DNA of 64,000 bases, taken from positions 1 to 64,000 of the forward strand of contig SVPI01000004.1 in NCBI GenBank assembly GCA_015065935.1. Direction: 5' to 3'. How positions within the stretch are numbered: position 1 is the stretch's first letter; the number at the start of each line of letters is the position of its first letter. This DNA comes from Oscillospiraceae bacterium (GTDB lineage: Bacteria > Bacillota > Clostridia > Oscillospirales > Acutalibacteraceae). Shown one piece after another: positions 1 through 64,000 of the stretch. The notes under the pieces were generated by a model. It worked only from the letters and a program-made list of their open reading frames with translations, made no database searches and was not told the DNA's origin. The position numbers were made by a program, and so were the translations under genes.

Positions 1-52
1 ATCTATTTTTAGGGGATGGCATCTTTTAAATTCAAGTGGTGTTTTAGACACG

Positions 53-90
53 AAAAAACCCAGAAACCGTGATGGTTACTGGGTTTTTCG
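53..90 (-). terminator. Intrinsic terminator after tRNA-fMet
   Basis: The arms AAAAACCCAG and CTGGGTTTTT face each other around a short inner stem (AAACC/GGTT), giving a strong hairpin with a T-run on either strand. It lies just downstream of the minus-strand tRNA. The 50 bases before it show nothing I can assign. Confidence 0.85.
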
Positions 91-118
91 GGCTGTCATC
101 TATTTTGGTAGCCAACCA

Positions 119-194
<76 letters not shown>

Positions 195-225
195 ATATTT
201 TGTTTTCTCTTTCGAGTGCTAGATT

Positions 226-254
226 ATTATACATTATATATAAGCATTTTGCAA
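226..254 (-). promoter_or_regulatory. SigA promoter of tRNA-fMet
   Basis: Minus strand TTGCAA, a 17-base spacer and TATAAT, ending about 30 bases before the mature tRNA 5' end. The rest of the stretch to the next gene (about 255-410) is AT-rich and shows no other feature. Confidence 0.75.
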
Positions 255-412
255 GCCTTTTTTTGAAATTTTCCATAAATTTTTATCGACAATATTTTTA
301 TATGCAGGATTTTTGCATAAATATCCGTTAAAACCTCTAAAATATGCAACTAATTTCGGTTTTAACCAACAATTTGCACAAAGTTATAAATATTTATGCA
401 AAAGGTGTTGCA

Positions 413-441
413 TTTTAATTCACTATGTGGTAAAGTATAAT
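413..441 (+). promoter_or_regulatory. Probable promoter of the amino acid transporter operon
   Basis: A perfect TATAAT at 436-441 lies 30 bases before the start codon. The -35 at 17-base spacing (TTTTAA) is poor; TTGCAT at 409 is too far away. The -10 is convincing, the -35 is not. Confidence 0.5.
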
Positions 442-470
442 CAACAAATTACTTTTTGGAGGAAAAGAAA

Positions 471-1316
471 ATGAAAAAGTTATTAGCACTTGCCCTTTCA
501 GTTTTAATGATTGTCGCAGTTTTTGCAGGCTGCGGCGGAAACACAGCAGCAACAAAGGTTATTGAAATCGGTCTTACCACCGAGGATTATGCTTTTGGTG
601 TTGACAAGGACCAGCCCGAGCTTCTCACCCAGGTTAACGCATTCATTAAGGAAATCAAAGACAACGGCAAATTTGAAGAAATCTGCAACAAGTATTTTGG
701 CGACGGCACACCCACCCCTGTTACCTCAATGCCTCTTGATGAGACAAAGGACCAGCTGGTTGTTGCAACCAACGCTGCATTTGAGCCCTTTGAGTACACC
801 GAAGGCGACAAATATTTAGGCGTTGATATGGAAATCGCTGCCCTGCTTGCTGAGAAGCTTGGCAAAGAGCTTGTTATCAGCAATATGGATTTTGATGCAG
901 TTTGCCTTTCCGTTGGTCAGCACAAATGCGACATCGCAATGGCAGGTCTTACCATTAAGGAAGACAGAAAAGAGCACGTTAATTTCTCTGACCCCTATTA
1001 TAACGCAGCTCAAATGCTTATCGTTGCAGGCGACAACACCGAATTTGATGCCTGCAAGACCGCTGATGATGTAACCAAAATTCTTAATGCAAAAACTAAG
1101 GATACCACAAAGGTTGGCTATCAGAACGGCACCACCGGTCAGTTCTACGTTTTAGGCGATGCTGATTGGGACTTCCCCGGTCTTCCCGTTAACGGCGTTG
1201 GCTACAAGAACGGCTCTATGGCAGTTCAGGACCTTATCAACGGCAACCTTGACTATGTTATCATTGACTCGGCACCTGCAAAATGCATTACCGAAAAAAT
1301 GAACGCATTACAGTAA
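471..1316 (+). CDS. Amino acid ABC transporter substrate-binding lipoprotein, circularly permuted
   Basis: This 281-residue lipoprotein is the extracellular receptor of a polar amino acid ABC transporter, anchored through the Cys of the lipobox VFAGC. The usual fold motifs are present: FEPFEY near the start of lobe one, DIAMAGLT, FSDPYY, a GYQNGTTGQ hinge-side loop, and a C-terminal DYVIIDSAPA. What is odd is the order. Residues about 25-70 (EDYAFGVDKDQPELL through the NKYFG end) look like the segment that normally closes this family at the C terminus, and the protein stops where that segment should begin. The start is ATG 471 with GGAGG at 458; the ORF-track TTG at 456 lies upstream of that ribosome site. 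Permease and ATPase genes follow. Ligand not predictable. Confidence 0.9.
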   Translation: MKKLLALALSVLMIVAVFAGCGGNTAATKVIEIGLTTEDYAFGVDKDQPELLTQVNAFIKEIKDNGKFEEICNKYFGDGTPTPVTSMPLDETKDQLVVATNAAFEPFEYTEGDKYLGVDMEIAALLAEKLGKELVISNMDFDAVCLSVGQHKCDIAMAGLTIKEDRKEHVNFSDPYYNAAQMLIVAGDNTEFDACKTADDVTKILNAKTKDTTKVGYQNGTTGQFYVLGDADWDFPGLPVNGVGYKNGSMAVQDLINGNLDYVIIDSAPAKCITEKMNALQ

Positions 1317-1341
1317 ATTTAATTAAAATAATGAATTTCGC

Positions 1342-1371
1342 AAACACCTCGCCCTAACGGGCGGGGCGTTT
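1342..1371 (+). terminator. GC-rich hairpin after the binding protein gene
   Basis: The stem CGCCC/GGGCG, extended by CC/GG and AAAC/GTTT, follows the stop codon by about 25 bases. It lacks a proper U-tract, so it may be an mRNA-stabilising or partial attenuator hairpin that keeps the receptor in excess over permease and ATPase. Confidence 0.5.
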
Positions 1372-1379
1372 GTTCAGTC

Positions 1380-1656
1380 AGGGTAGAGCAAATAATCCGA
1401 ACCCGCCTGAAAGAGGCTTATTTCGGCGCTTTTTACCCATTTCATTCTTGTAAGGCGTCAGCCTTACTGCGCCTGTACTGAATAAAAATCACTCGAAATC
1501 TTCTCTCTTTGAGGTCAAAGATTTTTAAAAGAGCGAATTTTTGTTTAGCCCTGGCACAAAACGCAGTTAATCCTTGACGGATTAACGAGTATTTTAACAA
1601 AGTATGAGCGAAAATCCGCCTTTTAAAAACGGAGTTTGGATTATTCGCTCTACCCT
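1380..1656 (+). repeat. MITE-like imperfect inverted-repeat element
   Basis: The stretch opens with AGGGTAGAGCAAATAATCC and closes with the near-perfect reverse complement GGATTATTCGCTCTACCCT, about 23 bases per arm with two or three mismatches. Weaker complementarity continues inward. Inside are further hairpins, GTAAGGC/GCCTTAC and TTAATCC/GGATTAA. No open frame and no transposase are present. It fills nearly all of the 350-base gap inside the transporter operon, ending one base before the permease ribosome site. No clear target duplication was found. It could also be a structured RNA. Confidence 0.6.
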
Positions 1657-1670
1657 AGAGGAACTTTATA

Positions 1671-2381
1671 ATGGGAAATTTTGGAAGAAAAATTGAGGTT
1701 TTCATTGAACAGTTTATTGATAACAACGGTTATAAAACTGTTCTTGAGGGTCTGCAAAACACGCTGACAATCGCCATTTTAGGCCTGCTTATCGGCATTT
1801 TAATAGGTATTATTATTGCCGCAGTCAGAGTTATGCCGAAATATAAGACCCTGCCCCGCGTTTTAGATGGCATTTGCACCTTCTATGTGGGCTTTTTCAG
1901 AGGCACCCCTATTGTTGTGCAACTGCTTCTGTTTTATTATGTTCTTTTGCCCCTTATGGGGGTTAAAATGACCTCTGTGGCCGTTTCTATTGTGGTTTTC
2001 GGTCTAAATTCCGGCGCCTATATTTCGGAAATGATGCGCGCGGGCATTTTATCGGTTGACCCCGGTCAGATGGAAGGCGGCAGAGCTATGGGACTAAGCT
2101 TCCCCGCCACAATGATGAAAATCATTATCCCCCAGGCGATTAAGAACATTTTACCTACCCTTGGCAATGAATTCATAGCCCTGATTAAGGAGACCTCGGT
2201 TGTCAGCTTTGTAGGCGCCACCGACCTTTATGTTGCATTTAACTATATGGGCTCAAACAGCTATGAATTTATGGTGCCCTACCTTGCAATGGCTATTATT
2301 TACATTATTCTGGTTTATGGAATCAGCCTGCTTATTAAAATTATGGAAAGGAGTCTCCGCAAAGGTGATAAAAGTATGTAA
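1671..2381 (+). CDS. Amino acid ABC transporter permease
   Basis: A 236-residue inner-membrane permease of the HisM/GlnP family. About five transmembrane helices can be seen, and the cytoplasmic EAA loop that docks to the ATPase reads GGRAMGLSF and continues to IIPQAIKN (roughly residues 133-160). GTPIVVQ and KETSVVS are also family-typical. GAGGAA at 1658 sets the ATG at 1671. The preceding 277 bases are an inverted-repeat element, so transcription must read through it or start inside it. The gene overlaps the ATPase start by 17 bases, consistent with coupled translation. Confidence 0.93.
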
Positions 2382-3162
2382 CCTACGCAAGGATTTTGGG
2401 GATGTACAGGTTCTCAAAAACATTGATTTGCACATTAAAAAAGGCGAAAAGGTTGTTATTTTAGGACCTTCGGGCTCCGGTAAAAGCACACTGCTTCGTT
2501 GCCTTAACTGTATGGAGGACCCAACCTCCGGCAGCATCTTTTTCCACGGCGTTGACATTGCCGATATGGCGGTTGACATTAACGTGCACCGCCAAAAAAT
2601 GGGAATGGTTTTCCAGCATTTTAACCTTTTTAACAATAAAACTGTACTTGAAAACATAACCCTTGCACCCATCTATGTGGCAAAGAAAAAGCTGAACAGG
2701 GCTAAAAGACTTAAGTTTTTCGGTAAACCCTATAACGCTGAGGATATAAAGCCTCTCTCCGAAATTAAAGCAGAGGCTAAAGAAAAGGCAATAGAGCTGC
2801 TTCAAACGGTTAATCTTACCGATAAGGCAGATGTCTACCCTGCTATGCTTTCAGGCGGACAAAAGCAGCGTGTGGCCATTGTAAGAGCTCTTGCAATGAA
2901 TCCCGATGTTATGCTTTTCGACGAGCCTACAAGCGCCCTTGACCCTGAAATGGTTGGCGAGGTTTTAGAGGTTATGAAGGACCTTGCAAAAAATGGAATG
3001 ACAATGGTTGTTGTAACCCACGAAATGGGCTTTGCCCGTGAGGTTGCCGACAGGGTTATCTTCATTGATGAGGGTGTTATTTTAGAGGAAGCGCCCCCTG
3101 CAGAATTTTTCACAAACCCCAAATGCGACCGACTTAAGGATTTCCTGGCAAAGGTATTGTAA
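2365..3162 (+). CDS. Amino acid ABC transporter ATP-binding protein
   Basis: A 265-residue ATPase of the GlnQ/HisP family that powers the transporter. Walker [11 protein letters not shown]-loop in MVFQHFN, signature LSGGQKQR, Walker B VMLFDEP, D-loop SALDPE and the H-loop histidine in VVTHEM are all intact. I place the start at GTG 2365, behind AAGGAG at 2347, giving the usual N terminus VCNLRKDFG; the ORF-track start at 2230 would translate part of the permease in the wrong frame. Between Q-loop and signature there is an insertion of roughly 20 residues rich in Lys (around [12 protein letters not shown]) compared with typical 240-residue members. Confidence 0.92.
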
Positions 3163-3169
3163 AAGATTA

Positions 3170-3200
3170 AAAGCCGTGCTTTTGCACGGCTTTATTTTTA
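3170..3200 (+). terminator. Terminator of the amino acid transporter operon
   Basis: AAAGCCGTGC, loop TTTT, GCACGGCTTT, then ATTTTTA, eight bases after the ATPase stop. The following stretch to 3270 holds only small inverted repeats (TTTTGCA/TGCAAAA and CCTTC/GGAAGG), possibly the decayed end of an interspersed hairpin repeat. Confidence 0.9.
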
Positions 3201-3270
3201 TACACCTTACCCAAGTTTTGCAGTGCAAAACCCACCTTCTCCTCAAGTGGAAGGCATATATGAAATTTTA

Positions 3271-3306
3271 TAAAAATAAAAAGCACAGTCATTTGACTGT
3301 GCTTTT
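3271..3306 (-). terminator. Terminator of the 5S rRNA gene
   Basis: AAAAGCACAGTC and GACTGTGCTTTT form a 12-pair stem with a four-base loop; on the minus strand it is followed by a T-rich run. It sits four bases past the 5S 3' end. Confidence 0.9.
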
Positions 3307-3309
3307 GTG

Positions 3310-3424
<115 letters not shown>

Positions 3425-3453
3425 TTTTTATTGCCCTTTCGGACAACATTATT

Positions 3454-3482
3454 AGTTTACCACAAGTGTTTTGATTTGTCAA
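3454..3482 (-). promoter_or_regulatory. SigA promoter of 5S rRNA
   Basis: Minus strand consensus TTGACA, 17-base spacer, TAAACT, placed about 30 bases before the 5S 5' end. It lies between the tsf terminator and the rRNA, so the rRNA is expressed on its own. Confidence 0.8.
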
Positions 3483-3510
3483 CACTTTTTTGAAACTTTT
3501 TTAAAAAAAT

Positions 3511-3538
3511 TTCGGGTCTGCTTTTTTGCAGACCCGAA
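3511..3538 (-). terminator. Terminator of rpsB-tsf
   Basis: TTCGGGTCTGC and GCAGACCCGAA form an 11-pair stem, followed on the minus strand by a run of T residues, 18 bases past the tsf stop. Confidence 0.92.
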
Positions 3539-3555
3539 AAGCATTAAAGCATCAA

Positions 3556-4467
3556 TTATTTAATCATTTCAGCAATTTCTGCTGCAAAGTTATCCTCTTT
3601 CTTCTGGATACCTTCGCCCTTTTCAAAGCGAACGAAAGAGTTAATTTTAATTGAAGCGCCAAGCTGCTTTGCAACCTGCTCAACATATTTACCAACGGTT
3701 AAATCACCGTCGATAACATACTGCTGCTCAACAAGGCAGTTTTCCTTGTAGTATTTGCCGATTTTGCCCTCAACGATTTTTGCGAGAACTGCATCGGGCT
3801 TGCCTGCCATTTTGGGGTCTTCCTTCATCTGAGCGATAAGGATTTCCTTTTCTTTAGCCAGAACCTCTGCAGGAACAGAAGCGGGGTCAAGATAAAGGGG
3901 ATTCATTGCTGCGATTTGCATAGCAATGTTTTTGCCCATTGCAACGAACTCATCGTTTGTTGCATCGGCATCGGTATCAAACTTAACCATAACACCGATT
4001 TTGCCGCCTGCGTGAACATAGGAAACGAGGTTGCCCTCAAAACGAGCGAAACGGCGAACCTTGATGTTCTCACGAATGGCGAGGAAAAGCTCCTGAACCA
4101 TTTCAGCAACAGTCTGACCGTTTTCGGTGCAGTTAAGAAGAGCATCGAGGTCAGCGGGAGCCTGTTCAATAACAATGTTAGTAATGCGAGCAGCCAGTGC
4201 CTTGAAGGGTTCGCCGCCTGCAACGAAGTCGGTTTCAGCGTTCATTTCAAGAACTGCACCGCAGTTACCCTTAACAACAGCACAAACTGTGCCTTCGGCT
4301 GCAACACGGTCAGCTTTTTTAGCCTGGGAAGCAAGTCCCTTTTCTCTTAAAAAGTCAATAGCGGCATCCATATCACCGTTGGTTTCGGTAAGAGCCTTTT
4401 TGCAGTCCATCATACCGCAACCGGTTTTTTCACGGAGCGCCTGAACGTCTTTTGCTGTAAAAGCCAT
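3556..4467 (-). CDS. tsf: Elongation factor Ts
   Basis: A 303-residue guanine-nucleotide exchange factor for EF-Tu in the cytoplasm. The N-terminal UBA-like domain carries the hallmark LREKTGCGMMDCKKAL, followed by the MDAAIDFLREKG segment and the first core subdomain with ETDFVA. Length fits the family. It follows rpsB by 18 bases in the near-universal rpsB-tsf order and is cotranscribed with it. An intrinsic terminator lies directly downstream. The start ATG has a GGAGGT site on the minus strand. Confidence 0.98.
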   Translation of the reverse strand: MAFTAKDVQALREKTGCGMMDCKKALTETNGDMDAAIDFLREKGLASQAKKADRVAAEGTVCAVVKGNCGAVLEMNAETDFVAGGEPFKALAARITNIVIEQAPADLDALLNCTENGQTVAEMVQELFLAIRENIKVRRFARFEGNLVSYVHAGGKIGVMVKFDTDADATNDEFVAMGKNIAMQIAAMNPLYLDPASVPAEVLAKEKEILIAQMKEDPKMAGKPDAVLAKIVEGKIGKYYKENCLVEQQYVIDGDLTVGKYVEQVAKQLGASIKINSFVRFEKGEGIQKKEDNFAAEIAEMIK

Positions 4468-4485
4468 AAGTCTTTACCTCCTAAA

Positions 4486-5238
4486 TTATTCAGCGGTTTC
4501 TTCTGCTGCTACTTCTTCTGCTACCTCTTCGGTTTCAGCAGCGGGCTCGGTCTGCTCGCCCTGTCTGCCTTCGATAACAGCTGCTGCGATGGTTTCAGCA
4601 ATAAGCTTAACTGCGCGGATAGCGTCATCGTTACCGGGGATAACAGCGTCGATTTCATCGGGGTCACAGTTGGTGTCAACAATAGCAATAATCGGAATAC
4701 CGAGCTTCTTTGCTTCAGCAACTGCGATTCTTTCCTTGCGGGGGTCAACAATGAAGAGAGCACCGGGGATCTTCTTCATATCCTTAATACCGCCGAGGAA
4801 CTTTTCAAGCTTTTCAATTTCAAGACGAAGCTTAATAACTTCCTTCTTGGGGAGAAGGTCAAATGTGCCGTCCTCTTCCATAGCGCGAAGCTGCTCAAGA
4901 CGAGCAATTCTTCTTCTGATGGTTGTAAAGTTTGTGAGCATACCGCCAAGCCAACGAGCGTTTACGTAGGGCATTGAGCAGTGGATAGCCTCTTCCTTAA
5001 CGGAATCCTGGGCCTGCTTTTTGGTACCTACAAAAAGGATATCCTTGCCTTCTGCTGCGATGTCACGAGCGAAAAGATAAGCTTCGTTAAGCTTCTTAAC
5101 GGTCTTCTGAAGGTCGATAATGTAAATACCGTTACGCTCAGTGAAAATGTACTGAGCCATTTTGGGGTTCCAACGTCTTGTCTGGTGTCCGAAATGAACG
5201 CCGGCTTCAAGAAGCTGTTTCATTGATACTACTGCCAT
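4486..5238 (-). CDS. rpsB: 30S ribosomal protein S2
   Basis: A 250-residue small-subunit protein. The start [20 protein letters not shown] and the motif FVGTKKQAQ are diagnostic; [15 protein letters not shown] lies near the C-terminal third. The tail (about residues 228-250) is a Glu/Ala-rich acidic extension, common in Firmicutes. It heads the rpsB-tsf operon behind a well-formed SigA promoter and a leader of about 128 bases. GGAGG lies just before the ATG. Confidence 0.98.
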
Positions 5239-5366
5239 GTTTTTTCCTCCTAAGGTTTTTCCTCCATCTCGCCCTTGGCAGCCGGAAAACGCGCTGTGCG
5301 CACCTTAACCGTGTCGAGCGAAATGTGTGTAATATATTTGCTACTCGTTTTTTCGCATACGGTAGC
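5239..5366 (-). promoter_or_regulatory. Long 5' leader of rpsB, candidate S2 autoregulatory RNA
   Basis: The predicted transcript start lies about 128 bases before rpsB. The leader is more GC-rich than the surrounding intergenic DNA and holds self-complementary segments around GGTGCGCACAGCGCG and CGGCTGCCAAGGGCG. Leaders of rpsB that bind free S2 are known in several bacterial groups; whether this is one of them is inference. Confidence 0.4.
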
Positions 5367-5372
5367 CGATAA

Positions 5373-5401
5373 ATTATAACACAAGCCAAATTAAAAAGCA
5401 A
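5373..5401 (-). promoter_or_regulatory. SigA promoter of rpsB-tsf
   Basis: Minus strand TTGCTT, 17-base spacer ending in TGTG-T, and TATAAT; a close match with partial extended -10. Confidence 0.8.
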
Positions 5402-5419
5402 GTGTTTTTTTAATATTTT

Positions 5420-6076
5420 TTAAAGTGTTTTAAGGAAACCAATTACTTTTTCGCTAATAAGCTCATAGCCTGCATCGTTCGGGTGCACGCCGTCAGGCAT
5501 AAACAGCTCTTTTACCTTTTGAATGTTAGGCTGAATTCCGCTTACCTTGAACATATCAAGCACAGGATAAGAATAGTATTCCGCCACTTCCCTGATAATT
5601 TCAACGTATGTTTTAAGAGGCGCAATGGGAACAACCGAATTATGGTCGCACAAAAGGCTCTCCTCGTTAACGCGGTGAAGCGGTGTCATAATAACCTTTT
5701 GGGCTTTGGGATAGTTTTCGCACAAATATGTATAAAGGGTGTGCAGTGCACCATAGAAGGTGTCAGGAGTGCGGTCGGAAAATGTTCCAAGGTCGGCATC
5801 GCCGTGGCCATAGTCATTAGTGCCGCCGAAAACAACTATAATATCGGCATCCTTTTCAAAATCCTTTACGCGGGAGCAAAAATCCTTATCCCAACTAGGT
5901 TCATAGGAAGGCTTTTTCTGCTTTGCAATTCTGGTGCCGCTAATGCCGTGGTTATAAACGGTAGCCCCTGTTTTTTGGGCCACTAAATCGGTGTAGCGCT
6001 TGTCTGTTGCCGAGGCGCCAACGCCCTCGGTTATGCTATCTCCCAAAAATATGATTTTTTTGCCCTTTAATTCCAT
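5420..6076 (-). CDS. SGNH/GDSL-family hydrolase
   Basis: A 218-residue cytoplasmic esterase-like hydrolase. Block I is FLGDSITEGVG with the catalytic Ser, block II has a Gly in HGISG, block III is GGTNDYG with the oxyanion Asn, and block V is PDGVHPND with the catalytic Asp and His, so all four family residues are present. There is no signal peptide. The start is the ATG at 6076 behind AGAGGTG; the ORF-track start is a GTG overlapping that ribosome site. The gene stands alone between rpsB and a divergent lipoprotein gene. Substrate cannot be predicted; the family includes lysophospholipases and carbohydrate esterases. Confidence 0.85.
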   Translation of the reverse strand: MELKGKKIIFLGDSITEGVGASATDKRYTDLVAQKTGATVYNHGISGTRIAKQKKPSYEPSWDKDFCSRVKDFEKDADIIVVFGGTNDYGHGDADLGTFSDRTPDTFYGALHTLYTYLCENYPKAQKVIMTPLHRVNEESLLCDHNSVVPIAPLKTYVEIIREVAEYYSYPVLDMFKVSGIQPNIQKVKELFMPDGVHPNDAGYELISEKVIGFLKTL

Positions 6077-6143
6077 ATTAAACACCTCTGGTATTTATTT
6101 ATACACATTATAAACCCGCAACTTTTCAATTTCAACTGTCATA

Positions 6144-6172
6144 TTGCGTTTTTTGTTTTTCTGTGTTAAAAT
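6144..6172 (+). promoter_or_regulatory. SigA promoter of the RsgI-like lipoprotein gene
   Basis: TTGCGT, 17-base spacer, TAAAAT, 43 bases before the ATG; AAGGAGAG follows as ribosome site. Confidence 0.6.
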
Positions 6173-6214
6173 TATTTTAGCAAATCCTAAAAGAAATTTT
6201 AAGGAGAGATAAAA

Positions 6215-7141
6215 ATGAAAAAATTAGTAGCTTTATTTTTAGTCCTTGCACTCTGTCTTTCTCTTTGCGCCTGCGGCAAAGGCGGAAATGAAGGTGACAG
6301 CAGTCAGGCAGGTGGCAGCAATGCCTTTGTAAAGCCCGAAAATTATGTGTCAGTAGTACAGGTTGTCATCAATCCTACAGTTAATTTATATCTTGATGCC
6401 AACAAGGTAATCCTTGCCGTTGAGTACGTTAATGATGATGCAAAAACCTGCTACCAAAAGGTTGAACAAAATCTCGTTGGCAGCGAACTTGAAAACGGCA
6501 TAAATCTTGTTATAGAAACCGCCCAAACTGATGGATTTTTAAAGGAAAACAAAGCGGTTACCATCGATGTTGTTGAAACAAAACAAGCAGATAAAAAACT
6601 TGAACTTTTAACTTCAGCCACCAATTCTGCAAAAACCTTTATTTCCGAAAAGAAAATTGAGGCACAAGTTAAAGTAACCGAAGCTGCACAAAAGGAGCTT
6701 GATGATAAGGCCGCTGCAGACAAAGCTGCCGCAGATAAAGCCGAAGCTGACAGGTTAGCCGCTGAAAAGGAAAAGAAAAATCCCCTTAAAAACCTTAAAA
6801 AGGGCAAGGAATATTATATCTTTAAGCCCGATGAAGAAGAAATTATGCTTACAGCCATTATTATGACATTTAATGAAGACGGCAGTTATAAATATGGTCA
6901 GGCGCCTTATGGCCTTGATGATTACGGTGAAGGTGACACCATTGTTTATAAAGGTAAAACCTACTATGTATGCGGCGGTGGCGGCGGTGGCGGCACCTAT
7001 ACCCTCACCGAAGAAACCATCACTCTTGCAGGCTCCTATGATATGGTGCTTACAATGACAACCGATGGAAAGCTCGTTGTTCAAAAGGCTGATTCCACTT
7101 CCGATTTCTTTAAGGTTGGAGACACTCTTTCGTTAAAATAA
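6215..7141 (+). CDS. Lipoprotein with RsgI-like middle domain and glycine-rich C-terminal region
   Basis: A 308-residue secreted lipoprotein with lipobox LSLCAC near residue 20. Residues about 45-140 (VVINPTVNLYLDANKVI, then a two-helix stretch ending with VTIDVVE) resemble the extracellular middle domain of RsgI-type anti-sigma factors, which follows the membrane segment in those proteins. Here there is no cytoplasmic sigma-binding part; the domain is tethered by a lipid. Next comes an Ala/Lys/Glu-rich helix with KAAADKAAADKAEAD, likely a rod, then a small beta-rich domain (about 195-308) with a run of seven glycines. Monocistronic, with its own promoter and terminator. Function unknown. Confidence 0.75.
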   Translation: MKKLVALFLVLALCLSLCACGKGGNEGDSSQAGGSNAFVKPENYVSVVQVVINPTVNLYLDANKVILAVEYVNDDAKTCYQKVEQNLVGSELENGINLVIETAQTDGFLKENKAVTIDVVETKQADKKLELLTSATNSAKTFISEKKIEAQVKVTEAAQKELDDKAAADKAAADKAEADRLAAEKEKKNPLKNLKKGKEYYIFKPDEEEIMLTAIIMTFNEDGSYKYGQAPYGLDDYGEGDTIVYKGKTYYVCGGGGGGGTYTLTEETITLAGSYDMVLTMTTDGKLVVQKADSTSDFFKVGDTLSLK

Positions 7142-7156
7142 ATATCTGAAAGACAT

Positions 7157-7190
7157 AAACCCTCTGCTCAAACGAGCAGAGGGTTTTGTT
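7157..7190. terminator. Bidirectional terminator
   Basis: AAACCCTCTGCTC and GAGCAGAGGGTTTT form a 13-pair stem between two convergent genes, the lipoprotein gene and the GH94 gene, and can end both transcripts. Confidence 0.92.
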
Positions 7191-7200
7191 TTGCTTTAAA

Positions 7201-9594
7201 TTAGAACTCAACAACGATATCGGTTTCCTTTGTAAGCATATTGCAGGGAATCTTGCAGCCGTCAATAGCCTTGCCGTTAACAATACATTTTGTGGGCTTG
7301 CCCTGTTTGCCGTTGGGGTTCTTTACAACAATGTTTAGATTGTTGCCGCGGAAGAATTTGCTAATCTTAATTTCTTTCCAGGCGCTGGGAATAGCGGGAG
7401 AAATTTCAATGTAATCAATTCCGGGGCGGATACCGCAGATACCCTCAACCGAGCCTACCATAACGGTAGAAGCGGTGCCTGTGAGCCAGTGAACGTGGCT
7501 TCTGCCTGCAAAGGGCGAGCCCTTGCTTTCGGTAAACTGACCGTGAACATAAGGCTCTAAAACGCGGATTTCGGCCTTATCGTTCATATAAGCGGGTGAG
7601 GATTCGCAGAAATACTCATAAGCTCTGTCACCGTTGCCCATAAGGGATTCGGCGAGAATTAGCCAACCCTGAGGCTGGGAGAAAATGCCGCCGTTTTCCT
7701 TTGTATAGGGGTTAAAGAGCAGCATTAAAGCGCCGTCGAAGGCGTGCTCCTTATAAGGAGGATAAAGAAGGGATACACCGTAAGGGGTGTTTAAAATTTC
7801 GTGAACATTATTTAAGGATTTTTCGGCCTGCTCCTTAGTTGCAACGCCAGAAATAACGCCCCAGGACTGGGGATTAAGCCACATACTGGCTTCCTTATCG
7901 GTTCTGGCTCCTACTGCAACGCCATCCTCGCGAATGCCGCGGATAAAGCGGTCCTCATTCCAGCAGTTTTTCTGAATAATATCATAAAGCTTCTGGGATT
8001 TATCCTTTAAGAATGCGGCATATTCGGCATCCTTCTTATATTCGGCAAAGGTTAAGAGAATGTTCATTGCCATATAAAGCTGCATTGCAACAAAGGTTGA
8101 TTCGCCCTTTTCGCCCATTCTGAGGCAGTCATTCCAGTCGGCATAAAGGCCTGCGGGCATATCGTGGGCTGCCAAATGATTAAGGCTAAAGTCAATAGCG
8201 CGCTTTAGGTGGTCATAAACGGTGCCTGTATCCTTATTTGCATAGGGAATTTCCTCATCAAGATATGCAAGGTTACCTGTTTCGGTAATATACTTATAAA
8301 CTGTGGGGAAAAGCCACATAGCATCGTCTGCGCGGTAGTGGGGGTGACCTGTTTCTCTTACATAGGATTCATCCTCAGGGGTGTCCTCGTGGCCTGCGTT
8401 ATGGGTGTATTTAACAAGGGGCAGACCTGCACCGTGATGAACCTGGGCAGAAAGCATAAAGGTTAAAAGGCCTCTTGCTCTTTCGGGGTCAAGGTGGATA
8501 ATACCCTGTATATCCTGAACGGTGTCACGGTATCCATAGCCGTTGCGCTGACCGCAGTAGATAAGGGAGGCGGCTCTTGACCAAACGAAGGTAATAAAGC
8601 ACTGGAATGCATTCCAGGTGTTAATCATTGCGTTAAAGTTTTCATCGGGTGTCTCAACGCGGAAATTATCAAGCTTTGCGTGCCAATACTTTTTAAGCTC
8701 GGCAAGCTCACTGTCAACAACCTTAACATCTTTATAAGATGCCATAACCTTGGCTGCCTCTTCCTCGTTTTTCTGACCGAGAATAAAAGCAAACTCGCGG
8801 GTCTCGCCTGCTTCTAAGGTAATTTTAGTGTGCAGAGCGCCGCAGGGGTTGGAGTTATAGTTCATTGTGCCGGAGCACTTGCCGTTTTGAACAGCGGTAG
8901 GTTTAGCATAGCCGTTGTAAAGGCCTAAGAATGTCTTTTTGTCACCATCACCACTTACAACAGGTGCGCCTGCAAGACCAAAGAAGCGGTAATTCGCAAT
9001 GCTGCCGTTGCAGGGGGTTTTGCAGTTTTCGTTGGAAACCATTGTAATGCGGTCTTCACGGAGGTAAGTTCTGGTGATAAACTGGGAATACTGCAGATTA
9101 ACCTGGTCGGTTTCATAATCACTTACGGTTGTAAACTCGCAGAAACCGAAAACGGAAAGCTCTCTTTTGGCCTTACCTGTGTTGGTAAGCTTAACCCTCC
9201 AAACCTCGTAGGTTTTGTCCAGGGGAACATAGTATAAAACCTGGGATTTTATATCGCGATAATCGGCGGTAATCTCGGTGTAAGCGGTACCGTGGCGGCA
9301 CTCGTTTTTATATGTATCAAGGTCCTTTGCCACAGGCAGCCAGGAGGCCGACCAAAAATCGCCATCGGCATCATCGCGAATGTAGACATATCTGCCCGGG
9401 TCATCAACATCATTGAAATGATAACGCAAAATTCTTCCCTTTGCGCCGCTCTTTTCAAAGCTGTAGCCACCGGCGTTGTTGGAAACAATTGCGCCGTAAT
9501 TCGGGTCGCCAAGATAGTTCACCCAGGGGCCGGGTGTGGCAGGATTTGTGATGACATATTCACGATTTTTCTCGTCAAAATAGCCGTAATTCAT
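7201..9594 (-). CDS. Glycoside phosphorylase, family GH94 (cellobiose phosphorylase-like)
   Basis: A 797-residue cytoplasmic enzyme that breaks a beta-glucosidic disaccharide with phosphate to give a sugar-1-phosphate. The N-terminal MNYGYFD and NPATPGPWVNYLG match the beta-sandwich of cellobiose phosphorylases; the (alpha/alpha)6 part has NGYGYRDTVQD and YADWNDCLRMG, where the Asp of DWND is the expected general acid, and GSPFAGRSHVHWLTG near the end. Length is close to clostridial cellobiose phosphorylases of about 810 residues. Cellobiose is the best guess, with other beta-1,4 disaccharides possible. Monocistronic; AAAGGAAAG is the ribosome site, and a TATAAT lies near 9640 without a convincing -35. 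Confidence 0.87.
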   Translation of the reverse strand: MNYGYFDEKNREYVITNPATPGPWVNYLGDPNYGAIVSNNAGGYSFEKSGAKGRILRYHFNDVDDPGRYVYIRDDADGDFWSASWLPVAKDLDTYKNECRHGTAYTEITADYRDIKSQVLYYVPLDKTYEVWRVKLTNTGKAKRELSVFGFCEFTTVSDYETDQVNLQYSQFITRTYLREDRITMVSNENCKTPCNGSIANYRFFGLAGAPVVSGDGDKKTFLGLYNGYAKPTAVQNGKCSGTMNYNSNPCGALHTKITLEAGETREFAFILGQKNEEEAAKVMASYKDVKVVDSELAELKKYWHAKLDNFRVETPDENFNAMINTWNAFQCFITFVWSRAASLIYCGQRNGYGYRDTVQDIQGIIHLDPERARGLLTFMLSAQVHHGAGLPLVKYTHNAGHEDTPEDESYVRETGHPHYRADDAMWLFPTVYKYITETGNLAYLDEEIPYANKDTGTVYDHLKRAIDFSLNHLAAHDMPAGLYADWNDCLRMGEKGESTFVAMQLYMAMNILLTFAEYKKDAEYAAFLKDKSQKLYDIIQKNCWNEDRFIRGIREDGVAVGARTDKEASMWLNPQSWGVISGVATKEQAEKSLNNVHEILNTPYGVSLLYPPYKEHAFDGALMLLFNPYTKENGGIFSQPQGWLILAESLMGNGDRAYEYFCESSPAYMNDKAEIRVLEPYVHGQFTESKGSPFAGRSHVHWLTGTASTVMVGSVEGICGIRPGIDYIEISPAIPSAWKEIKISKFFRGNNLNIVVKNPNGKQGKPTKCIVNGKAIDGCKIPCNMLTKETDIVVEF

Positions 9595-9692
9595 AATTCA
9601 CTTTCCTTTGCTCTTTTTTAAGGTGTAACCTTTGGTTAATTATACCACCCGATTACATAAAATGCAATGCTTTTAATGGTGGTTTTTTTTTA

Positions 9693-9721
9693 TTGTGCAA
9701 TAAATATCATTGTGTTATAAT
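9693..9721 (+). promoter_or_regulatory. SigA promoter of the zinc-ribbon lipoprotein gene
   Basis: TTGTGC, 17-base spacer, TATAAT, 34 bases before the GTG start; AAAGGGGAT is the ribosome site. Confidence 0.7.
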
Positions 9722-9755
9722 TTATATATATCAGTTTTTCAAAGGGGATTTAACA

Positions 9756-11267
9756 GTGAAAAAATTTTTAGCCCTTATGCTATCACTTATTATGATAACT
9801 TCTTTTTGTGCTTGCGGCAAGGAGCAAAATGCAGAAAAATACTGTTTTAATTGTGGTAAAGCCATTACTGAAAATGCCTCTTTTTGCGAGCACTGCGGCG
9901 CAAATATAAAAGAGCACCTTGCTCAAACTTCAAGCGGTACATCTACAAATGCGACCTCCACAACCGCATCTGCCACGAGTAAAACCACCTCGACTGCTTC
10001 TACCACAAGTAAAACTACCGCTTCAAGCAAACCCACCATCAGCACAACTACTTCGGGTAAACCTACATCTTCACAGTTTGATATTCAACAAAAAATCAAA
10101 AATATGGGAGAAAACATTACAGTTCTCATTCCCGGTTCCTCCACCGATGTGAAATATCAGCTTTATGAACAACGCTATTCTCAGCTTTGCGGTGGTAAAA
10201 TTGACTGGGTTACCGGAAATGGTTATTCCGAATTACAGCAAAAGCTCGCTTCAATGCATATGAGCGATGAAGCACCTGATGTTTACTACTTTTCAAATCA
10301 GGATTATCCTTCTATTCTATATAAGGGTATTCTTGCTCCCCTTGATGGCCTAATTGATTTAAACCATAAAGTTTTTGATAATAATAAAGCATATATTAAC
10401 GGACTACGCTGGGAAGGAAAATGTTATTTAATTCCCGAAATCGGCACAACCCGAGACCTTTTAGTTAACAAAAAAATTCTAACCAATGCCGGGGTTCCAA
10501 AAAATCAGTGGCCTGATGCACAATACAAAGCAGGAACCTGGACCTGGGATAGCATGCTTTCTCTAATTAAAAAAGTTTCGAATGCAAATACCGGTATTTA
10601 CGGTTTTGCATCGGGTAATAATCTACTCTATGCTTTCGCAAGTTCGACAGGTACTGATTTTGTTAAGCGTTCAGGAACCAATTTTGTTTCAAATGTTAAA
10701 AGCAATGAAATTACACGAGCAATGAATATGATGAAAACGATTATAACAAATCCCAGCTATACACCAACAAACAGCGCATCAAATACCAATCTTTTTAAAG
10801 AAAACAAAATTTGCTTGTATTATGAAAGATTGGAACTGACATCTGACAGCAAGCTGGGAACAATGCTTAAAAACGGAGAAATTTTCTTTGCTCCATTCCC
10901 CCGTGACCCCAAGGTTAATAAAACTTATAAAACAGGTGATATTTGTGGACTTTCAATTCCTGCCAGTGCAAAGCACGTGAAAGGCGCCACCGCTTATATC
11001 CTTGCTCACTATGCCTCGGACGATTACACGAATGCAATAAACGACCTATACGGCTCCCACAACAACTGGAATGCAGATGCCCTTGATTATTACGAAAATC
11101 TTATGAAACGCGAAGCAGTGCTTTGCTTCTCACTTGGCATTAAGGAAATTCAAACAATGCTGTGGAGCGCCACCTCGACAAATAACCTGGCAAGTATTGC
11201 AAACTGGGAGGCCATATCTACCGAGCTTAACTCAAAAATGCAACAAGAACTTGATATGTTAGGTTAA
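9756..11267 (+). CDS. Solute-binding-protein-like lipoprotein with an N-terminal zinc ribbon
   Basis: A 503-residue lipoprotein. After the signal and lipobox TSFCAC comes a double CxxC knuckle, YCFNCGKAITENASFCEHCG (residues about 30-49), then some 60 residues of Ser/Thr/Lys-rich linker, then a family 1 extracellular solute-binding fold: ITVLIPGSSTDVK, APDVYYFSN, GILAPLDGLI, and GTWTWDSMLSLIKK. Such proteins normally bind sugars for ABC transporters, but no permease or ATPase gene is nearby. A zinc ribbon outside the membrane is unusual. GTG 9756 is chosen over the upstream ORF-track start because of AAAGGGGAT and the perfect signal peptide that follows. It is bounded by its own promoter and terminator. 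Confidence 0.8.
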   Translation: MKKFLALMLSLIMITSFCACGKEQNAEKYCFNCGKAITENASFCEHCGANIKEHLAQTSSGTSTNATSTTASATSKTTSTASTTSKTTASSKPTISTTTSGKPTSSQFDIQQKIKNMGENITVLIPGSSTDVKYQLYEQRYSQLCGGKIDWVTGNGYSELQQKLASMHMSDEAPDVYYFSNQDYPSILYKGILAPLDGLIDLNHKVFDNNKAYINGLRWEGKCYLIPEIGTTRDLLVNKKILTNAGVPKNQWPDAQYKAGTWTWDSMLSLIKKVSNANTGIYGFASGNNLLYAFASSTGTDFVKRSGTNFVSNVKSNEITRAMNMMKTIITNPSYTPTNSASNTNLFKENKICLYYERLELTSDSKLGTMLKNGEIFFAPFPRDPKVNKTYKTGDICGLSIPASAKHVKGATAYILAHYASDDYTNAINDLYGSHNNWNADALDYYENLMKREAVLCFSLGIKEIQTMLWSATSTNNLASIANWEAISTELNSKMQQELDMLG

Positions 11268-11278
11268 TCAATAAACAA

Positions 11279-11305
11279 GGCGGCGAAATTTCGCCGTCTT
11301 TTTCT
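11279..11305 (+). terminator. Terminator after the zinc-ribbon lipoprotein gene
   Basis: GGCGGCGAAA and TTTCGCCGTC pair with one mismatch, followed by TTTTTC. It abuts the hairpin repeat copy A. Confidence 0.8.
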
Positions 11306-11421
11306 TTGCCTTCCTATGACGAGGAAGGGGGACCGCTTGCGGTGGAAGGAGAGAAATTTAAAATCTCTCCCTCAGTCTTTTTGCTAGGCAAAAATCCAGC
11401 TCCCTCATCAGAGGGAGCCTT
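11301..11421 (+). repeat. Clustered-hairpin interspersed repeat, copy A
   Basis: About 120 bases built of successive small palindromes: CCTTCCTAtgacGAGGAAGG, CCGCttGCGG, TTTTTGCtaggCAAAAA and GCTCCCTCatcaGAGGGAGC. Copy B at 12568-12688 is nearly identical, with fewer than ten differences by eye. Both sit immediately downstream of a pdaB-like 3' end, so part of the pair reflects duplication of gene and repeat together. No open frame. Confidence 0.85.
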
Positions 11422-11424
11422 GGT

Positions 11425-11690
11425 TTAGTTGGTATTTCCAATTTTGCACTGTGTTCCGTCGTGCTTGATTTCATAATTATCCTTTAAAATTAAATCATCA
11501 ATGAAAACGAACTGATAGCCCTGCTCTTTAAGGGTTTTGAGAATTTGCGGCAGGGCTTCGGGGGTAAACTCGGCATCGTTATGGAAAAGAACGATAGAGC
11601 CGTTTTTAACCTTACTCGTTACCCGTTTGCAAATGCTCTCTGCTGTGGCATTATCCTTCCAGTCAAGGTAATCTACATCAGATACAAAAG
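11425..11690 (-). pseudogene. C-terminal remnant of a duplicated PdaB-like polysaccharide deacetylase
   Basis: From the stop codon upward the minus strand encodes SICKRVTSKVKNGSIVLFHN and the rest of the deacetylase C terminus, almost residue for residue that of the intact gene at 12694-13455. Homology stops near 11680, just before the segment matching residue 170 of the intact protein; catalytic motifs 1 to 3 are gone and the upstream sequence becomes AT-rich. The ORF-track 97-residue reading adds an unrelated N terminus and has no ribosome site. The two copies differ mainly at third codon positions, so they evolved as two functional genes before this one was cut. Confidence 0.85.
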
Positions 11691-11755
11691 TAAAGATTGT
11701 AAAGATTGTAAACATCATAGAAATATGTTATTATAATAGTGCGAGGTGAAATTAA

Positions 11756-12544
11756 ATGATTAGTTATATTTTTAAAAGTAAAATAAAAAATATCTTAGTA
11801 TCAATTTTTTCAATAATCATTATATGCATAAAACTTGATGAATTACACAAATATATCTTGTTGCAAGCATGGGATTATATAATATTAAAATTTATTGGTT
11901 TAGTGCCATTCATACTAATTTTTTTGTATATGGTTACATTAAAAAGAGATTATAAAATTAAACAATTCCTTTTCCCGATATCATTTGCGATTTTTACATT
12001 GACCACTATTTTTTCAATAACAAATTGCTTTGATGAATATACATTTGCATCTATAAATGGACTAATTCGGCTTTTCATCAGTTTGATTATAAAAATTGTT
12101 CTGATTACAGGATACACTTTTTGCTTTGTAGGAACTTTATCAAACTTTAAACGGATAAATTTTTTGCGCTTAGGATTACCGATTTGTATTATAACAATTT
12201 TCATTCAGAGGGTATCTTATAATCATTTGGTTAATTGGATAGGAAATATGTTTTTTTCAACTCTTTACTATTTGAATGAAAGTTTTAGAGCAAGTATACT
12301 ATTATTATTTTACATAAGTATTTTTATTTTGACATTAACTAAAAAGAGTGAATATATTGATATAACACCCTTCGTTGAGGAGAGAAAAATAAAAAAGGCA
12401 ACCAAAAAAGCAAAAAGGCTTGCGAATGAAAATCCTGAAGAGTCTTCTCCACTATTGGTGCCAGAGGGTTCTTGGCGTTGTATGGGTTGCGGCGAAATAT
12501 TACCCGATGATAAAAATGAGTGCGAATGTGGATATAAAAGATAA
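11756..12544 (+). CDS. Multi-pass membrane protein with C-terminal zinc ribbon, unknown function
   Basis: A 262-residue protein I do not recognise. About five or six hydrophobic helices, very rich in Ile, Phe and Leu, fill residues 5-205; a Lys-rich stretch (KKATKKAKRLA) follows, and the end is a compact zinc-ribbon-like WRCMGCGEILPDDKNECECG. Topology suggests the ribbon is cytoplasmic. Codon choice is strongly A/T-ending, unlike the neighbours, and the gene lies between a truncated deacetylase and the intact one, each followed by the same repeat, so transfer or insertion is likely. AGGTG lies eight bases before the ATG and a TATAAT at about 11733. Confidence 0.75.
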   Translation: MISYIFKSKIKNILVSIFSIIIICIKLDELHKYILLQAWDYIILKFIGLVPFILIFLYMVTLKRDYKIKQFLFPISFAIFTLTTIFSITNCFDEYTFASINGLIRLFISLIIKIVLITGYTFCFVGTLSNFKRINFLRLGLPICIITIFIQRVSYNHLVNWIGNMFFSTLYYLNESFRASILLLFYISIFILTLTKKSEYIDITPFVEERKIKKATKKAKRLANENPEESSPLLVPEGSWRCMGCGEILPDDKNECECGYKR

Positions 12545-12547
12545 AAA

Positions 12548-12570
12548 AGACGGCTAAAAGCCGTTTTTTT
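12548..12570 (+). terminator. Terminator after the zinc-ribbon membrane protein gene
   Basis: ACGGCT, loop AAA, AGCCGT, then seven T residues, starting a few bases after the stop codon. Confidence 0.88.
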
Positions 12571-12688
12571 CTTTGCCTTCCTCTGACGAGGAAGGGGGAC
12601 CGCTTGCGGTGGAAGGAGAGAAAATTCAAAATCTCTCCCTCAGTCTTTTTGCTACGCAAAAATCCAGCTCCCTCGTCAGAGGGAGCCG
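12568..12688 (+). repeat. Clustered-hairpin interspersed repeat, copy B
   Basis: Second copy of the repeat at 11301-11421, with CCTTCCTCtgacGAGGAAGG, CCGCttGCGG, TTTTTGCtacGCAAAAA and GCTCCCTCgtcaGAGGGAGC. Here the palindromes are better matched than in copy A, so copy B is nearer the ancestral state. It directly follows the intact deacetylase gene and probably serves as its terminator. Confidence 0.85.
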
Positions 12689-12693
12689 TTGTT

Positions 12694-13455
12694 CTAATTG
12701 TCATTTTCAATTTTACACTGCGTTCCGTCGTGCTTGATTTCGTAATTATCCTTTAAGATTAAATCATCAATGAAAACGAACTGATAGCCCTGCTCTTTGA
12801 GGGTTTTAAGGATTTGCGGCAGGGCTTCTGGGGTAAACTCGGCATCGTTATGGAAAAGAACGATACTGCCGTTTTTAACCTTGCTTGTCACACGCTTACA
12901 AATACTTTCGGGTGTGGCGGTATCTTTCCAGTCGAGGGAATCAACATCCCACTGCACTGTGTACATTTTTGCGTTTTCCACCGTTTCAATAACGGCGTTG
13001 TTATAATCCCCATAGGGCACGCGAATCAGGTTTGGAGTTTTGCCTGTTATTTTGGCAATTTTCTCGTTGCAGGCGGTGATTTCCGCCATCATTTGCTCTT
13101 TACTTAACTGCGGCATATGCGGGTGTGTGTTTGAATGGTTATGAATTTGGTGGCCTGCATCGCTTAGCTGTTTTACCGATTCGGGATATTTATCAACCCA
13201 GGCGCCCACCACAAAAAATGTGGCAACAGCATCATACTCGGCTAAAATTTTAATAAGCTCCTCGGTATCATCATTTCCCCAGGCGGCATCAAAGGAGAGC
13301 GCCACCTTTTTGTCAGTTGTTTCAACACAGTAAATAGGCAGTTTTTTATCACTTTTAGCAGATGCCCCGATACCGCCGAAAAGCACCACCGCTAACGCTA
13401 GCACCACACTGCAAAAAACGGTTAACTGCTTTTTGGTTATTACTAAACATTTCAT
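12694..13455 (-). CDS. pdaB: PdaB-like sporulation polysaccharide deacetylase
   Basis: A 253-residue NodB-fold deacetylase with an N-terminal membrane anchor or signal (residues about 10-32). It is expected to act on spore peptidoglycan. Motif 1 SFDAAWGND is the PdaB variant of TFDDG, motif 2 HSNTHPH binds the metal, motif 3 is RVPYGDYN, motif 4 DVDSLDWK and motif 5 LFHN. PIYCVETTDKK before motif 1 is typical of PdaB. A ribosome site AGGGGG precedes the ATG and sits in one arm of a CCCCCT/AGGGGG palindrome. A second, truncated copy lies 1 kb away. The assignment to PdaB rather than another NodB protein rests on motif 1 and its flanks. Confidence 0.85.
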   Translation of the reverse strand: MKCLVITKKQLTVFCSVVLALAVVLFGGIGASAKSDKKLPIYCVETTDKKVALSFDAAWGNDDTEELIKILAEYDAVATFFVVGAWVDKYPESVKQLSDAGHQIHNHSNTHPHMPQLSKEQMMAEITACNEKIAKITGKTPNLIRVPYGDYNNAVIETVENAKMYTVQWDVDSLDWKDTATPESICKRVTSKVKNGSIVLFHNDAEFTPEALPQILKTLKEQGYQFVFIDDLILKDNYEIKHDGTQCKIENDN

Positions 13456-13476
13456 ACTTATTCCCCCTGTAAAACA

Positions 13477-13506
13477 AGTTTATGAGGGGGAGCCTGTCAG
13501 TTATGC
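13477..13506 (-). promoter_or_regulatory. Possible sporulation (SigE-like) promoter of pdaB
   Basis: The minus strand has GCATAACT, 14 bases, then CATAAACT. These resemble SigE -35 (KCATATT) and -10 (CATACAMT) elements, and Bacillus pdaB is under SigE control. No good SigA promoter is present. The match is partial. Confidence 0.3.
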
Positions 13507-13511
13507 AAATA

Positions 13512-13541
13512 AAAAGCGTGGGTTAACGCCCACGCTTTTTT
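13512..13541 (-). terminator. Terminator of the alaS-to-comEC operon
   Basis: GCGTGGG and CCCACGC with flanking A/T pairs; T-run on the minus strand. It overlaps the last codons of the comEC-like gene. Confidence 0.88.
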
Positions 13542-14971
13542 CGCTTTATGAAAACAAAATAAATTAGCACCGCAACGGCATAAACCATAACGGTTATTGC
13601 CGACATTTTCTTGCCGTCAACCGTAAGACTTGAAAGTGGCAGGTTGGCGCAAAAATCAATAGTCCAAAGGCTGTAATTAGAAAGAACTCCCGAAATTAAA
13701 AACAGAGGCTTTGATAAAAACACAAAGGGTGAGACCACTGCGCAAAGAGCCAAAACAAGCACCGCCGACACCGAATAGTTAATAAGCAAATTGGCAAGGA
13801 GAGAAACAAGGCTTACCCTATTAAAGGTGTACATTAAAATGGGCAGGGTTGTTATGTTGGCACTAAGGGACACCACAATAACATTTATAACATCGTAAAG
13901 TATTTTACGGTGGCGCAGTCTATCTACCTTTATAAAGTCATTTATTATGGGCGTTAAAACCAAAATACCGAAGGTTGCCGCCAGAGTTAAAAGAAGTGAC
14001 ACGCTATATGCGCCATAGGGGCAAGCGAAAAGAATAACAATGGTTGTTGCGGCAAGGGCGCAGAGGGAGTCCCCTTCCCTATTAAGAAAAATTGCCATAG
14101 TCAAAATGAAATAGGCTATACCGGACCGAACCACCGGCATTGAAAAGCCGCAAAACAGCATTATAAAGAAAATCACTATGAGCGTTATAACGCCCTTAAC
14201 CTTACGCCGTGGGAAAAGTCTGCCTAAAACCACCATAACGGCGGCGCAAACGGTGGTAAAATGGGTGCCGGACACAACGACCATATGAAGAATGCCGCTT
14301 ATCTGCATATTGGCGTAGGTTATATCATCAATGCCCGAGCTATCCCCCACAATAACCGCCAAAACAAACTGCGCCGTTCTGCCTGAAAGGTTATTAGTAA
14401 CGGTTTTGCGCACTGTGTTTTGGAGCTTACCCATAGCAAATTCCAAAGGATTTGCACATTTTTTATGGTCGGTTATATTAACACTAAAACCCTGAAGGTA
14501 AATGTTCTGAGAAAAGCTGTGGTTGTTATTATCCGTCATAGATAAATCCGCAGTGGCAGTTATTTTATCGCCACGCTCAACGCCATTTGGATTTTCTCCA
14601 ACATAAAGACTGATTTTAACCCCTGCAAGACCTTTGCCGTTTAAGCTTTTAAGGTTACCCGTTGCCCAATAGCCGTGTTTGCTTTTATTTACCCCGGTTA
14701 CTGCCACAACTATTTTGCCGTTTTTATCCGCATTCTGCCTTGCAAAATTAACATTGCCGTTTGCAAAGCTGCCCGCAAAAATGAACACAAGAAAAACAAA
14801 GGCTACAAGAATTATTTGTAGCCTTTGTGCTTTAAAAATAAACGAAAGAGCAAGCGCTGAAAGGAAAAATGTAACTGCAATAGCTAAAAACAAACCAAGG
14901 TTTATTTTGAGTAAAAATGACAGCAGCAAAACAAGAGCGCCTGCAAATAAAACAGGCCTTTTAATGATCAT
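13523..14971 (-). CDS. ComEC/Rec2-family membrane protein lacking the metallo-beta-lactamase domain
   Basis: A 482-residue polytopic membrane protein. Three hydrophobic segments open it, then an extracellular beta domain (about 85-185, DUF4131-like), then the competence channel domain with GILHMVVVSGTHF and PVVRSGIAYF, and seven or more helices. It ends in KRKKRGR right after the last helix. Full-length ComEC proteins carry a C-terminal nuclease-like MBL domain of some 250 residues; here it is absent, and the terminator follows at once. It may form a DNA uptake channel or be a divergent paralogue. Its start overlaps the PRTase stop by one base. Confidence 0.82.
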   Translation of the reverse strand: MIIKRPVLFAGALVLLLSFLLKINLGLFLAIAVTFFLSALALSFIFKAQRLQIILVAFVFLVFIFAGSFANGNVNFARQNADKNGKIVVAVTGVNKSKHGYWATGNLKSLNGKGLAGVKISLYVGENPNGVERGDKITATADLSMTDNNNHSFSQNIYLQGFSVNITDHKKCANPLEFAMGKLQNTVRKTVTNNLSGRTAQFVLAVIVGDSSGIDDITYANMQISGILHMVVVSGTHFTTVCAAVMVVLGRLFPRRKVKGVITLIVIFFIMLFCGFSMPVVRSGIAYFILTMAIFLNREGDSLCALAATTIVILFACPYGAYSVSLLLTLAATFGILVLTPIINDFIKVDRLRHRKILYDVINVIVVSLSANITTLPILMYTFNRVSLVSLLANLLINYSVSAVLVLALCAVVSPFVFLSKPLFLISGVLSNYSLWTIDFCANLPLSSLTVDGKKMSAITVMVYAVAVLIYFVFIKRKKRGR

Positions 14972-15513
14972 TAGTCTTTAAAAAACAAGGGTAATTTATG
15001 GAGGAAGATAATGTCATCCCTATCGGCTGCATCGCCCTCTGCCAAAACTGCGCAAGCGGCAGCCTCGGTGGCACCTGTTTTGCTAACAAGCTCTCTGACA
15101 GCGTTTAAGGATTCGCCTGTGCTGATAACATCATCAACAATTAAAACCTTTTTACCGCTTATTTTTTCCACATCCTCCATACCAAGGAAAAGCTTTTGCT
15201 CCTTAGCGGTGGTAATAGAACGAACGGTAACACTAACGGGGTCACGCATATAAACCTTAACACCCTTACGGATAACTATGTAAGGCTTGCCCGACTGCCT
15301 TGCCATTTCATAGGCAAGGGGAATGCTTTTAGCCTCGGGAGTGATAATAAAATCAAATTCGGGCACTTTTTTTAAAAGCTCAGCAGCCGCCGCAACGGTT
15401 ACCTCAACGTCGCCAAAAAGGATAAATGCGGCAATATCAAGCTTATCGCTGACAGGGAATTTTTCAAGGCTTCGCTCCAGCCCTGCAATGTTCATTTTGT
15501 AAAATTCAGACAT
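14971..15513 (-). CDS. Adenine phosphoribosyltransferase-like PRTase
   Basis: A 180-residue type I phosphoribosyltransferase. The PRPP-binding signature is VLIVDDVISTGES (about residues 120-132), with the PPi-loop region in ITPEAKSIPLAYEMAR, where APT enzymes have a similar ESRGF segment. The KPYIVIRKG strand also fits the APT branch. It probably salvages adenine or another purine base to a nucleotide, but the specificity loop differs enough from classic Apt that I leave the gene unnamed. It lies in a tight operon between HIT and comEC-like genes. Confidence 0.8.
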   Translation of the reverse strand: MSEFYKMNIAGLERSLEKFPVSDKLDIAAFILFGDVEVTVAAAAELLKKVPEFDFIITPEAKSIPLAYEMARQSGKPYIVIRKGVKVYMRDPVSVTVRSITTAKEQKLFLGMEDVEKISGKKVLIVDDVISTGESLNAVRELVSKTGATEAAACAVLAEGDAADRDDIIFLHKLPLFFKD

Positions 15514-15533
15514 TTAAAACACCTCTTTAAAAA

Positions 15534-15875
15534 TCAGCCTGGTGGCCAGGATAAATTTCTGCGAGCCAGCAGATGAAAATGAATGTGGCCAACGGTCTGA
15601 CCGCCATCCTCACCGCAGTTATTAACCACCCTAAAGCCCTTTTGCAAATTTTCCTGCTTTGCTATTTCAGCAACAGCCTCAAAAACCTTTGCAACCAGGA
15701 AACTGTTTTCGCCGTTTATTTCGGCGGCGCTTTTAATATGCTCCTTGGGGATTACAATAGCGTGGAAGGGAGCCTGCGGGTCGATATCCAAAAAGGCATA
15801 GACCCACTCATTTTCATAAACCTTTGTAGAAGGGATTTCCCCTTTAACAATTTTGCAAAAAAGACAGTCGTTCAT
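15534..15875 (-). CDS. HIT-family nucleotide hydrolase (HinT-like)
   Basis: A 113-residue protein of the histidine triad superfamily. The active-site triad reads GHIHFHLL (His-x-His-x-His), preceded by DGGQTVG, and the first residues DCLFCKIVKGEIPS and the C-terminal LSWPPG are typical of HinT branch members. Such enzymes hydrolyse AMP-lysine or other phosphoramidates, including aminoacyl-adenylates, which fits its place directly after alaS with a gap of three bases. Length is normal for the family. Confidence 0.93.
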   Translation of the reverse strand: MNDCLFCKIVKGEIPSTKVYENEWVYAFLDIDPQAPFHAIVIPKEHIKSAAEINGENSFLVAKVFEAVAEIAKQENLQKGFRVVNNCGEDGGQTVGHIHFHLLARRNLSWPPG

Positions 15876-15878
15876 TTT

Positions 15879-18506
15879 TTATGCTCCTAAAATTTTTGCT
15901 AAAATATCCTTTGCCGCGCTGATGGCAGCCTCGGCTTTAGCAATATTTTTGCCGCCTGCCATAGCGCAATCGGGCTTGCCGCCGCCGTTGCCATCAGCAA
16001 GCTTTGCAATTTCTCTTACAATGTCGCCCGCCTTTGCGCCTGCCTTTACAGCATCGGCACCGCAGGTAACGCAGAAGGTAAGCTTTTCGCCGTTAACGCC
16101 GCCAAGAGCGCAAACGAAATCGCTGTGGTCGCCCTTAACCTTTTCGGCCATATTGCGAAGCTCATCGGGAGTAATATCTTTAAAGAGGGCTGAAACAAGC
16201 TTTAAGCTGCCAACAGAAAGGGCATTTTTAACAATTTCCTCAACCTTGCCGCCTGCAAGCTTTGCTTCAAGCTTGGCAATTTCCTTGTTAGCATCCTTAA
16301 GTTCGGCGCCCAGCTGTCTTGCGCGGGCGGCAATATCAGCAACATTTGATGCCTTAAGGGCCGCTGCGGTATCAAGCATAAGAGCCTTATCCTTATTTAA
16401 AAGGTCAAGCACATTAAGGCCTGTAAGGCCTTCGATTCTTCTAACACCTGCCGCAACAGATGCCTCGGAAACAATGCGGAAAAGTCCTAATTTCGCGGTG
16501 TTATCAATGTGTGTACCGCCGCAGAACTCAACCGATTTATCTGAAATTTCAACAACCCTTACAAACTCGCCGTACTTTTCGCCAAAGAGTGCCATTGCAC
16601 CAAGCTTTTTAGCCTCGGCAATAGGCATTTCCTCGTTCACAACGGTAATGCCTGCAAGAATATTTTTATTAACCTCTGTTTCTACTGCACCAATTTCCTC
16701 AGCGGTTAAAGCGGAGAAATGAGTGAAGTCGAAACGGACAACGTTTTCGTTAACAAAGGAACCTGCCTGCTCAACGTGGGTTCCAAGCACCTTACGAAGG
16801 GCGGCCTGCAAAAGGTGGGCCGCGGTGTGGTTGCGGCGAATGGCAAGGCGGCGTTCATCATCAATTTTTACCGTAACGCTATCCCCTACCGAAACGGCAC
16901 CGTTTTTAACGGTTCCGAAATGGGTAAACACACCACCTGCTGTTTTCTTGGTATCGGTAACGCTGAAGGTAAAGCCATTGGCTGTGATTTCGCCTGTGTC
17001 ACCAACCTGACCGCCGCTTTCTCCATAGAAAACGGTTTTATCAAGAACTATAACGGCCTTGGTGTTTTCTCCTGCAAGGGTAACGTGCTCGTTATCACAA
17101 ACAATATCTAAAACCTTAGCGGAGCACTCTTTTTCGGTGTAACCCAAAAACTCGGTAGCAGGAACGGAATCAAAGCTAATGCCATCGCTTTTCCAGCTCT
17201 CGGCATCGGCAGATTTGCGGGCGTTTCTCGCCTTGTTTCTCTGCTCCTCCATAAGTTCCTTAAAGCGTGCCTCATCAACATCCATTCCCTTTTCGGCTAA
17301 GATATCCTTAGTTAAATCAAAGGGAAATCCATAGGTATCGTAAAGCTTAAAGGCATCATCCCCCGAAAGGGTTCCGCCCGCTTTAGTAAGGGAGCTTAAC
17401 ATATTAAGACCCTGGTCAACGGTTTTGTTAAAGTTTGCCTCTTCATTATTTATAACTCGGGCAATAAGCTCACGCTTTTCAAGAAGTTCAGGGTAGCCCG
17501 ATTTGTTCTCATTTATAACGGCATCACACAGCTCCATAAAGAAGGCGCCGCTAATACCAATTAGCTTTCCGTGGCGCACTGCGCGGCGGATAATACGGCG
17601 AAGCACATAGCCTCTGCCCTCGTTTGAGGGGATAATGCCATCGCTAATCATAAAGGTAGATGCCCTTGCGTGGTCGGTAATAGCGCGAATGGAAATATCA
17701 ACATCCTTATCCTTGCCATATTCCTTGCCCGAAATGGCGCAAACCTTGTTTAAAATATTACGGATGGTGTCAACCTCGAACATATTGTCAACATCCTGCA
17801 TAACGCAGGCAAGGCGCTCAAGGCCCATACCTGTGTCAATGTTTTTGTTTTCAAGCTCGGTATATGTACCGTCACCCATATTGTTAAACTGGGAGAAAAC
17901 ATTGTTCCAAATTTCCATATAGCGGTCGCAGTCACAGCCGGGCTTGCAGTTTTCACTGCCGCAGCCGTATTTTTCACCGCGGTCAAAATAAATTTCGGAA
18001 CAGGGGCCGCAGGGGCCTGTGCCGTGCTCCCAGAAGTTATCTGCCTTACCAAGGCGAACAATGTGCTCCTCGGGTACGCCGATAATATCCTTCCAAATGT
18101 CGTATGCCTCATCGTCCTCCTCATAAATTGAGGGCCAAAGCCTGTCAGAGGGAATTTCCAGAGTAACGGTTAAAAACTCCCAAGCCCATTTAATGGCTTC
18201 AACCTTGAAATAGTCACCAAAGGAGAAGTTGCCAAGCATCTCAAAATATGTGCCGTGGCGAGCAGTGTGACCAACGCGCTCAAGGTCGGGTGTTCTGATA
18301 CACTTTTGGCAGGTGGTAACCCTTTTTGAGGGAGGGGTAACCTCGCCTGTGAAATACTTTTTCATAGGCGCCATACCTGAGTTTATAAGCAAAAGAGAAT
18401 TATCGTTATTGGGAACAAGCGAAAAGCTTGAAAGGCGCAAATGGCCCTTGCTTTCAAAAAAGGCAAGATACTTTTCTCTTAATGTGTTAAGTGACATCCA
18501 TTCCAT
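15879..18506 (-). CDS. alaS: Alanine--tRNA ligase
   Basis: An 875-residue class II synthetase, full length. Catalytic core: SMAPMKKYFTGE and RHGTYFEMLGNFSFGDYF; then the tRNA-recognition domain; the editing domain has HTAAHLLQAAL and, further on, the CGGTHID metal site; the C-terminal DHHA1 domain contains GGNGGGKPDCAMAGG. Cys motif CGSENCKPGCDCD in the core is a common insertion. No T-box leader is visible, and the gap to the TPM gene is only 27 bases, so it is expressed from upstream. AGGAAG precedes the ATG. Confidence 0.97.
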   Translation of the reverse strand: MEWMSLNTLREKYLAFFESKGHLRLSSFSLVPNNDNSLLLINSGMAPMKKYFTGEVTPPSKRVTTCQKCIRTPDLERVGHTARHGTYFEMLGNFSFGDYFKVEAIKWAWEFLTVTLEIPSDRLWPSIYEEDDEAYDIWKDIIGVPEEHIVRLGKADNFWEHGTGPCGPCSEIYFDRGEKYGCGSENCKPGCDCDRYMEIWNNVFSQFNNMGDGTYTELENKNIDTGMGLERLACVMQDVDNMFEVDTIRNILNKVCAISGKEYGKDKDVDISIRAITDHARASTFMISDGIIPSNEGRGYVLRRIIRRAVRHGKLIGISGAFFMELCDAVINENKSGYPELLEKRELIARVINNEEANFNKTVDQGLNMLSSLTKAGGTLSGDDAFKLYDTYGFPFDLTKDILAEKGMDVDEARFKELMEEQRNKARNARKSADAESWKSDGISFDSVPATEFLGYTEKECSAKVLDIVCDNEHVTLAGENTKAVIVLDKTVFYGESGGQVGDTGEITANGFTFSVTDTKKTAGGVFTHFGTVKNGAVSVGDSVTVKIDDERRLAIRRNHTAAHLLQAALRKVLGTHVEQAGSFVNENVVRFDFTHFSALTAEEIGAVETEVNKNILAGITVVNEEMPIAEAKKLGAMALFGEKYGEFVRVVEISDKSVEFCGGTHIDNTAKLGLFRIVSEASVAAGVRRIEGLTGLNVLDLLNKDKALMLDTAAALKASNVADIAARARQLGAELKDANKEIAKLEAKLAGGKVEEIVKNALSVGSLKLVSALFKDITPDELRNMAEKVKGDHSDFVCALGGVNGEKLTFCVTCGADAVKAGAKAGDIVREIAKLADGNGGGKPDCAMAGGKNIAKAEAAISAAKDILAKILGA

Positions 18507-18533
18507 CGTTTATTACTTCCTAACTAAAATTTT

Positions 18534-19322
18534 CTAAAATCCGCGGGAGGAACCGCCGCCGCCGAAGCTGCCGCCGCCACCGGAAAATCCTCCTCCGCCC
18601 GAAAAGCCTCCACCCGAGCCGAAGCCACCACCGAAGCCGCCACCAGAATAGCGGGAGTGCCTGGAGGTAAGGGCAAAGAAATATAAAAGACCGGGATTTT
18701 TAATCAGCACAAAAATCACTACCGCCAAAACAGCGATAAAATAAACCAAATCCAAAAGGGTCATTTCCTCTTCCTCTTCATCGGACAAGAGATAATTATC
18801 ATCGACCTTTTCTTCTATTCCGAATTCGTTATATACCTCGCTGATAATAGCCTTGTGAACGCTTTTAAGTCCTGCGGAAAAGTCATTATTCTTAAGGTAC
18901 GGCACGGCATAGTTATCAAGCATTCTGCCTGCCTTGGCATCGTTAATGGCGCCCTCTAGGCCGTAGCCCACCTGAATAGTAACCTCACGGTCGGAAACCG
19001 AAAGCAGCAAAACAACGCCTGTGTCGGTTTCCTTTTCTCCAACGCCCCATTTTTCCCCAAGATTAAGGGCGTAGGAATTAACATCCTCACCCTCCAAGGA
19101 ATTTACCGTTACAACAACCACCTGTGCTTTGGTGGCCTTGTAAAGGGCAACTGCCGACTGCATAATTTCGGCTTCATCGGAAGCCGAAATAACATCGGCA
19201 AAGTCGTTAACGAAAAATTCGTTTGTGGGGTTTGGAATTTGCGCCGCGCCCGTTAAAATGCAAACAGACACTAAAACAGCGCAAATAAGCGCTAAAAGGC
19301 GAATGCCTTTGCTCTTAATCAA
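18534..19322 (-). CDS. TPM-domain membrane protein
   Basis: A 262-residue secreted and membrane-anchored protein. Signal segment at 8-28, then the TPM domain (about 30-180) with FVNDFADVIS and KAQVVVVTVNSLEG, a Glu-rich linker, one transmembrane helix (about 193-215), and a C-terminal tail of glycines and serines ending in GGGGSSRGF. TPM proteins pair with LemA in many Firmicutes; the LemA gene lies just upstream and overlaps by eight bases. The likely start is TTG with GAGG inside the lemA end. Proposed roles are in envelope stress or photosystem-type repair; here unknown. Confidence 0.88.
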   Translation of the reverse strand: MIKSKGIRLLALICAVLVSVCILTGAAQIPNPTNEFFVNDFADVISASDEAEIMQSAVALYKATKAQVVVVTVNSLEGEDVNSYALNLGEKWGVGEKETDTGVVLLLSVSDREVTIQVGYGLEGAINDAKAGRMLDNYAVPYLKNNDFSAGLKSVHKAIISEVYNEFGIEEKVDDNYLLSDEEEEEMTLLDLVYFIAVLAVVIFVLIKNPGLLYFFALTSRHSRYSGGGFGGGFGSGGGFSGGGGFSGGGGSFGGGGSSRGF

Positions 19323-19887
19323 AACTTACCTCGGGCACCTTTTGGGCGCCCTCGTCAGCCTCAAAATAATCGGCGGCGGTGAAACCGAACATACCTGCAA
19401 AAATGTTGTTGGGGAACTTCCTTATTGCAGTGTTATATTCCTTTACTGCCTCATTGTATCTGCCGCGCTCAGTAGAGATGCGGTTTTCGGCACCTGCAAG
19501 CTCATCCTGCAGAGCTGTAAAGTTGGCACTTGCCTTTAAATCGGGATAGTTTTCAACCACAACAAGGAGCCTTGAAATTGCGCTGTCAAGTTCGCCGTTT
19601 GCCGCCTCGGCCTCCTCAGGGGTTTTAGCGCCCGAAAGGGCTGCTCTGGCATCGGCAATGGCGGTGTAAACGCTTTCCTCATGGGCCGCATAGCCCTTAA
19701 CGGTGGAAACAAGGTTGGGAATTAAATCGCTGCGGCGCTGTAAAACGGTTTGCACCTGAGCAAATTTCTGGTCAACCTCTGCCCTTTTCTCAACAAGACC
19801 GTTGTAGGTAGAAACGAGGGAAGCAATTATGGCAATAATTAAAACTGCAACAACTGCTAAAATTATCCATAACTTTTTGTTTTTCAT
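19315..19887 (-). CDS. LemA family protein
   Basis: A 190-residue protein with one N-terminal transmembrane helix (about residues 6-27) and a long helical bundle outside or inside the membrane. Family marks include STYNGLVEKRAEVDQKFAQV, QRRSDLIPNLVSTVKGYA and RYNEAVKEYN, ending with the short FGFTAADYFEAD. Length is typical. AAGGAGAA precedes the ATG. It forms a pair with the overlapping TPM gene, as commonly seen, and follows proS by 14 bases. Confidence 0.93.
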   Translation of the reverse strand: MKNKKLWIILAVVAVLIIAIIASLVSTYNGLVEKRAEVDQKFAQVQTVLQRRSDLIPNLVSTVKGYAAHEESVYTAIADARAALSGAKTPEEAEAANGELDSAISRLLVVVENYPDLKASANFTALQDELAGAENRISTERGRYNEAVKEYNTAIRKFPNNIFAGMFGFTAADYFEADEGAQKVPEVSFD

Positions 19888-19901
19888 AATTTTTCTCCTT
19901 T

Positions 19902-21338
19902 TTAATATGCCTTACCCCAGTAAAGCATTTTATCTGCCTTTTTGCCACAGCAAACGCAGGTCTCGGAAATGGCTTCCTGCTCAAAGGGAATACAGCGGGA
20001 GGAAACGCCTGCTACCTCTTTAAGTTTTTCCTCACACTCTCTGTCGCCACACCACATAGCCCTTATAAAGCCGGGCTTGGTTTCGGCGATTTCGGTCATC
20101 TCTTCAAGATTTTTCGCATCATAAGTTGCGGTGTTTCTGTGCTCTAAGGCTTTACTGAACATTCCGTCACGAACGGCGTTTAAAAGCTTCGGAATTTCGG
20201 TTTCAAGGTCGCAGATTTTCACAACAACCTTTTCCCTGTTATCGCGGCGAACAACTACGCACTCGCCGTTTTCAATATCGCGGGGACCTATTTCAATTCT
20301 TAAAGGCACACCCTTCATTTCATATTCAGCAAACTTCCAGCCGGGTGACTGGTCAGAATTATCAATTTTAGCACGGCAAATCTTTTTAAGACCCTCGTAA
20401 ACCTCTGTTGCCTTTTCGGTAACGCCCGGTTTATGAGAGGCAATGGGAACAACAACAACCTGAATGGGGGCAACTGCAGGAGGCAGAACAAGGCCGTTAT
20501 CATCGCCGTGGGTCATAATAATGGCGCCAATTAAGCGTGTAGAAACGCCCCAAGAGGTTTGGAAGGGTGTGGAAAGCTTATTTTCCTTATCGGTATACTG
20601 AATACCGAATGCCTTTGCAAAACCATCGCCAAAGAAGTGGGAGGTACCGCTTTGAAGCGCCTTACCATCGTGCATAAGAGCCTCAATGGTGTAGGTTTCA
20701 ACTGCGCCTGCAAAACGCTCCTTCTCGGTTTTAATACCCTTGATTACAGGAATTGCAAGGAACTCCTCGGCAAATTTTGCATAAATATTAAGCATTTGTA
20801 CCGTTTCTGCCTGTGCCTCCTCAGCGGTAGCGTGAATGGTGTGACCCTCCTGCCAATGGAACTCGCGGGAGCGCAGGAAGGGGCGGGTGGTTTTTTCCCA
20901 GCGCACAACACTGCACCACTGGTTGTAAAGCTTTGGTAAATCACGATAGGAATGAATAATGTTCTTATAGTGGTCGCAGAAAAGGGTTTCAGAGGTGGGG
21001 CGCACACAAAGGCGCTCCTCTAAAAGGTCGTTACCGCCGTGGGTAATCCAAGCGGCCTCAGGGGCGAAGCCCTCAACATGGTCCTTTTCAATTTGGAGCA
21101 GGCTTTCAGGGATAAACATAGGCATTGAAACATTTTCGTGGCCTGTTTCCTTAAACATTCCATCCAAAATTTTCTGAATGTTCTCCCAAATTGCCCAGCC
21201 GTAGGGGCGAATAATCATACAGCCCTTAACCGATGAATAGTCCATAAGCTCAGCCTTAGACACAACATCGGTGTACCATTTTGCAAAATCCTCATCCATT
21301 GAGGTTATTGCCTTTACCATTTTATCGTTTTTTGCCAT
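19902..21338 (-). CDS. proS: Proline--tRNA ligase, archaeal/eukaryotic type
   Basis: A 478-residue class II synthetase. Motif 2 region has [22 protein letters not shown], a hallmark of ProRS, and [16 protein letters not shown] is motif 3. The protein lacks the inserted editing domain of bacterial-type ProRS and instead has the C-terminal extension ending in Tyr, with two CxxC-like pairs ([13 protein letters not shown]), so it belongs to the archaeal-type group found in several Clostridia. The start is ATG 21338; the ORF-track start is a TTG two codons upstream. It appears to lead the unit down to comEC. Confidence 0.95.
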
Positions 21339-21380
21339 TTTCAATCACCAAATTTATTCTAAAATATTATGCTTTGCTTT

Positions 21381-22517
21381 TCAGCAATTATTTATATCAG
21401 TTTCGCTGTAGTTGCCAAGGAAGGTAAAATCGGGAAGCTCCTCAGCCAGTTCACACAGTAGCTTTACCGTTTCGTTTTCCTGAACCTTGCCGGAAAAGTC
21501 AAGGTAAAATTCGTATTCAAATTTTCCGTTTCTTGCCGCGTGGGACTCAATTTTCGTAAGGTTAAGCCCATGGGAAGCAAAGCGGCTTAAAATTTTGTAA
21601 AGTGAGCCTGTAACGTGGGGCAGCATAAACACAACACTTGCCCTGTTACTGTTTTCGGGAATTATAAGTCTTTTGGAAATTACCACAAATCTTGTGCAAT
21701 TAACCTTAACGGTTTGAATGCTCTTTGCAAGAACGGTAAGTCCATAGCTTTCTGCCGCCTGAAGCGAGCCAATGGCGGCGCAGGTTTTATCCCCTTTTTC
21801 GGCAACAAATTTTGCCGCAAGCGCCGTATTAGCGTACTGCACAGGGGTAAAGCCGTGTTCCTTAATAAAAGCCTCACTTTGGCTAAGTGCCTGGGAGTGG
21901 GAATAAACCGTTTTAATATCCTCAAGTTTACTGCCCCGAACGCCCAAAAGATTTTCGTTAACCTTAAGCACTGCGGCGCCAACAATAAAGTGGCGGTACT
22001 TAAGAATTAAATCGTAAACCTCGTGAACCGAGCCTGCATTTGAGTTTTCAACCGGCACAACACCGAAATCGGCCTCACCGCTTTCAACGGCATCAAAAAC
22101 ACTTTCAAAGCTTTCATAAAAACGAAGCTGTCCGTTTTCAAAAAGATTTTTGGCGGCAAGGTGGGAAAAGGCGCCCTCGGTGCCCTGGCAGGCAATAACG
22201 CCACCGCTAGAAATAGTGCTTGGGGCATTTAAAATTGCCTTACCCAAATCCGACTCTTTTTGCATCAGGTTGTGCTGGCGCTGGCGCGATACACTCATAA
22301 TCTCACGGTAAACATCGCCAATGCTGTTGCCGTGCTGACCGCCGAGCTCCACTACCTTTTCAATAATTTGCTGTTCACGCTGAGAATTTAAAACCGGCAA
22401 ATCATTTTTTATCTTATATTCTGCAACCTTAAGTGAGCAGTCAAAACGCTTTTTTAAAAGCTCAACAATGTTGTCATCTATTTTGTCAATTTCCTCTCGG
22501 ATTTCCTTTAAATCCAT
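21381..22517 (-). CDS. pheA: Bifunctional chorismate mutase/prephenate dehydratase
   Basis: A 378-residue protein that turns chorismate into prephenate and then phenylpyruvate, for phenylalanine. The AroQ-type mutase takes residues about 1-90 (IREEIDKIDDNIVELLKKR). The dehydratase part starts near 108 with ACQGTEGAFSHLAA and has VVPVENSNAG; the TRF catalytic motif appears as CTRFVVI. A C-terminal ACT domain (about 295-365) with GSLYKILSRFA and KIESHAAR binds phenylalanine for feedback control. Last gene of the aromatic operon, overlapping aroC by one base. No tyrA is in the window. Confidence 0.95.
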   Translation of the reverse strand: MDLKEIREEIDKIDDNIVELLKKRFDCSLKVAEYKIKNDLPVLNSQREQQIIEKVVELGGQHGNSIGDVYREIMSVSRQRQHNLMQKESDLGKAILNAPSTISSGGVIACQGTEGAFSHLAAKNLFENGQLRFYESFESVFDAVESGEADFGVVPVENSNAGSVHEVYDLILKYRHFIVGAAVLKVNENLLGVRGSKLEDIKTVYSHSQALSQSEAFIKEHGFTPVQYANTALAAKFVAEKGDKTCAAIGSLQAAESYGLTVLAKSIQTVKVNCTRFVVISKRLIIPENSNRASVVFMLPHVTGSLYKILSRFASHGLNLTKIESHAARNGKFEYEFYLDFSGKVQENETVKLLCELAEELPDFTFLGNYSETDINNC

Positions 22518-23608
22518 TAAAGCCGTCCCTCCCCTGCTAATATATCAGCAAGAGCAACACAAAGCATTGCTTCAAGTGCGGGTAAAGCCCTTGGGATAAT
22601 GCAGGGGTCGTGCCTTCCCTCAACCGTTAGAGTAACATTTTCTTTTGTCTTTAAATTAACGGTTTGCTGAGGCTTTGAAATTGATGGGGTGGGTTTTATT
22701 GCAACCCTTATAATAAGGGGCATTCCGTTTGTGATACCGCCGAAAATGCCGCCACAATTATTTGTTTTGGTTTTTATATTGCCGTTTTCATCGTAATAGA
22801 GTTCATCGTTTGCCCGGCTTCCAAGCATTTCGGAAAAAGCTTCGCCTGCGCCAAAGGAAACGGCTTTAACTGCGGGAATACCGTAAAGCGCCGAAGCTAT
22901 TACATTTTCAATTCCCTTAAACATTGGATTTCCAAGCCCTGCGGGAAGCCCTGTTACGGCAATTTCTACCATACCGCCAACGCTATCCCCATTTTGTCTT
23001 GCGTTTTCAATAATGTCGCGCATTTTTTCCTCTGCAGTGCTATCAATAACAGGGAATGCCGCTTTATTTAAAACCGAAAGCTGTTTAGCGCTAATATTCA
23101 CCTTGTCAAATTCGCTGTCATTGACTGCACCGATTTTAAGAATATGACCGCCCACCGTAATTCCCTTTTCTAAAAGTGCGATGCGGCAAATAGTGCCAAG
23201 AGCAGTAATGGGGGCTGTAAGGCGGCCCGAAAAATGGCCTCCGCCACGAACATCGTTCATTCCGCCGAATTTAACTGCGGCGGCATAGTCGCTGTGTGAT
23301 GGGCGAGGACAATCCCTTAAATTATCATAGTTTTTGGAAATTGTATCGCCGTTTCTTATAATAAGGGCAAGAGGGGCGCCTGTGGTTTTGCCATCAAGCA
23401 CGCCTGATAAAATTTCAAACTCATCCGTCTCTTTTCTGGGTGTGGCAGTTTTATCTCTGCCGGGGGCGCGACGAAGGCGCTGAATTTCCATTTCATCAAA
23501 ATCAATTTTAATGCCTTTTGGAAGCCCTGTGAGCACGCCGCCAATGGCTGCGCCGTGGCTTTCGCCGAAAATGCTTAAAACGATTTTCTCGCCGAAATTA
23601 GAATTCAT
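22517..23608 (-). CDS. aroC: Chorismate synthase
   Basis: A 363-residue FMN-dependent enzyme catalysing the last shikimate step, EPSP to chorismate. The family patterns GESHGAAIGGVLTGLP, RPSHSDYAA, RGGGHFSGR and NGMPLIIRVAIKPTPSI are all present, as is a final AMLCVALADILAG. Length is standard. The gene overlaps aroA by 11 bases and pheA by one base, so the three are translationally coupled. Confidence 0.97.
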   Translation of the reverse strand: MNSNFGEKIVLSIFGESHGAAIGGVLTGLPKGIKIDFDEMEIQRLRRAPGRDKTATPRKETDEFEILSGVLDGKTTGAPLALIIRNGDTISKNYDNLRDCPRPSHSDYAAAVKFGGMNDVRGGGHFSGRLTAPITALGTICRIALLEKGITVGGHILKIGAVNDSEFDKVNISAKQLSVLNKAAFPVIDSTAEEKMRDIIENARQNGDSVGGMVEIAVTGLPAGLGNPMFKGIENVIASALYGIPAVKAVSFGAGEAFSEMLGSRANDELYYDENGNIKTKTNNCGGIFGGITNGMPLIIRVAIKPTPSISKPQQTVNLKTKENVTLTVEGRHDPCIIPRALPALEAMLCVALADILAGEGRL

Positions 23609-24851
23609 TTACCTTTCCTCCGATTTTTGAGAAATCCCTGAAAAAGTCAGGATAAGATTTTGTAACAGCCTCGCTGCAGGTGATTTCGGTTTCACCCTCA
23701 CAGTAGGCGGCGGCAATAGAAAATGCCATAACAATACGATGGTCATTTGCGCCATCAACCTTGCCGCCAAAAGCCTTGCCGCCAACAATGGTAATGCTAT
23801 CCTTGCCTTCGGTAACGCTAACACCCAATGCCTTAAGGGCGGCGCATACGGTGGCAATTCTGTCACTTTCTTTAAGGCGCAGTCTTGCGGCGCCTGTAAT
23901 TTTGGTTTCACCCTTTGCAAAGGCGGCAGTTGCCGCAATGGCGGGCACCATATCGGGAATTTGCTCAGCACAAACCGTAATTCCGCGAAGTTCTTTTCCC
24001 TTTTTAACAAAAAGTGTATCGCTTACAATAGAAATTTCCGCACCAAAAGCAGCAAAAACATCAAGGGCTGCCATATCGCCCTGGGTTGAGGCAAAGTTAA
24101 GACCGCTAAGAGCAACCTCGCCGCCAAGTGCCGCCGCCGACATAAAAAATGCCGCCGCCGACCAATCGGCCTCTATTTTAACGTTTTGAGGTATGTATTT
24201 TTGTCCGCCCTTTACAAAGTAACCGCTGCTCAGTCTTTCAACCTTAACGCCGAACTGACCCATAACAGCAACCGTCATTTGAACATAGGGCTCGGATTCA
24301 AGCTTACCCTTAATTTCAACCGTGACATCACAGTTCATTAAGGGTGCCGCCATTAAAATGCCGCTAACATACTGCGAGCTTACATTGCCGGGAAGGGTGA
24401 AATGCTCACCTTTAAAAGTGCCGCTTATATCAATTGGCAGTTTGTTGCTGCCGCAGGTAACACCGTTTTGCCTTAACACCTCACAAAGGTAGTCAAAGGG
24501 GCGCTGTGGGAGCCTGCCTTCGCCTATAAACTGGGCATCTACCCCCAGGGCCGCCGCAACAGGCAGTAAAAATCTTGCGGTTGAGCCCGATTCAAAGCAG
24601 TTTAGCTTTGCGCCGCTTTGGGGATTTATTCCCTGCACTGTGTAGCCTGATTTTCCCTCTTTAATTTGGGCGCCAAGTGCCTTTAAGGCACAAACGGTGG
24701 CGTAAATATCACGAGAGGTGCAAAAGGGCTTTATCTCACTCTTTCCCCCTGCCAGCGCCGCACAAATAAGAACGCGGTGGGCAACACTCTTTGAGGCAGG
24801 CAAATTTACCTTGCCGCAAAGGGCACTTGAGGAAATTCTAACATTACTCAT
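23598..24851 (-). CDS. aroA: 3-phosphoshikimate 1-carboxyvinyltransferase (EPSP synthase)
   Basis: A 417-residue enzyme joining PEP to shikimate-3-phosphate. NLPASKSVAHRVLICAALA is the N-terminal substrate loop, FESGSTARFLLPVAAALG the central signature with Ala after Thr-x rather than the class I GNAGTAMRPL, and RLKESDRIATV the C-terminal signature. The variation at the central motif suggests a class II-type enzyme. It lies four bases after aroB and overlaps aroC. Confidence 0.96.
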   Translation of the reverse strand: MSNVRISSSALCGKVNLPASKSVAHRVLICAALAGGKSEIKPFCTSRDIYATVCALKALGAQIKEGKSGYTVQGINPQSGAKLNCFESGSTARFLLPVAAALGVDAQFIGEGRLPQRPFDYLCEVLRQNGVTCGSNKLPIDISGTFKGEHFTLPGNVSSQYVSGILMAAPLMNCDVTVEIKGKLESEPYVQMTVAVMGQFGVKVERLSSGYFVKGGQKYIPQNVKIEADWSAAAFFMSAAALGGEVALSGLNFASTQGDMAALDVFAAFGAEISIVSDTLFVKKGKELRGITVCAEQIPDMVPAIAATAAFAKGETKITGAARLRLKESDRIATVCAALKALGVSVTEGKDSITIVGGKAFGGKVDGANDHRIVMAFSIAAAYCEGETEITCSEAVTKSYPDFFRDFSKIGGKVNEF

Positions 24852-24854
24852 TTT

Positions 24855-25904
24855 TTAAACTCCGAAAAAACTTTCTAATTTCTCAAGGGGAATTTTGTGA
24901 ACGTAGGCGTTGCCAATTTCATTAAGCAATACAAGATTTATAAACTCAGCCGTTGATTTTTTATCTCTACGGCAAAGAGTAAGCAGTTCCGTTAGAGGTG
25001 CATCAACCTGAGTTTTAAGGTTAAATTCCTTTAAAAGGCACCGGATTTTTTCCGCCGTTCCTGCTTTTGTAAGGCCGTTTTGTTCGGCCGCCTTAGTTAT
25101 CATAAGCATTCCAACGCCAACGGCCTCGCCGTGGGTTATGCCTTTAAAATCATAATAAAGCTCAATGGCGTGGCCCAAGGTGTGGCCGAAATTAAGAAGG
25201 CGCCTTTCGCCGCTCTCCTTAAAATCATTTTCAACAACCTGCCTTTTAATGTTAACGCAGGAATAAATGATTTTTTCAAGGCTTAAATCCGAACCCTCTG
25301 CCGAAAGGCAGTTAAAGAGTTTTTCATCCTTTATAGCGCCCGTTTTAATAACCTCGCCCATACCATCACAAAAAAATTCCGAAGGCAGGGTATCAAGGGT
25401 TGCGGTGTCAATTAAAACAAGGCGGGGGTTATGAAATGCACCTACAAGGTTTTTGCCAAAGGGCAGGTCACAACCTGTTTTTCCGCCAACGGAAGAATCA
25501 ACCTGGGAAAGAAGGGATGTAGGGATTTGGATAAAATCAATACCACGAAGATAAATTGAAGCGGCAAAGCCGACCATATCCCCTGTAACGCCGCCGCCAA
25601 CTGCAATAACCAAATCCTCTCTGGTCAGGCCAAATCGGCACATTGCATCAAGCATTGAATATACGGTTTGCAGCGTTTTATTTTCCTCCCCTGCAGGGAA
25701 GGTGAAAAGAGAGGCGTTAAAATTCTCTTTTTCCAGGGCAAAAACAATCTTTTTCGCATAAAGGGGGGCAACATTGCTGTCGGAAATAACAAGAATTTTT
25801 TTAGCCTTTGTAAGTGGTTTTATAAAATCACAGCACTGCCCCAAAATATCTCGGTCGATTAAAATGTCATAAGGGGTGGGTGCCGCAACCGTCATTTTAA
25901 GCAT
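24855..25904 (-). CDS. aroB: 3-dehydroquinate synthase
   Basis: A 349-residue NAD- and metal-dependent enzyme converting DAHP to 3-dehydroquinate. GGGVTGDMVGFAASIYLRGI is the nucleotide-binding signature; QIPTSLLSQVDSSVGGKTG follows; metal ligands lie in GEVIK and in the two histidine motifs NFGHTLGHAIE and THGEAVGVGM. Length is normal. Ribosome site AGGAGC before the ATG. Its product needs 3-dehydroquinate dehydratase, whose gene is not in this operon. Confidence 0.97.
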   Translation of the reverse strand: MLKMTVAAPTPYDILIDRDILGQCCDFIKPLTKAKKILVISDSNVAPLYAKKIVFALEKENFNASLFTFPAGEENKTLQTVYSMLDAMCRFGLTREDLVIAVGGGVTGDMVGFAASIYLRGIDFIQIPTSLLSQVDSSVGGKTGCDLPFGKNLVGAFHNPRLVLIDTATLDTLPSEFFCDGMGEVIKTGAIKDEKLFNCLSAEGSDLSLEKIIYSCVNIKRQVVENDFKESGERRLLNFGHTLGHAIELYYDFKGITHGEAVGVGMLMITKAAEQNGLTKAGTAEKIRCLLKEFNLKTQVDAPLTELLTLCRRDKKSTAEFINLVLLNEIGNAYVHKIPLEKLESFFGV

Positions 25905-25918
25905 AAAATCTATTGCTC

Positions 25919-26920
25919 CTAAATATTATTTTTAACAGCACTAAGTTTCTTTGAAAGGCAGTCGAACATTTTGGGTGTTATTGACTGTGCGCCATCGCAA
26001 AGGGCGTGGGCAGGGTCGTTATGCACCTCAATAATAAGTCCGTCAGCTCCTGCGGCAACGGCCGCAAGGCAAAGGGGCTCAACCAGCCAGGCAATACCGC
26101 CCGAATGACTGGGGTCAACCACAACGGGCAGGTGGGAAAGCTTTTTGAAAATCGGGATTGCCGAAATATCAAGGGTGTTTCTTGTGTAGGTTTCAAAGGT
26201 GCGAACGCCTCGCTCGCAAAGGATAACCTTTTCGTTACCCTGGCTCATAATATATTCGGCGCTCATAAGGGTTTCTTCAACCGTGTTTGCAAGGCCGCGC
26301 TTTAACAGAATGGGCTTATTGGTTTTACCAAGCTCCTTTAAAAGCTCAAAGTTTTGCATATTGCGGGCGCCAACCTGAATAACATCAACATCCTCAAAAA
26401 GGTCAAGGTGAGCAATGCTCATAATTTCGGTAACAATAGGAAGGCCTGTTTCCTTCTTGGCTTCAAGCAGCAGCTCAATGCCTTCGCCGCGAAGACCCTG
26501 GAAGGCATAAGGTGAGGTTCTGGGTTTAAATGCGCCGCCGCGTAAAAAGCCTGCACCGCTTTCCTTTACCGCCTTGGCAATGCCTGTTATCTGCTCCTTA
26601 CTTTCAACCGAGCAAGGGCCTGCAATAAGGCTTAATTTGCCATCACCAATTTTACTGTTTCCAACGGTTATAACCGTGTTTTGCGGGTGGAAGGCACGGT
26701 TGGCCTTTTTATAGGGCTCCTGAACGCGCTTAACGCTTTCAACAATTTCTTTAGCCTGCAATGCCTCGGCATCAATAAGATGTGTATCGCCAAGCAGACC
26801 GAGAACGGTGGAATGTGTGCCGCGCCAGGTGTTAACCTTAATGTCATATTTTTCGGTAAGCAGATTTGAAAAATTTAAAATCTGTTCATCTGAAACATTT
26901 GATTTTAAAACAATAATCAT
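25919..26920 (-). CDS. aroF: 3-deoxy-7-phosphoheptulonate synthase (DAHP synthase, type I beta)
   Basis: A 333-residue enzyme catalysing the first committed aromatic step. The first 70 or so residues form the ferredoxin-like regulatory domain of the beta class (VLKSNVSDEQILNFSNLL). The barrel carries LSLIAGPCSVESKEQ, GAFKPRTSPYAFQG, VGARNMQNFELLKELG and VVDPSHSGG. Feedback by the N-terminal domain is family knowledge. AGGAGCG precedes the ATG. The 57 bases to aroEK are AT-rich with TATTAT, so a secondary promoter is possible. Confidence 0.97.
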   Translation of the reverse strand: MIIVLKSNVSDEQILNFSNLLTEKYDIKVNTWRGTHSTVLGLLGDTHLIDAEALQAKEIVESVKRVQEPYKKANRAFHPQNTVITVGNSKIGDGKLSLIAGPCSVESKEQITGIAKAVKESGAGFLRGGAFKPRTSPYAFQGLRGEGIELLLEAKKETGLPIVTEIMSIAHLDLFEDVDVIQVGARNMQNFELLKELGKTNKPILLKRGLANTVEETLMSAEYIMSQGNEKVILCERGVRTFETYTRNTLDISAIPIFKKLSHLPVVVDPSHSGGIAWLVEPLCLAAVAAGADGLIIEVHNDPAHALCDGAQSITPKMFDCLSKKLSAVKNNI

Positions 26921-26977
26921 AAAAAACTCGCTCCTAGGGAAATAGCTAACTTATATATTATAATACTTAATAATAAA

Positions 26978-28315
26978 TTATTCAAGGTTGTTATAGGCAG
27001 AAATTATATTTTTTACAATATTTTCGGGGCAATCCTCGGCATTTACCCTGAATTTAGCCACCCTTTCGTAAATTCCCTGCCGCTCAACCATAAGCCTCGC
27101 AATTTTTTCCTCGGGGTTATCGCCATTAAGCAGCGGGCGGGTTGTGTCATTTTTCAGGCGCTCAAAAACGCATTTGGGGGTTATTTCAAGATAAACCGTT
27201 AAGGCGTTTTCAAAAAACTCCTCGCATTTGCAAAAAATCGGCAGACCGCCACCGCAGGAAATAACCCTGCCGCCGTCCCTTGAAAGCTCAAGGGCAAGCT
27301 CATTTTCAGCCTTTCTGAACTCCGCCTCGCCAAACTGCTTAAAAATTTCCGAAACAGACATATTGTACCTTTGCTCAATAAGGCTGTCGGTGTCTGCAAG
27401 CTCCATATTAAGTGTCTTTGCAAGAAGCGCCGAAACGGTGGTTTTGCCGCTTCCCATAAAGCCCACAAGAACAATATTTTTATCCCTTTTATTAAGCTTT
27501 TGCTCTGCCGCTTTTGTAACAGCCTTTATCTGCTCATCAGAAAAGGAAACATCACACCAAATGCTTTGTGCGCGGGCGGCCTGAGCTACCAGCATTGAAA
27601 GACCGTTTGAAAAGCGTTTTCCCTGCTCCTTTGCATATTTTAAAAGCAGGGTTTCGGTGGGGTTGTAAATGGTATCAAAAACCGCATCAAAGAAAGAGAT
27701 TTGCTCCCTTGTAAGCGGCGATTTATCACAGTTTGGGAACATTCCAACAGGGGTGGCGTTAACAAACAAATCATAATGCCCTGCTATCTCATTTTCCTCA
27801 ATAACCGAAATTTGAACGCCGAATTTTTTTTGGAGTTCTAAACACAGTCCGCTTGCTTTATTGCGGCTACCCTTTCTTGTGCAAAAGGTAATGGTACAGT
27901 TTTTCTCAAGGGCGCAGTAGGAAATGGTGCGGGCCACACCGCCGTAGCCATAAATTAAGACACTGCCGCAAAGGGGGATGCCCGCCATTTGGAGGCCCTT
28001 TAAAAAACCAAAGCCATCGGTATTAAAACCAACAAGGCGGCCGTTTTCATTTTTTACGGTGTTAACGGCACCGTAGGCCGCTGCAGTAGGGTCAAGAGTG
28101 TCAAGATATTTTATTATAGTTTGCTTGTGAGGAATTGTGATATTAAATCCGTTAAGTTCTTTTAAAAGAGCAATTTTTTCATCGAACTGCTCTGTGGGAA
28201 AAGAAAACATGGAATAATCGGCACAAATTTGGTTTATTTCAAAAAGCTTTCTCTGAATAAAGGGGGATAAGGAATGTGACAGCGGGAAGCCTATGAGACC
28301 CAGCGTTTTTTTCAC
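26978..28315 (-). CDS. aroEK: Shikimate dehydrogenase/shikimate kinase fusion
   Basis: A 445-residue bifunctional enzyme. Residues about 1-268 are AroE: GFPLSHSLSP for shikimate, the catalytic Lys in NITIPHK, FNTDG, a Rossmann loop GYGGVARTI and NATPVGM. Residues about 275-445 are AroK: P-loop GFMGSGKTT, DTDSLIEQR, ISCGGGLP and the lid RPLL. The two steps, dehydroshikimate to shikimate to shikimate-3-phosphate, are consecutive, so fusion makes sense. Start GTG with AAAGGTGA; it heads the aromatic operon and is divergent from acpP. Confidence 0.95.
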   Translation of the reverse strand: MKKTLGLIGFPLSHSLSPFIQRKLFEINQICADYSMFSFPTEQFDEKIALLKELNGFNITIPHKQTIIKYLDTLDPTAAAYGAVNTVKNENGRLVGFNTDGFGFLKGLQMAGIPLCGSVLIYGYGGVARTISYCALEKNCTITFCTRKGSRNKASGLCLELQKKFGVQISVIEENEIAGHYDLFVNATPVGMFPNCDKSPLTREQISFFDAVFDTIYNPTETLLLKYAKEQGKRFSNGLSMLVAQAARAQSIWCDVSFSDEQIKAVTKAAEQKLNKRDKNIVLVGFMGSGKTTVSALLAKTLNMELADTDSLIEQRYNMSVSEIFKQFGEAEFRKAENELALELSRDGGRVISCGGGLPIFCKCEEFFENALTVYLEITPKCVFERLKNDTTRPLLNGDNPEEKIARLMVERQGIYERVAKFRVNAEDCPENIVKNIISAYNNLE

Positions 28316-28377
28316 TTACAATCACCTTTCCTCTCTTTTTAAATAATTCGATTTTTATCGACAAAAAAATTCTTTAC

Positions 28378-28406
28378 TTGACTTATTGGCGAAATTATTG
28401 TATCTT
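28378..28406 (+). promoter_or_regulatory. SigA promoter of acpP
   Basis: TTGACT, 17-base spacer, TATCTT, with a 5' leader of about 65 bases before the ATG. Confidence 0.7.
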
Positions 28407-28478
28407 AATAATTACAAATATAACATATTTGTTTTTTTATGTCTACTTTTAATGCTAATTTTTTTTGGAGGTTTTTTT

Positions 28479-28706
28479 ATGGTATTTGATAAAATCAGGG
28501 AGATTTTAGCTGACCAACTTGATGCAAATGTTGACGAGATGACAATGGACACCCGCATCGCCGAGGACCTTGGCGCTGACAGTCTTGATGTTGTTGAAAT
28601 GCTTATGAGTGTTGAAGATGAATTTGGCATTGAAATTCCCGATGATGCCATTGAAGATTTAAAGACTATCGGCAATGTTGTTGAGTACATTGAGAAAAAC
28701 AAATAA
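28479..28706 (+). CDS. acpP: Acyl carrier protein
   Basis: A 75-residue acidic carrier for fatty acid synthesis. The phosphopantetheine attachment Ser is in LGADSLDVVEMLM, and FGIEIPDDAIEDLKTIGNVVEYI completes the four-helix bundle. The start is ATG 28479 behind GGAGG; the ORF track adds 31 residues of untranslated leader. It is monocistronic, with a terminator shared with the opposite gene. No fab genes are adjacent. Confidence 0.97.
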   Translation: MVFDKIREILADQLDANVDEMTMDTRIAEDLGADSLDVVEMLMSVEDEFGIEIPDDAIEDLKTIGNVVEYIEKNK

Positions 28707-28719
28707 GTTTTAAATTTTT

Positions 28720-28755
28720 AAGACCCCGCTTCAAATTGAAGCGGGGTCTTTTTTT
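28720..28755. terminator. Bidirectional terminator after acpP
   Basis: AAGACCCCGCTTC, loop AAATT, GAAGCGGGGTCTT and a T-run; on the minus strand it overlaps the stop codon of the opposite gene. Confidence 0.93.
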
Positions 28756-29525
28756 CTTATAAAAAATGACATAATCAGTATAAAAACTGCGGCAAAAATT
28801 AAGCAGCTTAAAAGGCAAAAAACAAAAAGAGTTATGAAATCCCTAAGGGATGCAAAATCGATGCCAAGGTTTCTGAATTTTAAAAAAATAAGGGCTGCGC
28901 CGGGCGCTGTACCAAGCATTAAAAAAGCCGAAATTAAAGCGGTTTTAAGGTACCTTTTGCTCTGCTTTTTTAAAATAAAAAACGAACTTATAAACAGCAA
29001 AGAAAATACTGTTGCCGAGGCTAAAAAAAGCCCTTTAAACCTGCCGTAAAAACGGCAGAAATAGCCTATGATTTCCGGTGTTGAGTGACCTAGCACTTCC
29101 CTTGTACAAAGGGAAACTGTTTGCTCTAAAATTTGCCTTGTTTCCTCGGAATAGCCCGATATTTTTTCCTCTGCTGCAAGGAAAATTTTGTGGCTTATTT
29201 TCTCCTTTATTTTAGTATCATCCGGGGTGAAATTCTCACCTTTAAGAGAAGAATTTATAAACGGAATAAGGTTATTTTCAATATCCCTTTCGGTAACAAT
29301 ACCACTGAAAAAGTCCTGCTCAAAGCCACCCGCCTGACCAATAAAATTTAGGCTGCCAGAGGCTTCAAGCGCGGCTTTTTTTGCATAGTCACTTTTTTCT
29401 AAAAGTGCAAAAATAACCGAGGGTGTGCCCATTGCAAAGAGCCCCCAGGAAGCAACTGCGGTAAAAAGAAAAAATGCAGTTAAAAAGGCGAAAATCGCCC
29501 TCAAAAAAGTGTTTTTTATTCTCAC
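28731..29525 (-). CDS. Membrane protein of unknown function
   Basis: A 264-residue protein not recognised. It has an N-terminal hydrophobic helix (about 8-32), a soluble helical part of some 130 residues (about 40-160) probably outside the cell, and three further helices, with KKQSKR and a final RKKD marking cytoplasmic ends. It lies one base after the sortase stop in the minus direction, so the two genes are likely one operon. An assembly or accessory partner of the sortase is conceivable but unsupported. Confidence 0.7.
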   Translation of the reverse strand: MRIKNTFLRAIFAFLTAFFLFTAVASWGLFAMGTPSVIFALLEKSDYAKKAALEASGSLNFIGQAGGFEQDFFSGIVTERDIENNLIPFINSSLKGENFTPDDTKIKEKISHKIFLAAEEKISGYSEETRQILEQTVSLCTREVLGHSTPEIIGYFCRFYGRFKGLFLASATVFSLLFISSFFILKKQSKRYLKTALISAFLMLGTAPGAALIFLKFRNLGIDFASLRDFITLFVFCLLSCLIFAAVFILIMSFFIRKKDPASI

Positions 29526-29526
29526 C

Positions 29527-30174
29527 CTACTTCACCACCGGTCCTGATAAAAAATCGGCATAAACAAAAAATCGCTTTGCGGAAACACCAAGGCTACCCC
29601 CACCGTAATAGCAGGTGTAAAGCACCAAATTTTCCCTTTTTTCGCCTAAATCATAGGCCGTTTTATCGTTATTATTTTTAACGGCTGTACCACTTACCTT
29701 ATAAACAAAAACACCGTAATTTGTGGTAATTTTCACGATGTCCCCAACCTTTATGTTCTTAAGATTATAAAGAAACGAACTGTTGTGCCCGCCAATAAGC
29801 ACCGTAGAGCCTGTGCCGGGGAAACTGCTTCCCATATACTGGCAAAGGCCACGGGAAAGCTGATAATTTGAGTCGCCGAAAATAAGCGGAAGGCTGATAC
29901 CAAGCGTTTCGATTTCTACCCTGCCAAAGCTTTCGGAATATTTTGGGAATGTAATATCTTTTGCATTTACCACGCCCGAAAAAACGCTGCTGCCCTTAAA
30001 GGTATCGCGAATTTCGTTTGTGCCTGCCTCGGCACTTAGGGTTGCCATATTAAAAACCGAAATGCCAATATCTATTATAGGGGAAAATAAAAGATAAATA
30101 AGCAGGTAAGCTAAAATCAAAAAGACTAACGGCAATAATAAATATGCCGTTAGCCCCTGAAGTTTTTTATTCAT
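29527..30174 (-). CDS. Sortase
   Basis: A 215-residue membrane-anchored transpeptidase. One N-terminal helix (about 10-33) precedes the beta-barrel with catalytic His in VLIGGHNS, Cys in LVLYTCYY and Arg in SAKRFFVYA, the full triad in normal order. Short length and the YTC motif fit class D/E-like enzymes. ATG 30174 sits within the overlap ATGAATAA with the previous gene; the ORF-track start lies 28 residues earlier inside that gene. The neighbour upstream is a signal-peptide protein with a C-terminal helix and Lys tail. Confidence 0.88.
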   Translation of the reverse strand: MNKKLQGLTAYLLLPLVFLILAYLLIYLLFSPIIDIGISVFNMATLSAEAGTNEIRDTFKGSSVFSGVVNAKDITFPKYSESFGRVEIETLGISLPLIFGDSNYQLSRGLCQYMGSSFPGTGSTVLIGGHNSSFLYNLKNIKVGDIVKITTNYGVFVYKVSGTAVKNNNDKTAYDLGEKRENLVLYTCYYGGGSLGVSAKRFFVYADFLSGPVVK

Positions 30175-30742
30175 TATTTTCTTTTTTCTTTCTGAATGAG
30201 AAAAGGCAGGTAACATAGGTTGCCGCAATGAGGGTAAACGAAACCGCGCCGAAAACAAGGTGCCTTTCGTTTACACCTGTAACCTTAATAACCGCGGCGC
30301 CGCTGAAAACCGTTTTTCCTGCATTATCGGTTATAGTCACATTACCGCCGGAATAAACAAGTTTTAAATTCAAAACTGCGGTTGCCTTTTGAGCAAGCTC
30401 AAAAATTTCCGATTTTGCCGATGAATCAAACCTTTCAAAGTTAACATCGCCTGCACCGAATTTTTGCACCTGACCGTCTAAAACTTTAAGACCGTTTTCA
30501 ATATAGCCTAAAATTTCATTCGACTGTGCCTCGGTAACACTTACGGTTAAAAAGAAGTTTCTGGCTTGATTTACATATTCGGCAGGCAGGGTATATTCCC
30601 TATCCCCCACCGTGTAAACCATTTGAATTTTTTCAAGAATTACCTGCTCCGATGCATTTATAGTTCCCTCGGCACTAACCGAAAAGGCGCAAAGCATAAA
30701 CAGGCTTAAAAATACGCAAACAAACTTTAAAAAATTTTTCAC
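30167..30742 (-). CDS. Secreted protein with C-terminal membrane anchor, sortase-linked
   Basis: A 191-residue protein with a signal peptide (cleavage probably after VSAEG), a 110-residue extracellular part starting with ASEQVILEKIQM, and a C-terminal hydrophobic helix followed by FRKKKENNE. That layout matches a cell-wall-sorted protein, but no LPxTG or close variant is seen; the nearest candidate before the helix is KVTGVNE. Its stop overlaps the sortase start by eight bases, so the two are coupled. It may be a dedicated substrate or a helper. Confidence 0.7.
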   Translation of the reverse strand: MKNFLKFVCVFLSLFMLCAFSVSAEGTINASEQVILEKIQMVYTVGDREYTLPAEYVNQARNFFLTVSVTEAQSNEILGYIENGLKVLDGQVQKFGAGDVNFERFDSSAKSEIFELAQKATAVLNLKLVYSGGNVTITDNAGKTVFSGAAVIKVTGVNERHLVFGAVSFTLIAATYVTCLFSFRKKKENNE

Positions 30743-30810
30743 TTTTCTTCCTCCTTAGAATTATACTCATAACAAGTATATCCAAGCAAGAAGATTTTTA
30801 TTCCGAAAAA

Positions 30811-30957
30811 TTATTTTTTAATAAGCTTTGCGCGGCGGAAAATTAGGCGTGCAAGGCGCTTTTCAAGAACGGCCAGCTTTCTCTCGTTAAAAAAGCCCCA
30901 AACCACAATTCCTATTAAAATGGCCTCTATAACTGTGCTGAATACTGATAAAAACAT
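30811..30957 (-). CDS. Small membrane peptide (48 aa) under a LexA-type SOS box
   Basis: Too short for the ORF track. The ATG at 30957 has a strong AGGAGG five bases away and reads MFLSVFSTVIEAILIGIVVW as its start, one transmembrane helix, followed by a basic amphipathic tail with EKRLARLIFRRAKLIKK. A consensus SigA promoter stands upstream, and a perfect 22-base palindrome with GAACATTTGTTC overlaps the predicted transcript start. In Firmicutes LexA binds GAACnnnnGTTC. SOS-induced one-helix proteins such as YneA and SosA block division, so such a role is an inference. No homologue is recognised. Confidence 0.72.
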   Translation of the reverse strand: MFLSVFSTVIEAILIGIVVWGFFNERKLAVLEKRLARLIFRRAKLIKK

Positions 30958-30968
30958 AGTTACCTCCT

Positions 30969-30990
30969 AAAAAGAACATTTGTTCTTTTT
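30969..30990. promoter_or_regulatory. LexA-type operator (SOS box)
   Basis: AAAAAGAACA-TT-TGTTCTTTTT is a perfect inverted repeat containing GAACATTTGTTC, the Gram-positive SOS-box pattern GAACnnnnGTTC. It lies just after the -10 element and over the expected +1, a position where a repressor blocks initiation. It is followed by a ribosome site, not a U-tract, so it is not a terminator. Confidence 0.75.
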
Positions 30991-30994
30991 CTTT

Positions 30995-31022
30995 ATTATA
31001 CACTTTTTTGCGGCTTTGTCAA
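30995..31022 (-). promoter_or_regulatory. SigA promoter of the 48-aa peptide
   Basis: Minus strand TTGACA, 16-base spacer, TATAAT: consensus at both hexamers, the strongest promoter in the window by eye, which fits a gene held off by a repressor. Confidence 0.85.
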
Positions 31023-31055
31023 CACTTTTTTTAAAAGTTTTTACAATTAAATTAT

Positions 31056-31087
31056 AAAAAAAAGAAAGTCCCTTAAAGGGGACTTTC
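31056..31087 (-). terminator. Terminator of the SLOG-family gene
   Basis: GAAAGTCCC and GGGACTTTC stem, followed on the minus strand by a T-run. Confidence 0.85.
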
Positions 31088-31094
31088 AGTGCTT

Positions 31095-31664
31095 TTATTC
31101 ATCTTCCTCTGCTGCATCGGCAAGGGATATATAATCGCGATAGGTAAGCAGGCTTTCCTCACTGTCAGCAAGGTTTATAATTTTCTTGTTTTTCTTTGCG
31201 GCATATTTAAGGGTTGCGGCGGTGCCTCCCGGTGCTCCGTCAAAATAGGTCAGCACCAAATCGCTGTTATCAACCATAAAATCATTACGCTTAAAATAAC
31301 ACCCCTTATAATATTCCTCAGAAAGTAAGATAACCTCATCGGCATTTGTAAGCACATTATCATACCGCTTTTTCCAGCCCTCATCCCAGCCTGCTGTTTG
31401 ATTTCTAAAGGGCAATACGCAAATTAAATTAACCACGCAGTCCCCTTTTTCTTTAAGCAGTAAAACCATTTCAGCGGCTAAAATATCAAAGCCCATTGCC
31501 ATACCTGTGTAAAAGGTGAAGCAGTTTTCTTTAGGCAGAGAAAAAATCGCCTCTAAAAGGGATGCCTCAAAGGCGGCATACTTTGGGTCAGAGTCACTAA
31601 ATTCAAAGGGAAATTTAGCAGGTCTGTAGCCTGTAAAGCAACAACTAAAAGTTTTATCAGTCAT
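31095..31664 (-). CDS. SLOG-family (DUF1273/YpsA-like) protein
   Basis: A 189-residue Rossmann-like protein. The start CCFTGYRPAKFPF, the central GMAMGFDILAAEMVL, and the end DNSDLVLTYFDGAPGGTAAT are features of the SLOG superfamily branch that includes YpsA, thought to bind a nucleotide or nucleotide-derived ligand. It ends in an acidic AAEEDE tail. It lies between groEL and the SOS-box peptide but has its own terminator. Biochemical role not known. Confidence 0.82.
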   Translation of the reverse strand: MTDKTFSCCFTGYRPAKFPFEFSDSDPKYAAFEASLLEAIFSLPKENCFTFYTGMAMGFDILAAEMVLLLKEKGDCVVNLICVLPFRNQTAGWDEGWKKRYDNVLTNADEVILLSEEYYKGCYFKRNDFMVDNSDLVLTYFDGAPGGTAATLKYAAKKNKKIINLADSEESLLTYRDYISLADAAEEDE

Positions 31665-31680
31665 AATATTTCCTTTTTAG

Positions 31681-31708
31681 AAAACGCCAAGGTTTCCCTC
31701 GGCGTTTT
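31681..31708 (-). terminator. Terminator of groES-groEL
   Basis: AACGCC and GGCGTT with an inner AGG/CCT step; T-rich on the minus strand, a few bases after the groEL stop. Confidence 0.85.
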
Positions 31709-31713
31709 TCTTT

Positions 31714-33348
<1,635 letters not shown>

Positions 33349-33365
33349 TTAAAATTACCTCCAAA

Positions 33366-33650
33366 TTACTCAACAATAGCCAAAATATCGCTTTGGCGGA
33401 GAATGCTGTACTCAGTTCCATCAATCTTAACCTCGTTGCCTGCATATTTTGCGGCAATAACGCGGTCACCAACCTTAACATACATTTTAACGTCGGCGCC
33501 ATCTACCATACCGCCGGGGCCAACGGCCACAACCTCAAAAATTTCGGGTTTTTCCTTGGCGGTAGAGGTAAGGATAATGCCGCTTTTAGTTGTTTCCTCA
33601 ACTTCTACAGCCTTGGTTACAACGCGGTCGGCTAAAGGTTTAATAGTCAT
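33366..33650 (-). CDS. groS: Co-chaperonin GroES
   Basis: A 94-residue lid protein for GroEL. IKPLADRVVTKAVEVEETT is the N-terminal signature, TKSGIILT lies in the mobile loop that contacts GroEL, and the end ILRQSDILAIVE is family-typical. First gene of groESL, transcribed from a SigA promoter overlapping a CIRCE operator. Confidence 0.98.
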   Translation of the reverse strand: MTIKPLADRVVTKAVEVEETTKSGIILTSTAKEKPEIFEVVAVGPGGMVDGADVKMYVKVGDRVIAAKYAGNEVKIDGTEYSILRQSDILAIVE

Positions 33651-33685
33651 TGTTATATTCCTCCTAATGAATAATCACAGAAAAG

Positions 33686-33712
33686 TTAGCACTCTAACTT
33701 TAAGAGTGCTAA
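33686..33712. promoter_or_regulatory. CIRCE operator (HrcA site)
   Basis: TTAGCACTC, nine bases, GAGTGCTAA: an exact match to the CIRCE consensus. It follows the -10 of the groES promoter, so HrcA is expected to repress groESL at normal temperature. hrcA is not in this window. Confidence 0.97.
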
Positions 33713-33717
33713 TTATT

Positions 33718-33745
33718 ATTGTAATCCTTTTATTTCCAAAATCAA
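33718..33745 (-). promoter_or_regulatory. SigA promoter of groES-groEL
   Basis: Minus strand TTGATT, 16-base spacer, TACAAT, directly upstream of CIRCE. Confidence 0.7.
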
Positions 33746-33790
33746 GTGTTTTTTAGAAATTTAAAAAATTATTAACAAAATTTATGAAAA

Positions 33791-34726
33791 TTATTTATTT
33801 TTAGCGCCGATAAATTCAGGCTCCCGCTGAGCAAGGGTGCAGGGCAGGCGGAATTTTATCGCTTTTTTCACAATTTCAAACCTAACGGTTTTACTGTGGA
33901 AAATTTCGCCATCTAAATTTACCGAAATGGGCTTATCGGCCTCAATTTCCATTGTTTCGCACTTGCCCATTGTTACATATTTTTTCTTATGCTGCATTCC
34001 CGAAGAATAAACCTTTAAAAACGAGGGTACACGGAAGCGGGAAATTCTATCCACCAGCAAAAATTCAAGCTTTCCATCCCTTGGGTCGGCTTCAGGGGCG
34101 CTTATGTAACCGCCGCCATAAACAGGGCCGTTGGCGCAAACGGCAAAAAGGCACCTTTTAAGACCTAAATATTTATCATCAATTTTAATTCTTATACTAA
34201 TGCCCAGTTTTCTTAAAAAGGTTTTAACAACAGCCATATTATAAGCCATCGGACCCGAAACTAAGGGTAGTTTTTTAAACAGCTTCATATCATCGGCAAC
34301 CATTGCATCCATTCCAACCGAGCACTGGTTTATGGAATAAAAATCGTTGGCCTTTATTAAATCAAGGTAAATATCACTACCTTCAAGCTGGTTATCAAGA
34401 TTTAAAAATTCATCCTTACCGCCGAAAAACTTTAAAAAGTCGTTAGCAGAGCCGCAGGGCAAAACGCCAAGGGTTACATTATCCAAGCCTACAATGCCGT
34501 TAACCGCTTCAAAGCAGGTTCCCTCTCCGCCGCAGGCAAAAATGCAAACCTCATCGCCTAACATTGCCTCATTCTTTGCGGCAACCTCGGCATCTCCCGC
34601 ATTTTCGGTGATAATGATTTTATAATCCTCTTCCCTTTTTTCAAAGGCTTTTTTTATCATAGGAGGCAGGCTTTCGGGGCCCTTGCCCTTGCCTGCTGTG
34701 GGGTTAATTATAAAAACATACCTCAT
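33791..34726 (-). CDS. Diacylglycerol kinase-like lipid kinase
   Basis: A 311-residue protein of the YegS/DgkB family, phosphorylating a lipid such as diacylglycerol. FIINPTAGKGKG is the N-terminal signature, LPCGSANDFLKFFG the second nucleotide-site motif, and GYISAPEADPRDGKLEF the C-terminal sandwich. The usual GGDGT motif reads GGEGT, a conservative change at the residue most often Asp. The gene sits two bases after the methyltransferase gene and ends the operon. Confidence 0.88.
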   Translation of the reverse strand: MRYVFIINPTAGKGKGPESLPPMIKKAFEKREEDYKIIITENAGDAEVAAKNEAMLGDEVCIFACGGEGTCFEAVNGIVGLDNVTLGVLPCGSANDFLKFFGGKDEFLNLDNQLEGSDIYLDLIKANDFYSINQCSVGMDAMVADDMKLFKKLPLVSGPMAYNMAVVKTFLRKLGISIRIKIDDKYLGLKRCLFAVCANGPVYGGGYISAPEADPRDGKLEFLLVDRISRFRVPSFLKVYSSGMQHKKKYVTMGKCETMEIEADKPISVNLDGEIFHSKTVRFEIVKKAIKFRLPCTLAQREPEFIGAKNK

Positions 34727-34728
34727 TT

Positions 34729-35862
34729 TTAAAATTTCTCCTTATTTTTAAAATACAAAAACGCCTGACATTTTATCATTCCGTTATAAAGCTTGCGCCG
34801 CTTATCGGCTGTGTCGCCAAAGAATTTTTCAAATTCATCGTGGGGGCTTATAATGCAGTATTTTTGACCACTACCCCTCGTAAAGCGCTGCCCCATTGTT
34901 TTATAAAGCGCCTCAGCTGCCTGAACATCTAAAAGGCGTTCGCCATAAGGCGGGTTGGTTATAATTTGGCACCTTTCATCCGGTGCAACAAAATCCTTAA
35001 CATCGCGAACAACGGCTTTAATATAATTTTTAACCCCTGCCTTTGCGGCATTGGCTAGGGTGAGTTCCACACAGTTTTTATCAATATCAAAGCCTGTGGC
35101 GGTGAAATCAATGTTATGCAAAATGTTATCCTGCGCCCGCATTCGCTCCTGCTGCCAAGCAGTTTGAGGAATGCAGTTAAAGCGCTCTGCCGCAAAAAAT
35201 CTCCTAAGTCCCGGGGCAATTTTTGCCGCCATCATAGCGCCCTCTATAAGAATAGTACCCGAGCCGCAAAAGGGGTCAATAAGTGTTGTATCGGGGAAAA
35301 TTCTCGCAGTGTCGCAAAGGGCGGCGGCAAGTGTTTCCTTTAAGGGGGCATCGTTAGAACTGCGCCTATAGCCCCTTTTGTGAAGCCCCTCGCCCGATGT
35401 ATCAATCATCAAGGTTACCTTATCTTTTAGAATGGAAAACTTAATTTTATATTCGGGGCCTGTTTCGTTAAACCAGGAAATGTTATATTTCGATTTAAGC
35501 CTTTCAACAACCGCCTTTTTAATAATAGACTGGCAGTCGGGAATGCTGTGAAGGGCAGAATTTATACTATAGCCTGTAACAGGAAAAGCATCATCCTTAC
35601 CGATATAATTTTCCCACTGCAGCGCTTTAACGCCATCGAAAAGTGTGGTAAAATCTGTGGCGGTAAATTCGCCCATATTTATTAAAATTCGCTCTGAAAA
35701 GCGGGAATTTATGTTTGCACGGGCAAGAATGTTTGCATCGCCCTCAAAAAGCACCCTGCCGTTTTCTGCGGCAACATTTTCGCAGCCCATTCTTCTTAGT
35801 TCATCAGCCGCAATACCCTCAATACCGAAAATGCAGGGGGCAACCATTTTAATTTTTTCCAT
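34729..35862 (-). CDS. THUMP-domain class I rRNA methyltransferase (RlmL-like)
   Basis: A 377-residue SAM-dependent methyltransferase. The first 160 residues form the THUMP RNA-binding part with RFSERILINMG and the domain is followed by LIDPFCGSGTILIEGAMMA (SAM site) and the catalytic NPPYGER, the N6/N2 base-modifying motif. Bacterial members such as YpsC and RlmL methylate 23S rRNA guanosine. It lies between fumarase alpha and the lipid kinase in a compact operon. Confidence 0.9.
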   Translation of the reverse strand: MEKIKMVAPCIFGIEGIAADELRRMGCENVAAENGRVLFEGDANILARANINSRFSERILINMGEFTATDFTTLFDGVKALQWENYIGKDDAFPVTGYSINSALHSIPDCQSIIKKAVVERLKSKYNISWFNETGPEYKIKFSILKDKVTLMIDTSGEGLHKRGYRRSSNDAPLKETLAAALCDTARIFPDTTLIDPFCGSGTILIEGAMMAAKIAPGLRRFFAAERFNCIPQTAWQQERMRAQDNILHNIDFTATGFDIDKNCVELTLANAAKAGVKNYIKAVVRDVKDFVAPDERCQIITNPPYGERLLDVQAAEALYKTMGQRFTRGSGQKYCIISPHDEFEKFFGDTADKRRKLYNGMIKCQAFLYFKNKEKF

Positions 35863-35867
35863 TTATT

Positions 35868-36710
35868 TTAAATCCTTTTTGTTTTGTGTCGGGTTACATG
35901 GCAACCAATGTTAACAGCCACAGGAAGCCCTGCAATGTGGGTGGATGCCGTTTCAATATTAACGGCAAGGGCGGTGGTGCTTCCACCAAAGCCCTGGGGG
36001 CCAATGCCAAGTTGGTTTATTTTTTCTAAAAGCTCGGTTTCAAGCGTTCCATAATAAGGGTCGGCATTGCGCTTATCTATATCCCTTAAAAGCGCCTTTT
36101 TGGAAAGAAGTGCACACTGCTCAAAATCCCCACCAATGCCAACACCCACAACAATTGGTGGGCAGGGGTTACCCGATGCTTTTTTAACACAGTCAAGAAC
36201 GCTGTCTATAACACCTTGCCTACCATCAAAGGGGGTGAGCATATAAATTCTGCTCATATTCTCACTGCCAAAGCCCTTTGGCGCAACGGTTATTTCAACC
36301 TCATCACCATCAACAATCTCCAAGTGGATAACTGCAGGGGTGTTATCGTTTGTGTTCACACGGTTAAGCGGGTCTAAAACCACCGATTTTCGAAGGAGAC
36401 CCTTTTCATAGCCGATGCTGACGCCCTCGTTCACGGCATCGTTTAAATTGCCGCCTACAAAATGCACATCCTGACCGACTTTAAGAAAAACCACAGCCAT
36501 ACCTGTGTCCTGACAAACAGGAATATCATACTCCTTGGCAAGGGCGCAATTTTTGCAAATATCCTTTAAAATTTCTTTGGCCAAAGGATTTTTCTCACTG
36601 CCCTGCGCTTTTTCTATGGTATTTACAATATCACCGGGTAGGCATTTATTTGCCTTAATGCAAAGCTCTGCCACGGTATCACGCACAAGGCTCACATTTA
36701 TCTCCTTCAT
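35868..36710 (-). CDS. Fe-S fumarate hydratase alpha subunit
   Basis: A 280-residue subunit of class I fumarase. PVCQDTGMAVVFLKVG holds the first cluster Cys, GNPCPPIVVGVGIGGDFEQCA the next two candidates, and GPQGFGGSTTALAVNIE plus HIAGLPVAVNIGCHVTRH the active-site end. The alpha chain alone is inactive; its beta partner is normally the next gene, but here an RlmL-like gene follows and no beta gene is in the window. L-tartrate dehydratase alpha is the other possibility. ATG 36710 is used, with AAAGG at 14 bases and GGATGGG nearer; the ORF start lies nine codons upstream. Confidence 0.88.
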   Translation of the reverse strand: MKEINVSLVRDTVAELCIKANKCLPGDIVNTIEKAQGSEKNPLAKEILKDICKNCALAKEYDIPVCQDTGMAVVFLKVGQDVHFVGGNLNDAVNEGVSIGYEKGLLRKSVVLDPLNRVNTNDNTPAVIHLEIVDGDEVEITVAPKGFGSENMSRIYMLTPFDGRQGVIDSVLDCVKKASGNPCPPIVVGVGIGGDFEQCALLSKKALLRDIDKRNADPYYGTLETELLEKINQLGIGPQGFGGSTTALAVNIETASTHIAGLPVAVNIGCHVTRHKTKRI

Positions 36711-36790
36711 TTTTCCCATCCTTTTTAAAAAAAACACCGCTTCATAAACTGCGATTTATGACGCGGCGCCGCTAATATCAGTTTTAAAAT

Positions 36791-37246
36791 TTATCTTACA
36801 CCCGCACCGCGCTTTGTGCGCTTAACCTCGGGGTTCTTGCGTTTTAAATCGGAAAACTTTTCATCGCTTGTCTGCTTGAATTTGTTCATCATATCTTCAA
36901 AGGAGGCAGGCTCGCTTTTTTTAGGTGTCCATGTATAAGAAGGGTCAATGGTGTTTTTTGCCTCAGAACGGTTATCCCTACGGAATTCTCCCCTGCCCTG
37001 TCGCTTTTCAGGCTCCATAGCCTTCTTTATGCTAAGGCTGATTTTACCATTATCGGCAATGGTGAGAATTTTCATTTTAACGGTGTCGCCCTCTTTAACG
37101 TGCTGGCGAATGTCACTGACATAGGTTTGTGCAACCTCAGAAATATGTACCATTCCTGTTTTACCTTCTAAAAACTCAACAAAAACGCCGAAATTGGTGA
37201 TACCTGTGATTTTGCCTTCGACTAACTGTCCTACCTCAAGTTGCAT
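36791..37246 (-). CDS. S1 RNA-binding domain protein (YabR-like)
   Basis: A 151-residue protein with one S1 domain at residues 1-72 (VGQLVEGKITGITNFGVFVE and KISLSIKKA), then a basic, polar tail rich in Arg, Lys and Glu ending in KRTKRGAGVR. It follows divIC as in the Bacillus yab cluster, where YabR holds this place. It likely binds RNA or ribosomes; the exact target is unknown. Confidence 0.88.
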   Translation of the reverse strand: MQLEVGQLVEGKITGITNFGVFVEFLEGKTGMVHISEVAQTYVSDIRQHVKEGDTVKMKILTIADNGKISLSIKKAMEPEKRQGRGEFRRDNRSEAKNTIDPSYTWTPKKSEPASFEDMMNKFKQTSDEKFSDLKRKNPEVKRTKRGAGVR

Positions 37247-37285
37247 AAAGTGAATACTTCCTCCTCAAATGTCTAATACACCCGT

Positions 37286-37573
37286 TCAGTTTCCGGATAT
37301 ATCAATGAAAACCTGCTCGTTAGCATAGACATAACCAAGGCGCTCTCTTGCGGCTTTTTCCACAATTCGCTCTTCATCGCCGGCTTCAAGCAGGGTTTTA
37401 AGTTCGCTTATTTGCGCCTGCTTTTCATCCCTTTGTTCGCTAAGCATTTGTGATGTTGCCAAGCTGTTAACAAGTTCTCCCCATAAAGTGCAAAGAGAAA
37501 AAATCATATATCCGCAAACAGCAAGCACAACAAAGCGAAGCACTAAACTTTTATTTTTTTGTTTGCCTGCCAT
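37286..37573 (-). CDS. divIC: Septum formation initiator protein (DivIC/FtsB family)
   Basis: A 95-residue bitopic membrane protein for cell division: short basic N terminus, one transmembrane helix (about 11-33), then a coiled coil (about 38-62) and the C-terminal block EERIVEKAARERLGYVYANE, the family signature. It works with FtsL and DivIB at the septum. Position between yabQ and the S1 gene matches other Firmicutes. Confidence 0.92.
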   Translation of the reverse strand: MAGKQKNKSLVLRFVVLAVCGYMIFSLCTLWGELVNSLATSQMLSEQRDEKQAQISELKTLLEAGDEERIVEKAARERLGYVYANEQVFIDISGN

Positions 37574-37633
37574 TTAAACTTCTTCCCTTCACATTTTACT
37601 ATTAGTAAGTATACAACACTTTTGTCCCTTGTT

Positions 37634-38050
37634 TCAAGCCTTTTTTAATCTTTTTTCCCTTTTATTTTTAAAAATTTTTCTTATTTTGGCTTTTTTGCGC
37701 CCACAAAAATTTTTTATTCTTCTTTTAAGGGTTATAATTGCCCTAAAAACAGCCGTTACGCCCTTTAGGAAAAAACGAGAAATACTGAAAAATACCGCCG
37801 AAAAGCCCAACAAAATTCCAAAAATAAAATATCCCCTAATAAACCCCTCGGTAAGGCTTAAAAGGAAGCAAAAGGTAATAACAGCGCAAACGGTAAAAAA
37901 TAAAATATCCGAAACAAAGACTAAAAACGGCTTAAAGGAGTGCACCTTCCTTGCCGCCCTAAAAAGGTCATAAAAAAGGCAAAAGAAGCCGCCCAAGGCA
38001 AGGCTTATGAAAAAGCTTACGGTTTGCTCGGCAATGTTAATTCCCCACAT
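37634..38050 (-). CDS. yabQ: Spore cortex biosynthesis protein YabQ
   Basis: A 138-residue membrane protein. Two N-terminal helices (about 9-27 and 45-65) with FYDLFRAARKVHSFKP between them, a further helical hairpin and a long basic tail rich in Lys and Arg (GRKKAKIRKIFKNKREKRLKKA region). In Bacillus YabQ sits in the outer forespore membrane and is needed for cortex. It overlaps yabP by one base, so the pair is coupled. Confidence 0.88.
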   Translation of the reverse strand: MWGINIAEQTVSFFISLALGGFFCLFYDLFRAARKVHSFKPFLVFVSDILFFTVCAVITFCFLLSLTEGFIRGYFIFGILLGFSAVFFSISRFFLKGVTAVFRAIITLKRRIKNFCGRKKAKIRKIFKNKREKRLKKA

Positions 38051-38319
38051 TATTTAAAAAGCCTCGAAAAAAATCCGCCGCCGGCACTGTCGTTTGTGTA
38101 AACCAGAGCAAAAACGTTGCCCAGCACCGTGGCCTGACCGCTTTGAACGCTGAATTCGGAAATGTTCAGTCCCTCACCTCTAATACTTAGTGTTCCTAGG
38201 TTGGTTTTTAAAATTACGGAATTATCATCAAAATTATCAACACTTATAACACCTGTAAGCGTTAGTTTCTTTCGGTCCTCTAAAATCAGGTTGTGAGCCT
38301 TATCGTAATTTTCAGACAA
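38050..38319 (-). CDS. yabP: Sporulation protein YabP
   Basis: An 89-residue protein of the YabP/YqfC family. The core has HNLILEDRKKLTLTGVISV, DDNSVILKTNLGTLSIRGEGL and a final FSRLF. YabP supports spore cortex assembly. I prefer the TTG start at 38319, placed behind GGGGTGAT; the GTG at 38328 used in the ORF track is part of that ribosome site. The site itself lies in the 3' arm of a terminator-like hairpin, so expression may depend on read-through or unfolding. Confidence 0.88.
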   Translation of the reverse strand: MSENYDKAHNLILEDRKKLTLTGVISVDNFDDNSVILKTNLGTLSIRGEGLNISEFSVQSGQATVLGNVFALVYTNDSAGGGFFSRLFK

Positions 38320-38324
38320 AAAAA

Positions 38325-38357
38325 TCACCCCATACCAAATATATTGGCTTGGGGTGA
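38325..38357 (-). terminator. Hairpin between rqcP and yabP that also holds the yabP ribosome site
   Basis: On the minus strand TCACCCCAAGCCAA pairs with TTGGTATGGGGTGA (a few mismatches), followed by seven T residues: an intrinsic terminator. Its 3' arm GGGGTGAT is at the right distance to be the Shine-Dalgarno site of yabP, so in read-through mRNA the site would be masked. Confidence 0.65.
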
Positions 38358-38360
38358 CAA

Positions 38361-38603
38361 TTATTCAATTATTCTGCAAAGGTCGGCAGCTTCTTCCTTT
38401 TTAACCACATCGCAAACCTGCAAAATTTCAAACTTAACCGTTCGTGTGCCAAAGACTATCTCTACCACATCGCCAACCTTAACATCATAGGAAGCGCGGG
38501 CAACTTTGCCATTAACCGTAACACGCCCTGCATCGCAGGCCTCGTTGGCAACCGTTCTGCGCTTTATAACTCTTGATACCTTTAAAAACTTATCTAATCT
38601 CAT
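38361..38603 (-). CDS. rqcP: RqcP/YabO-type S4-domain RNA-binding protein
   Basis: An 80-residue S4-domain protein. MRLDKFLKVSRVIKRRTVAN is the signature, then VTVNGKVARASYDVKVGD. In Firmicutes RqcP works with RqcH in ribosome-associated quality control, helping add Ala tails to stalled chains. It follows hup, separated by a terminator whose T-run runs into the rqcP ribosome region, so it is probably fed by read-through from hup. Confidence 0.92.
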   Translation of the reverse strand: MRLDKFLKVSRVIKRRTVANEACDAGRVTVNGKVARASYDVKVGDVVEIVFGTRTVKFEILQVCDVVKKEEAADLCRIIE

Positions 38604-38611
38604 AAAAGCCT

Positions 38612-38647
38612 CATAAAAAACTCAAAGCCGCCCGAAAGGACGGCCTT
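38612..38647 (-). terminator. Terminator of hup
   Basis: On the minus strand GCCGTCC, loop TTTC, GGGCGGC (one G-U pair) then GAGTTTTTTAT. It would limit transcription into rqcP. Confidence 0.8.
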
Positions 38648-38662
38648 AAATTCTTTGGTTTC

Positions 38663-38938
38663 TTATTTTGCAACCTTATCTTTAAGAGCTGCGCCTGCTT
38701 TGAAAGCGGGGATTTTGGTAGCTGCAATTTTGATGGTCTCTTTGGTTCTGGGGTTGATACCGGTTCTTGCTTCACGAGCGCGAACTTCGAAAGTACCAAA
38801 GCCGATAAGCTGAACCTTTTCGCCCTTAACAAGAGCTTCTTCAACGGATGCTAAAACTGCTGCGAGAGCCTTGTCAGCGTCCTTCTTAGAAAGACCGGAT
38901 TTTTCTGCAATTGCTGCAACTAATTCTGTTTTGTTCAT
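38663..38938 (-). CDS. hup: DNA-binding protein HU
   Basis: A 91-residue nucleoid protein. MNKTELVAAIAEKSGLSKKD forms the dimerisation helices and GFGTFEVRAREARTGINPRT is the DNA-binding arm signature with the intercalating Pro. It bends and compacts DNA. Upstream about 170 AT-rich bases separate it from spoVB and should contain its promoter, but I could not choose between several weak hexamer pairs. AACGGAGGT precedes the ATG. Confidence 0.97.
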   Translation of the reverse strand: MNKTELVAAIAEKSGLSKKDADKALAAVLASVEEALVKGEKVQLIGFGTFEVRAREARTGINPRTKETIKIAATKIPAFKAGAALKDKVAK

Positions 38939-39110
38939 TTTCGAGTTACCTCCGTTTATTTTGTTGACGACAACCTGTCATCAGTCCATGCGATTAAATA
39001 AATCGTACATAATATATTTACCATATTTTATCACAAAAATCAATATCTTTTTGTTAATTTTTACAAAAAGGCGAAATTTTGAGCAAATTTTAATGAATTT
39101 TTTACAAATA

Positions 39111-40781
39111 TCAGCGAATTATATGAAGCTTTTCAAGAATTTTGCTTATTTTTTCACCCTTTGGGAAAGCAAGAACATCCTGCTTTTCGATACCGCGAAG
39201 GATAACGATAACAACAAAGTAAACCAAAACAGCCGCTAAAACAGCCAAAATTGTGGCTAGCTTTGAGCCATTTAAAAGGGTGCTAACCCCCATTGCCGCT
39301 ACACCGCAGCAAAGGGCAGAAACCAGGGGTTTTACAAAACTTTGCACCATGCGAGGCATAATTTTCGTAAACCTGACAAGGCAAACAAAGTTAGCAAGGG
39401 CGATATATAAATAGCAACAAAGTGTGCCCAGCGCCGAGCCTAAAATGTTTATTTCGGGATTTCCCACAAGGAGGAAATTAACCACAATTTTAATAACAGC
39501 ACCAATGGCAATGTTAATAACCGGCACAGCCTGTTTTCCTATTGCCTGAAGCATATTTGTAAGGGGCATTGCAAGACCTGAAAAAACAGCCGCAAGGCCA
39601 AACACGGTAAGCATAGGCCCACCAATTAAAACCGCTTCCTCACTGCCGTAAATAAGGTTCATTACAGGGCCGCCCAAAAATGCAAGACCAATGCCTGCAG
39701 GCAGGGCTATAAGGCTTGTTAGCTTTATAATGCTGCTCATGTTCTTTTTAACTTCGGGCATATCACCATTTGTCCAGGAGGTTGCCAGCACAGGCAGTGC
39801 GCTAACGCCCATAACCGAGGTAATTGTCGGTACAAGGTTAAAAAGGGTGAATGCCTGGCCGCGAACGCCATAAAGGAAATTGGCAACATCGGCATCGGTT
39901 ACAATGTCCTCACCAATTAAAGAGGAATAGAGCGCTCTCACCGTTTGGGCATCCTCAGCGATAAGGCCCTTAACCATTGTTACATCAATAAGGGAGGCAA
40001 TATTTTGTGCCAAAGAGCCTAAAGCAATGGGAATGGCAATGGTTACAAGAAGCTTAAGGGTTGCCTTGCCCGAAATAGCCTCGGGGGATGCAGTATACTC
40101 CTCCTCTAAAATAAGGCCGTTATCCCTTTTAAACTTAATTACAAGGTAAAGTGCGCCAAGGGCGGTGCCAACGGTTATGCCCAGCATTGCGCCTGCGGCG
40201 GCAAGAGATGCCGTTTCGGGGGATAAATCACCGCGAATTGCTATAACAATCCAGGCAAAGCCGAGACCTAAAATCAGCTTACCAAGTGCCTCAATAACAT
40301 TAGAGATAGCGGTGGGGGTCATATTTCGCATACCCTCATAATAACCGCGGTAAACCGACATTACACAGCAAAAAAGAATTGATGGCGCAATAACGAGAAT
40401 TGAGGGCAGTGTTCGGCCATCCCCGGTAATCTTAAAGAAAACAAAGGTGGCAACAGCCATAATAACAAAGCCCACAGCACCTGTTACAAGAAATGCAATT
40501 CGGGAAATGCGCAGGGTTTGCCTTACATCGTTAAACTTTTTTTGTGCAACATTTTCCGCCACCATTCTTGAAATTGCAATGGGAAGACCTGCCATTGCAA
40601 GGGAATAAATTGGCAAAAAAAGGTCATAAGCAGAGGAAAAATAACCAAAGCCCAGGGTTCCTATAAGGGAGCTTAGGGGAATTTTAAATACCGCGCCAAT
40701 AACCTTAACCAGCATTGTAGCAACCACTAAAATTGCGGCGCCGTATTCAAAGCTTTGGTGCTTTCTTTTCTTTTGTTCCAT
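39111..40781 (-). CDS. spoVB: SpoVB-like MOP-superfamily flippase
   Basis: A 556-residue protein of about 14 transmembrane helices in the MATE/MurJ-like polysaccharide transporter group. GAVFKIPLSSLIGTLGFGYFSSAY is the family start and YRGYYEGMRNMTPTAISNV another typical block. SpoVB is needed for spore cortex and is thought to flip lipid-linked precursors. Placement upstream of hup, rqcP, yabP and yabQ agrees with the conserved Firmicute cluster, though mazG is missing here. Confidence 0.9.
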   Translation of the reverse strand: MEQKKRKHQSFEYGAAILVVATMLVKVIGAVFKIPLSSLIGTLGFGYFSSAYDLFLPIYSLAMAGLPIAISRMVAENVAQKKFNDVRQTLRISRIAFLVTGAVGFVIMAVATFVFFKITGDGRTLPSILVIAPSILFCCVMSVYRGYYEGMRNMTPTAISNVIEALGKLILGLGFAWIVIAIRGDLSPETASLAAAGAMLGITVGTALGALYLVIKFKRDNGLILEEEYTASPEAISGKATLKLLVTIAIPIALGSLAQNIASLIDVTMVKGLIAEDAQTVRALYSSLIGEDIVTDADVANFLYGVRGQAFTLFNLVPTITSVMGVSALPVLATSWTNGDMPEVKKNMSSIIKLTSLIALPAGIGLAFLGGPVMNLIYGSEEAVLIGGPMLTVFGLAAVFSGLAMPLTNMLQAIGKQAVPVINIAIGAVIKIVVNFLLVGNPEINILGSALGTLCCYLYIALANFVCLVRFTKIMPRMVQSFVKPLVSALCCGVAAMGVSTLLNGSKLATILAVLAAVLVYFVVIVILRGIEKQDVLAFPKGEKISKILEKLHIIR

Positions 40782-40787
40782 AAAAAT

Positions 40788-41480
40788 TTACAGTCCTTTT
40801 AAAACTTTAAGGGTGGCAAGTGACATCGACACATCACTTACCGAAACGGTTTCACGATAAATGTCTGCGGCACTGTCCCCTGCATCATCGGAAATTTGGC
40901 GAAGGGAAACAAAGGGAATTCCTGCCATTTTGCAGACATCACATACGGCGGCAGTTTCCATATCACAGGCAATGGCGCCGTAATCATCACGGAGTTTATC
41001 ACGAAGGGCCGAATTGCTTACAAAGCAGTCACCTGTAGCGAAAACACCCTCAAAAATTCCTGCAAAATGCTTTTTAAATTCGCCGAGCAAAAATTCATCT
41101 GCCTTTAAAACAGGGTCGCAGTTTCTTCTTTTTTGGCAGGGCTCATAACCAATAGGGGTTAAATCAAAATCGTGCTCGAAAAAGCCTGTGCCAAGCACAA
41201 GCTCACCCTTTTTAACCCTTGAAATAGCGCCCGAAAAGCCAAAGTTAAAAACTGCCTCGCAGTTGTTTTGAGCAAGCATTGCGGCACCTGCCGCCGCCGC
41301 AACCTTGCCAATTCCTGTGTAAACCGACAGCACCTGAATGCCATTTTCAAGGGTAAAGCTGTGGCAAAGCATATTAAGTTTTCGCTCTTCTTTAGGATTA
41401 TACTGGGCTGCCGCTTCAATAAGGGGGAAATACTCCACATCATCGGCAACCAGAATTCCTATTTTTTTATAAGCACTCAT
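40788..41480 (-). CDS. MTA/SAH nucleosidase-like phosphorylase-superfamily protein
   Basis: A 230-residue enzyme of the PNP/UDP superfamily. IGILVADDVEYFPLIE at the start, a glycine motif VYTGIGKVAAAAGA, VFNFGFSGAI, the catalytic-Glu motif CDMETAAVCDV and ISDDAGDSA match methylthioadenosine/S-adenosylhomocysteine nucleosidases that cleave adenine from these by-products. Start ATG 41480 follows AAGGGGAAT; the ORF track adds eight codons from within the upstream gene. It follows the zinc-ribbon gene with one base between. Confidence 0.85.
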   Translation of the reverse strand: MSAYKKIGILVADDVEYFPLIEAAAQYNPKEERKLNMLCHSFTLENGIQVLSVYTGIGKVAAAAGAAMLAQNNCEAVFNFGFSGAISRVKKGELVLGTGFFEHDFDLTPIGYEPCQKRRNCDPVLKADEFLLGEFKKHFAGIFEGVFATGDCFVSNSALRDKLRDDYGAIACDMETAAVCDVCKMAGIPFVSLRQISDDAGDSAADIYRETVSVSDVSMSLATLKVLKGL

Positions 41481-41481
41481 A

Positions 41482-41868
41482 TTATTCCCCTTGGGTTTCC
41501 TCATAAATCAGTTTTTCACCGCAATAGTTACAGAAAACCGAGGTTTTTTCAATTGCTGCTGAGCATTTGGGGCAAATGCGCTTGTTTTTAAGCTGAGCAA
41601 GCTCCTTTTTTGCCTCCTCAATCTCTGCGATTTTTGTGGTGATATCGGCAGCAGCAGCCTTTAACTCCTCGTTTTCGGTGCCATTTACCTCAATTGCCTT
41701 ATAGGCTGCCTTACCAAGGGCGTTATAGGCCTTTTCAAGGCGGCTTTCCATTGTGGCAATGTCAAAGCGCTGTTTACCGGCACTTACTACCTCACCTGTT
41801 TTTTTACAGGCTACATCAAAAACCTCTTTTGCCTTGTCAAAAATTTCGTTGTCAAAAATATTATCCAT
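41482..41868 (-). CDS. Zinc-ribbon protein with N-terminal coiled coil
   Basis: A 128-residue cytoplasmic protein of unknown function. Residues 1-95 are helical, rich in Ala, Glu and Lys with IFDKAKEVFDVACKKTGE and a likely coiled coil around DITTKIAEIEEAKKELAQL; a double CxxC zinc ribbon ICPKCSAAIEKTSVFCNYCG follows, then a short acidic tail. Proteins of this layout are common in Clostridia. ATG 41868 with AAGGAG replaces the ORF-track GTG three codons upstream. Confidence 0.8.
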   Translation of the reverse strand: MDNIFDNEIFDKAKEVFDVACKKTGEVVSAGKQRFDIATMESRLEKAYNALGKAAYKAIEVNGTENEELKAAAADITTKIAEIEEAKKELAQLKNKRICPKCSAAIEKTSVFCNYCGEKLIYEETQGE

Positions 41869-41922
41869 TAAAAACACTCCTTCTTGTGTTTAATTTTATC
41901 ATAATAATTGGTTTCTTTCAAG

Positions 41923-43389
41923 TCACCCGCCGTATTGCTCATAAAACTCGGTTATTCCGCTTTTTCGCTTGGCCAGCTCATCATAACGAGAAATATATTC
42001 ATAGGGGTACTTGAAATTAAAAATTCGTGAAATTTCGGGGCCGTTTGGACTTTTAAGCTTGGTTACAGCCGAAGCGCCAACGCCTAAAATTGTGTGGGTT
42101 TCATCCATAATATAAACATTATAAAGGCTTTCATAGCCCTTTTTGGCATAGCCCACATTTTCAAGATTTCCAACAGTTTTACTCTGCCGATACATATAAT
42201 ATGGCAAAATCCCCTTTTCGGTTAAGGCTTTCCTTGCGTATTCCACCATAGTTTCGGCAGTTTTACCGCTCTTAACTGTATGTAAAACGCCCTGCGCAGT
42301 TAAATCAGATGCTCTTTTCATTGCAAGGGAATGCACAGTTATGCTCTCGGGGGAAAGGGCAAGCAGTTTATCTACCGTTTCCTTAAAGCTTTCTGCAGTG
42401 TCGCCGGGTAGCCCTGCAATAAGGTCCATATTTATATTATTAAAGCCCATTTGCCTTGCAAGATTAAAGGCATCCACCACCATTTTAGCCGTGTGATTTC
42501 GGCCAATGGTTTTAAGCACCTCATCGTTCATTGTTTGAGGATTTATGCTAATTCTCGAAATGTTATGCTTTTTAAGAACTCCCAGCATCTCATCATTTAC
42601 CGTGTCGGGGCGGCCTGCCTCAACAGTGAATTCGAGAACCTCTGATAAATCAAAATTCTCCTCCACTGCCGAGAGAATTTCATCCATTTGGGCGGGCTCA
42701 ATGCTTGTGGGGGTGCCACCGCCCATATAAACGGTTTTAAGCTTTAAATTACATTCCTTTGCGATTTTAGCCGTTTGCTCAATTTCTTTACACAAAAGCT
42801 TAACATAATCGGGCACTAGCTTTTTAGCCTGTGCAATAGAGTGGGAAACAAAGGAGCAATAGGCGCACCTTGTGGGACAAAAGGGAATGGAAATGTAAAG
42901 ACTAAACCAGTCTTTTTCCGATTTGTTTATAATTTCCTCTTCGGTGCCAAAGGTTTCCTCACAAAGGGAAATTTTATTTTGTGACACTGCCAGTTCGTTG
43001 CTGAAATATTTTATTGTTTCCGCCTTGCCTTGCTTTCGGCAAAGGTTTGCAAAAAGCTTGGCCGGGCGAACGCCTGTTAAAATACCCCAGCTTGATTTAT
43101 AGCCTGTAAGGCGGCAAAAGCATTTGAAAAGGCACTGAGCAAGTTTTAATTCCTTTGTTTTTTCATCGCTTTCAAAGGGAATTTCCTCGCTAAATGCGGC
43201 AGTTTCCCCCGAAAGGCAAAGCTCGGCACTGCAAACAAGGCTCTGCCCTGCTTCTTTAATTTCGGCAAGGGCATAGTTTTTGCCGGTAACCTTTTCGCTT
43301 ACAATATTTATTTTTTCAAAGGGCAGAAAAATTCTGCACAGCTTTTCAAGCTCATACTTAAAATCATTGCCTAAAAGAATAAGTTCCAT
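41923..43389 (-). CDS. hemZ: Radical SAM coproporphyrinogen oxidase-like protein HemZ
   Basis: A 488-residue member of the HemN/HemW radical SAM group. An N-terminal domain of about 165 residues precedes the 4Fe-4S motif SIPFCPTRCAYCSF (CxxxCxxC), then YMGGGTPTS, DLIAGLPGDT and INPQTMNDEVL. The long N-terminal domain marks the HemZ branch. Whether it oxidises coproporphyrinogen here is uncertain since no other heme gene is nearby. It follows the MBL gene by two bases. Confidence 0.87.
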   Translation of the reverse strand: MELILLGNDFKYELEKLCRIFLPFEKINIVSEKVTGKNYALAEIKEAGQSLVCSAELCLSGETAAFSEEIPFESDEKTKELKLAQCLFKCFCRLTGYKSSWGILTGVRPAKLFANLCRKQGKAETIKYFSNELAVSQNKISLCEETFGTEEEIINKSEKDWFSLYISIPFCPTRCAYCSFVSHSIAQAKKLVPDYVKLLCKEIEQTAKIAKECNLKLKTVYMGGGTPTSIEPAQMDEILSAVEENFDLSEVLEFTVEAGRPDTVNDEMLGVLKKHNISRISINPQTMNDEVLKTIGRNHTAKMVVDAFNLARQMGFNNINMDLIAGLPGDTAESFKETVDKLLALSPESITVHSLAMKRASDLTAQGVLHTVKSGKTAETMVEYARKALTEKGILPYYMYRQSKTVGNLENVGYAKKGYESLYNVYIMDETHTILGVGASAVTKLKSPNGPEISRIFNFKYPYEYISRYDELAKRKSGITEFYEQYGG

Positions 43390-43391
43390 TT

Positions 43392-44000
43392 TTAAACCCT
43401 AGATAAATACATATTTTGTCTTTTTTCAGCCGAAAGGGTGGTTTCCTCGCCGTGACCTGCGAAAATTTTGTAATCACCCGAAAGGTTTTTAAGCCTTTTA
43501 AGGGAGGTAATCATTTTCTTTGCATCACTGCGGGGAAAATCGGTACGACCAATAGAGCCCTCAAAAAGGGTGTCCCCTGTTAATAAAATATTGCCTGTTT
43601 CAAAACAGCAAGAGCCTTTTGTGTGACCCGGGGTGTGAATAACCTTAAGTGTTATATCCCCCACACTAATTTCATCCCCATCCTCGAAGGTTTTATCGGG
43701 CGAAAATGGCGTGAGTGTTTGCCCAAAAAGGGCGCAAAGGGTGAAATGAGGGTACAAAAGGCACTCCTCATCACACTTATGAATAAGGATTTTAGCCCCT
43801 GTTTTCTCCCTTACAAGGGCGGCATCTTTTATGTGGTCAAAATGACCGTGGGTTAAAACTACAGCCCTATGCTCTATTCCCGAACGGTTTAAAAGCGCCG
43901 CTATTTCAGGGGTAAACTCATAAGGGTCAATAACCACAGCGGAGGACTCGGTTAAAAGAACATAGGTGTTACAGTATGTGGTAAATTTCCTAATTTCCAT
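43392..44000 (-). CDS. Metallo-beta-lactamase-fold hydrolase (glyoxalase II-like)
   Basis: A 202-residue hydrolase. Metal motif [11 protein letters not shown] (HxHxDH), then [30 protein letters not shown] and [14 protein letters not shown] give all zinc ligands of the GloB/YcbL type. It probably cleaves small thioesters. The gene order dtd-MBL-hemZ downstream of relA is conserved in many Firmicutes. The first codons overlap the end of the restored dtd frame by 11 bases. Confidence 0.9.
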
Positions 44001-44456
44001 TTTTCTTTACCCAAATGTCGGTGTCGAGAATAATGGTGACAGGGCCATCGCCCTCCATTGACACCTTCATATCGGCGCCAAACTCCCCTGTTTGCACCTT
44101 TTTAACGCCGTTTTTAACTAGTTCTCGGCAGAAAAACTCATAAGCCTGTTGGCTTCATTCGGCTCCATTGCGTGGGCAAAGGAGGGGCGGTTGCCCTTTT
44201 TGGTATCGGCACAAAGGGTGAAATTGGAAACCACCAGGGTCTGCCCGCCAATATCAAGAAGGGATAGGTTCATTTTATCGTTTTCATCGGTAAAAACCCT
44301 AAGGTCGCTCACCTTTCTTGCCAAAAGGGTTGCCTCAGCCTCACTGTCGGCCTCGCCGACACCAAGAAGCACCAAAAAACCTTTTTCAATTTTTCCTACG
44401 GTTTTATTTTCCACCGTAACGGCAGAAAAGTTAACCCGCTGAATTATTGCTTTCAT
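43990..44456 (-). pseudogene. dtd: D-aminoacyl-tRNA deacylase, interrupted by a frameshift
   Basis: Dtd removes D-amino acids from tRNA. The first frame (44456 down to about 44146) reads AIIQRVNFSAVTVENKTVG, then LLGVGEADSE and TLCADTKKGNRPSFAHAMEP, the normal active-site region, and then runs to a stop after LMSFSAEN. One base out of register the minus strand continues as [20 protein letters not shown] followed by [19 protein letters not shown], the missing Dtd C terminus, ending in TAG at 43990. A single lost base near 44143-44150 explains this; restored length would be about 155 residues. Genuine mutation, assembly error and frameshifting remain possible; no canonical slippery site is seen. 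Confidence 0.85.
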
Positions 44457-44472
44457 ATTTTAAAACACCAAC

Positions 44473-46677
44473 TTACTGTGTCATTCGGTCAACACTAAAC
44501 ACGCCGTGAATTTTCTCAAGGCGGGAAATAATGTTTTTAAGGTGCTCAACGCTTTCGGCACTAACCGTTATATTAACAACGCAGTTGCCGTTTTTAACCT
44601 GTCGGGCATTAATAGCGTGAAGCGGCACCCTTAAATTGTAAATAACGGTTGTAACATCAAGAAGCATTCCCTCGCGGTCAACTCCCATAATTTGGAGTGA
44701 GGAGGTAAAGTTATCCCTTTGACCCCCTGCCCAGTGGGCATTGAGCCAGCGGTCGGGCTCGGTAGCTAAAGATAAATCCCTTGGTACATTGTTACAATCT
44801 CTTTTATGAATTGAAACGCCGTGACCGCGGGTGATAAAGCCAACAATTTCATCGCCCGGCAGCGGTGTACAGCATTTTGAAAATTTAATAAGGCAATTGT
44901 CAATGCCCTCAACAATAACACCATCGGAAGATTTTGCAGTTTTAGGCTTAATAACGGCGGAAGCCGCAATGGGAGCCTTGGCCTTTGACTGCTTATTAAA
45001 TTCATCCTTAAGGCGGGGCATAATTTTAGATAAAGTTATACCGCCGTAGCCGATAGCGGCATAAAAATCCTCAATGTTATCGAGCTTTTGCTTTTTAAAG
45101 GCACTCTCTAACAGTTCCAGCACCAAATCATCGGAAATATTAAGACCCCACTGTTTAAGCTCACGCTCAAACTCAGCCTTTCCGGTCACAATGTTTTCGG
45201 GTCTCTTTTCCTTTTTAAACCAGCTTCTTATTTTGGATTTTGCCTGACCTGTAACGGCAATTTTAAGCCAATCACGGCTGGGGCCGCGGCCTGCCTGATT
45301 AGAGGTTAATATTTCAATAATTTCGCCTGTTTCAATAACATGGTTAATGGGAACAATTTTTCCGTCAACCTTAGCGCCCACCATTTTAATACCAACGGCA
45401 GAGTGAATAGCAAAGGCAAAGTCAACAATAGTAGCGCCAACAGGCAGGTTAATAACATCGCCCTTGGGGGTAACTGCGAAAACATCCTCAGGGGCTAAAT
45501 CCACCTTAATGGTGCTTATAATATCGGTAGCATCCTCAGATTCCTGCTGTGAATCAATAAGCTGGCGAATCCAGGCGAGGCGCTCCTCCATTTTTGTGTT
45601 ATTTTCGGTTATGCCCTCTTTATATTTCCAGTGGGCCGCAATTCCGAATTCTGCGGTGTGGTGCATATCCCAGGTGCGAATTTGAATTTCAAAGGGAACA
45701 CCCTCGCGGGAAATAACCGTTGTATGAAGGGACTGATACATATTGGGCTTAGGGGTTGAAATATAGTCCTTAAAACGGTTAGGTATAGGCCTAAACATAT
45801 CGTGCATAATGCCGAGAATGTTATAGCAGTCGGTTACTGTATTTGTGATAATTCGAATGGCGTAAATATCATAAATTTCATCAAAATCCTTGCCCTGAAC
45901 ATACATTTTACGGTAAATTCCATTAATGGATTTTACCCTGCCCTGAAAGGTAACGCTGGCGCCCGAAAGGTTCTCCCCCAGGCGCTCCTCAACGCGGGCG
46001 CGAATTTCCTTTATAATTTCTTCTCTTTCGTGCTTTTTAATTTTTAATAGGTTTTCAATTTCGCCGTAAGCCACAGGGTCAAGGTAGAAAAGGGCTCTGT
46101 CCTCAAGCTCCTCTTTAACAGCACGGATACCGAGCCTGTGTGCAATAGGGGCGTAAACCTCCATTGTTTCAAGGGCAACATCTCTGCGCTTTTGCTCAGG
46201 CATTGCATCAAGGGTGCGCATATTGTGAAGGCGGTCGGCAAGTTTAATAACAATAACGCGAATGTCCTTAGCCATTGCAACAAGCATTTTTCTAAGGCTT
46301 TCGGCCTGCTGCTGTTCCTTAGTGGAAAAGAAAATTCGACCGATTTTGGTTACACCATCAACAATTAGGGCAACCTCCTCGCCAAAGCTTTCCTCAATTT
46401 CCTCAAGAGCTATGGGGGTGTCCTCAACAACATCGTGCAAAAGGGCAGCGGCAATAGACTGGCTGTCCATTCCAAGGGAAATAATTATTTCGCAAACGTG
46501 GAAGGGGTGAAAATAATATGCTTCACCTGAAGAGCGCAACTGGCCCTCATGGGCGTTAACACACCATTCAAAGGCGCGGCGAATAAGGGCATAATCATAG
46601 GTCCTGCCCTCTTTTTCGGCTGTTTTCATTTGATTTTCAAGGAGTTGATAGTTTTTCTCATAATCCTCTTTAAGCAT
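44473..46677 (-). CDS. relA: Bifunctional (p)ppGpp synthetase/hydrolase
   Basis: A 734-residue RSH protein controlling the stringent response. The HD hydrolase domain has YYFHPFHVCEI and AALLHDVVEDT (about 55-90), the synthetase domain IYAIRIIT and HTTVISREGVPFEIQIRT, then TGS (VTPKGDVINLPVGATIVDF), a Cys/His-rich zinc region CCTPLPGDEIVGF and a C-terminal ACT domain. Both catalytic domains look intact. ATG 46677 behind AGGTGA is preferred to the GTG three codons earlier. It overlaps recJ by eight bases. Confidence 0.96.
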   Translation of the reverse strand: MLKEDYEKNYQLLENQMKTAEKEGRTYDYALIRRAFEWCVNAHEGQLRSSGEAYYFHPFHVCEIIISLGMDSQSIAAALLHDVVEDTPIALEEIEESFGEEVALIVDGVTKIGRIFFSTKEQQQAESLRKMLVAMAKDIRVIVIKLADRLHNMRTLDAMPEQKRRDVALETMEVYAPIAHRLGIRAVKEELEDRALFYLDPVAYGEIENLLKIKKHEREEIIKEIRARVEERLGENLSGASVTFQGRVKSINGIYRKMYVQGKDFDEIYDIYAIRIITNTVTDCYNILGIMHDMFRPIPNRFKDYISTPKPNMYQSLHTTVISREGVPFEIQIRTWDMHHTAEFGIAAHWKYKEGITENNTKMEERLAWIRQLIDSQQESEDATDIISTIKVDLAPEDVFAVTPKGDVINLPVGATIVDFAFAIHSAVGIKMVGAKVDGKIVPINHVIETGEIIEILTSNQAGRGPSRDWLKIAVTGQAKSKIRSWFKKEKRPENIVTGKAEFERELKQWGLNISDDLVLELLESAFKKQKLDNIEDFYAAIGYGGITLSKIMPRLKDEFNKQSKAKAPIAASAVIKPKTAKSSDGVIVEGIDNCLIKFSKCCTPLPGDEIVGFITRGHGVSIHKRDCNNVPRDLSLATEPDRWLNAHWAGGQRDNFTSSLQIMGVDREGMLLDVTTVIYNLRVPLHAINARQVKNGNCVVNITVSAESVEHLKNIISRLEKIHGVFSVDRMTQ

Positions 46678-48694
46678 TATTTTCACCTGCCTTTCTTAAA
46701 ATTTGTGCATTCATTAAATCGGTTTTAGGGGCGTTTTTTACGGTGCTCAACCTTAAAACACCATCGGTTTCACTACCGCTTAAAAGGGATAACTCCAGAA
46801 GGGCATCAATAGCCACCTGAGTTTTAAAGTGGGATAGTGCCGGGTAAAGCTTTTGTTTAAGCTTTTCGGCTGAAATTGTGCCCTGCATAACGGTTTTATA
46901 AACAATACCAACCTCATCACGGGTGGGATTTATAGGTGAAAAATCCGCATTTTTTCCGGCTTTCAGTTCATCATAAAGCGCCTGGCACCTAAAATATTCC
47001 TCTTCCTTTAGGTCACTTAAGCGAATGCCCTTAACGAACACTGAAAGATTTTCTTCACCACCGAAAACATTTATATCGAGGGTTACGGCAAGGTCTAGTG
47101 TATCGCCCTCGGAAAAGGGGAATTTATCCTGTGTAACACCAAAAAGCAAGCACTGGAATGAAGAGGCCTCCTTCGAAAATAAAAGGCGTAAATGCTTGCC
47201 GTTTGCAATTGGTGTTATGCGGTTTAAAACTACGTTGCAAAGGGCAAAAACAGGCTGCGGATTTCCCATTCCAAAGGGTTCCAGCGCCTTTATGTTTTCA
47301 GCAAGGGAAATACTAAGTGCCGCAGGATTTAAGCGGCAGTCAAGCTCAAGTGTTGGCACTGCCTGCTGCTGCAAAGTTTCGGCAAAGTCGTTAATCCTTT
47401 GTCTGAAAACATCAATATTTTCGGTTTTAAGGGTAACACCGCAGGCCAGGGCGTGACCGCCAAACTGCACCGTTAAATGGGATGCAAAATTAACGGCATC
47501 AAAAAGCTGGAAGCCGTTAAAACTCCTGCCGGAGCCAAAGGCAAGGTCATTTTCAACCGTTAAAACAATGGCAGGCTTGCCATAAAATTCGCACAGCTTT
47601 CCTGCAACAATGCCAACAACACCACTGTGCCAGTTTTCACCCTGCACAACAATTATCCTTTGGTGATTATACCCATTATTCTCAATTATTTTTACCGCTT
47701 CGGCAAAAATTTTTCTTTCTTTTTCCTGCCTTGCACCGTTCTCCCTATCAAGGGTGTCGGATACGGTGAGGGCATCCTTAATATCCTGTGAAAGCAACAG
47801 TTCAACCGCACGCTTTGCGTCGCCCATTCTGCCGGCCGCGTTAATTCTGGGCACCACGGAAAAGGCAATCTTTTCACTTGTTACGGCATCGCGGCCGACC
47901 CCTGAAATTTGGAGCAGTGCCGAAATGCCCTTGCGAAGCTTTTTAGAATATTTCAAAACCCTTAGGCACATTTTAACAATGCTTCGGTTATCCCCTGTGA
48001 GGGGCATAACATCGCCAACGGTGCCAATGCCCACAAGGTCGGCATAGCGTGGCAACAGCTGTTCGGCAGGCTTTTCCTCCATTGCGCAAACCAACTTAAA
48101 TGCAACGGTAACACCGCAAATGCTTTTAAAGGTTGAGGGGCAATCTTCTCGGTGGGGGTCAACAACGGCTGCGGCGGCAGGCAAAACCTCCTGTGGCAAA
48201 TGGTGGTCGGTAACCACAACGGTCATACCAAGGGAATTTGCAAGCTCTATTTCTTTAACGGCGGCAATGCCGTTATCAACGGTAATAATGGTGCCAACGC
48301 CCTTATCATAAAGCGCCTTAACCGATTCCTCGTGCATTCCGTAGCCCTCGGTAATACGGTCGGGAATATAATAAATAACCCTGGCTCCCCTGCTACTTAA
48401 ATAGTCAACAAGAAGCGCTGTGGCGGTAACACCATCACAGTCATAATCGCCGTAAACCGCAATTAAATCATCATTTTCAATAGACTGATTTACAATTTGT
48501 GCCGCTTTTTCTATATCGGCAAGCTCTCTATAATCGGAAATGTTGGGCTCATCGGATAGAAATTCCTCTAAGGCGGCGGCATCGGTATAGCCACGTGAGG
48601 CGGCAATGAGGGCGGTAAAAGCATCAATATCGCACTCCTCAGCAAGGCTTTTTGCAAGCTCCTTATTGGTCTTTGCCAAAAGCCATCTTTTCAT
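46670..48694 (-). CDS. recJ: Single-stranded-DNA-specific exonuclease RecJ
   Basis: A 674-residue 5'-3' exonuclease for recombination repair. DHH motifs are clear: AVYGDYDCDGVTATALL, VTDHHLP, and the DHHA1 region FGGHALACGVTL; GSGRSFNGF precedes it. A further C-terminal part of about 150 residues follows, common in Firmicute RecJ. Three near starts exist (GTG 48709, ATG 48700, ATG 48694); GGTGAGG is best spaced for 48694. recJ-relA-dtd order is conserved in Firmicutes. Confidence 0.95.
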   Translation of the reverse strand: MKRWLLAKTNKELAKSLAEECDIDAFTALIAASRGYTDAAALEEFLSDEPNISDYRELADIEKAAQIVNQSIENDDLIAVYGDYDCDGVTATALLVDYLSSRGARVIYYIPDRITEGYGMHEESVKALYDKGVGTIITVDNGIAAVKEIELANSLGMTVVVTDHHLPQEVLPAAAAVVDPHREDCPSTFKSICGVTVAFKLVCAMEEKPAEQLLPRYADLVGIGTVGDVMPLTGDNRSIVKMCLRVLKYSKKLRKGISALLQISGVGRDAVTSEKIAFSVVPRINAAGRMGDAKRAVELLLSQDIKDALTVSDTLDRENGARQEKERKIFAEAVKIIENNGYNHQRIIVVQGENWHSGVVGIVAGKLCEFYGKPAIVLTVENDLAFGSGRSFNGFQLFDAVNFASHLTVQFGGHALACGVTLKTENIDVFRQRINDFAETLQQQAVPTLELDCRLNPAALSISLAENIKALEPFGMGNPQPVFALCNVVLNRITPIANGKHLRLLFSKEASSFQCLLFGVTQDKFPFSEGDTLDLAVTLDINVFGGEENLSVFVKGIRLSDLKEEEYFRCQALYDELKAGKNADFSPINPTRDEVGIVYKTVMQGTISAEKLKQKLYPALSHFKTQVAIDALLELSLLSGSETDGVLRLSTVKNAPKTDLMNAQILRKAGENNA

Positions 48695-48767
48695 CGCCAT
48701 TTTCCTCACCGCCTTTTAAATATATTATATCATTATAATATTACCACCAAACTAATATATTTGCAAG

Positions 48768-48797
48768 AAAAAAAGCCGCAACAAGTTGCGGCTTTTT
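48768..48797 (-). terminator. Terminator of serC-serA
   Basis: GCCGCAAC and GTTGCGGC with A/T flanks and a T-run on the minus strand, 16 bases after the serA stop. Confidence 0.92.
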
Positions 48798-48812
48798 AAA
48801 ATATTATTCAGC

Positions 48813-49976
48813 TTAAATAACGCGAACTCTGATAACGCCCTCAAGGTTTTCAATAACCTTTGCAATGGCATCAAAATCGGCTTCGCCGATATCAAGCATT
48901 GTGTAGGCATTATCACCCTTGGATTTGTTAAGCAGGTTTTCAATGTTAATGTTGTATTTACCGATTTCACTTGTAATAGCGCTCAAAATGTTAGGAATAT
49001 TTTTGTGCATTACACAAATGCGCTTAATGCCGCTTCTGGGCATTGTGATTTCAGGCATATTAACGCTGTTAACAATGTTGCCGTTTTCAATGTAATCAAT
49101 AAGCTGGTCGGCTGCCATTTTTGCACAGTTATCCTCAGATTCGGGGGTTGATGCACCAAGGTGAGGAATTGCAATAACACCATCTACGCCAATCATCTCA
49201 TCGGTGGGGAAATCGGTAACATAGGCGGCTACCTTGCCCTCCTCAAGGGCGGCAATCATATCATCAGATTTAACTAAATCTGCGCGGGCAAAGTTAAGAA
49301 CTCTAACACCGTTTTTCATTGCGGCAATGGCATTTTTATCAATAAATCCCTTTGTATCGGGAGTTAAAGGAACGTGAATTGTAATATAATCGCAGTTCTC
49401 ATAAATTTCCTGTAGGCTGTCAACGTGAATAGCGTTGTGGGTAATGCTCCAAGCGGCTTTTACCGAAAGATAGGGGTCATAGCCGTAAACCTTCATACCA
49501 AGGGCATTGGCGGCATTTGCAACAAGTGCGCCGATAGCGCCAAGACCGATAACACCAAGCTTTTTACCACGGATTTCGGGACCGACAAAGGCGCCCTTAC
49601 CCTTTTCAACCATTTTGCCAACCTCAGCGCCGTTGCCCTTTAAGGTTTTTGCCCATTCAATAGCGGGAATAACGCGGCGCGAGCAGATAAGAAGACCGCC
49701 GATAACAAGCTCCTTAACAGCGTTAGCGTTAGCACCGGGGGTGTTGAAAACAACAATACCCTCGGCAGAGCAGCGCTCAATAGGAATATTGTTTGTGCCG
49801 GCACCTGCGCGAGCTATTGCCTTTAAGGTTTCGGGGAACTCGGTGTCGTGGAGGGCAGCCGAACGAACGATAGCGCCATCAGGGTTAGCAATGTTATCAC
49901 CGATAGCATATTGCTCCTTATCAAAAACATCTAGACCTGCGGCAGAAATTTTATTGTAAGTTAAAATATTATACAT
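48813..49976 (-). CDS. serA: D-3-phosphoglycerate dehydrogenase
   Basis: A 387-residue NAD-dependent enzyme starting serine synthesis. Rossmann loop LGVIGLGAIGALVANAA, catalytic Arg in LNFARADLV, and the catalytic His in PHLGASTPESEDNCA. A C-terminal ACT domain (about 318-387, KRICVMHKNIPNILSAI) is the usual serine sensor. It is the short SerA type without the extra ASB domain. It lies five bases after serC; both come from the serC promoter. Confidence 0.95.
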   Translation of the reverse strand: MYNILTYNKISAAGLDVFDKEQYAIGDNIANPDGAIVRSAALHDTEFPETLKAIARAGAGTNNIPIERCSAEGIVVFNTPGANANAVKELVIGGLLICSRRVIPAIEWAKTLKGNGAEVGKMVEKGKGAFVGPEIRGKKLGVIGLGAIGALVANAANALGMKVYGYDPYLSVKAAWSITHNAIHVDSLQEIYENCDYITIHVPLTPDTKGFIDKNAIAAMKNGVRVLNFARADLVKSDDMIAALEEGKVAAYVTDFPTDEMIGVDGVIAIPHLGASTPESEDNCAKMAADQLIDYIENGNIVNSVNMPEITMPRSGIKRICVMHKNIPNILSAITSEIGKYNINIENLLNKSKGDNAYTMLDIGEADFDAIAKVIENLEGVIRVRVI

Positions 49977-49981
49977 AAGCG

Positions 49982-51064
49982 TTAACCATTTTCCTTTTCA
50001 AAATTTGCCATAAACTCTACGAGCTTTTCTACGCCCTCAACCGGCATTGCATTATAAATTGAAGCGCGCATTCCACCAACCGAGCGGTGACCCTTAAGGT
50101 TAACAAAGCCTGCTTTTTTGGCTTCAGCTACAAACTTGGCATCAAGCTCTTCGTTACCTGTTACAAAGGGAACGTTCATAAGTGAACGGTCGGCCTTTTC
50201 TACAGTGCCCTTGAACATTTTGCTGTTATCAAGGAAATCATAAAGAATTTTAGCCTTTTTCTCATTAATTTCCTTAATTTTTGGGAGTCCGCCAAGCTTC
50301 TTAATCCACTTAAGCACCAAGCCTGCAACATAAATGGTGTAGCAAGGGGGTGTGTTAAACATTGAGCCGTTATCGGCATGGGTTGCATAGTTAAACATTG
50401 TGGGGGTAATATCTTTGGCATTGCCGATTAAATCCTTACGGATAATGACAATGGTAAGACCTGCAGGAGCAAGGTTTTTCTGAGCGCCTGCATAAAGAAC
50501 GCCGAACTTCGAAACATCAATAGGCTCGGATAAAATGCAGCTGGAAATATCGGCAACAAGAGGAACATTGCCTGTATCGGGAAGCTCGGTAAAGCGGGTG
50601 CCGTAAATTGTGTTATTCATACAAATGTGAAAATAGTCGGCATCGGGAGTGAAGGTAGCCTTATCAAGCTTAGGTATGTAGGAATAGGTTTTATCAGCAG
50701 AAGATGCAACAACCTTTGCTTCACCGTAGCGAGCGGCCTCCTTATAAGCCTTGTTAGCCCACTGACCTGTTACAACAAAATCGGCCTTACCGCTTTTGTT
50801 CATAAGGTTTAAGGGCACCATAGCAAACTGTGAGGAAGCACCGCCCTGTAAAAAGAGCACCTCGTAGTTTTCGGGAATATTCATAATTTCGCGAAGATTT
50901 GCCTCGGTTTCCTTAATTATGGCATCATATTCCTTTGAACGGTGGGACATTTCCATAACCGACTGACCTGTTGCGCCAAATTCGCACATTTCTTTTGCGG
51001 CGGTCTCCAAAACCTCTAAGGGCAGCATGGAGGGACCTGCACTAAAATTATAAACTCTTGACAT
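49982..51064 (-). CDS. serC: Phosphoserine aminotransferase
   Basis: A 360-residue PLP enzyme converting 3-phosphohydroxypyruvate to phosphoserine. VYNFSAGPSMLPLEVLE at the start, FLQGGASSQFAMVPLNL, the PLP-lysine region LYAGAQKNLAPAGLTIVII, and GHRSVGGMRASIYNAMP at the end identify it clearly. With serA it gives two of three serine steps; serB is not seen in the operon. Confidence 0.97.
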   Translation of the reverse strand: MSRVYNFSAGPSMLPLEVLETAAKEMCEFGATGQSVMEMSHRSKEYDAIIKETEANLREIMNIPENYEVLFLQGGASSQFAMVPLNLMNKSGKADFVVTGQWANKAYKEAARYGEAKVVASSADKTYSYIPKLDKATFTPDADYFHICMNNTIYGTRFTELPDTGNVPLVADISSCILSEPIDVSKFGVLYAGAQKNLAPAGLTIVIIRKDLIGNAKDITPTMFNYATHADNGSMFNTPPCYTIYVAGLVLKWIKKLGGLPKIKEINEKKAKILYDFLDNSKMFKGTVEKADRSLMNVPFVTGNEELDAKFVAEAKKAGFVNLKGHRSVGGMRASIYNAMPVEGVEKLVEFMANFEKENG

Positions 51065-51099
51065 AATTTATTTCCCCTATCGTGAAAAAATTTTATTCC

Positions 51100-51128
51100 A
51101 TTATATGCCCCTGTTTTTCTAATGTCAA
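51100..51128 (-). promoter_or_regulatory. SigA promoter of serC-serA
   Basis: Minus strand consensus TTGACA, 17-base spacer, TATAAT, with a leader of only about 30 bases; no riboswitch could fit. Confidence 0.85.
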
Positions 51129-51214
51129 CACATTTGTTAAAATATTATCAATGTTTTTTCAAAATTTTTTGGTTTTTCTTAAAAGTTTGTTATTTTTTTG
51201 TCAATGTGTCTTAT

Positions 51215-51245
51215 AAAAACACCCGCCATGTTTTGACGGGTGCCT
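51215..51245 (-). terminator. Terminator of the HAD phosphatase unit
   Basis: CACCCG/CGGGTG stem with a T-run on the minus strand, seven bases after the HAD gene stop. Confidence 0.8.
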
Positions 51246-51251
51246 TTATCA

Positions 51252-51935
51252 TTATGAATTTTCAAGAATTTCTATAAGCTCGGCAAAGTTTTTTGCCGTA
51301 TATGTAGGCTCATATATTGCCCTTTCTCCCATCGGATTAAACCAAAGGGTATCAATACCGCTGTTAATGCCACCTAAAATATCAGAGCTCATTGAATCGC
51401 CAATAACAATAATTTTAGATTTATCCTTTTCGGGAATATTTTTTAGAACATAATCAAAATATTCCTTTTCGGGCTTTTGGTGGCCGATAGCCTCCGAAAC
51501 AAAAACGCCCTTGGCAAAATTTAAAATTCCCGAATTTTTAATTCGCTTTTCCTGGGTTACGGCGTTGCCGTTGGTGGTGTAATAAATCTCAAATTTTTTT
51601 GATAAACGCTCTATCATATTGAGAGCGCCATCAAGGGGAAAATGAAAGGTTTTTAAAGCCTCAATATATTCATCGGAAATCTTTTTGCTATTTCCTTCAA
51701 AGCCCTTTTCCTTTAAAAAAGCCTTAAAACGACCCTCGTAAATTTCACTTTTCTTAATTTCTCCACGCTCAAACATTTTCCAAAAGCGGTCGTTAACACC
51801 GCTATAGTAAACAATGTTTTCATCACTTGCCTCAATGCCGTTATTTTTCATAACAAGGCCTACGGCCTCCCGCTCACAGCGGGTGAAATCAAGAATTGTG
51901 TTATCAACATCAAAAAGTAAGGTAGTATAGCTCAT
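51252..51935 (-). CDS. HAD-superfamily phosphatase, YjjG-like nucleotidase
   Basis: A 227-residue phosphatase. Motif I LFDVDNTILDF with the nucleophile Asp, motif II YYTTNGNAV, motif III Lys in GHQKPEKEYFDYVL, motif IV VIGDSMSSDI. The helical cap between I and II and the form FDVDNTIL fit the YjjG noncanonical pyrimidine nucleotidase branch. It is last of an apparent minus-strand operon with two zinc-finger membrane proteins and a NUDIX hydrolase. Confidence 0.88.
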   Translation of the reverse strand: MSYTTLLFDVDNTILDFTRCEREAVGLVMKNNGIEASDENIVYYSGVNDRFWKMFERGEIKKSEIYEGRFKAFLKEKGFEGNSKKISDEYIEALKTFHFPLDGALNMIERLSKKFEIYYTTNGNAVTQEKRIKNSGILNFAKGVFVSEAIGHQKPEKEYFDYVLKNIPEKDKSKIIVIGDSMSSDILGGINSGIDTLWFNPMGERAIYEPTYTAKNFAELIEILENS

Positions 51936-51956
51936 TAAAATATCCTTTATGTATTT

Positions 51957-52799
51957 TTAAATTCCGCTAATCGCAAAGAATGTGGGAATTGCCGAAGCAA
52001 GGTTAGATAAGACGACAAAAATTATAATACCAAGAGCCAGCATTCCACCCGAAGTGCCGCCGCTAAGACTTAAGGTGTAAAGGTAATACGGTGTTTCACC
52101 GTGTTTTTCCCGTTGCTCCTTAATTTTTTCTACGGCGTGTTTTTTATAGATATGTAATGCAAACATTGCAATAACCGCGCCGCCAACAAGTGTTTCGGCG
52201 GTATCTAAAATATCGCTGATTAGAGCAAGAACACCTGTGGGCTCACCAATAGCAGGCTCCCCCTCCTCATCAAAAAACAGTTCGGGGTTTGCAACAGAAT
52301 CCATATTGCCGCCGAAAATCGATTCTATTGATGAAACAATATCCTTTGCAACCTCTATATTATTATCAAAATTAAGCGCAGTTTGCACACCTAAAACCAA
52401 TGTGCCTGCAATAATAAAGGCAATGGCGGGCTTAAACATTTTTCTATAGAAAAACCAAATGGCGGAGCCGAAAAAGCCGAGGAATGCCGTTAAAAGGAAC
52501 GCAGGCCAGCACCAGGAAACCTTTGAGCCTGAATATTCCATTTTTAAAAACTTATCATAAATTTTATCAGCATCCTTGCCAAGAAAGGCCAGCATTTCCC
52601 TTTTCTGGACACCCTCAATTTCCTCGGGCATTCCATTACCCATAGGACTACCCTTTTGGGCGGTAGGGTCAAATTGCTCAGGTGTTTTAAAATCACCGCT
52701 TAATTTTTCTTTTTTAAAATCAAGGGCTGTTCCGCAATTTTTGCAAAAATTAAATTGTTCTTCATTTTCGGTTTTGCATTCGGGACAAAACTTTTTCAT
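51957..52799 (-). CDS. Zinc-ribbon membrane protein (DUF2628-like)
   Basis: A 280-residue protein. The zinc ribbon FCPECKTENEEQFNFCKNCG occupies residues 4-23, then about 70 polar residues, then SWCWPAFLLTAFLGFFGSAI and a YRKMFKP motif typical of DUF2628 membrane modules, with four or so helices and a long extracytoplasmic loop containing acidic residues. The neighbour upstream has the same order of parts but a RING-like finger. Function unknown. Confidence 0.8.
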   Translation of the reverse strand: MKKFCPECKTENEEQFNFCKNCGTALDFKKEKLSGDFKTPEQFDPTAQKGSPMGNGMPEEIEGVQKREMLAFLGKDADKIYDKFLKMEYSGSKVSWCWPAFLLTAFLGFFGSAIWFFYRKMFKPAIAFIIAGTLVLGVQTALNFDNNIEVAKDIVSSIESIFGGNMDSVANPELFFDEEGEPAIGEPTGVLALISDILDTAETLVGGAVIAMFALHIYKKHAVEKIKEQREKHGETPYYLYTLSLSGGTSGGMLALGIIIFVVLSNLASAIPTFFAISGI

Positions 52800-52813
52800 T
52801 TTAAAACCACCCT

Positions 52814-53755
52814 TTAAAAAATTTGTGCAATAAACATTATAAGGGAGGGCAAATAGCTTGTGGCTAAAATGCCCACAATAAGTAAAAGCAGGTTACTGCC
52901 GCCACGCTTCATTATTTGCTCATTTTTATCCTCAGCCTCGTTTTCTTTAATTTCACGAAGCGTTGATATTGTGTGTTTATAATAAAGATAATCACCAAAA
53001 AGAGCAAAGAAAAACCTTGTGGCAAGCTCCACAAAAACGGCAACAAAGGAGAGAATTTTTGCGCCCAGCGAAATGGTTGCCAGCTGATTTGCTATTTGAA
53101 CATAGGTTTCCATTGTAACCTGTCCCTGACCTGCAAAGGCAGAAAGAATGGTGTTATATTCTTCGGCAAAAGGCATCATTAAAATTCCTGCAACCACCAT
53201 TAGCAAAATCGCCAAAATGCCGCTTTTATACATTTTTCTATGCAGCGCCCAGCCCTCGGGGAGTAAAAATGCCGCCCAGTTCCAAGAAATTTTGCCGCCC
53301 GCCTTAAATTTTGCGAATTTAGGCATATAACGGTTGGAGGAAGACATAACAAACTTAGCGGCTTCCTTTGCGGTAACACCGCCGGAAAGCTCAAAATCGG
53401 CAGGAACTCCGCCTAGGGGGTCAAAGCCTGCGCCGCCCATTCCTGCGGCGTTTAAATGACCGCAATGGGGGCAGTTTTTATAACCGACCGGGTACTCCTC
53501 ATAGCAAAAATAGCAGGTAACCAGCTGTTCGGGCTGCTTATTTTCCTCCTGCTCAGGTTGCCCTATTTCCTCTTTTTTTGTTCTGCTGTATTCCTGCTCG
53601 GTACCGTGAAGTTCACTAAGCGCACAGTGACCGATTTTTTGATAGCATTCTCTGTGATGGGGTGCGCCGCACTCAGGGCAAAACACCACATCGTCATCTT
53701 CAAAAAGATATGCCTTACAAACGGGACACTGCTGTCCCTTTAAATCAATGCTCAT
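52814..53755 (-). CDS. RING-like zinc-finger membrane protein (DUF2628-like)
   Basis: A 313-residue protein. Residues 10-44 hold a cross-brace type Cys/His pattern, QCPVCKAYLFEDDD then FCPECGAPHHRECYQKIGHC, resembling prokaryotic RING fingers; a second ribbon CYFCYEEYPVGYKNCPHCG is at about 80-98. After a Gly-rich linker comes ISWNWAAFLLPEGWALHRKMY, the same module as in the next gene, with about five helices. The start ATG overlaps the NUDIX stop (ATGA). It may work with its neighbour as a membrane sensor or scaffold; ubiquitin-type chemistry is not implied. Confidence 0.78.
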   Translation of the reverse strand: MSIDLKGQQCPVCKAYLFEDDDVVFCPECGAPHHRECYQKIGHCALSELHGTEQEYSRTKKEEIGQPEQEENKQPEQLVTCYFCYEEYPVGYKNCPHCGHLNAAGMGGAGFDPLGGVPADFELSGGVTAKEAAKFVMSSSNRYMPKFAKFKAGGKISWNWAAFLLPEGWALHRKMYKSGILAILLMVVAGILMMPFAEEYNTILSAFAGQGQVTMETYVQIANQLATISLGAKILSFVAVFVELATRFFFALFGDYLYYKHTISTLREIKENEAEDKNEQIMKRGGSNLLLLIVGILATSYLPSLIMFIAQIF

Positions 53756-54261
53756 TTTGTCATTTCCCTTGCTGTATCCAAAATCAAAGTGAAATAATCC
53801 TTGCCATAGTTGTGGAATTTACCCTTTTCAACCATTTCGGAAAAGGTTTTTGTATCAACCCAACGAGCCAGCGCAACCTCACCCTTTTGGAGTGTTAGAT
53901 TTTCTGCAGGGATATCACACACGGTAAACCACACATCAACAAGCGAATTGCGGCGCTTAATGCGCTTTATAAAGCGAAGCTCGTTTTCTTCTGCCTTAAT
54001 TCCAAGCTCCTCGGCAAGCTCCCTTTTAGCGGCACTTAGTGAGCTTTCGCCCGAAAATGCCGAGCCGCCTGTTGCCGCCCATTCACCCGGCATAAGCTTT
54101 TTTTCCTTGCTGCGCTTTTGAATGAGCAGTTCGCCCTTTGAAGACACAATCCAGATATGAACAACCAGGTGATATTCACCGGGTCGCAAAAAGGTGCGTC
54201 CCCTTACAACGGTTTTACCTGTGGGTGTGCCCTGTGCATTTAATATGTCCCATTTTTCCAT
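53752..54261 (-). CDS. NUDIX hydrolase
   Basis: A 169-residue hydrolase. The NUDIX box is complete: GSAFSGESSLSAAKRELAEE followed by LGI fits Gx5Ex7REUxEExGU. The front part, WDILNAQGTPTGKTVVRG and HIWIVSSKGELLIQKRS, resembles the isopentenyl-diphosphate isomerase-like NUDIX group, often annotated with unknown substrates. ATG 54261 with GGGTGA is chosen; the ORF-track start is a TTG overlapping that site. It leads the operon with the two zinc-finger genes. Confidence 0.88.
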   Translation of the reverse strand: MEKWDILNAQGTPTGKTVVRGRTFLRPGEYHLVVHIWIVSSKGELLIQKRSKEKKLMPGEWAATGGSAFSGESSLSAAKRELAEELGIKAEENELRFIKRIKRRNSLVDVWFTVCDIPAENLTLQKGEVALARWVDTKTFSEMVEKGKFHNYGKDYFTLILDTAREMTK

Positions 54262-54353
54262 ATATTCACCCAATTTAAACTTTTCTTAAAACTAATTATA
54301 CCAAAGCCGCCGCCCTTTTACAACATTTTTTGAAAAATATTAGGAAAATAGTA

Positions 54354-54382
54354 TTGTAAATAATTCAGTATTATTGTATAAT
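54354..54382 (+). promoter_or_regulatory. SigA promoter of the SRP RNA
   Basis: TTGTAA, 17-base spacer, TATAAT, nine bases before the RNA 5' end. Confidence 0.8.
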
Positions 54383-54390
54383 ATATTAAA

Positions 54391-54534
54391 ACTCGCGTGA
54401 TAAGGCGTGCGAATGGGCGGGTCCTGTGCGACGGGAGGCTATGAACCATGTCAGGCGGGGAACCGAGCAGCATTAAGTAGTTTTTCTCGTGCGCCGCAGT
54501 AAATCGGTCCATTCGTACACCTTACTACGTGAGT
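54391..54534 (+). ncRNA. ffs: Signal recognition particle RNA
   Basis: The conserved domain IV that binds Ffh is seen as ATGTCAGG, GGGGAACC and GAGCAGC. The 5' end ACTCGCGTGATAAGGCGTGC is complementary to the 3' end around CACCTTACTACGTGAGT, giving a long closing helix of about 27 base steps with few mismatches. Estimated length 144 bases, longer than the 4.5S type and shorter than the Bacillus 6S-like form with an Alu domain. Its place right before dnaX is the usual Firmicute arrangement, and no terminator separates them. Confidence 0.9.
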
Positions 54535-54557
54535 TTCTTAATTTAAGGGAGATTATT

Positions 54558-56147
54558 ATGGGTTATCAGGCTTTTTATCGCAAATACAGGCCAAGCTCCT
54601 TTGCCGATGTTTTAGGTCAGGAGCATATTACCGATGTTTTGTGCCGCCAGCTTGCAGGCGGTAATGTTTTCCATGCCTATCTTTTTACAGGTACAAGAGG
54701 AACCGGTAAAACCACCTGTGCAAAAATTCTTGCAAAGGCAGTAAACTGCCTAAATGCAAAGGATGGCAATCCCTGCGGTGAATGCGAGGCCTGCCTTAAT
54801 ATTGCGGCAGGTGAAGTTACCGACATTGTGGAAATTGATGCCGCTTCAAACAACTCGGTTGATAACATAAGAGATTTACGTGATAAGGTTAACTTTGCCC
54901 CATCCTCAGTTAAATACCGTGTGTTTATTATTGATGAGGTGCATATGCTTAGCATCAGTGCATTTAATGCACTGCTTAAAACCCTTGAGGAGCCCCCTGC
55001 ACACGTTATTTTCATTCTTGCAACAACCGAGGTGCACAAGCTTCCCGCAACCATTCTTTCGCGCTGTCAGCGATTTGATTTTAAAAGAATTGAAAACGAT
55101 AAGCTCATTGCCCGCATAAATTTTGTCTGCCGTGAGGAAGGTCTTAAAATCAGCGAAACTGCGGCGGCACTTATTGCCTCTGCGGCTGATGGCGGTATGC
55201 GTGATGCACTTTCTCTTTTAGACCTTTGCGCATCAAAGAGCAATGACATAACCGAAGAAATTGTTATGGCGGTCTGCGGTCTTACAGGAAATGAATATTT
55301 AAACGACCTTGCCTGCCTTTTCAAAAATAGAGATACAAGCGCCGCTTTAGCACTTGTAGACAAGTTATATTTAAACGGTATTGATATGCTTCGCCTTTGC
55401 AGTGAGCTAACCACATTTTACCGCAATTTAATGATTATTAAAACGGTTAAAACCGGAGAGTTACCCATTGTTTGTTCGGCGGCACAGCTTGAGCGCTTTA
55501 AAGAAATTTCCGAGGGCTATGAGCTAAAGGAAATTTTAAGAACCCTTTCCCTGCTTCAGGAAGCCACCGTTAATATGCAAAATTCTGACCGCCGTTGCGA
55601 GTTTGAAATGTTTGCAGTTAAGGTTTGTACCCCTGCCCTCTCGGCAGATTTTGCCTCCCTTGAGCAAAGAATAAGTGACCTTGAAAAAATGCTTCAAGGC
55701 GGCGTTAAACCTTTGGCCGCTCCTGCACCCAAAACCGAAACAAAAGTAAAGGAAACAAAGAAAGAAAGTTTGGCTGAGGCGCCTGCTGTTACCGCAGATG
55801 AAGCAGTAGCAGAACAGCCCGAGGTAAAACCTACAGTAAACGGTGAGCTTAAACAGTGGGGAGAAATTGTTGAGGTGCTTAAAACCACCTGCCCGCTTAT
55901 GGCAGGGGCACTTAGCTCCGGCTCAAGAGCCTTTGTAAAGGATAAATTTCTTCTTATTGACTGCAAAAGTCAACAGTTTTTAAACCTTATGCGTACCAAC
56001 GCAACCTATAAAAACCACATTAAAAATGCAATATTTAAGGTGCTTGGCGAAAACTACAGCATAGGTCCTTATAAAGAGGAAAGCGAGGGCGAGGAGACCG
56101 ACCCACTGTCAATCCTTGCTGACAAGCTTAAGCAATTAGAGATTTAA
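54558..56147 (+). CDS. dnaX: DNA polymerase III subunit gamma/tau
   Basis: A 529-residue clamp-loader ATPase. YRKYRPSSFADVLGQEHI, Walker A GTRGTGKTTCAKILA, a zinc site with four Cys (NPCGECEAC), DEVHMLS (Walker B), and SRCQRFDFKR (SRC motif) are all there. After domain III comes a Pro/Ala/Glu-rich linker and a C-terminal tau part (about 430-529). The ORF track starts 23 codons upstream inside SRP RNA; AAGGGAG marks ATG 54558. No frameshift site for a short gamma form was looked for in depth. Confidence 0.97.
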   Translation: MGYQAFYRKYRPSSFADVLGQEHITDVLCRQLAGGNVFHAYLFTGTRGTGKTTCAKILAKAVNCLNAKDGNPCGECEACLNIAAGEVTDIVEIDAASNNSVDNIRDLRDKVNFAPSSVKYRVFIIDEVHMLSISAFNALLKTLEEPPAHVIFILATTEVHKLPATILSRCQRFDFKRIENDKLIARINFVCREEGLKISETAAALIASAADGGMRDALSLLDLCASKSNDITEEIVMAVCGLTGNEYLNDLACLFKNRDTSAALALVDKLYLNGIDMLRLCSELTTFYRNLMIIKTVKTGELPIVCSAAQLERFKEISEGYELKEILRTLSLLQEATVNMQNSDRRCEFEMFAVKVCTPALSADFASLEQRISDLEKMLQGGVKPLAAPAPKTETKVKETKKESLAEAPAVTADEAVAEQPEVKPTVNGELKQWGEIVEVLKTTCPLMAGALSSGSRAFVKDKFLLIDCKSQQFLNLMRTNATYKNHIKNAIFKVLGENYSIGPYKEESEGEETDPLSILADKLKQLEI

Positions 56148-56163
56148 AGGAGATTTAAAGAAT

Positions 56164-56505
56164 ATGAAGGTAAGAATTCCCAACCAAGGCGGCGGACAAA
56201 ATATGAACGCCATGCTTAAACAGGCGCAAAAAATGCAGGAGGATATGGCCAACCTGCAGGCCGACCTTGAGCAAAGAGAATTTAAAGGTTCTGCCGGCGG
56301 CGGAATGGTTGAAGCCACCGTTACAGGCAAGCACGAGCTTGTTTCACTTAAAATTAATCCCGAGGTTATTGAACCCGAGGATGCCGAAATGCTTGAGGAT
56401 TTCGTTATGCTCGCCGTTAATGAAGCTATCGGTAAAGCCACAAAAACTCAGGAAGAGGAAATGGGCGCCATTACAAGTGGTCTTAATATGCCCGGCTTAT
56501 TTTAA
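56164..56505 (+). CDS. YbaB/EbfC family nucleoid-associated protein
   Basis: A 113-residue DNA-binding dimer. [19 protein letters not shown] is the helical start and [20 protein letters not shown] the central strand pair; [16 protein letters not shown] ends it. A 14-residue preface with QGGGQ precedes the usual start, so ATG 56203 (MNAMLK) is an alternative, though AAAGGAG at 56148 favours 56164. Always found between dnaX and recR. Confidence 0.93.
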
Positions 56506-56507
56506 TT

Positions 56508-57107
56508 ATGGCTTACAACATTGTTCCGTTAAATGAACTTATAAACCAATTTGAAAGGTTGCCGGGAATTGGCAAGAAAACCGCCACCCGCCTTGCTTTT
56601 TCGGTGCTTGCCGCCCCTAAAGAGCAGGCACAGCGTTTTGCCGATGCCCTTGTTAATGCTAGGGAGAAAATTCATTTTTGCGCCTGCTGTCAGTCCTTTA
56701 CCGACCTTGAAATATGCCCTATTTGTGCAGATGAAACAAGGGATAAAAGCGTTATCTGCGTTGTAAGCGAGGCAAAGGATGTTTTGGCATTTGAGAGGAC
56801 CAGGGAATATAACGGTTTATACCACGTACTCCACGGAGTTTTATCTCCACTTGACGGCATTACGGCCGAGCAGCTTAAAATTAAAGAACTAATGGCACGC
56901 CTTGCCGATGGCACCGTAAAGGAAGTTATTATGGCAACAAACCCCACCGTTGAGGGTGAGGCAACCTCCAGCTACCTTTCCCGCCTTATAAAGCCAATGG
57001 GCATTAAAATCACCCGCCTGGCTTACGGAATTCCGGTTGGCGGTGACCTTGAATATGCTGATGAGGTTACACTTTCAAAGGCCCTTGAGGGCAGAAATGA
57101 GATTTAA
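56508..57107 (+). CDS. recR: Recombination mediator RecR
   Basis: A 199-residue repair protein working with RecO and RecF. The helix-hairpin-helix [12 protein letters not shown], the four-Cys zinc finger [16 protein letters not shown], and the Toprim motif [14 protein letters not shown] are intact; [13 protein letters not shown] and [14 protein letters not shown] end it. Follows ybaB by two bases, in the conserved order. Confidence 0.97.
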
Positions 57108-57110
57108 ACT

Positions 57111-57320
57111 ATGACAAAAGAAAAAATTGACAGAATTAACGCCCTTGCCCGAAAGCAAAAGGCCGAAGGGCTAACCGAGGAGGAAAAGGCAGAGCAGGCC
57201 GCCCTTCGCAGGGAATATATTGACTCTTTTAAGCGTGACCTTGAAAGTCAGCTTAATAATATGTCTATTGTTGAGCCCGACGGAACTGTTAAAAAGGTGG
57301 AGAAAAAATGGAAATCGTAA
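57111..57320 (+). CDS. DUF896 (YnzC-like) protein
   Basis: A 69-residue cytoplasmic protein. IDRINALARKQKAEGLTEEE and RREYIDSFKRDLESQL define this short two-helix family. In Bacillus ynzC lies in the SOS operon yneA-yneB-ynzC; here it follows recR and overlaps the next gene by 13 bases. No SOS box is visible nearby. Confidence 0.93.
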   Translation: MTKEKIDRINALARKQKAEGLTEEEKAEQAALRREYIDSFKRDLESQLNNMSIVEPDGTVKKVEKKWKS

Positions 57321-58258
57321 TTCTTGACGGCGCCACCGTTGCCGCAAACGACCTTAATTTCAGTGTTCTTGAAAAGTTTGGAAATTTAACCGTTTATGAT
57401 TTCACAGCCCCTGAGGAAATTATTAAGCACTGTGAAAACGCCGATGCGGTTTTTTGTAACAAGATTGTTTTTACCCGCGAAATTTTTGAGAAACTGCCAA
57501 AGCTTAAATATGTTGGTCTTTTTGCCACGGGCTTTAACAATATTGATGTTAAGGCCGCAAAGGAGCTGGGCATAACCGTTTGCAATGCAGGCTCCTATTC
57601 TACCGATGCCGTGGCACAGCACACCTTTGGCTTTATTCTCAATAACTACACCCGCATTGCCGATTACAGTCGCTTTGTTTTGTCGGGTGGCTGGACGGTG
57701 AGCAAGGTTTTCTCCCCTGTTGTTTTCCCCACCGATGAAATAAAGGGCAAAACCCTTGGTATCATCGGCTACGGCAGCATTGGTAAAAAGGTTGCCGAAA
57801 TTGCCCGTGTTTTCGGAATGAGGGTTATTGTTCACACAAGAACGGTGCGTGAGGATGGCATTACAGAGTTTGTAAGCCTTGATGAGCTTTTAAACTCCAG
57901 CGATATTATTTCCCTCCATTGCCCATTAACGGCCGAAAACACAGAAATGTTTAATTCCGAAGCCTTTGCCAAATGTAAAAACGGCGCATATTTTATAAAC
58001 ACCGCCCGCGGCGGCCTTGTTAATGAGCAGGCCCTTTTTGATGCACTTGAAAGCGGAAAACTTTCGGGCGCCGCAGTTGATGTTATATGCACCGAGCCTA
58101 TGCCCAAGGACTGCGTTTTGCTAAAGGCTAAAAACATAACCATAACCCCGCACTCCGCCTGGACCCCCTTCGCAACCCGAAACAGGGTGCTGGAAATTGC
58201 CCGCCAAAACTACGAGGCATTTTTAAAGGGCACACCACAAAATGTGGTATCGAAATAA
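57308..58258 (+). CDS. D-2-hydroxyacid dehydrogenase
   Basis: A 316-residue NAD(P)-dependent oxidoreductase. Rossmann loop LGIIGYGSIGKKVAEIA (about 152-168), catalytic Arg in NTARGGLVNE, Glu in CTEPMP and His in TPHSAW form the family triad. VGLFATGFNNIDV is typical of the glycerate dehydrogenase/hydroxypyruvate reductase branch. No ACT domain, so it is not a second SerA. Its start overlaps DUF896; a strong terminator follows. Confidence 0.9.
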   Translation: MEIVILDGATVAANDLNFSVLEKFGNLTVYDFTAPEEIIKHCENADAVFCNKIVFTREIFEKLPKLKYVGLFATGFNNIDVKAAKELGITVCNAGSYSTDAVAQHTFGFILNNYTRIADYSRFVLSGGWTVSKVFSPVVFPTDEIKGKTLGIIGYGSIGKKVAEIARVFGMRVIVHTRTVREDGITEFVSLDELLNSSDIISLHCPLTAENTEMFNSEAFAKCKNGAYFINTARGGLVNEQALFDALESGKLSGAAVDVICTEPMPKDCVLLKAKNITITPHSAWTPFATRNRVLEIARQNYEAFLKGTPQNVVSK

Positions 58259-58267
58259 AAACAATTT

Positions 58268-58302
58268 AAAAAGCCACGGAAATTCCGTGGCTTTTTCTTT
58301 TT
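58268..58302. terminator. Bidirectional terminator
   Basis: AAAAAGCCACGGAA and TTCCGTGGCTTTTT form a near-perfect 14-pair palindrome between convergent genes. Confidence 0.93.
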
Positions 58303-59246
58303 TAAAGGGAATTAACCAGCGCCCCAAAGGTGGCAAAGTCCTCTTCCCTTACTATTTTAATGTTATTTATACTGCTTTCAATAAAGTTTATTTCGTATCC
58401 TAAATTATGCATAAGCATTGTGCAGCAGGATTCACTTAAAGGGTGCCCTTCCCTTTTCGCCTTGGCAAACACGCCGCTTATAACCGACAGGCGGTGGGCT
58501 TCGGGAGACTGCATTGCCACAACCGAATCGCGGTTAATATATTTCGCACCATTTTCTGATATTTGAAACTGCACATAATCATCCATTAAATGCCCAATGG
58601 TGGCACTACCCTTTTCGTTGCACTCCTTTAACAGCCGTGAAATCATTTCCCCTGTAACCATTGGTCTTGTGGCTTCTTGTACCACAACAATATCATTTAA
58701 TGAATAGGCATTCTTTATATTTTCTAAGGCATTTTGCAGTGACTGAATACCGCTAATACCATTTGGAACAAGGGCTTTAAGTTTGGTAATTTCGTACTGT
58801 TCGGCATAGGCGGTTACAATGTTTTCCCAGCCCTTAAGGCACACAATATAAATATCATCAATAAGTGGATGATTTTGATATGCCTCCATACAATAAACAA
58901 TTATAGGCTTACCGTTAACGTTGACAAATTGGCTCGGTATGTTTTGTTTGTTTCTGCCCGATTTTCCGCCTGCTAAAATAATTACAATGTTTTTGTTTCG
59001 TTTTTGGGAGATAGCAGCACTCTCAAAAGTAATTGATTTTGGAGAGGTGTATCCCATTATCAGCTCCTCAACGGTGGTATCCAGCACTGTTGCAAATTTT
59101 TGTAGTTTCTTATGGGAAACATCATTTTCCCCCGATTCAATTTTTGCAATGGTGGAACGGGTTTTGTATCCGAGCGCATCAGCCAGCTCCTGCTGGGACA
59201 TTCTCATTTCATATCTACGCTTTTTAATGTTTGCACCAACCGACAT
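58302..59246 (-). CDS. XRE-type regulator fused to an IspD-like domain with a lost catalytic Lys
   Basis: A 314-residue fusion. Residues 1-66 are a helix-turn-helix of the Xre/Cro type (MSQQELADALGYKTRSTIAK). Residues about 85-314 follow the IspD/TarI cytidylyltransferase fold: ILAGGKSGRNKQNIPSQF, QEATRPMVT, NRDSVVAMQSPEAHR, and NIKIVREEDF. The catalytic Lys of the normal PKQ motif (Lys27 in E. coli IspD) is Ser here, and the Asp of HDAARP is Glu, while the Arg and the NIK lysine remain. It is probably a nucleotide or product sensor rather than an enzyme. Its -35 overlaps an inverted repeat, pointing to self-control. Confidence 0.85.
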   Translation of the reverse strand: MSVGANIKKRRYEMRMSQQELADALGYKTRSTIAKIESGENDVSHKKLQKFATVLDTTVEELIMGYTSPKSITFESAAISQKRNKNIVIILAGGKSGRNKQNIPSQFVNVNGKPIIVYCMEAYQNHPLIDDIYIVCLKGWENIVTAYAEQYEITKLKALVPNGISGIQSLQNALENIKNAYSLNDIVVVQEATRPMVTGEMISRLLKECNEKGSATIGHLMDDYVQFQISENGAKYINRDSVVAMQSPEAHRLSVISGVFAKAKREGHPLSESCCTMLMHNLGYEINFIESSINNIKIVREEDFATFGALVNSL

Positions 59247-59274
59247 AAAATACCTCCAAAAATACGTTATGTAT

Positions 59275-59303
59275 ATTATAAATCAACAACAAGTGATTTT
59301 CAA
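59275..59303 (-). promoter_or_regulatory. SigA promoter of the XRE-IspD-like gene
   Basis: Minus strand TTGAAA, 17-base spacer, TATAAT. The -35 lies in one arm of the inverted repeat at 59291-59319. Confidence 0.65.
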
Positions 59304-59319
59304 GGGCTAAAAATCACTT
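59291..59319. promoter_or_regulatory. Inverted-repeat operator between divergent genes
   Basis: AAGTGATTTT, nine bases, AAAATCACTT: perfect 10-base arms. A third half-site, GTGATTTT at 59345-59352, falls between the -35 and -10 of the opposite promoter. Arms spaced by about two helix turns centre to centre fit a dimer of an XRE regulator, most simply the adjacent fusion protein. Confidence 0.65.
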
Positions 59320-59333
59320 TACTTCTCATTTTG

Positions 59334-59361
59334 TTGACTTTTTGGTGATTTTATGTATAAT
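59334..59361 (+). promoter_or_regulatory. SigA promoter of the nucleotidyltransferase-transporter operon
   Basis: TTGACT, 16-base spacer containing the half-site GTGATTTT, TATAAT; about 55 bases of leader follow. Confidence 0.75.
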
Positions 59362-59415
59362 GATTAAGGCAATAAATGTATTCTATATATTATATTAATT
59401 AAAGGAGTTCTAATT

Positions 59416-60153
59416 ATGAAAGCAGTTATTTTTAACTCTGGCCTTGGAAATCGTATGGGTGATTTCACAAAAAACAATCACAAATCAATGGCAAAGCTTA
59501 AAAATGGCGAGACCATTTTTCACCGCCAAATCCGTCTTTTAAGCCTGGAAGGAATTAAGGACTTTTTGGTTACCACCGGTCCTTTTGAGGAGCAGCTTAA
59601 AGGCGAAGCCGCCGATTTCCCCGAGCTTAACTTTACCTTTGTTCGCAACGATATTTATGATAAAACAAACTACATTTATTCAATGTATCTTGCACGCGAG
59701 CATATGAATGATGACCTTATTTTTCTCCATGGTGACCTTGTTTTCAACCGCAAGCTTGTTCGCGATGTTTTAAACTGTGAGGATAAAAACACCGCCACCG
59801 TTAACTTTAAAAAGGCTCTTCCCGAAAAGGATTTCAAGGGCAGAGTTAAGGATGGCAAGGTAATAGAAGTTTCAATTAAGATTTTCGATGAGGACTGCTT
59901 TGCATTCCAGCCCTTCTACAAAATGGAAAAGGCAACCGCCTCTGCCTGGATTGGCAAGGTTGTTGAATTTATCCACAAGGGCGAGGATAAATGCTATGCC
60001 GAAAATGCTCTTAATGAAATCTTCCCTGCCCTTAATGTTCGCGCATTTTCTTATGAGAACTACTACATCGATGAAATCGACAATCTTGATGACTATAACC
60101 GCGTAACCGCAGAAATTCTGCCCTTTGATGAAGCAGATGCTAAAATATTTTAA
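59416..60153 (+). CDS. LicC-like sugar-nucleotide/phospho-alcohol nucleotidyltransferase
   Basis: A 245-residue single-domain NTP transferase. The P-loop-like start is KAVIFNSGLGNRMGDFT, close to the AAGxGxR form, and the segment HKSMAKLKNGETIFHRQIRLL resembles LicC and PntC-type enzymes that make CDP-choline or CDP-aminoethylphosphonate; metal-binding Asp is likely in FLHGDLVF and the YIDEIDNLDDY end. Phosphocholine, aminoethylphosphonate or a similar phospho-alcohol are possible substrates. AAAGGAG precedes the ATG. It is cotranscribed with the transporter gene. Confidence 0.78.
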   Translation: MKAVIFNSGLGNRMGDFTKNNHKSMAKLKNGETIFHRQIRLLSLEGIKDFLVTTGPFEEQLKGEAADFPELNFTFVRNDIYDKTNYIYSMYLAREHMNDDLIFLHGDLVFNRKLVRDVLNCEDKNTATVNFKKALPEKDFKGRVKDGKVIEVSIKIFDEDCFAFQPFYKMEKATASAWIGKVVEFIHKGEDKCYAENALNEIFPALNVRAFSYENYYIDEIDNLDDYNRVTAEILPFDEADAKIF

Positions 60154-60169
60154 TTAAGGTGGAGCGATA

Positions 60170-61468
60170 ATGGAAACCAAAAAAACTTACGGTTACAACA
60201 GCGCCGATTTTAAGAAGTTCTTAAAATATGCTTGGCTTATGCTGCTGAGCTTCGGCTTTACCTATCTTTTCTTTTATAACGGTAGACAAAACATTAACCT
60301 TGTTTTGCCCCTTATGAAACAGGAATTCCAGTCTGATTTAGGCACCCTTGGCGTTGTTTCTTCGGCACTTTTCTGGAGCTATGCATTCGGTCAGCTTGTT
60401 AGTGGCAGGCTCGGTTCCTTCTTCGGCTATAAAAAGCTGATGATTTTCGGTGTTGCCGCCTCTGCCGTGCTTAATGTTCTTATTTCCTTCCAGCAAAGTC
60501 TTGTAGTAATTGCCATTCTTTGGGGACTTAACGGCTTTTTCCAGGCAATGGTTTGGTCCAACGGCGTTGGCGTTATAAACAAGTGGTGGCCAAAGGAAAA
60601 GCGCGGCTTTGCCTCGGGTCTTGCTACTGCTTTTTCGGGTGTTGCACAGGCTGTTACCTATTTAACGGTTAACTGGTGCCTTATTCTAAACCCCGAATGG
60701 AGCTGGCGTGCAGGCTTCCGCTTCCCCATTATTCCAATGGTTCTTATTCTCATTGTTTTCATTCTTTTCTTTAAAGAAAAGCCTGAGGATGTTGGTCTTA
60801 AACCCTTTGAGGAGCCCGATAAGGAGCTTGCCTCAAACGATGCCGCTTTAGAAGCAGAAATTGCCAAGAAGGGCTTCCTTTATCCCTATAAGCTTTTATT
60901 CAGCGAGCCTAAGGTTATTCTTTTCTGCCTTATTTCAGCCATTGCAGGCATTGGCAGATACGGCCTTCTCACCTGGATACCCACCTATTTCACCGAGGAA
61001 CTGGGGCTTACCCTTAAGGATGATATGTTCACATATATCGTGCTACCCTTAGGTCAGGCCTGTGCAATGTTTGTTTTTCCCTTTATCACCGATAAAATTT
61101 TCAAGGGGAAACGCGAGCCTATGCTTATTCTAGCCTCCATCGTTGCATTTTTGGGTATGATTTGCTTCCCCTTCTTTAAAACACAAATTCCCGCAACAAT
61201 TATGCTTTTTGTTGTAGGCGTGTTCAGTATGGTAACAGGTGTTATTTGGGCAATTGCCGGCGATATGGGTGGCAAGGCACTCTCCTCTACAGTTGTTGGT
61301 GTGCTGGACTGGGCAGTTTATATGGGCGCCGCCATTCAGGCATCTGTGTTTGGATTTGTTAAGGATAGCTTTGGCTGGCCCGCCATATTTATCACCATCG
61401 GCTGTCTTTACATCATTTTGCTGGTACTCACCCTTTTCGCAAGAAAAATGAAAATGAAAAAGCTTTAA
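60170..61468 (+). CDS. MFS transporter, organophosphate:phosphate antiporter-like
   Basis: A 432-residue permease with 12 predicted helices. LFFYNGRQNINLVLPLMKQEF, the first loop GRLGSFFGYKKLM, NGFFQAMVWSNGVGVINKWW and PEDVGLKPFEE recall the GlpT/UhpT (OPA) group importing glycerol-3-phosphate or sugar phosphates in exchange for phosphate. AAGGTGGAG lies before the ATG, 16 bases after the nucleotidyltransferase stop. Together they suggest uptake or export of a phosphorylated compound that is then nucleotide-activated. Confidence 0.82.
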   Translation: METKKTYGYNSADFKKFLKYAWLMLLSFGFTYLFFYNGRQNINLVLPLMKQEFQSDLGTLGVVSSALFWSYAFGQLVSGRLGSFFGYKKLMIFGVAASAVLNVLISFQQSLVVIAILWGLNGFFQAMVWSNGVGVINKWWPKEKRGFASGLATAFSGVAQAVTYLTVNWCLILNPEWSWRAGFRFPIIPMVLILIVFILFFKEKPEDVGLKPFEEPDKELASNDAALEAEIAKKGFLYPYKLLFSEPKVILFCLISAIAGIGRYGLLTWIPTYFTEELGLTLKDDMFTYIVLPLGQACAMFVFPFITDKIFKGKREPMLILASIVAFLGMICFPFFKTQIPATIMLFVVGVFSMVTGVIWAIAGDMGGKALSSTVVGVLDWAVYMGAAIQASVFGFVKDSFGWPAIFITIGCLYIILLVLTLFARKMKMKKL

Positions 61469-61482
61469 TAATTAGACAACAT

Positions 61483-61517
61483 AAAAACACGAGAGATTAA
61501 ATCTCTCGTGTTTTTTT
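61483..61517. terminator. Bidirectional terminator
   Basis: AAAAACACGAGAGAT, loop TAA, ATCTCTCGTGTTTTTTT, between convergent operons. Confidence 0.93.
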
Positions 61518-62862
61518 ATTTTATCATTATTGTATCTTTACCTGAGTAGTAATCCTCAATAACCGTTGTAATTGCTTCGGAAACCTTTTCGCCTATGTAA
61601 TTATCGGTATTGCCTGTTTGAATTGCCTTGCAGAAATTAACCAGCTCATACCTTATGCCTTCGCCATCAAGCTGATAGAAATAACGCCTATTATCGGCAG
61701 GGTTTTCATAGCGTATTTCAAAATAGTCGGTTTTCCACCAAGGGGCCGGAACATAAACATAACCCTTTGTGCCCGAAATTACAAGACTGCCTTCCGATTT
61801 AACACCCTTGCCCACCTTAACCGAGGCTACGGCACCATCATAAATGAAATCAATTTTTGTAAAGGCATCAAAGCGATACTTTTCATCAATAACACGGGTA
61901 ACAGTTTTCTTATCACAATATTCCGTGCCGAGAATTTGGAAAACAGGCAGAAGGGCGGTAGGTCCCCAAGCACAAATACTGTTCCAGATTTTGGAATAAT
62001 CAGGATTGCTTGCCTCGTTTAAATCGCGCATACTTGTACAGGTTGCATCAATAGAGGTTACCTCACCGATTTTTCCGCTTTTCACAAGCAGCATTAAACG
62101 GTTATATGCCGTTGAAAACGCCGTTTTAACGGTTTCCATAAGAACAAGGCCCTTTTCCCTTGCCAACGCAAAAAGCTCGGTGCACTGCGTTTTTTCAAGG
62201 GCTATTGGTGACTCGCACAAAACATGCTTACCATTTTCCAGTGCCTTTTTAATATGTTCGTAATGCTTTTCCGGGTGCGAAAAAACATAAACCGCATCAC
62301 ACGCATTTAGCAGTTCATCATAGTCTTTCGTGGTGGCAATACCCTGATTTTTTGTGGCGGCGCCGATTTCATCATCAAGGGTGCAAACAGTAGCAACCTC
62401 AAGACCGTTAACAAAGCTGCTTTCATTAATGTGCTTTAAAACAAGCAGACCCTCGCCCACAATTCCAAGCTTTATGCTTCGCTTTTCGCTTCTAAGCTCT
62501 GAGCTGGAAACACCCTGGGTTCGGTCAAGATAAACTACCTTGCAGTACTCATTAAGATAATCGAAGGTGCCGACCCAATCAGAGCCAACGGTGAAAATAT
62601 CAATGCCGTATCGCTTGATATCATCAATTTTTTGACCTTCGTATTCCTCTATAATAATCTCATCGGCAATTCCTGTTGCCTTAATGGCCTCAACCCTTTC
62701 CATAAGGGTCTGCTGAACATTTATTTTGCCGCGGGTTTTATCAAAATCATCGGCAGTTACACCAACAATAAGATAATCACCCAAAGCCTTTGCGCGTTCA
62801 AGCAGTCTGATATGGCCATAGTGAAGCAGGTCATAGGTGCCGTATGTTATAACCTTTACCAT
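61516..62862 (-). CDS. TagD-type cytidylyltransferase fused to a Gfo/Idh/MocA dehydrogenase
   Basis: A 448-residue two-domain enzyme. Residues 1-130 are a glycerol-3-phosphate cytidylyltransferase-like domain: ITYGTYDLLHYGHIRLLERA with the HxGH motif, VGVTADDFDKTRGK, and DRTQGVSSSELR where TagD has RTxGISTT. Residues about 131-448 are an NAD(P) oxidoreductase: LGIVGEGLLVLKHI, DAVYVFSHPEKHYEHIKKAL and HVLCESPIALEK, where the usual EKP is ESP. A dehydrogenase plus a cytidylyltransferase would reduce a phospho-keto compound and activate the alcohol as a CDP derivative. It overlaps the aminotransferase gene by one base. Confidence 0.85.
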   Translation of the reverse strand: MVKVITYGTYDLLHYGHIRLLERAKALGDYLIVGVTADDFDKTRGKINVQQTLMERVEAIKATGIADEIIIEEYEGQKIDDIKRYGIDIFTVGSDWVGTFDYLNEYCKVVYLDRTQGVSSSELRSEKRSIKLGIVGEGLLVLKHINESSFVNGLEVATVCTLDDEIGAATKNQGIATTKDYDELLNACDAVYVFSHPEKHYEHIKKALENGKHVLCESPIALEKTQCTELFALAREKGLVLMETVKTAFSTAYNRLMLLVKSGKIGEVTSIDATCTSMRDLNEASNPDYSKIWNSICAWGPTALLPVFQILGTEYCDKKTVTRVIDEKYRFDAFTKIDFIYDGAVASVKVGKGVKSEGSLVISGTKGYVYVPAPWWKTDYFEIRYENPADNRRYFYQLDGEGIRYELVNFCKAIQTGNTDNYIGEKVSEAITTVIEDYYSGKDTIMIK

Positions 62863-63935
62863 TATAAAAGTCCTCTTTTTTGCATATCTTTAAGGGCTGA
62901 AATCAGTGTGTCGTTATCCTCAAAGGTGAGGGCACCAATGTGTCCCACGCGGAAAATCTCATCCACAAGGGCGCCGCCGTTGGGGCACACCCAAATTCCG
63001 TATTCATCCTTTAAAACTGTAAAAATGCTGTAAGCGCCCACATTTTTGGGATGCAGGGGGGTTACTGCATTTGAAAGCGATTCCGAAACAATTTCAAAGG
63101 GCAAATCCTTAATTTTTTCTCTGAAATCCTGTGCTAAAGCCGCAATTTTTGCAGTTTCGGCTTTGGCGCCGCCCGCCTTTTCAATGGCTTTAAGCCTTGC
63201 ATTGATTTGAAGCAGGGTCCCTACGGCAGGTGTAAACGGAGTTTGACCGCGCTCGCCGTTTTTAAGTGCCGATTTTAAATCAAGATACAAACAGCCGCTG
63301 TTATAAGAGCTAAGTCTGCTTACAGCCTTGCCCGATAAAACAATAACCGAAACACCGGGAGGGCAAGCAAGGGCTTTTTGGGAGCCTGTAATCATAACAT
63401 CAACGCCCCACTCGGCCATTTTAAATTCATCTGCCAAAAAGGAGCTTATGGCATCAACTATGAGGAAAATGCCGTTACGATGGCAAAAATCGCTAATAAG
63501 GTCCATATCATAGTGAACACCTGTGGAGGTTTCGTGAACATTCACAATAAATGCAGTGTAGCCCTTGTTTTCAAAGGGAGCCAGCATTTCCTTTGTAAGC
63601 TTTTTGCCCGCTTCAAGTTTAATTTGTGTGTTGTTAATTTTATGAATATCACAAATTTCCACAAATCGCTGACCGAAGCTGCCGCCGTTCACAATAATGG
63701 CTTTGTCGCGCTCATCTAAAAGATTTATAACAGCCGCCTCCATTGAAGCGGTTCCTGAGCCTGTCATAAAAGCAACGCGGGCATCCTCCCCTGCCTTTGC
63801 AAATTGAAGCATAAGGCGCTCATTTTCCAGCATTACGGCAGAAAACTCGGGGGTTCTGAAATAGGGCACCTGCTGTGCACCAATTTCTCTAACAACCTCG
63901 TCAGCCTGTACAGGACCCACAGTAAAATTTAACAT
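62862..63935 (-). CDS. Class V PLP aminotransferase (AGT/serine-glyoxylate-like)
   Basis: A 357-residue aminotransferase. [17 protein letters not shown] is the family start, [14 protein letters not shown] binds PLP phosphate, [11 protein letters not shown] and [13 protein letters not shown] follow, and the PLP Lys is in [21 protein letters not shown] with PPG is the form in alanine-glyoxylate and serine-glyoxylate enzymes; aminoethylphosphonate transaminase PhnW is a near relative. Given the neighbours it may aminate or deaminate a small phospho- or phosphono-compound. AAAGAGG precedes the ATG. Confidence 0.85.
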
Positions 63936-63938
63936 AAT

Positions 63939-64000
63939 TCATTCCTCTTTTGTTAGGGCTGTTTGTTTGAATGAGCCCTTGAGTTGTTTTTTAAAAGCTG
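63939..64000 (-). CDS. C-terminal end of an upstream gene (partial, cut by window)
   Basis: A minus-strand frame open at the window edge reads KKQLKGSFKQTALTKEE and stops three bases before the aminotransferase ATG, the tight spacing seen throughout this operon. A second open frame ends at 63953, so the choice is not certain. Product not recognisable from about 20 residues. Confidence 0.35.
   Translation of the reverse strand, partial: AFKKQLKGSFKQTALTKEE

Follow-up and report, generated by a model that had tools for sequence, protein, structure and literature searches.

Background

The closest described precedent of the regulator analysed here is BzdR, in which an XRE helix-turn-helix (HTH) domain is joined to an inactive shikimate kinase domain, and which regulates anaerobic benzoate degradation (PMC3602430). 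The retired enzyme serves BzdR as effector-binding domain; the protein represses a catabolic promoter and is released by its own ligand, benzoyl-CoA (PMC3602430). Our regulator has the same layout, an N-terminal XRE HTH, a linker and a C-terminal retired enzyme. It is a further case of the enzyme-to-regulator kind, with a domain derived from a cytidylyltransferase rather than from a P-loop kinase, and it differs from BzdR also in operator and in its predicted pathway and ligand. No transcription factor derived from IspD/TarI, or from any cytidylyltransferase, was found in the literature searched, the coverage of which was incomplete.

Hardly any regulator governing surface tailoring with phosphonates or CDP-alcohols has been described, to our knowledge. 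IspD and TarI, the MEP and ribitol-5-phosphate cytidylyltransferases, share with the regulator the fold (5hs2, 6xhp) and the cytidine-binding residues, and equivalents of their second Lys and of the substrate-side Arg are kept; in contrast to them, the regulator has lost the first catalytic Lys, the metal Asp and the L2-loop Thr, and has gained the HTH. PntC and LicC, the AEP and phosphocholine cytidylyltransferases, resemble the nucleotidyltransferase (NT) encoded next to the regulator in fold family and in the logic of cell-surface activation. They differ in that the nearest relatives of NT have an iron alcohol dehydrogenase as fusion partner instead of an aminotransferase, and NT itself is unfused and encoded with an MFS carrier, PEP mutase usually not being detectable in the genome. 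PntC makes CMP-AEP, and Fom1 makes CMP-HEP (PMC6697681).

Domain structure of the regulator

The window, i.e. the whole stretch of 64,000 nucleotides analysed, contains the following genes:

58302 to 59246, minus strand: XRE-IspD/TarI fusion regulator, 314 aa (profile matches, alignment, AF2 model)
59416 to 60153, plus strand: LicC/PntC-type nucleotidyltransferase (NT), 245 aa (profile and structure matches)
60170 to 61468, plus strand: MFS carrier of the GlpT/UhpC/PgtP organophosphate group (best match TIGR00881)

In the regulator, the HTH (residues about 1-65) is followed by a linker (67-80), disordered in the AF2 model (pLDDT 91), and by an IspD-like domain (about 84-313). Residues 7-62 match HTH_3 (E 6e-12; 45.8 bits, gathering score 23) and residues 87-310 match IspD (E 4e-20), which bears out the Xre HTH fused to an IspD-like domain of the original prediction. 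The score against the IspD Pfam domain PF01128 (73, cut-off 27) passes the broad domain threshold; that against the curated equivalog TIGR00453 is 106.9 bits, below the cut-off of 181.3. The fold is that of IspD: the top PDB match of the model, by Foldseek, is B. subtilis IspD (BsIspD) with CTP, 5hs2 (E 9.5e-21; TM normalised by target 0.89), with S. aureus TarI following closely. The catalytic set of IspD (the E. coli Lys27/Lys213 pair plus the metal Asp) is incomplete, as only the second Lys of the pair is kept. The C-terminal shikimate kinase domain of the BzdR subfamily is missing, and NF006015 matches at the HTH only (residues 2-68). The regulator was also considered as the housekeeping IspD of the cell, and rejected as such, since 9 of 10 genomes encode, at another place, a canonical IspD that passes the curated cut-off.

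Distribution and ancestry of the fusion

Full-length fusions, the window regulator included, number 11, ten of them clostridial and one from Gordonibacter. Besides the window regulator itself, six come from its family (G234, G070, G296, G256, G659 and G660). Those beyond the family belong to the Oscillospiraceae MAG SIG581, to Gordonibacter, and to G856 and G946, from two other families of the class. The genomes compared are mostly incomplete MAGs. The fusion is rare, being present in 5/300 genomes of a family draw and in 3/391 of a class draw (window genome included); an order draw of 394 genomes returned that of the window alone. Searches of viral contigs gave matches to the HTH only, which has its most similar counterparts in repressor-like proteins found there, with identities of up to 58-60%; among plasmids, no match covered 80% of the regulator, and the best covered the enzyme domain.

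The fusions range down to 46% identity and span phyla, and their IspD domains form a single clade (support 100/100) on a long stem, within a TarI-like group and apart from canonical IspD. Several members of the TarI-like group adjoin LicD genes.

Promoters and candidate operator

The elements identified between the two divergent genes are:

59275 to 59303, minus strand: promoter of the regulator, -35 TTGAAA at 59303-59298, 17-nt spacer, -10 TATAAT at 59280-59275
59280 to 59299, no strand assigned: conserved candidate operator AAATCAACaacaAGTGATTT, consensus AAATCAAC-N4-GTTGATTT (comparison of intergenic regions)
59310 to 59319, no strand assigned: AAAATCACTT, right arm of the repeat originally predicted, in this genome only
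59334 to 59361, plus strand: divergent promoter TTGACT-16-TATAAT, -35 at 59334-59339, -10 at 59356-59361
59345 to 59352, plus strand: half-site GTGATTTT in the 16-nt spacer of the divergent promoter

The original prediction took as operator a 10-bp inverted repeat, AAGTGATTTT/AAAATCACTT, at 59291-59300 and 59310-59319. The repeat exists, and its left arm overlaps the -35 of the regulator; its right arm is conserved in no orthologue, and the repeat was rejected as operator. When the intergenic region (23% GC) is shuffled by preserving dinucleotides, a perfect 10-nt inverted repeat is obtained in 3-8% of the shuffles, and some 8-mer occurs three times in 9%. Since such repeats are not rare by chance in an AT-rich region, conservation is the real test.

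In eight anchored intergenic regions, the block 59274-59304 is near-invariant except for five free central bases. Mean pairwise identity is 0.87 for 59272-59304 versus 0.38 in the flanks, the latter corresponding to random similarity. The palindrome contained in this block, which can also be written AAATCAAC-N4-(G/T)TGATTT (59280-59299 in the window), reuses the left arm of the repeat and has its conserved partner on the other side; in G070, G659 and G660 it is a perfect 8-4-8 palindrome. In 8/8 loci it fills the spacer between the -35 and the -10 of the regulator promoter, which reads TTGAAA-17-TATAAT in all eight, and a ninth locus, G856, has a recognisable version, with TTGACA-17-TATAAT as promoter. 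Promoter hexamers are expected to be conserved anyway, spacers normally not. Half-sites unconserved upstream of orthologues would have spoken against the original prediction; a strongly conserved palindrome was found instead. A protein bound between -35 and -10 would block the promoter of its own gene.

When up to two mismatches are allowed, the site is found at the regulator promoter of each regulator-bearing genome, with zero, one or two weak sites in addition. The operator is absent in Gordonibacter and G946, where the regulator has other neighbours, and none was found in the PepM locus of SIG581.

The third half-site of the original prediction, in the spacer of the divergent promoter, is also present, with partial conservation: a similar one occurs in 5/8 loci, and a clear half-site is absent from the spacer of 4/9 NT promoters. 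Its position suggests the same kind of blocking for NT and MFS. Measured from the operator centre, the divergent -35 lies at a distance of 43-45 in six loci, of 33 in one and of 55-56 in two; these steps of about one helical turn are suggestive only, the spacing changes being few.

Divergent genes and nature of the ligand

Of the 9 clostridial loci outside G946, 8 have both NT and MFS next to the regulator; in the remaining one, G256, only NT is found, at the contig end. NT is 84-90% identical among orthologous loci, above the 58-65% of the regulator. It matches the LicC-like domain NTP_transf_3, PF12804 (37.7 bits versus 27), and LicC and PntC are among its top solved relatives. The MFS carrier scores 171 bits with TIGR00881, below the cut-off of 408. 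Carriers of the GlpT/PgtP group admit the phosphonate fosfomycin in E. coli.

The next relatives of NT, about 60% identical (55-64%), were found in 11 genomes, all of which have PEP mutase, within a few kilobases of the NT relative in ten. In the nine read directly, the relative is the N-terminal domain of an iron alcohol dehydrogenase fusion, sometimes followed by LicD; on account of this partner, assignment of NT to the Treponema-type NT-aminotransferase fusions was discarded. Phosphonopyruvate decarboxylase was identified in one locus (L074), and similar genes lie beside other NT relatives. SIG581 has its PepM, Fe-ADH and Ppd genes together but no NT among them; an NT is found instead at the regulator locus.

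PEP mutase is present in the SIG581 genome and was not found in the other 7 of the 8 tested genomes with regulator and NT, namely that of the window (87.5% complete) and the six of its family listed above (66-88% complete for the whole set). This leads to a salvage reading, in which the carrier imports a phosphonate and NT activates it. The regulator had been predicted to control genes handling the same compound that it senses; homology of NT to the nucleotidyltransferases of PepM operons narrows this compound to a phosphonate candidate, probably brought in by the GlpT/PgtP-type carrier. Two LicD genes are located at 63991-65679 of the contig of the window. LicD is found in 10/10 genomes, a co-occurrence that was downgraded as evidence after a background count of 70/120 in the family: LicD being common there anyway, its presence lends weak support.

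On balance, we favour an autorepressor that senses a CMP-linked phosphonate or a similar conjugate and controls import and activation. In a less probable reading, unlikely in our judgement, what the IspD domain senses is a CDP-ribitol-like ligand of polyol type or free CTP/CMP, and the substrate of NT is a different compound, e.g. a phosphorylated alcohol like phosphocholine. The ancestry of the regulator is TarI-like, and its TarI-like kin make a CDP-ribitol-like product. The Gordonibacter and G946 regulators adjoin other genes, including an IspD-like protein: that of G946 comes after an aquaglyceroporin and an FGGY polyol kinase, as would suit a polyol, and that of Gordonibacter faces a LicC-like/choline-kinase fusion, as would suit a ligand other than a phosphonate. 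With such neighbours and no operator in these two genomes, some of the fusions may not have a phosphonate as ligand. However, the operator-bearing loci always pair with the highly conserved NT, whose next relatives belong to PepM-Ppd operons, which speaks against this reading.

Residues of the active site

Residue roles were taken from the structure of BsIspD with CTP (PMC5099578); pocket assignments are based on sequence alignment and known enzyme structures, rather than on a ligand-bound model. In the alignment on BsIspD, Ser105 of the regulator replaces the Lys of PKQ and Glu191, in QEATRP, the Asp of HDAARP, both as originally predicted, and V299 stands where active enzymes have Thr. Over the 11 fusions, BsIspD Lys22 is changed to Ser, Thr or Asn in all, Asp104 to Glu in all, Thr211 is replaced in ten and Arg15 in four; the four residues are all kept in 18/18 unfused relatives. 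Of the conserved PSQ expected in orthologues, the loss of Lys is conserved and the motif itself varies (PSQ, PTQ or PNQ). Metal binding by Glu191 is still conceivable. The P-loop Gly (BsIspD Gly13) was dropped as a sign of lost catalysis, the canonical IspDs of these genomes also having Ser there.

The cytidine/ribose/alpha-phosphate set (A92, G93, G94, S169 and K297) is invariant in 11/11 fusions, and so are R194, the substrate-side R239, and N295. AGG corresponds to the cytidine/ribose backbone motif, S169 to BsIspD Ser86 and K297 to the alpha-phosphate Lys209; G163 (BsIspD Gly80, a cytosine contact) is kept in 9/11 and is Ala or Ser in two. Q190, E191, T193 and S247 are invariant among the fusions and different in unfused relatives. 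Judged from these alignments, the putative sensing half is a probably inactive TarI-like enzyme with its cytidine-binding parts retained, and the proposal of a retired cytidylyltransferase acting as sensor gains support from the combined loss and retention in all 11 fusions.

The same residues bear on a rather improbable reading, in which the IspD domain serves for dimerisation alone, as a scaffold, and the repressor has no small ligand. IspD does work as a dimer (PMC5099578), and catalysis is gone, but a mere scaffold needs none of S169, K297, R239, R194 and N295, invariant over the 11 fusions. A bifunctional trigger enzyme, i.e. a working cytidylyltransferase that also binds DNA, is very improbable: Arg98, Glu191 and Lys297 are still present in the window regulator and the fold is intact, but the first of the two active-site lysines described as critical for the IspD transition state (PMC5020098) is absent in 11/11 fusions, and the Thr pairing with the P-loop Arg is missing in 10/11.

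Proposed mechanism

The favoured autorepressor would have arisen when an HTH of the phage-repressor type was fused to a CDP-alcohol cytidylyltransferase resembling TarI, catalysis being lost afterwards. As a one-component regulator, it would repress itself by binding AAATCAAC-N4-GTTGATTT in the -35/-10 spacer of its own promoter, and the same site, together with the half-site in the neighbouring promoter, would provide control of the divergent NT-MFS operon. What the retained pocket for cytidine and alpha-phosphate would read is a cytidylylated metabolite, and the compound made by the adjacent NT is the likeliest one; the candidates are CMP-phosphonates, e.g. CMP-2-hydroxyethylphosphonate, and CMP/CDP conjugates of a similar kind. 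In this way, a precursor for surface decoration would influence its own import and activation through its level.

The fusion, the lost catalytic residues, the kept binding residues, the palindrome at the regulator's own promoter and the NT-MFS partner can be read directly from the sequence. From these we infer DNA binding, repression, ligand and direction of action, as well as a phosphonate as the substrate, the part of the carrier in transport, and LicD as the final user. More tentatively, the fusions may represent a dedicated class of transcription factors, in which a retired TarI domain reads cytidylylated phosphonates (or CDP-alcohols) and governs the salvage by which bacteria unable to make C-P bonds would decorate their surface with scavenged phosphonates, and which would be carried between families as a regulator-NT-carrier cassette.

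As a case of enzyme-to-sensor evolution, the fusions are a clean natural experiment, the catalytic half of the active site being erased and the binding half frozen. The salvage reading predicts that some anaerobes take up whole phosphonates for surface placement, and the regulator might serve as a genetically encoded sensor of CMP conjugates.

Other gene arrangements

At 61516-63935 (minus strand), the window encodes a fusion of a TagD-type cytidylyltransferase with a Gfo/Idh/MocA oxidoreductase, beside a PhnW-like aminotransferase; with the two LicD genes beyond the window, this looks like a second CDP-linked precursor pathway. The IspD-like proteins adjacent to the regulators of Gordonibacter (L032:7107-7856) and G946 (L102:5788-6510) keep PKQ, have lost the metal Asp (ISFGVSP and HMSSYP) and group in a separate clade; they are possibly partners of the regulator. 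In G946, aquaglyceroporin, IspD-like protein, FGGY kinase and regulator follow in a row (L102:4952-9142), beside two LicD genes, as a polyol version of the import-activate-attach layout.

NT and MFS occur without the regulator, and without detectable PEP mutase, in G023 (99% complete; L066:7761-9817). Very long NT-FeADH-LicD fusions are found beside phosphonate-synthesis genes (L070:3255-8798, L067:1693-4599 and L069:4033-7767), the longest of which, of 1847 aa, also contains glycosyltransferase and TarF-like parts.
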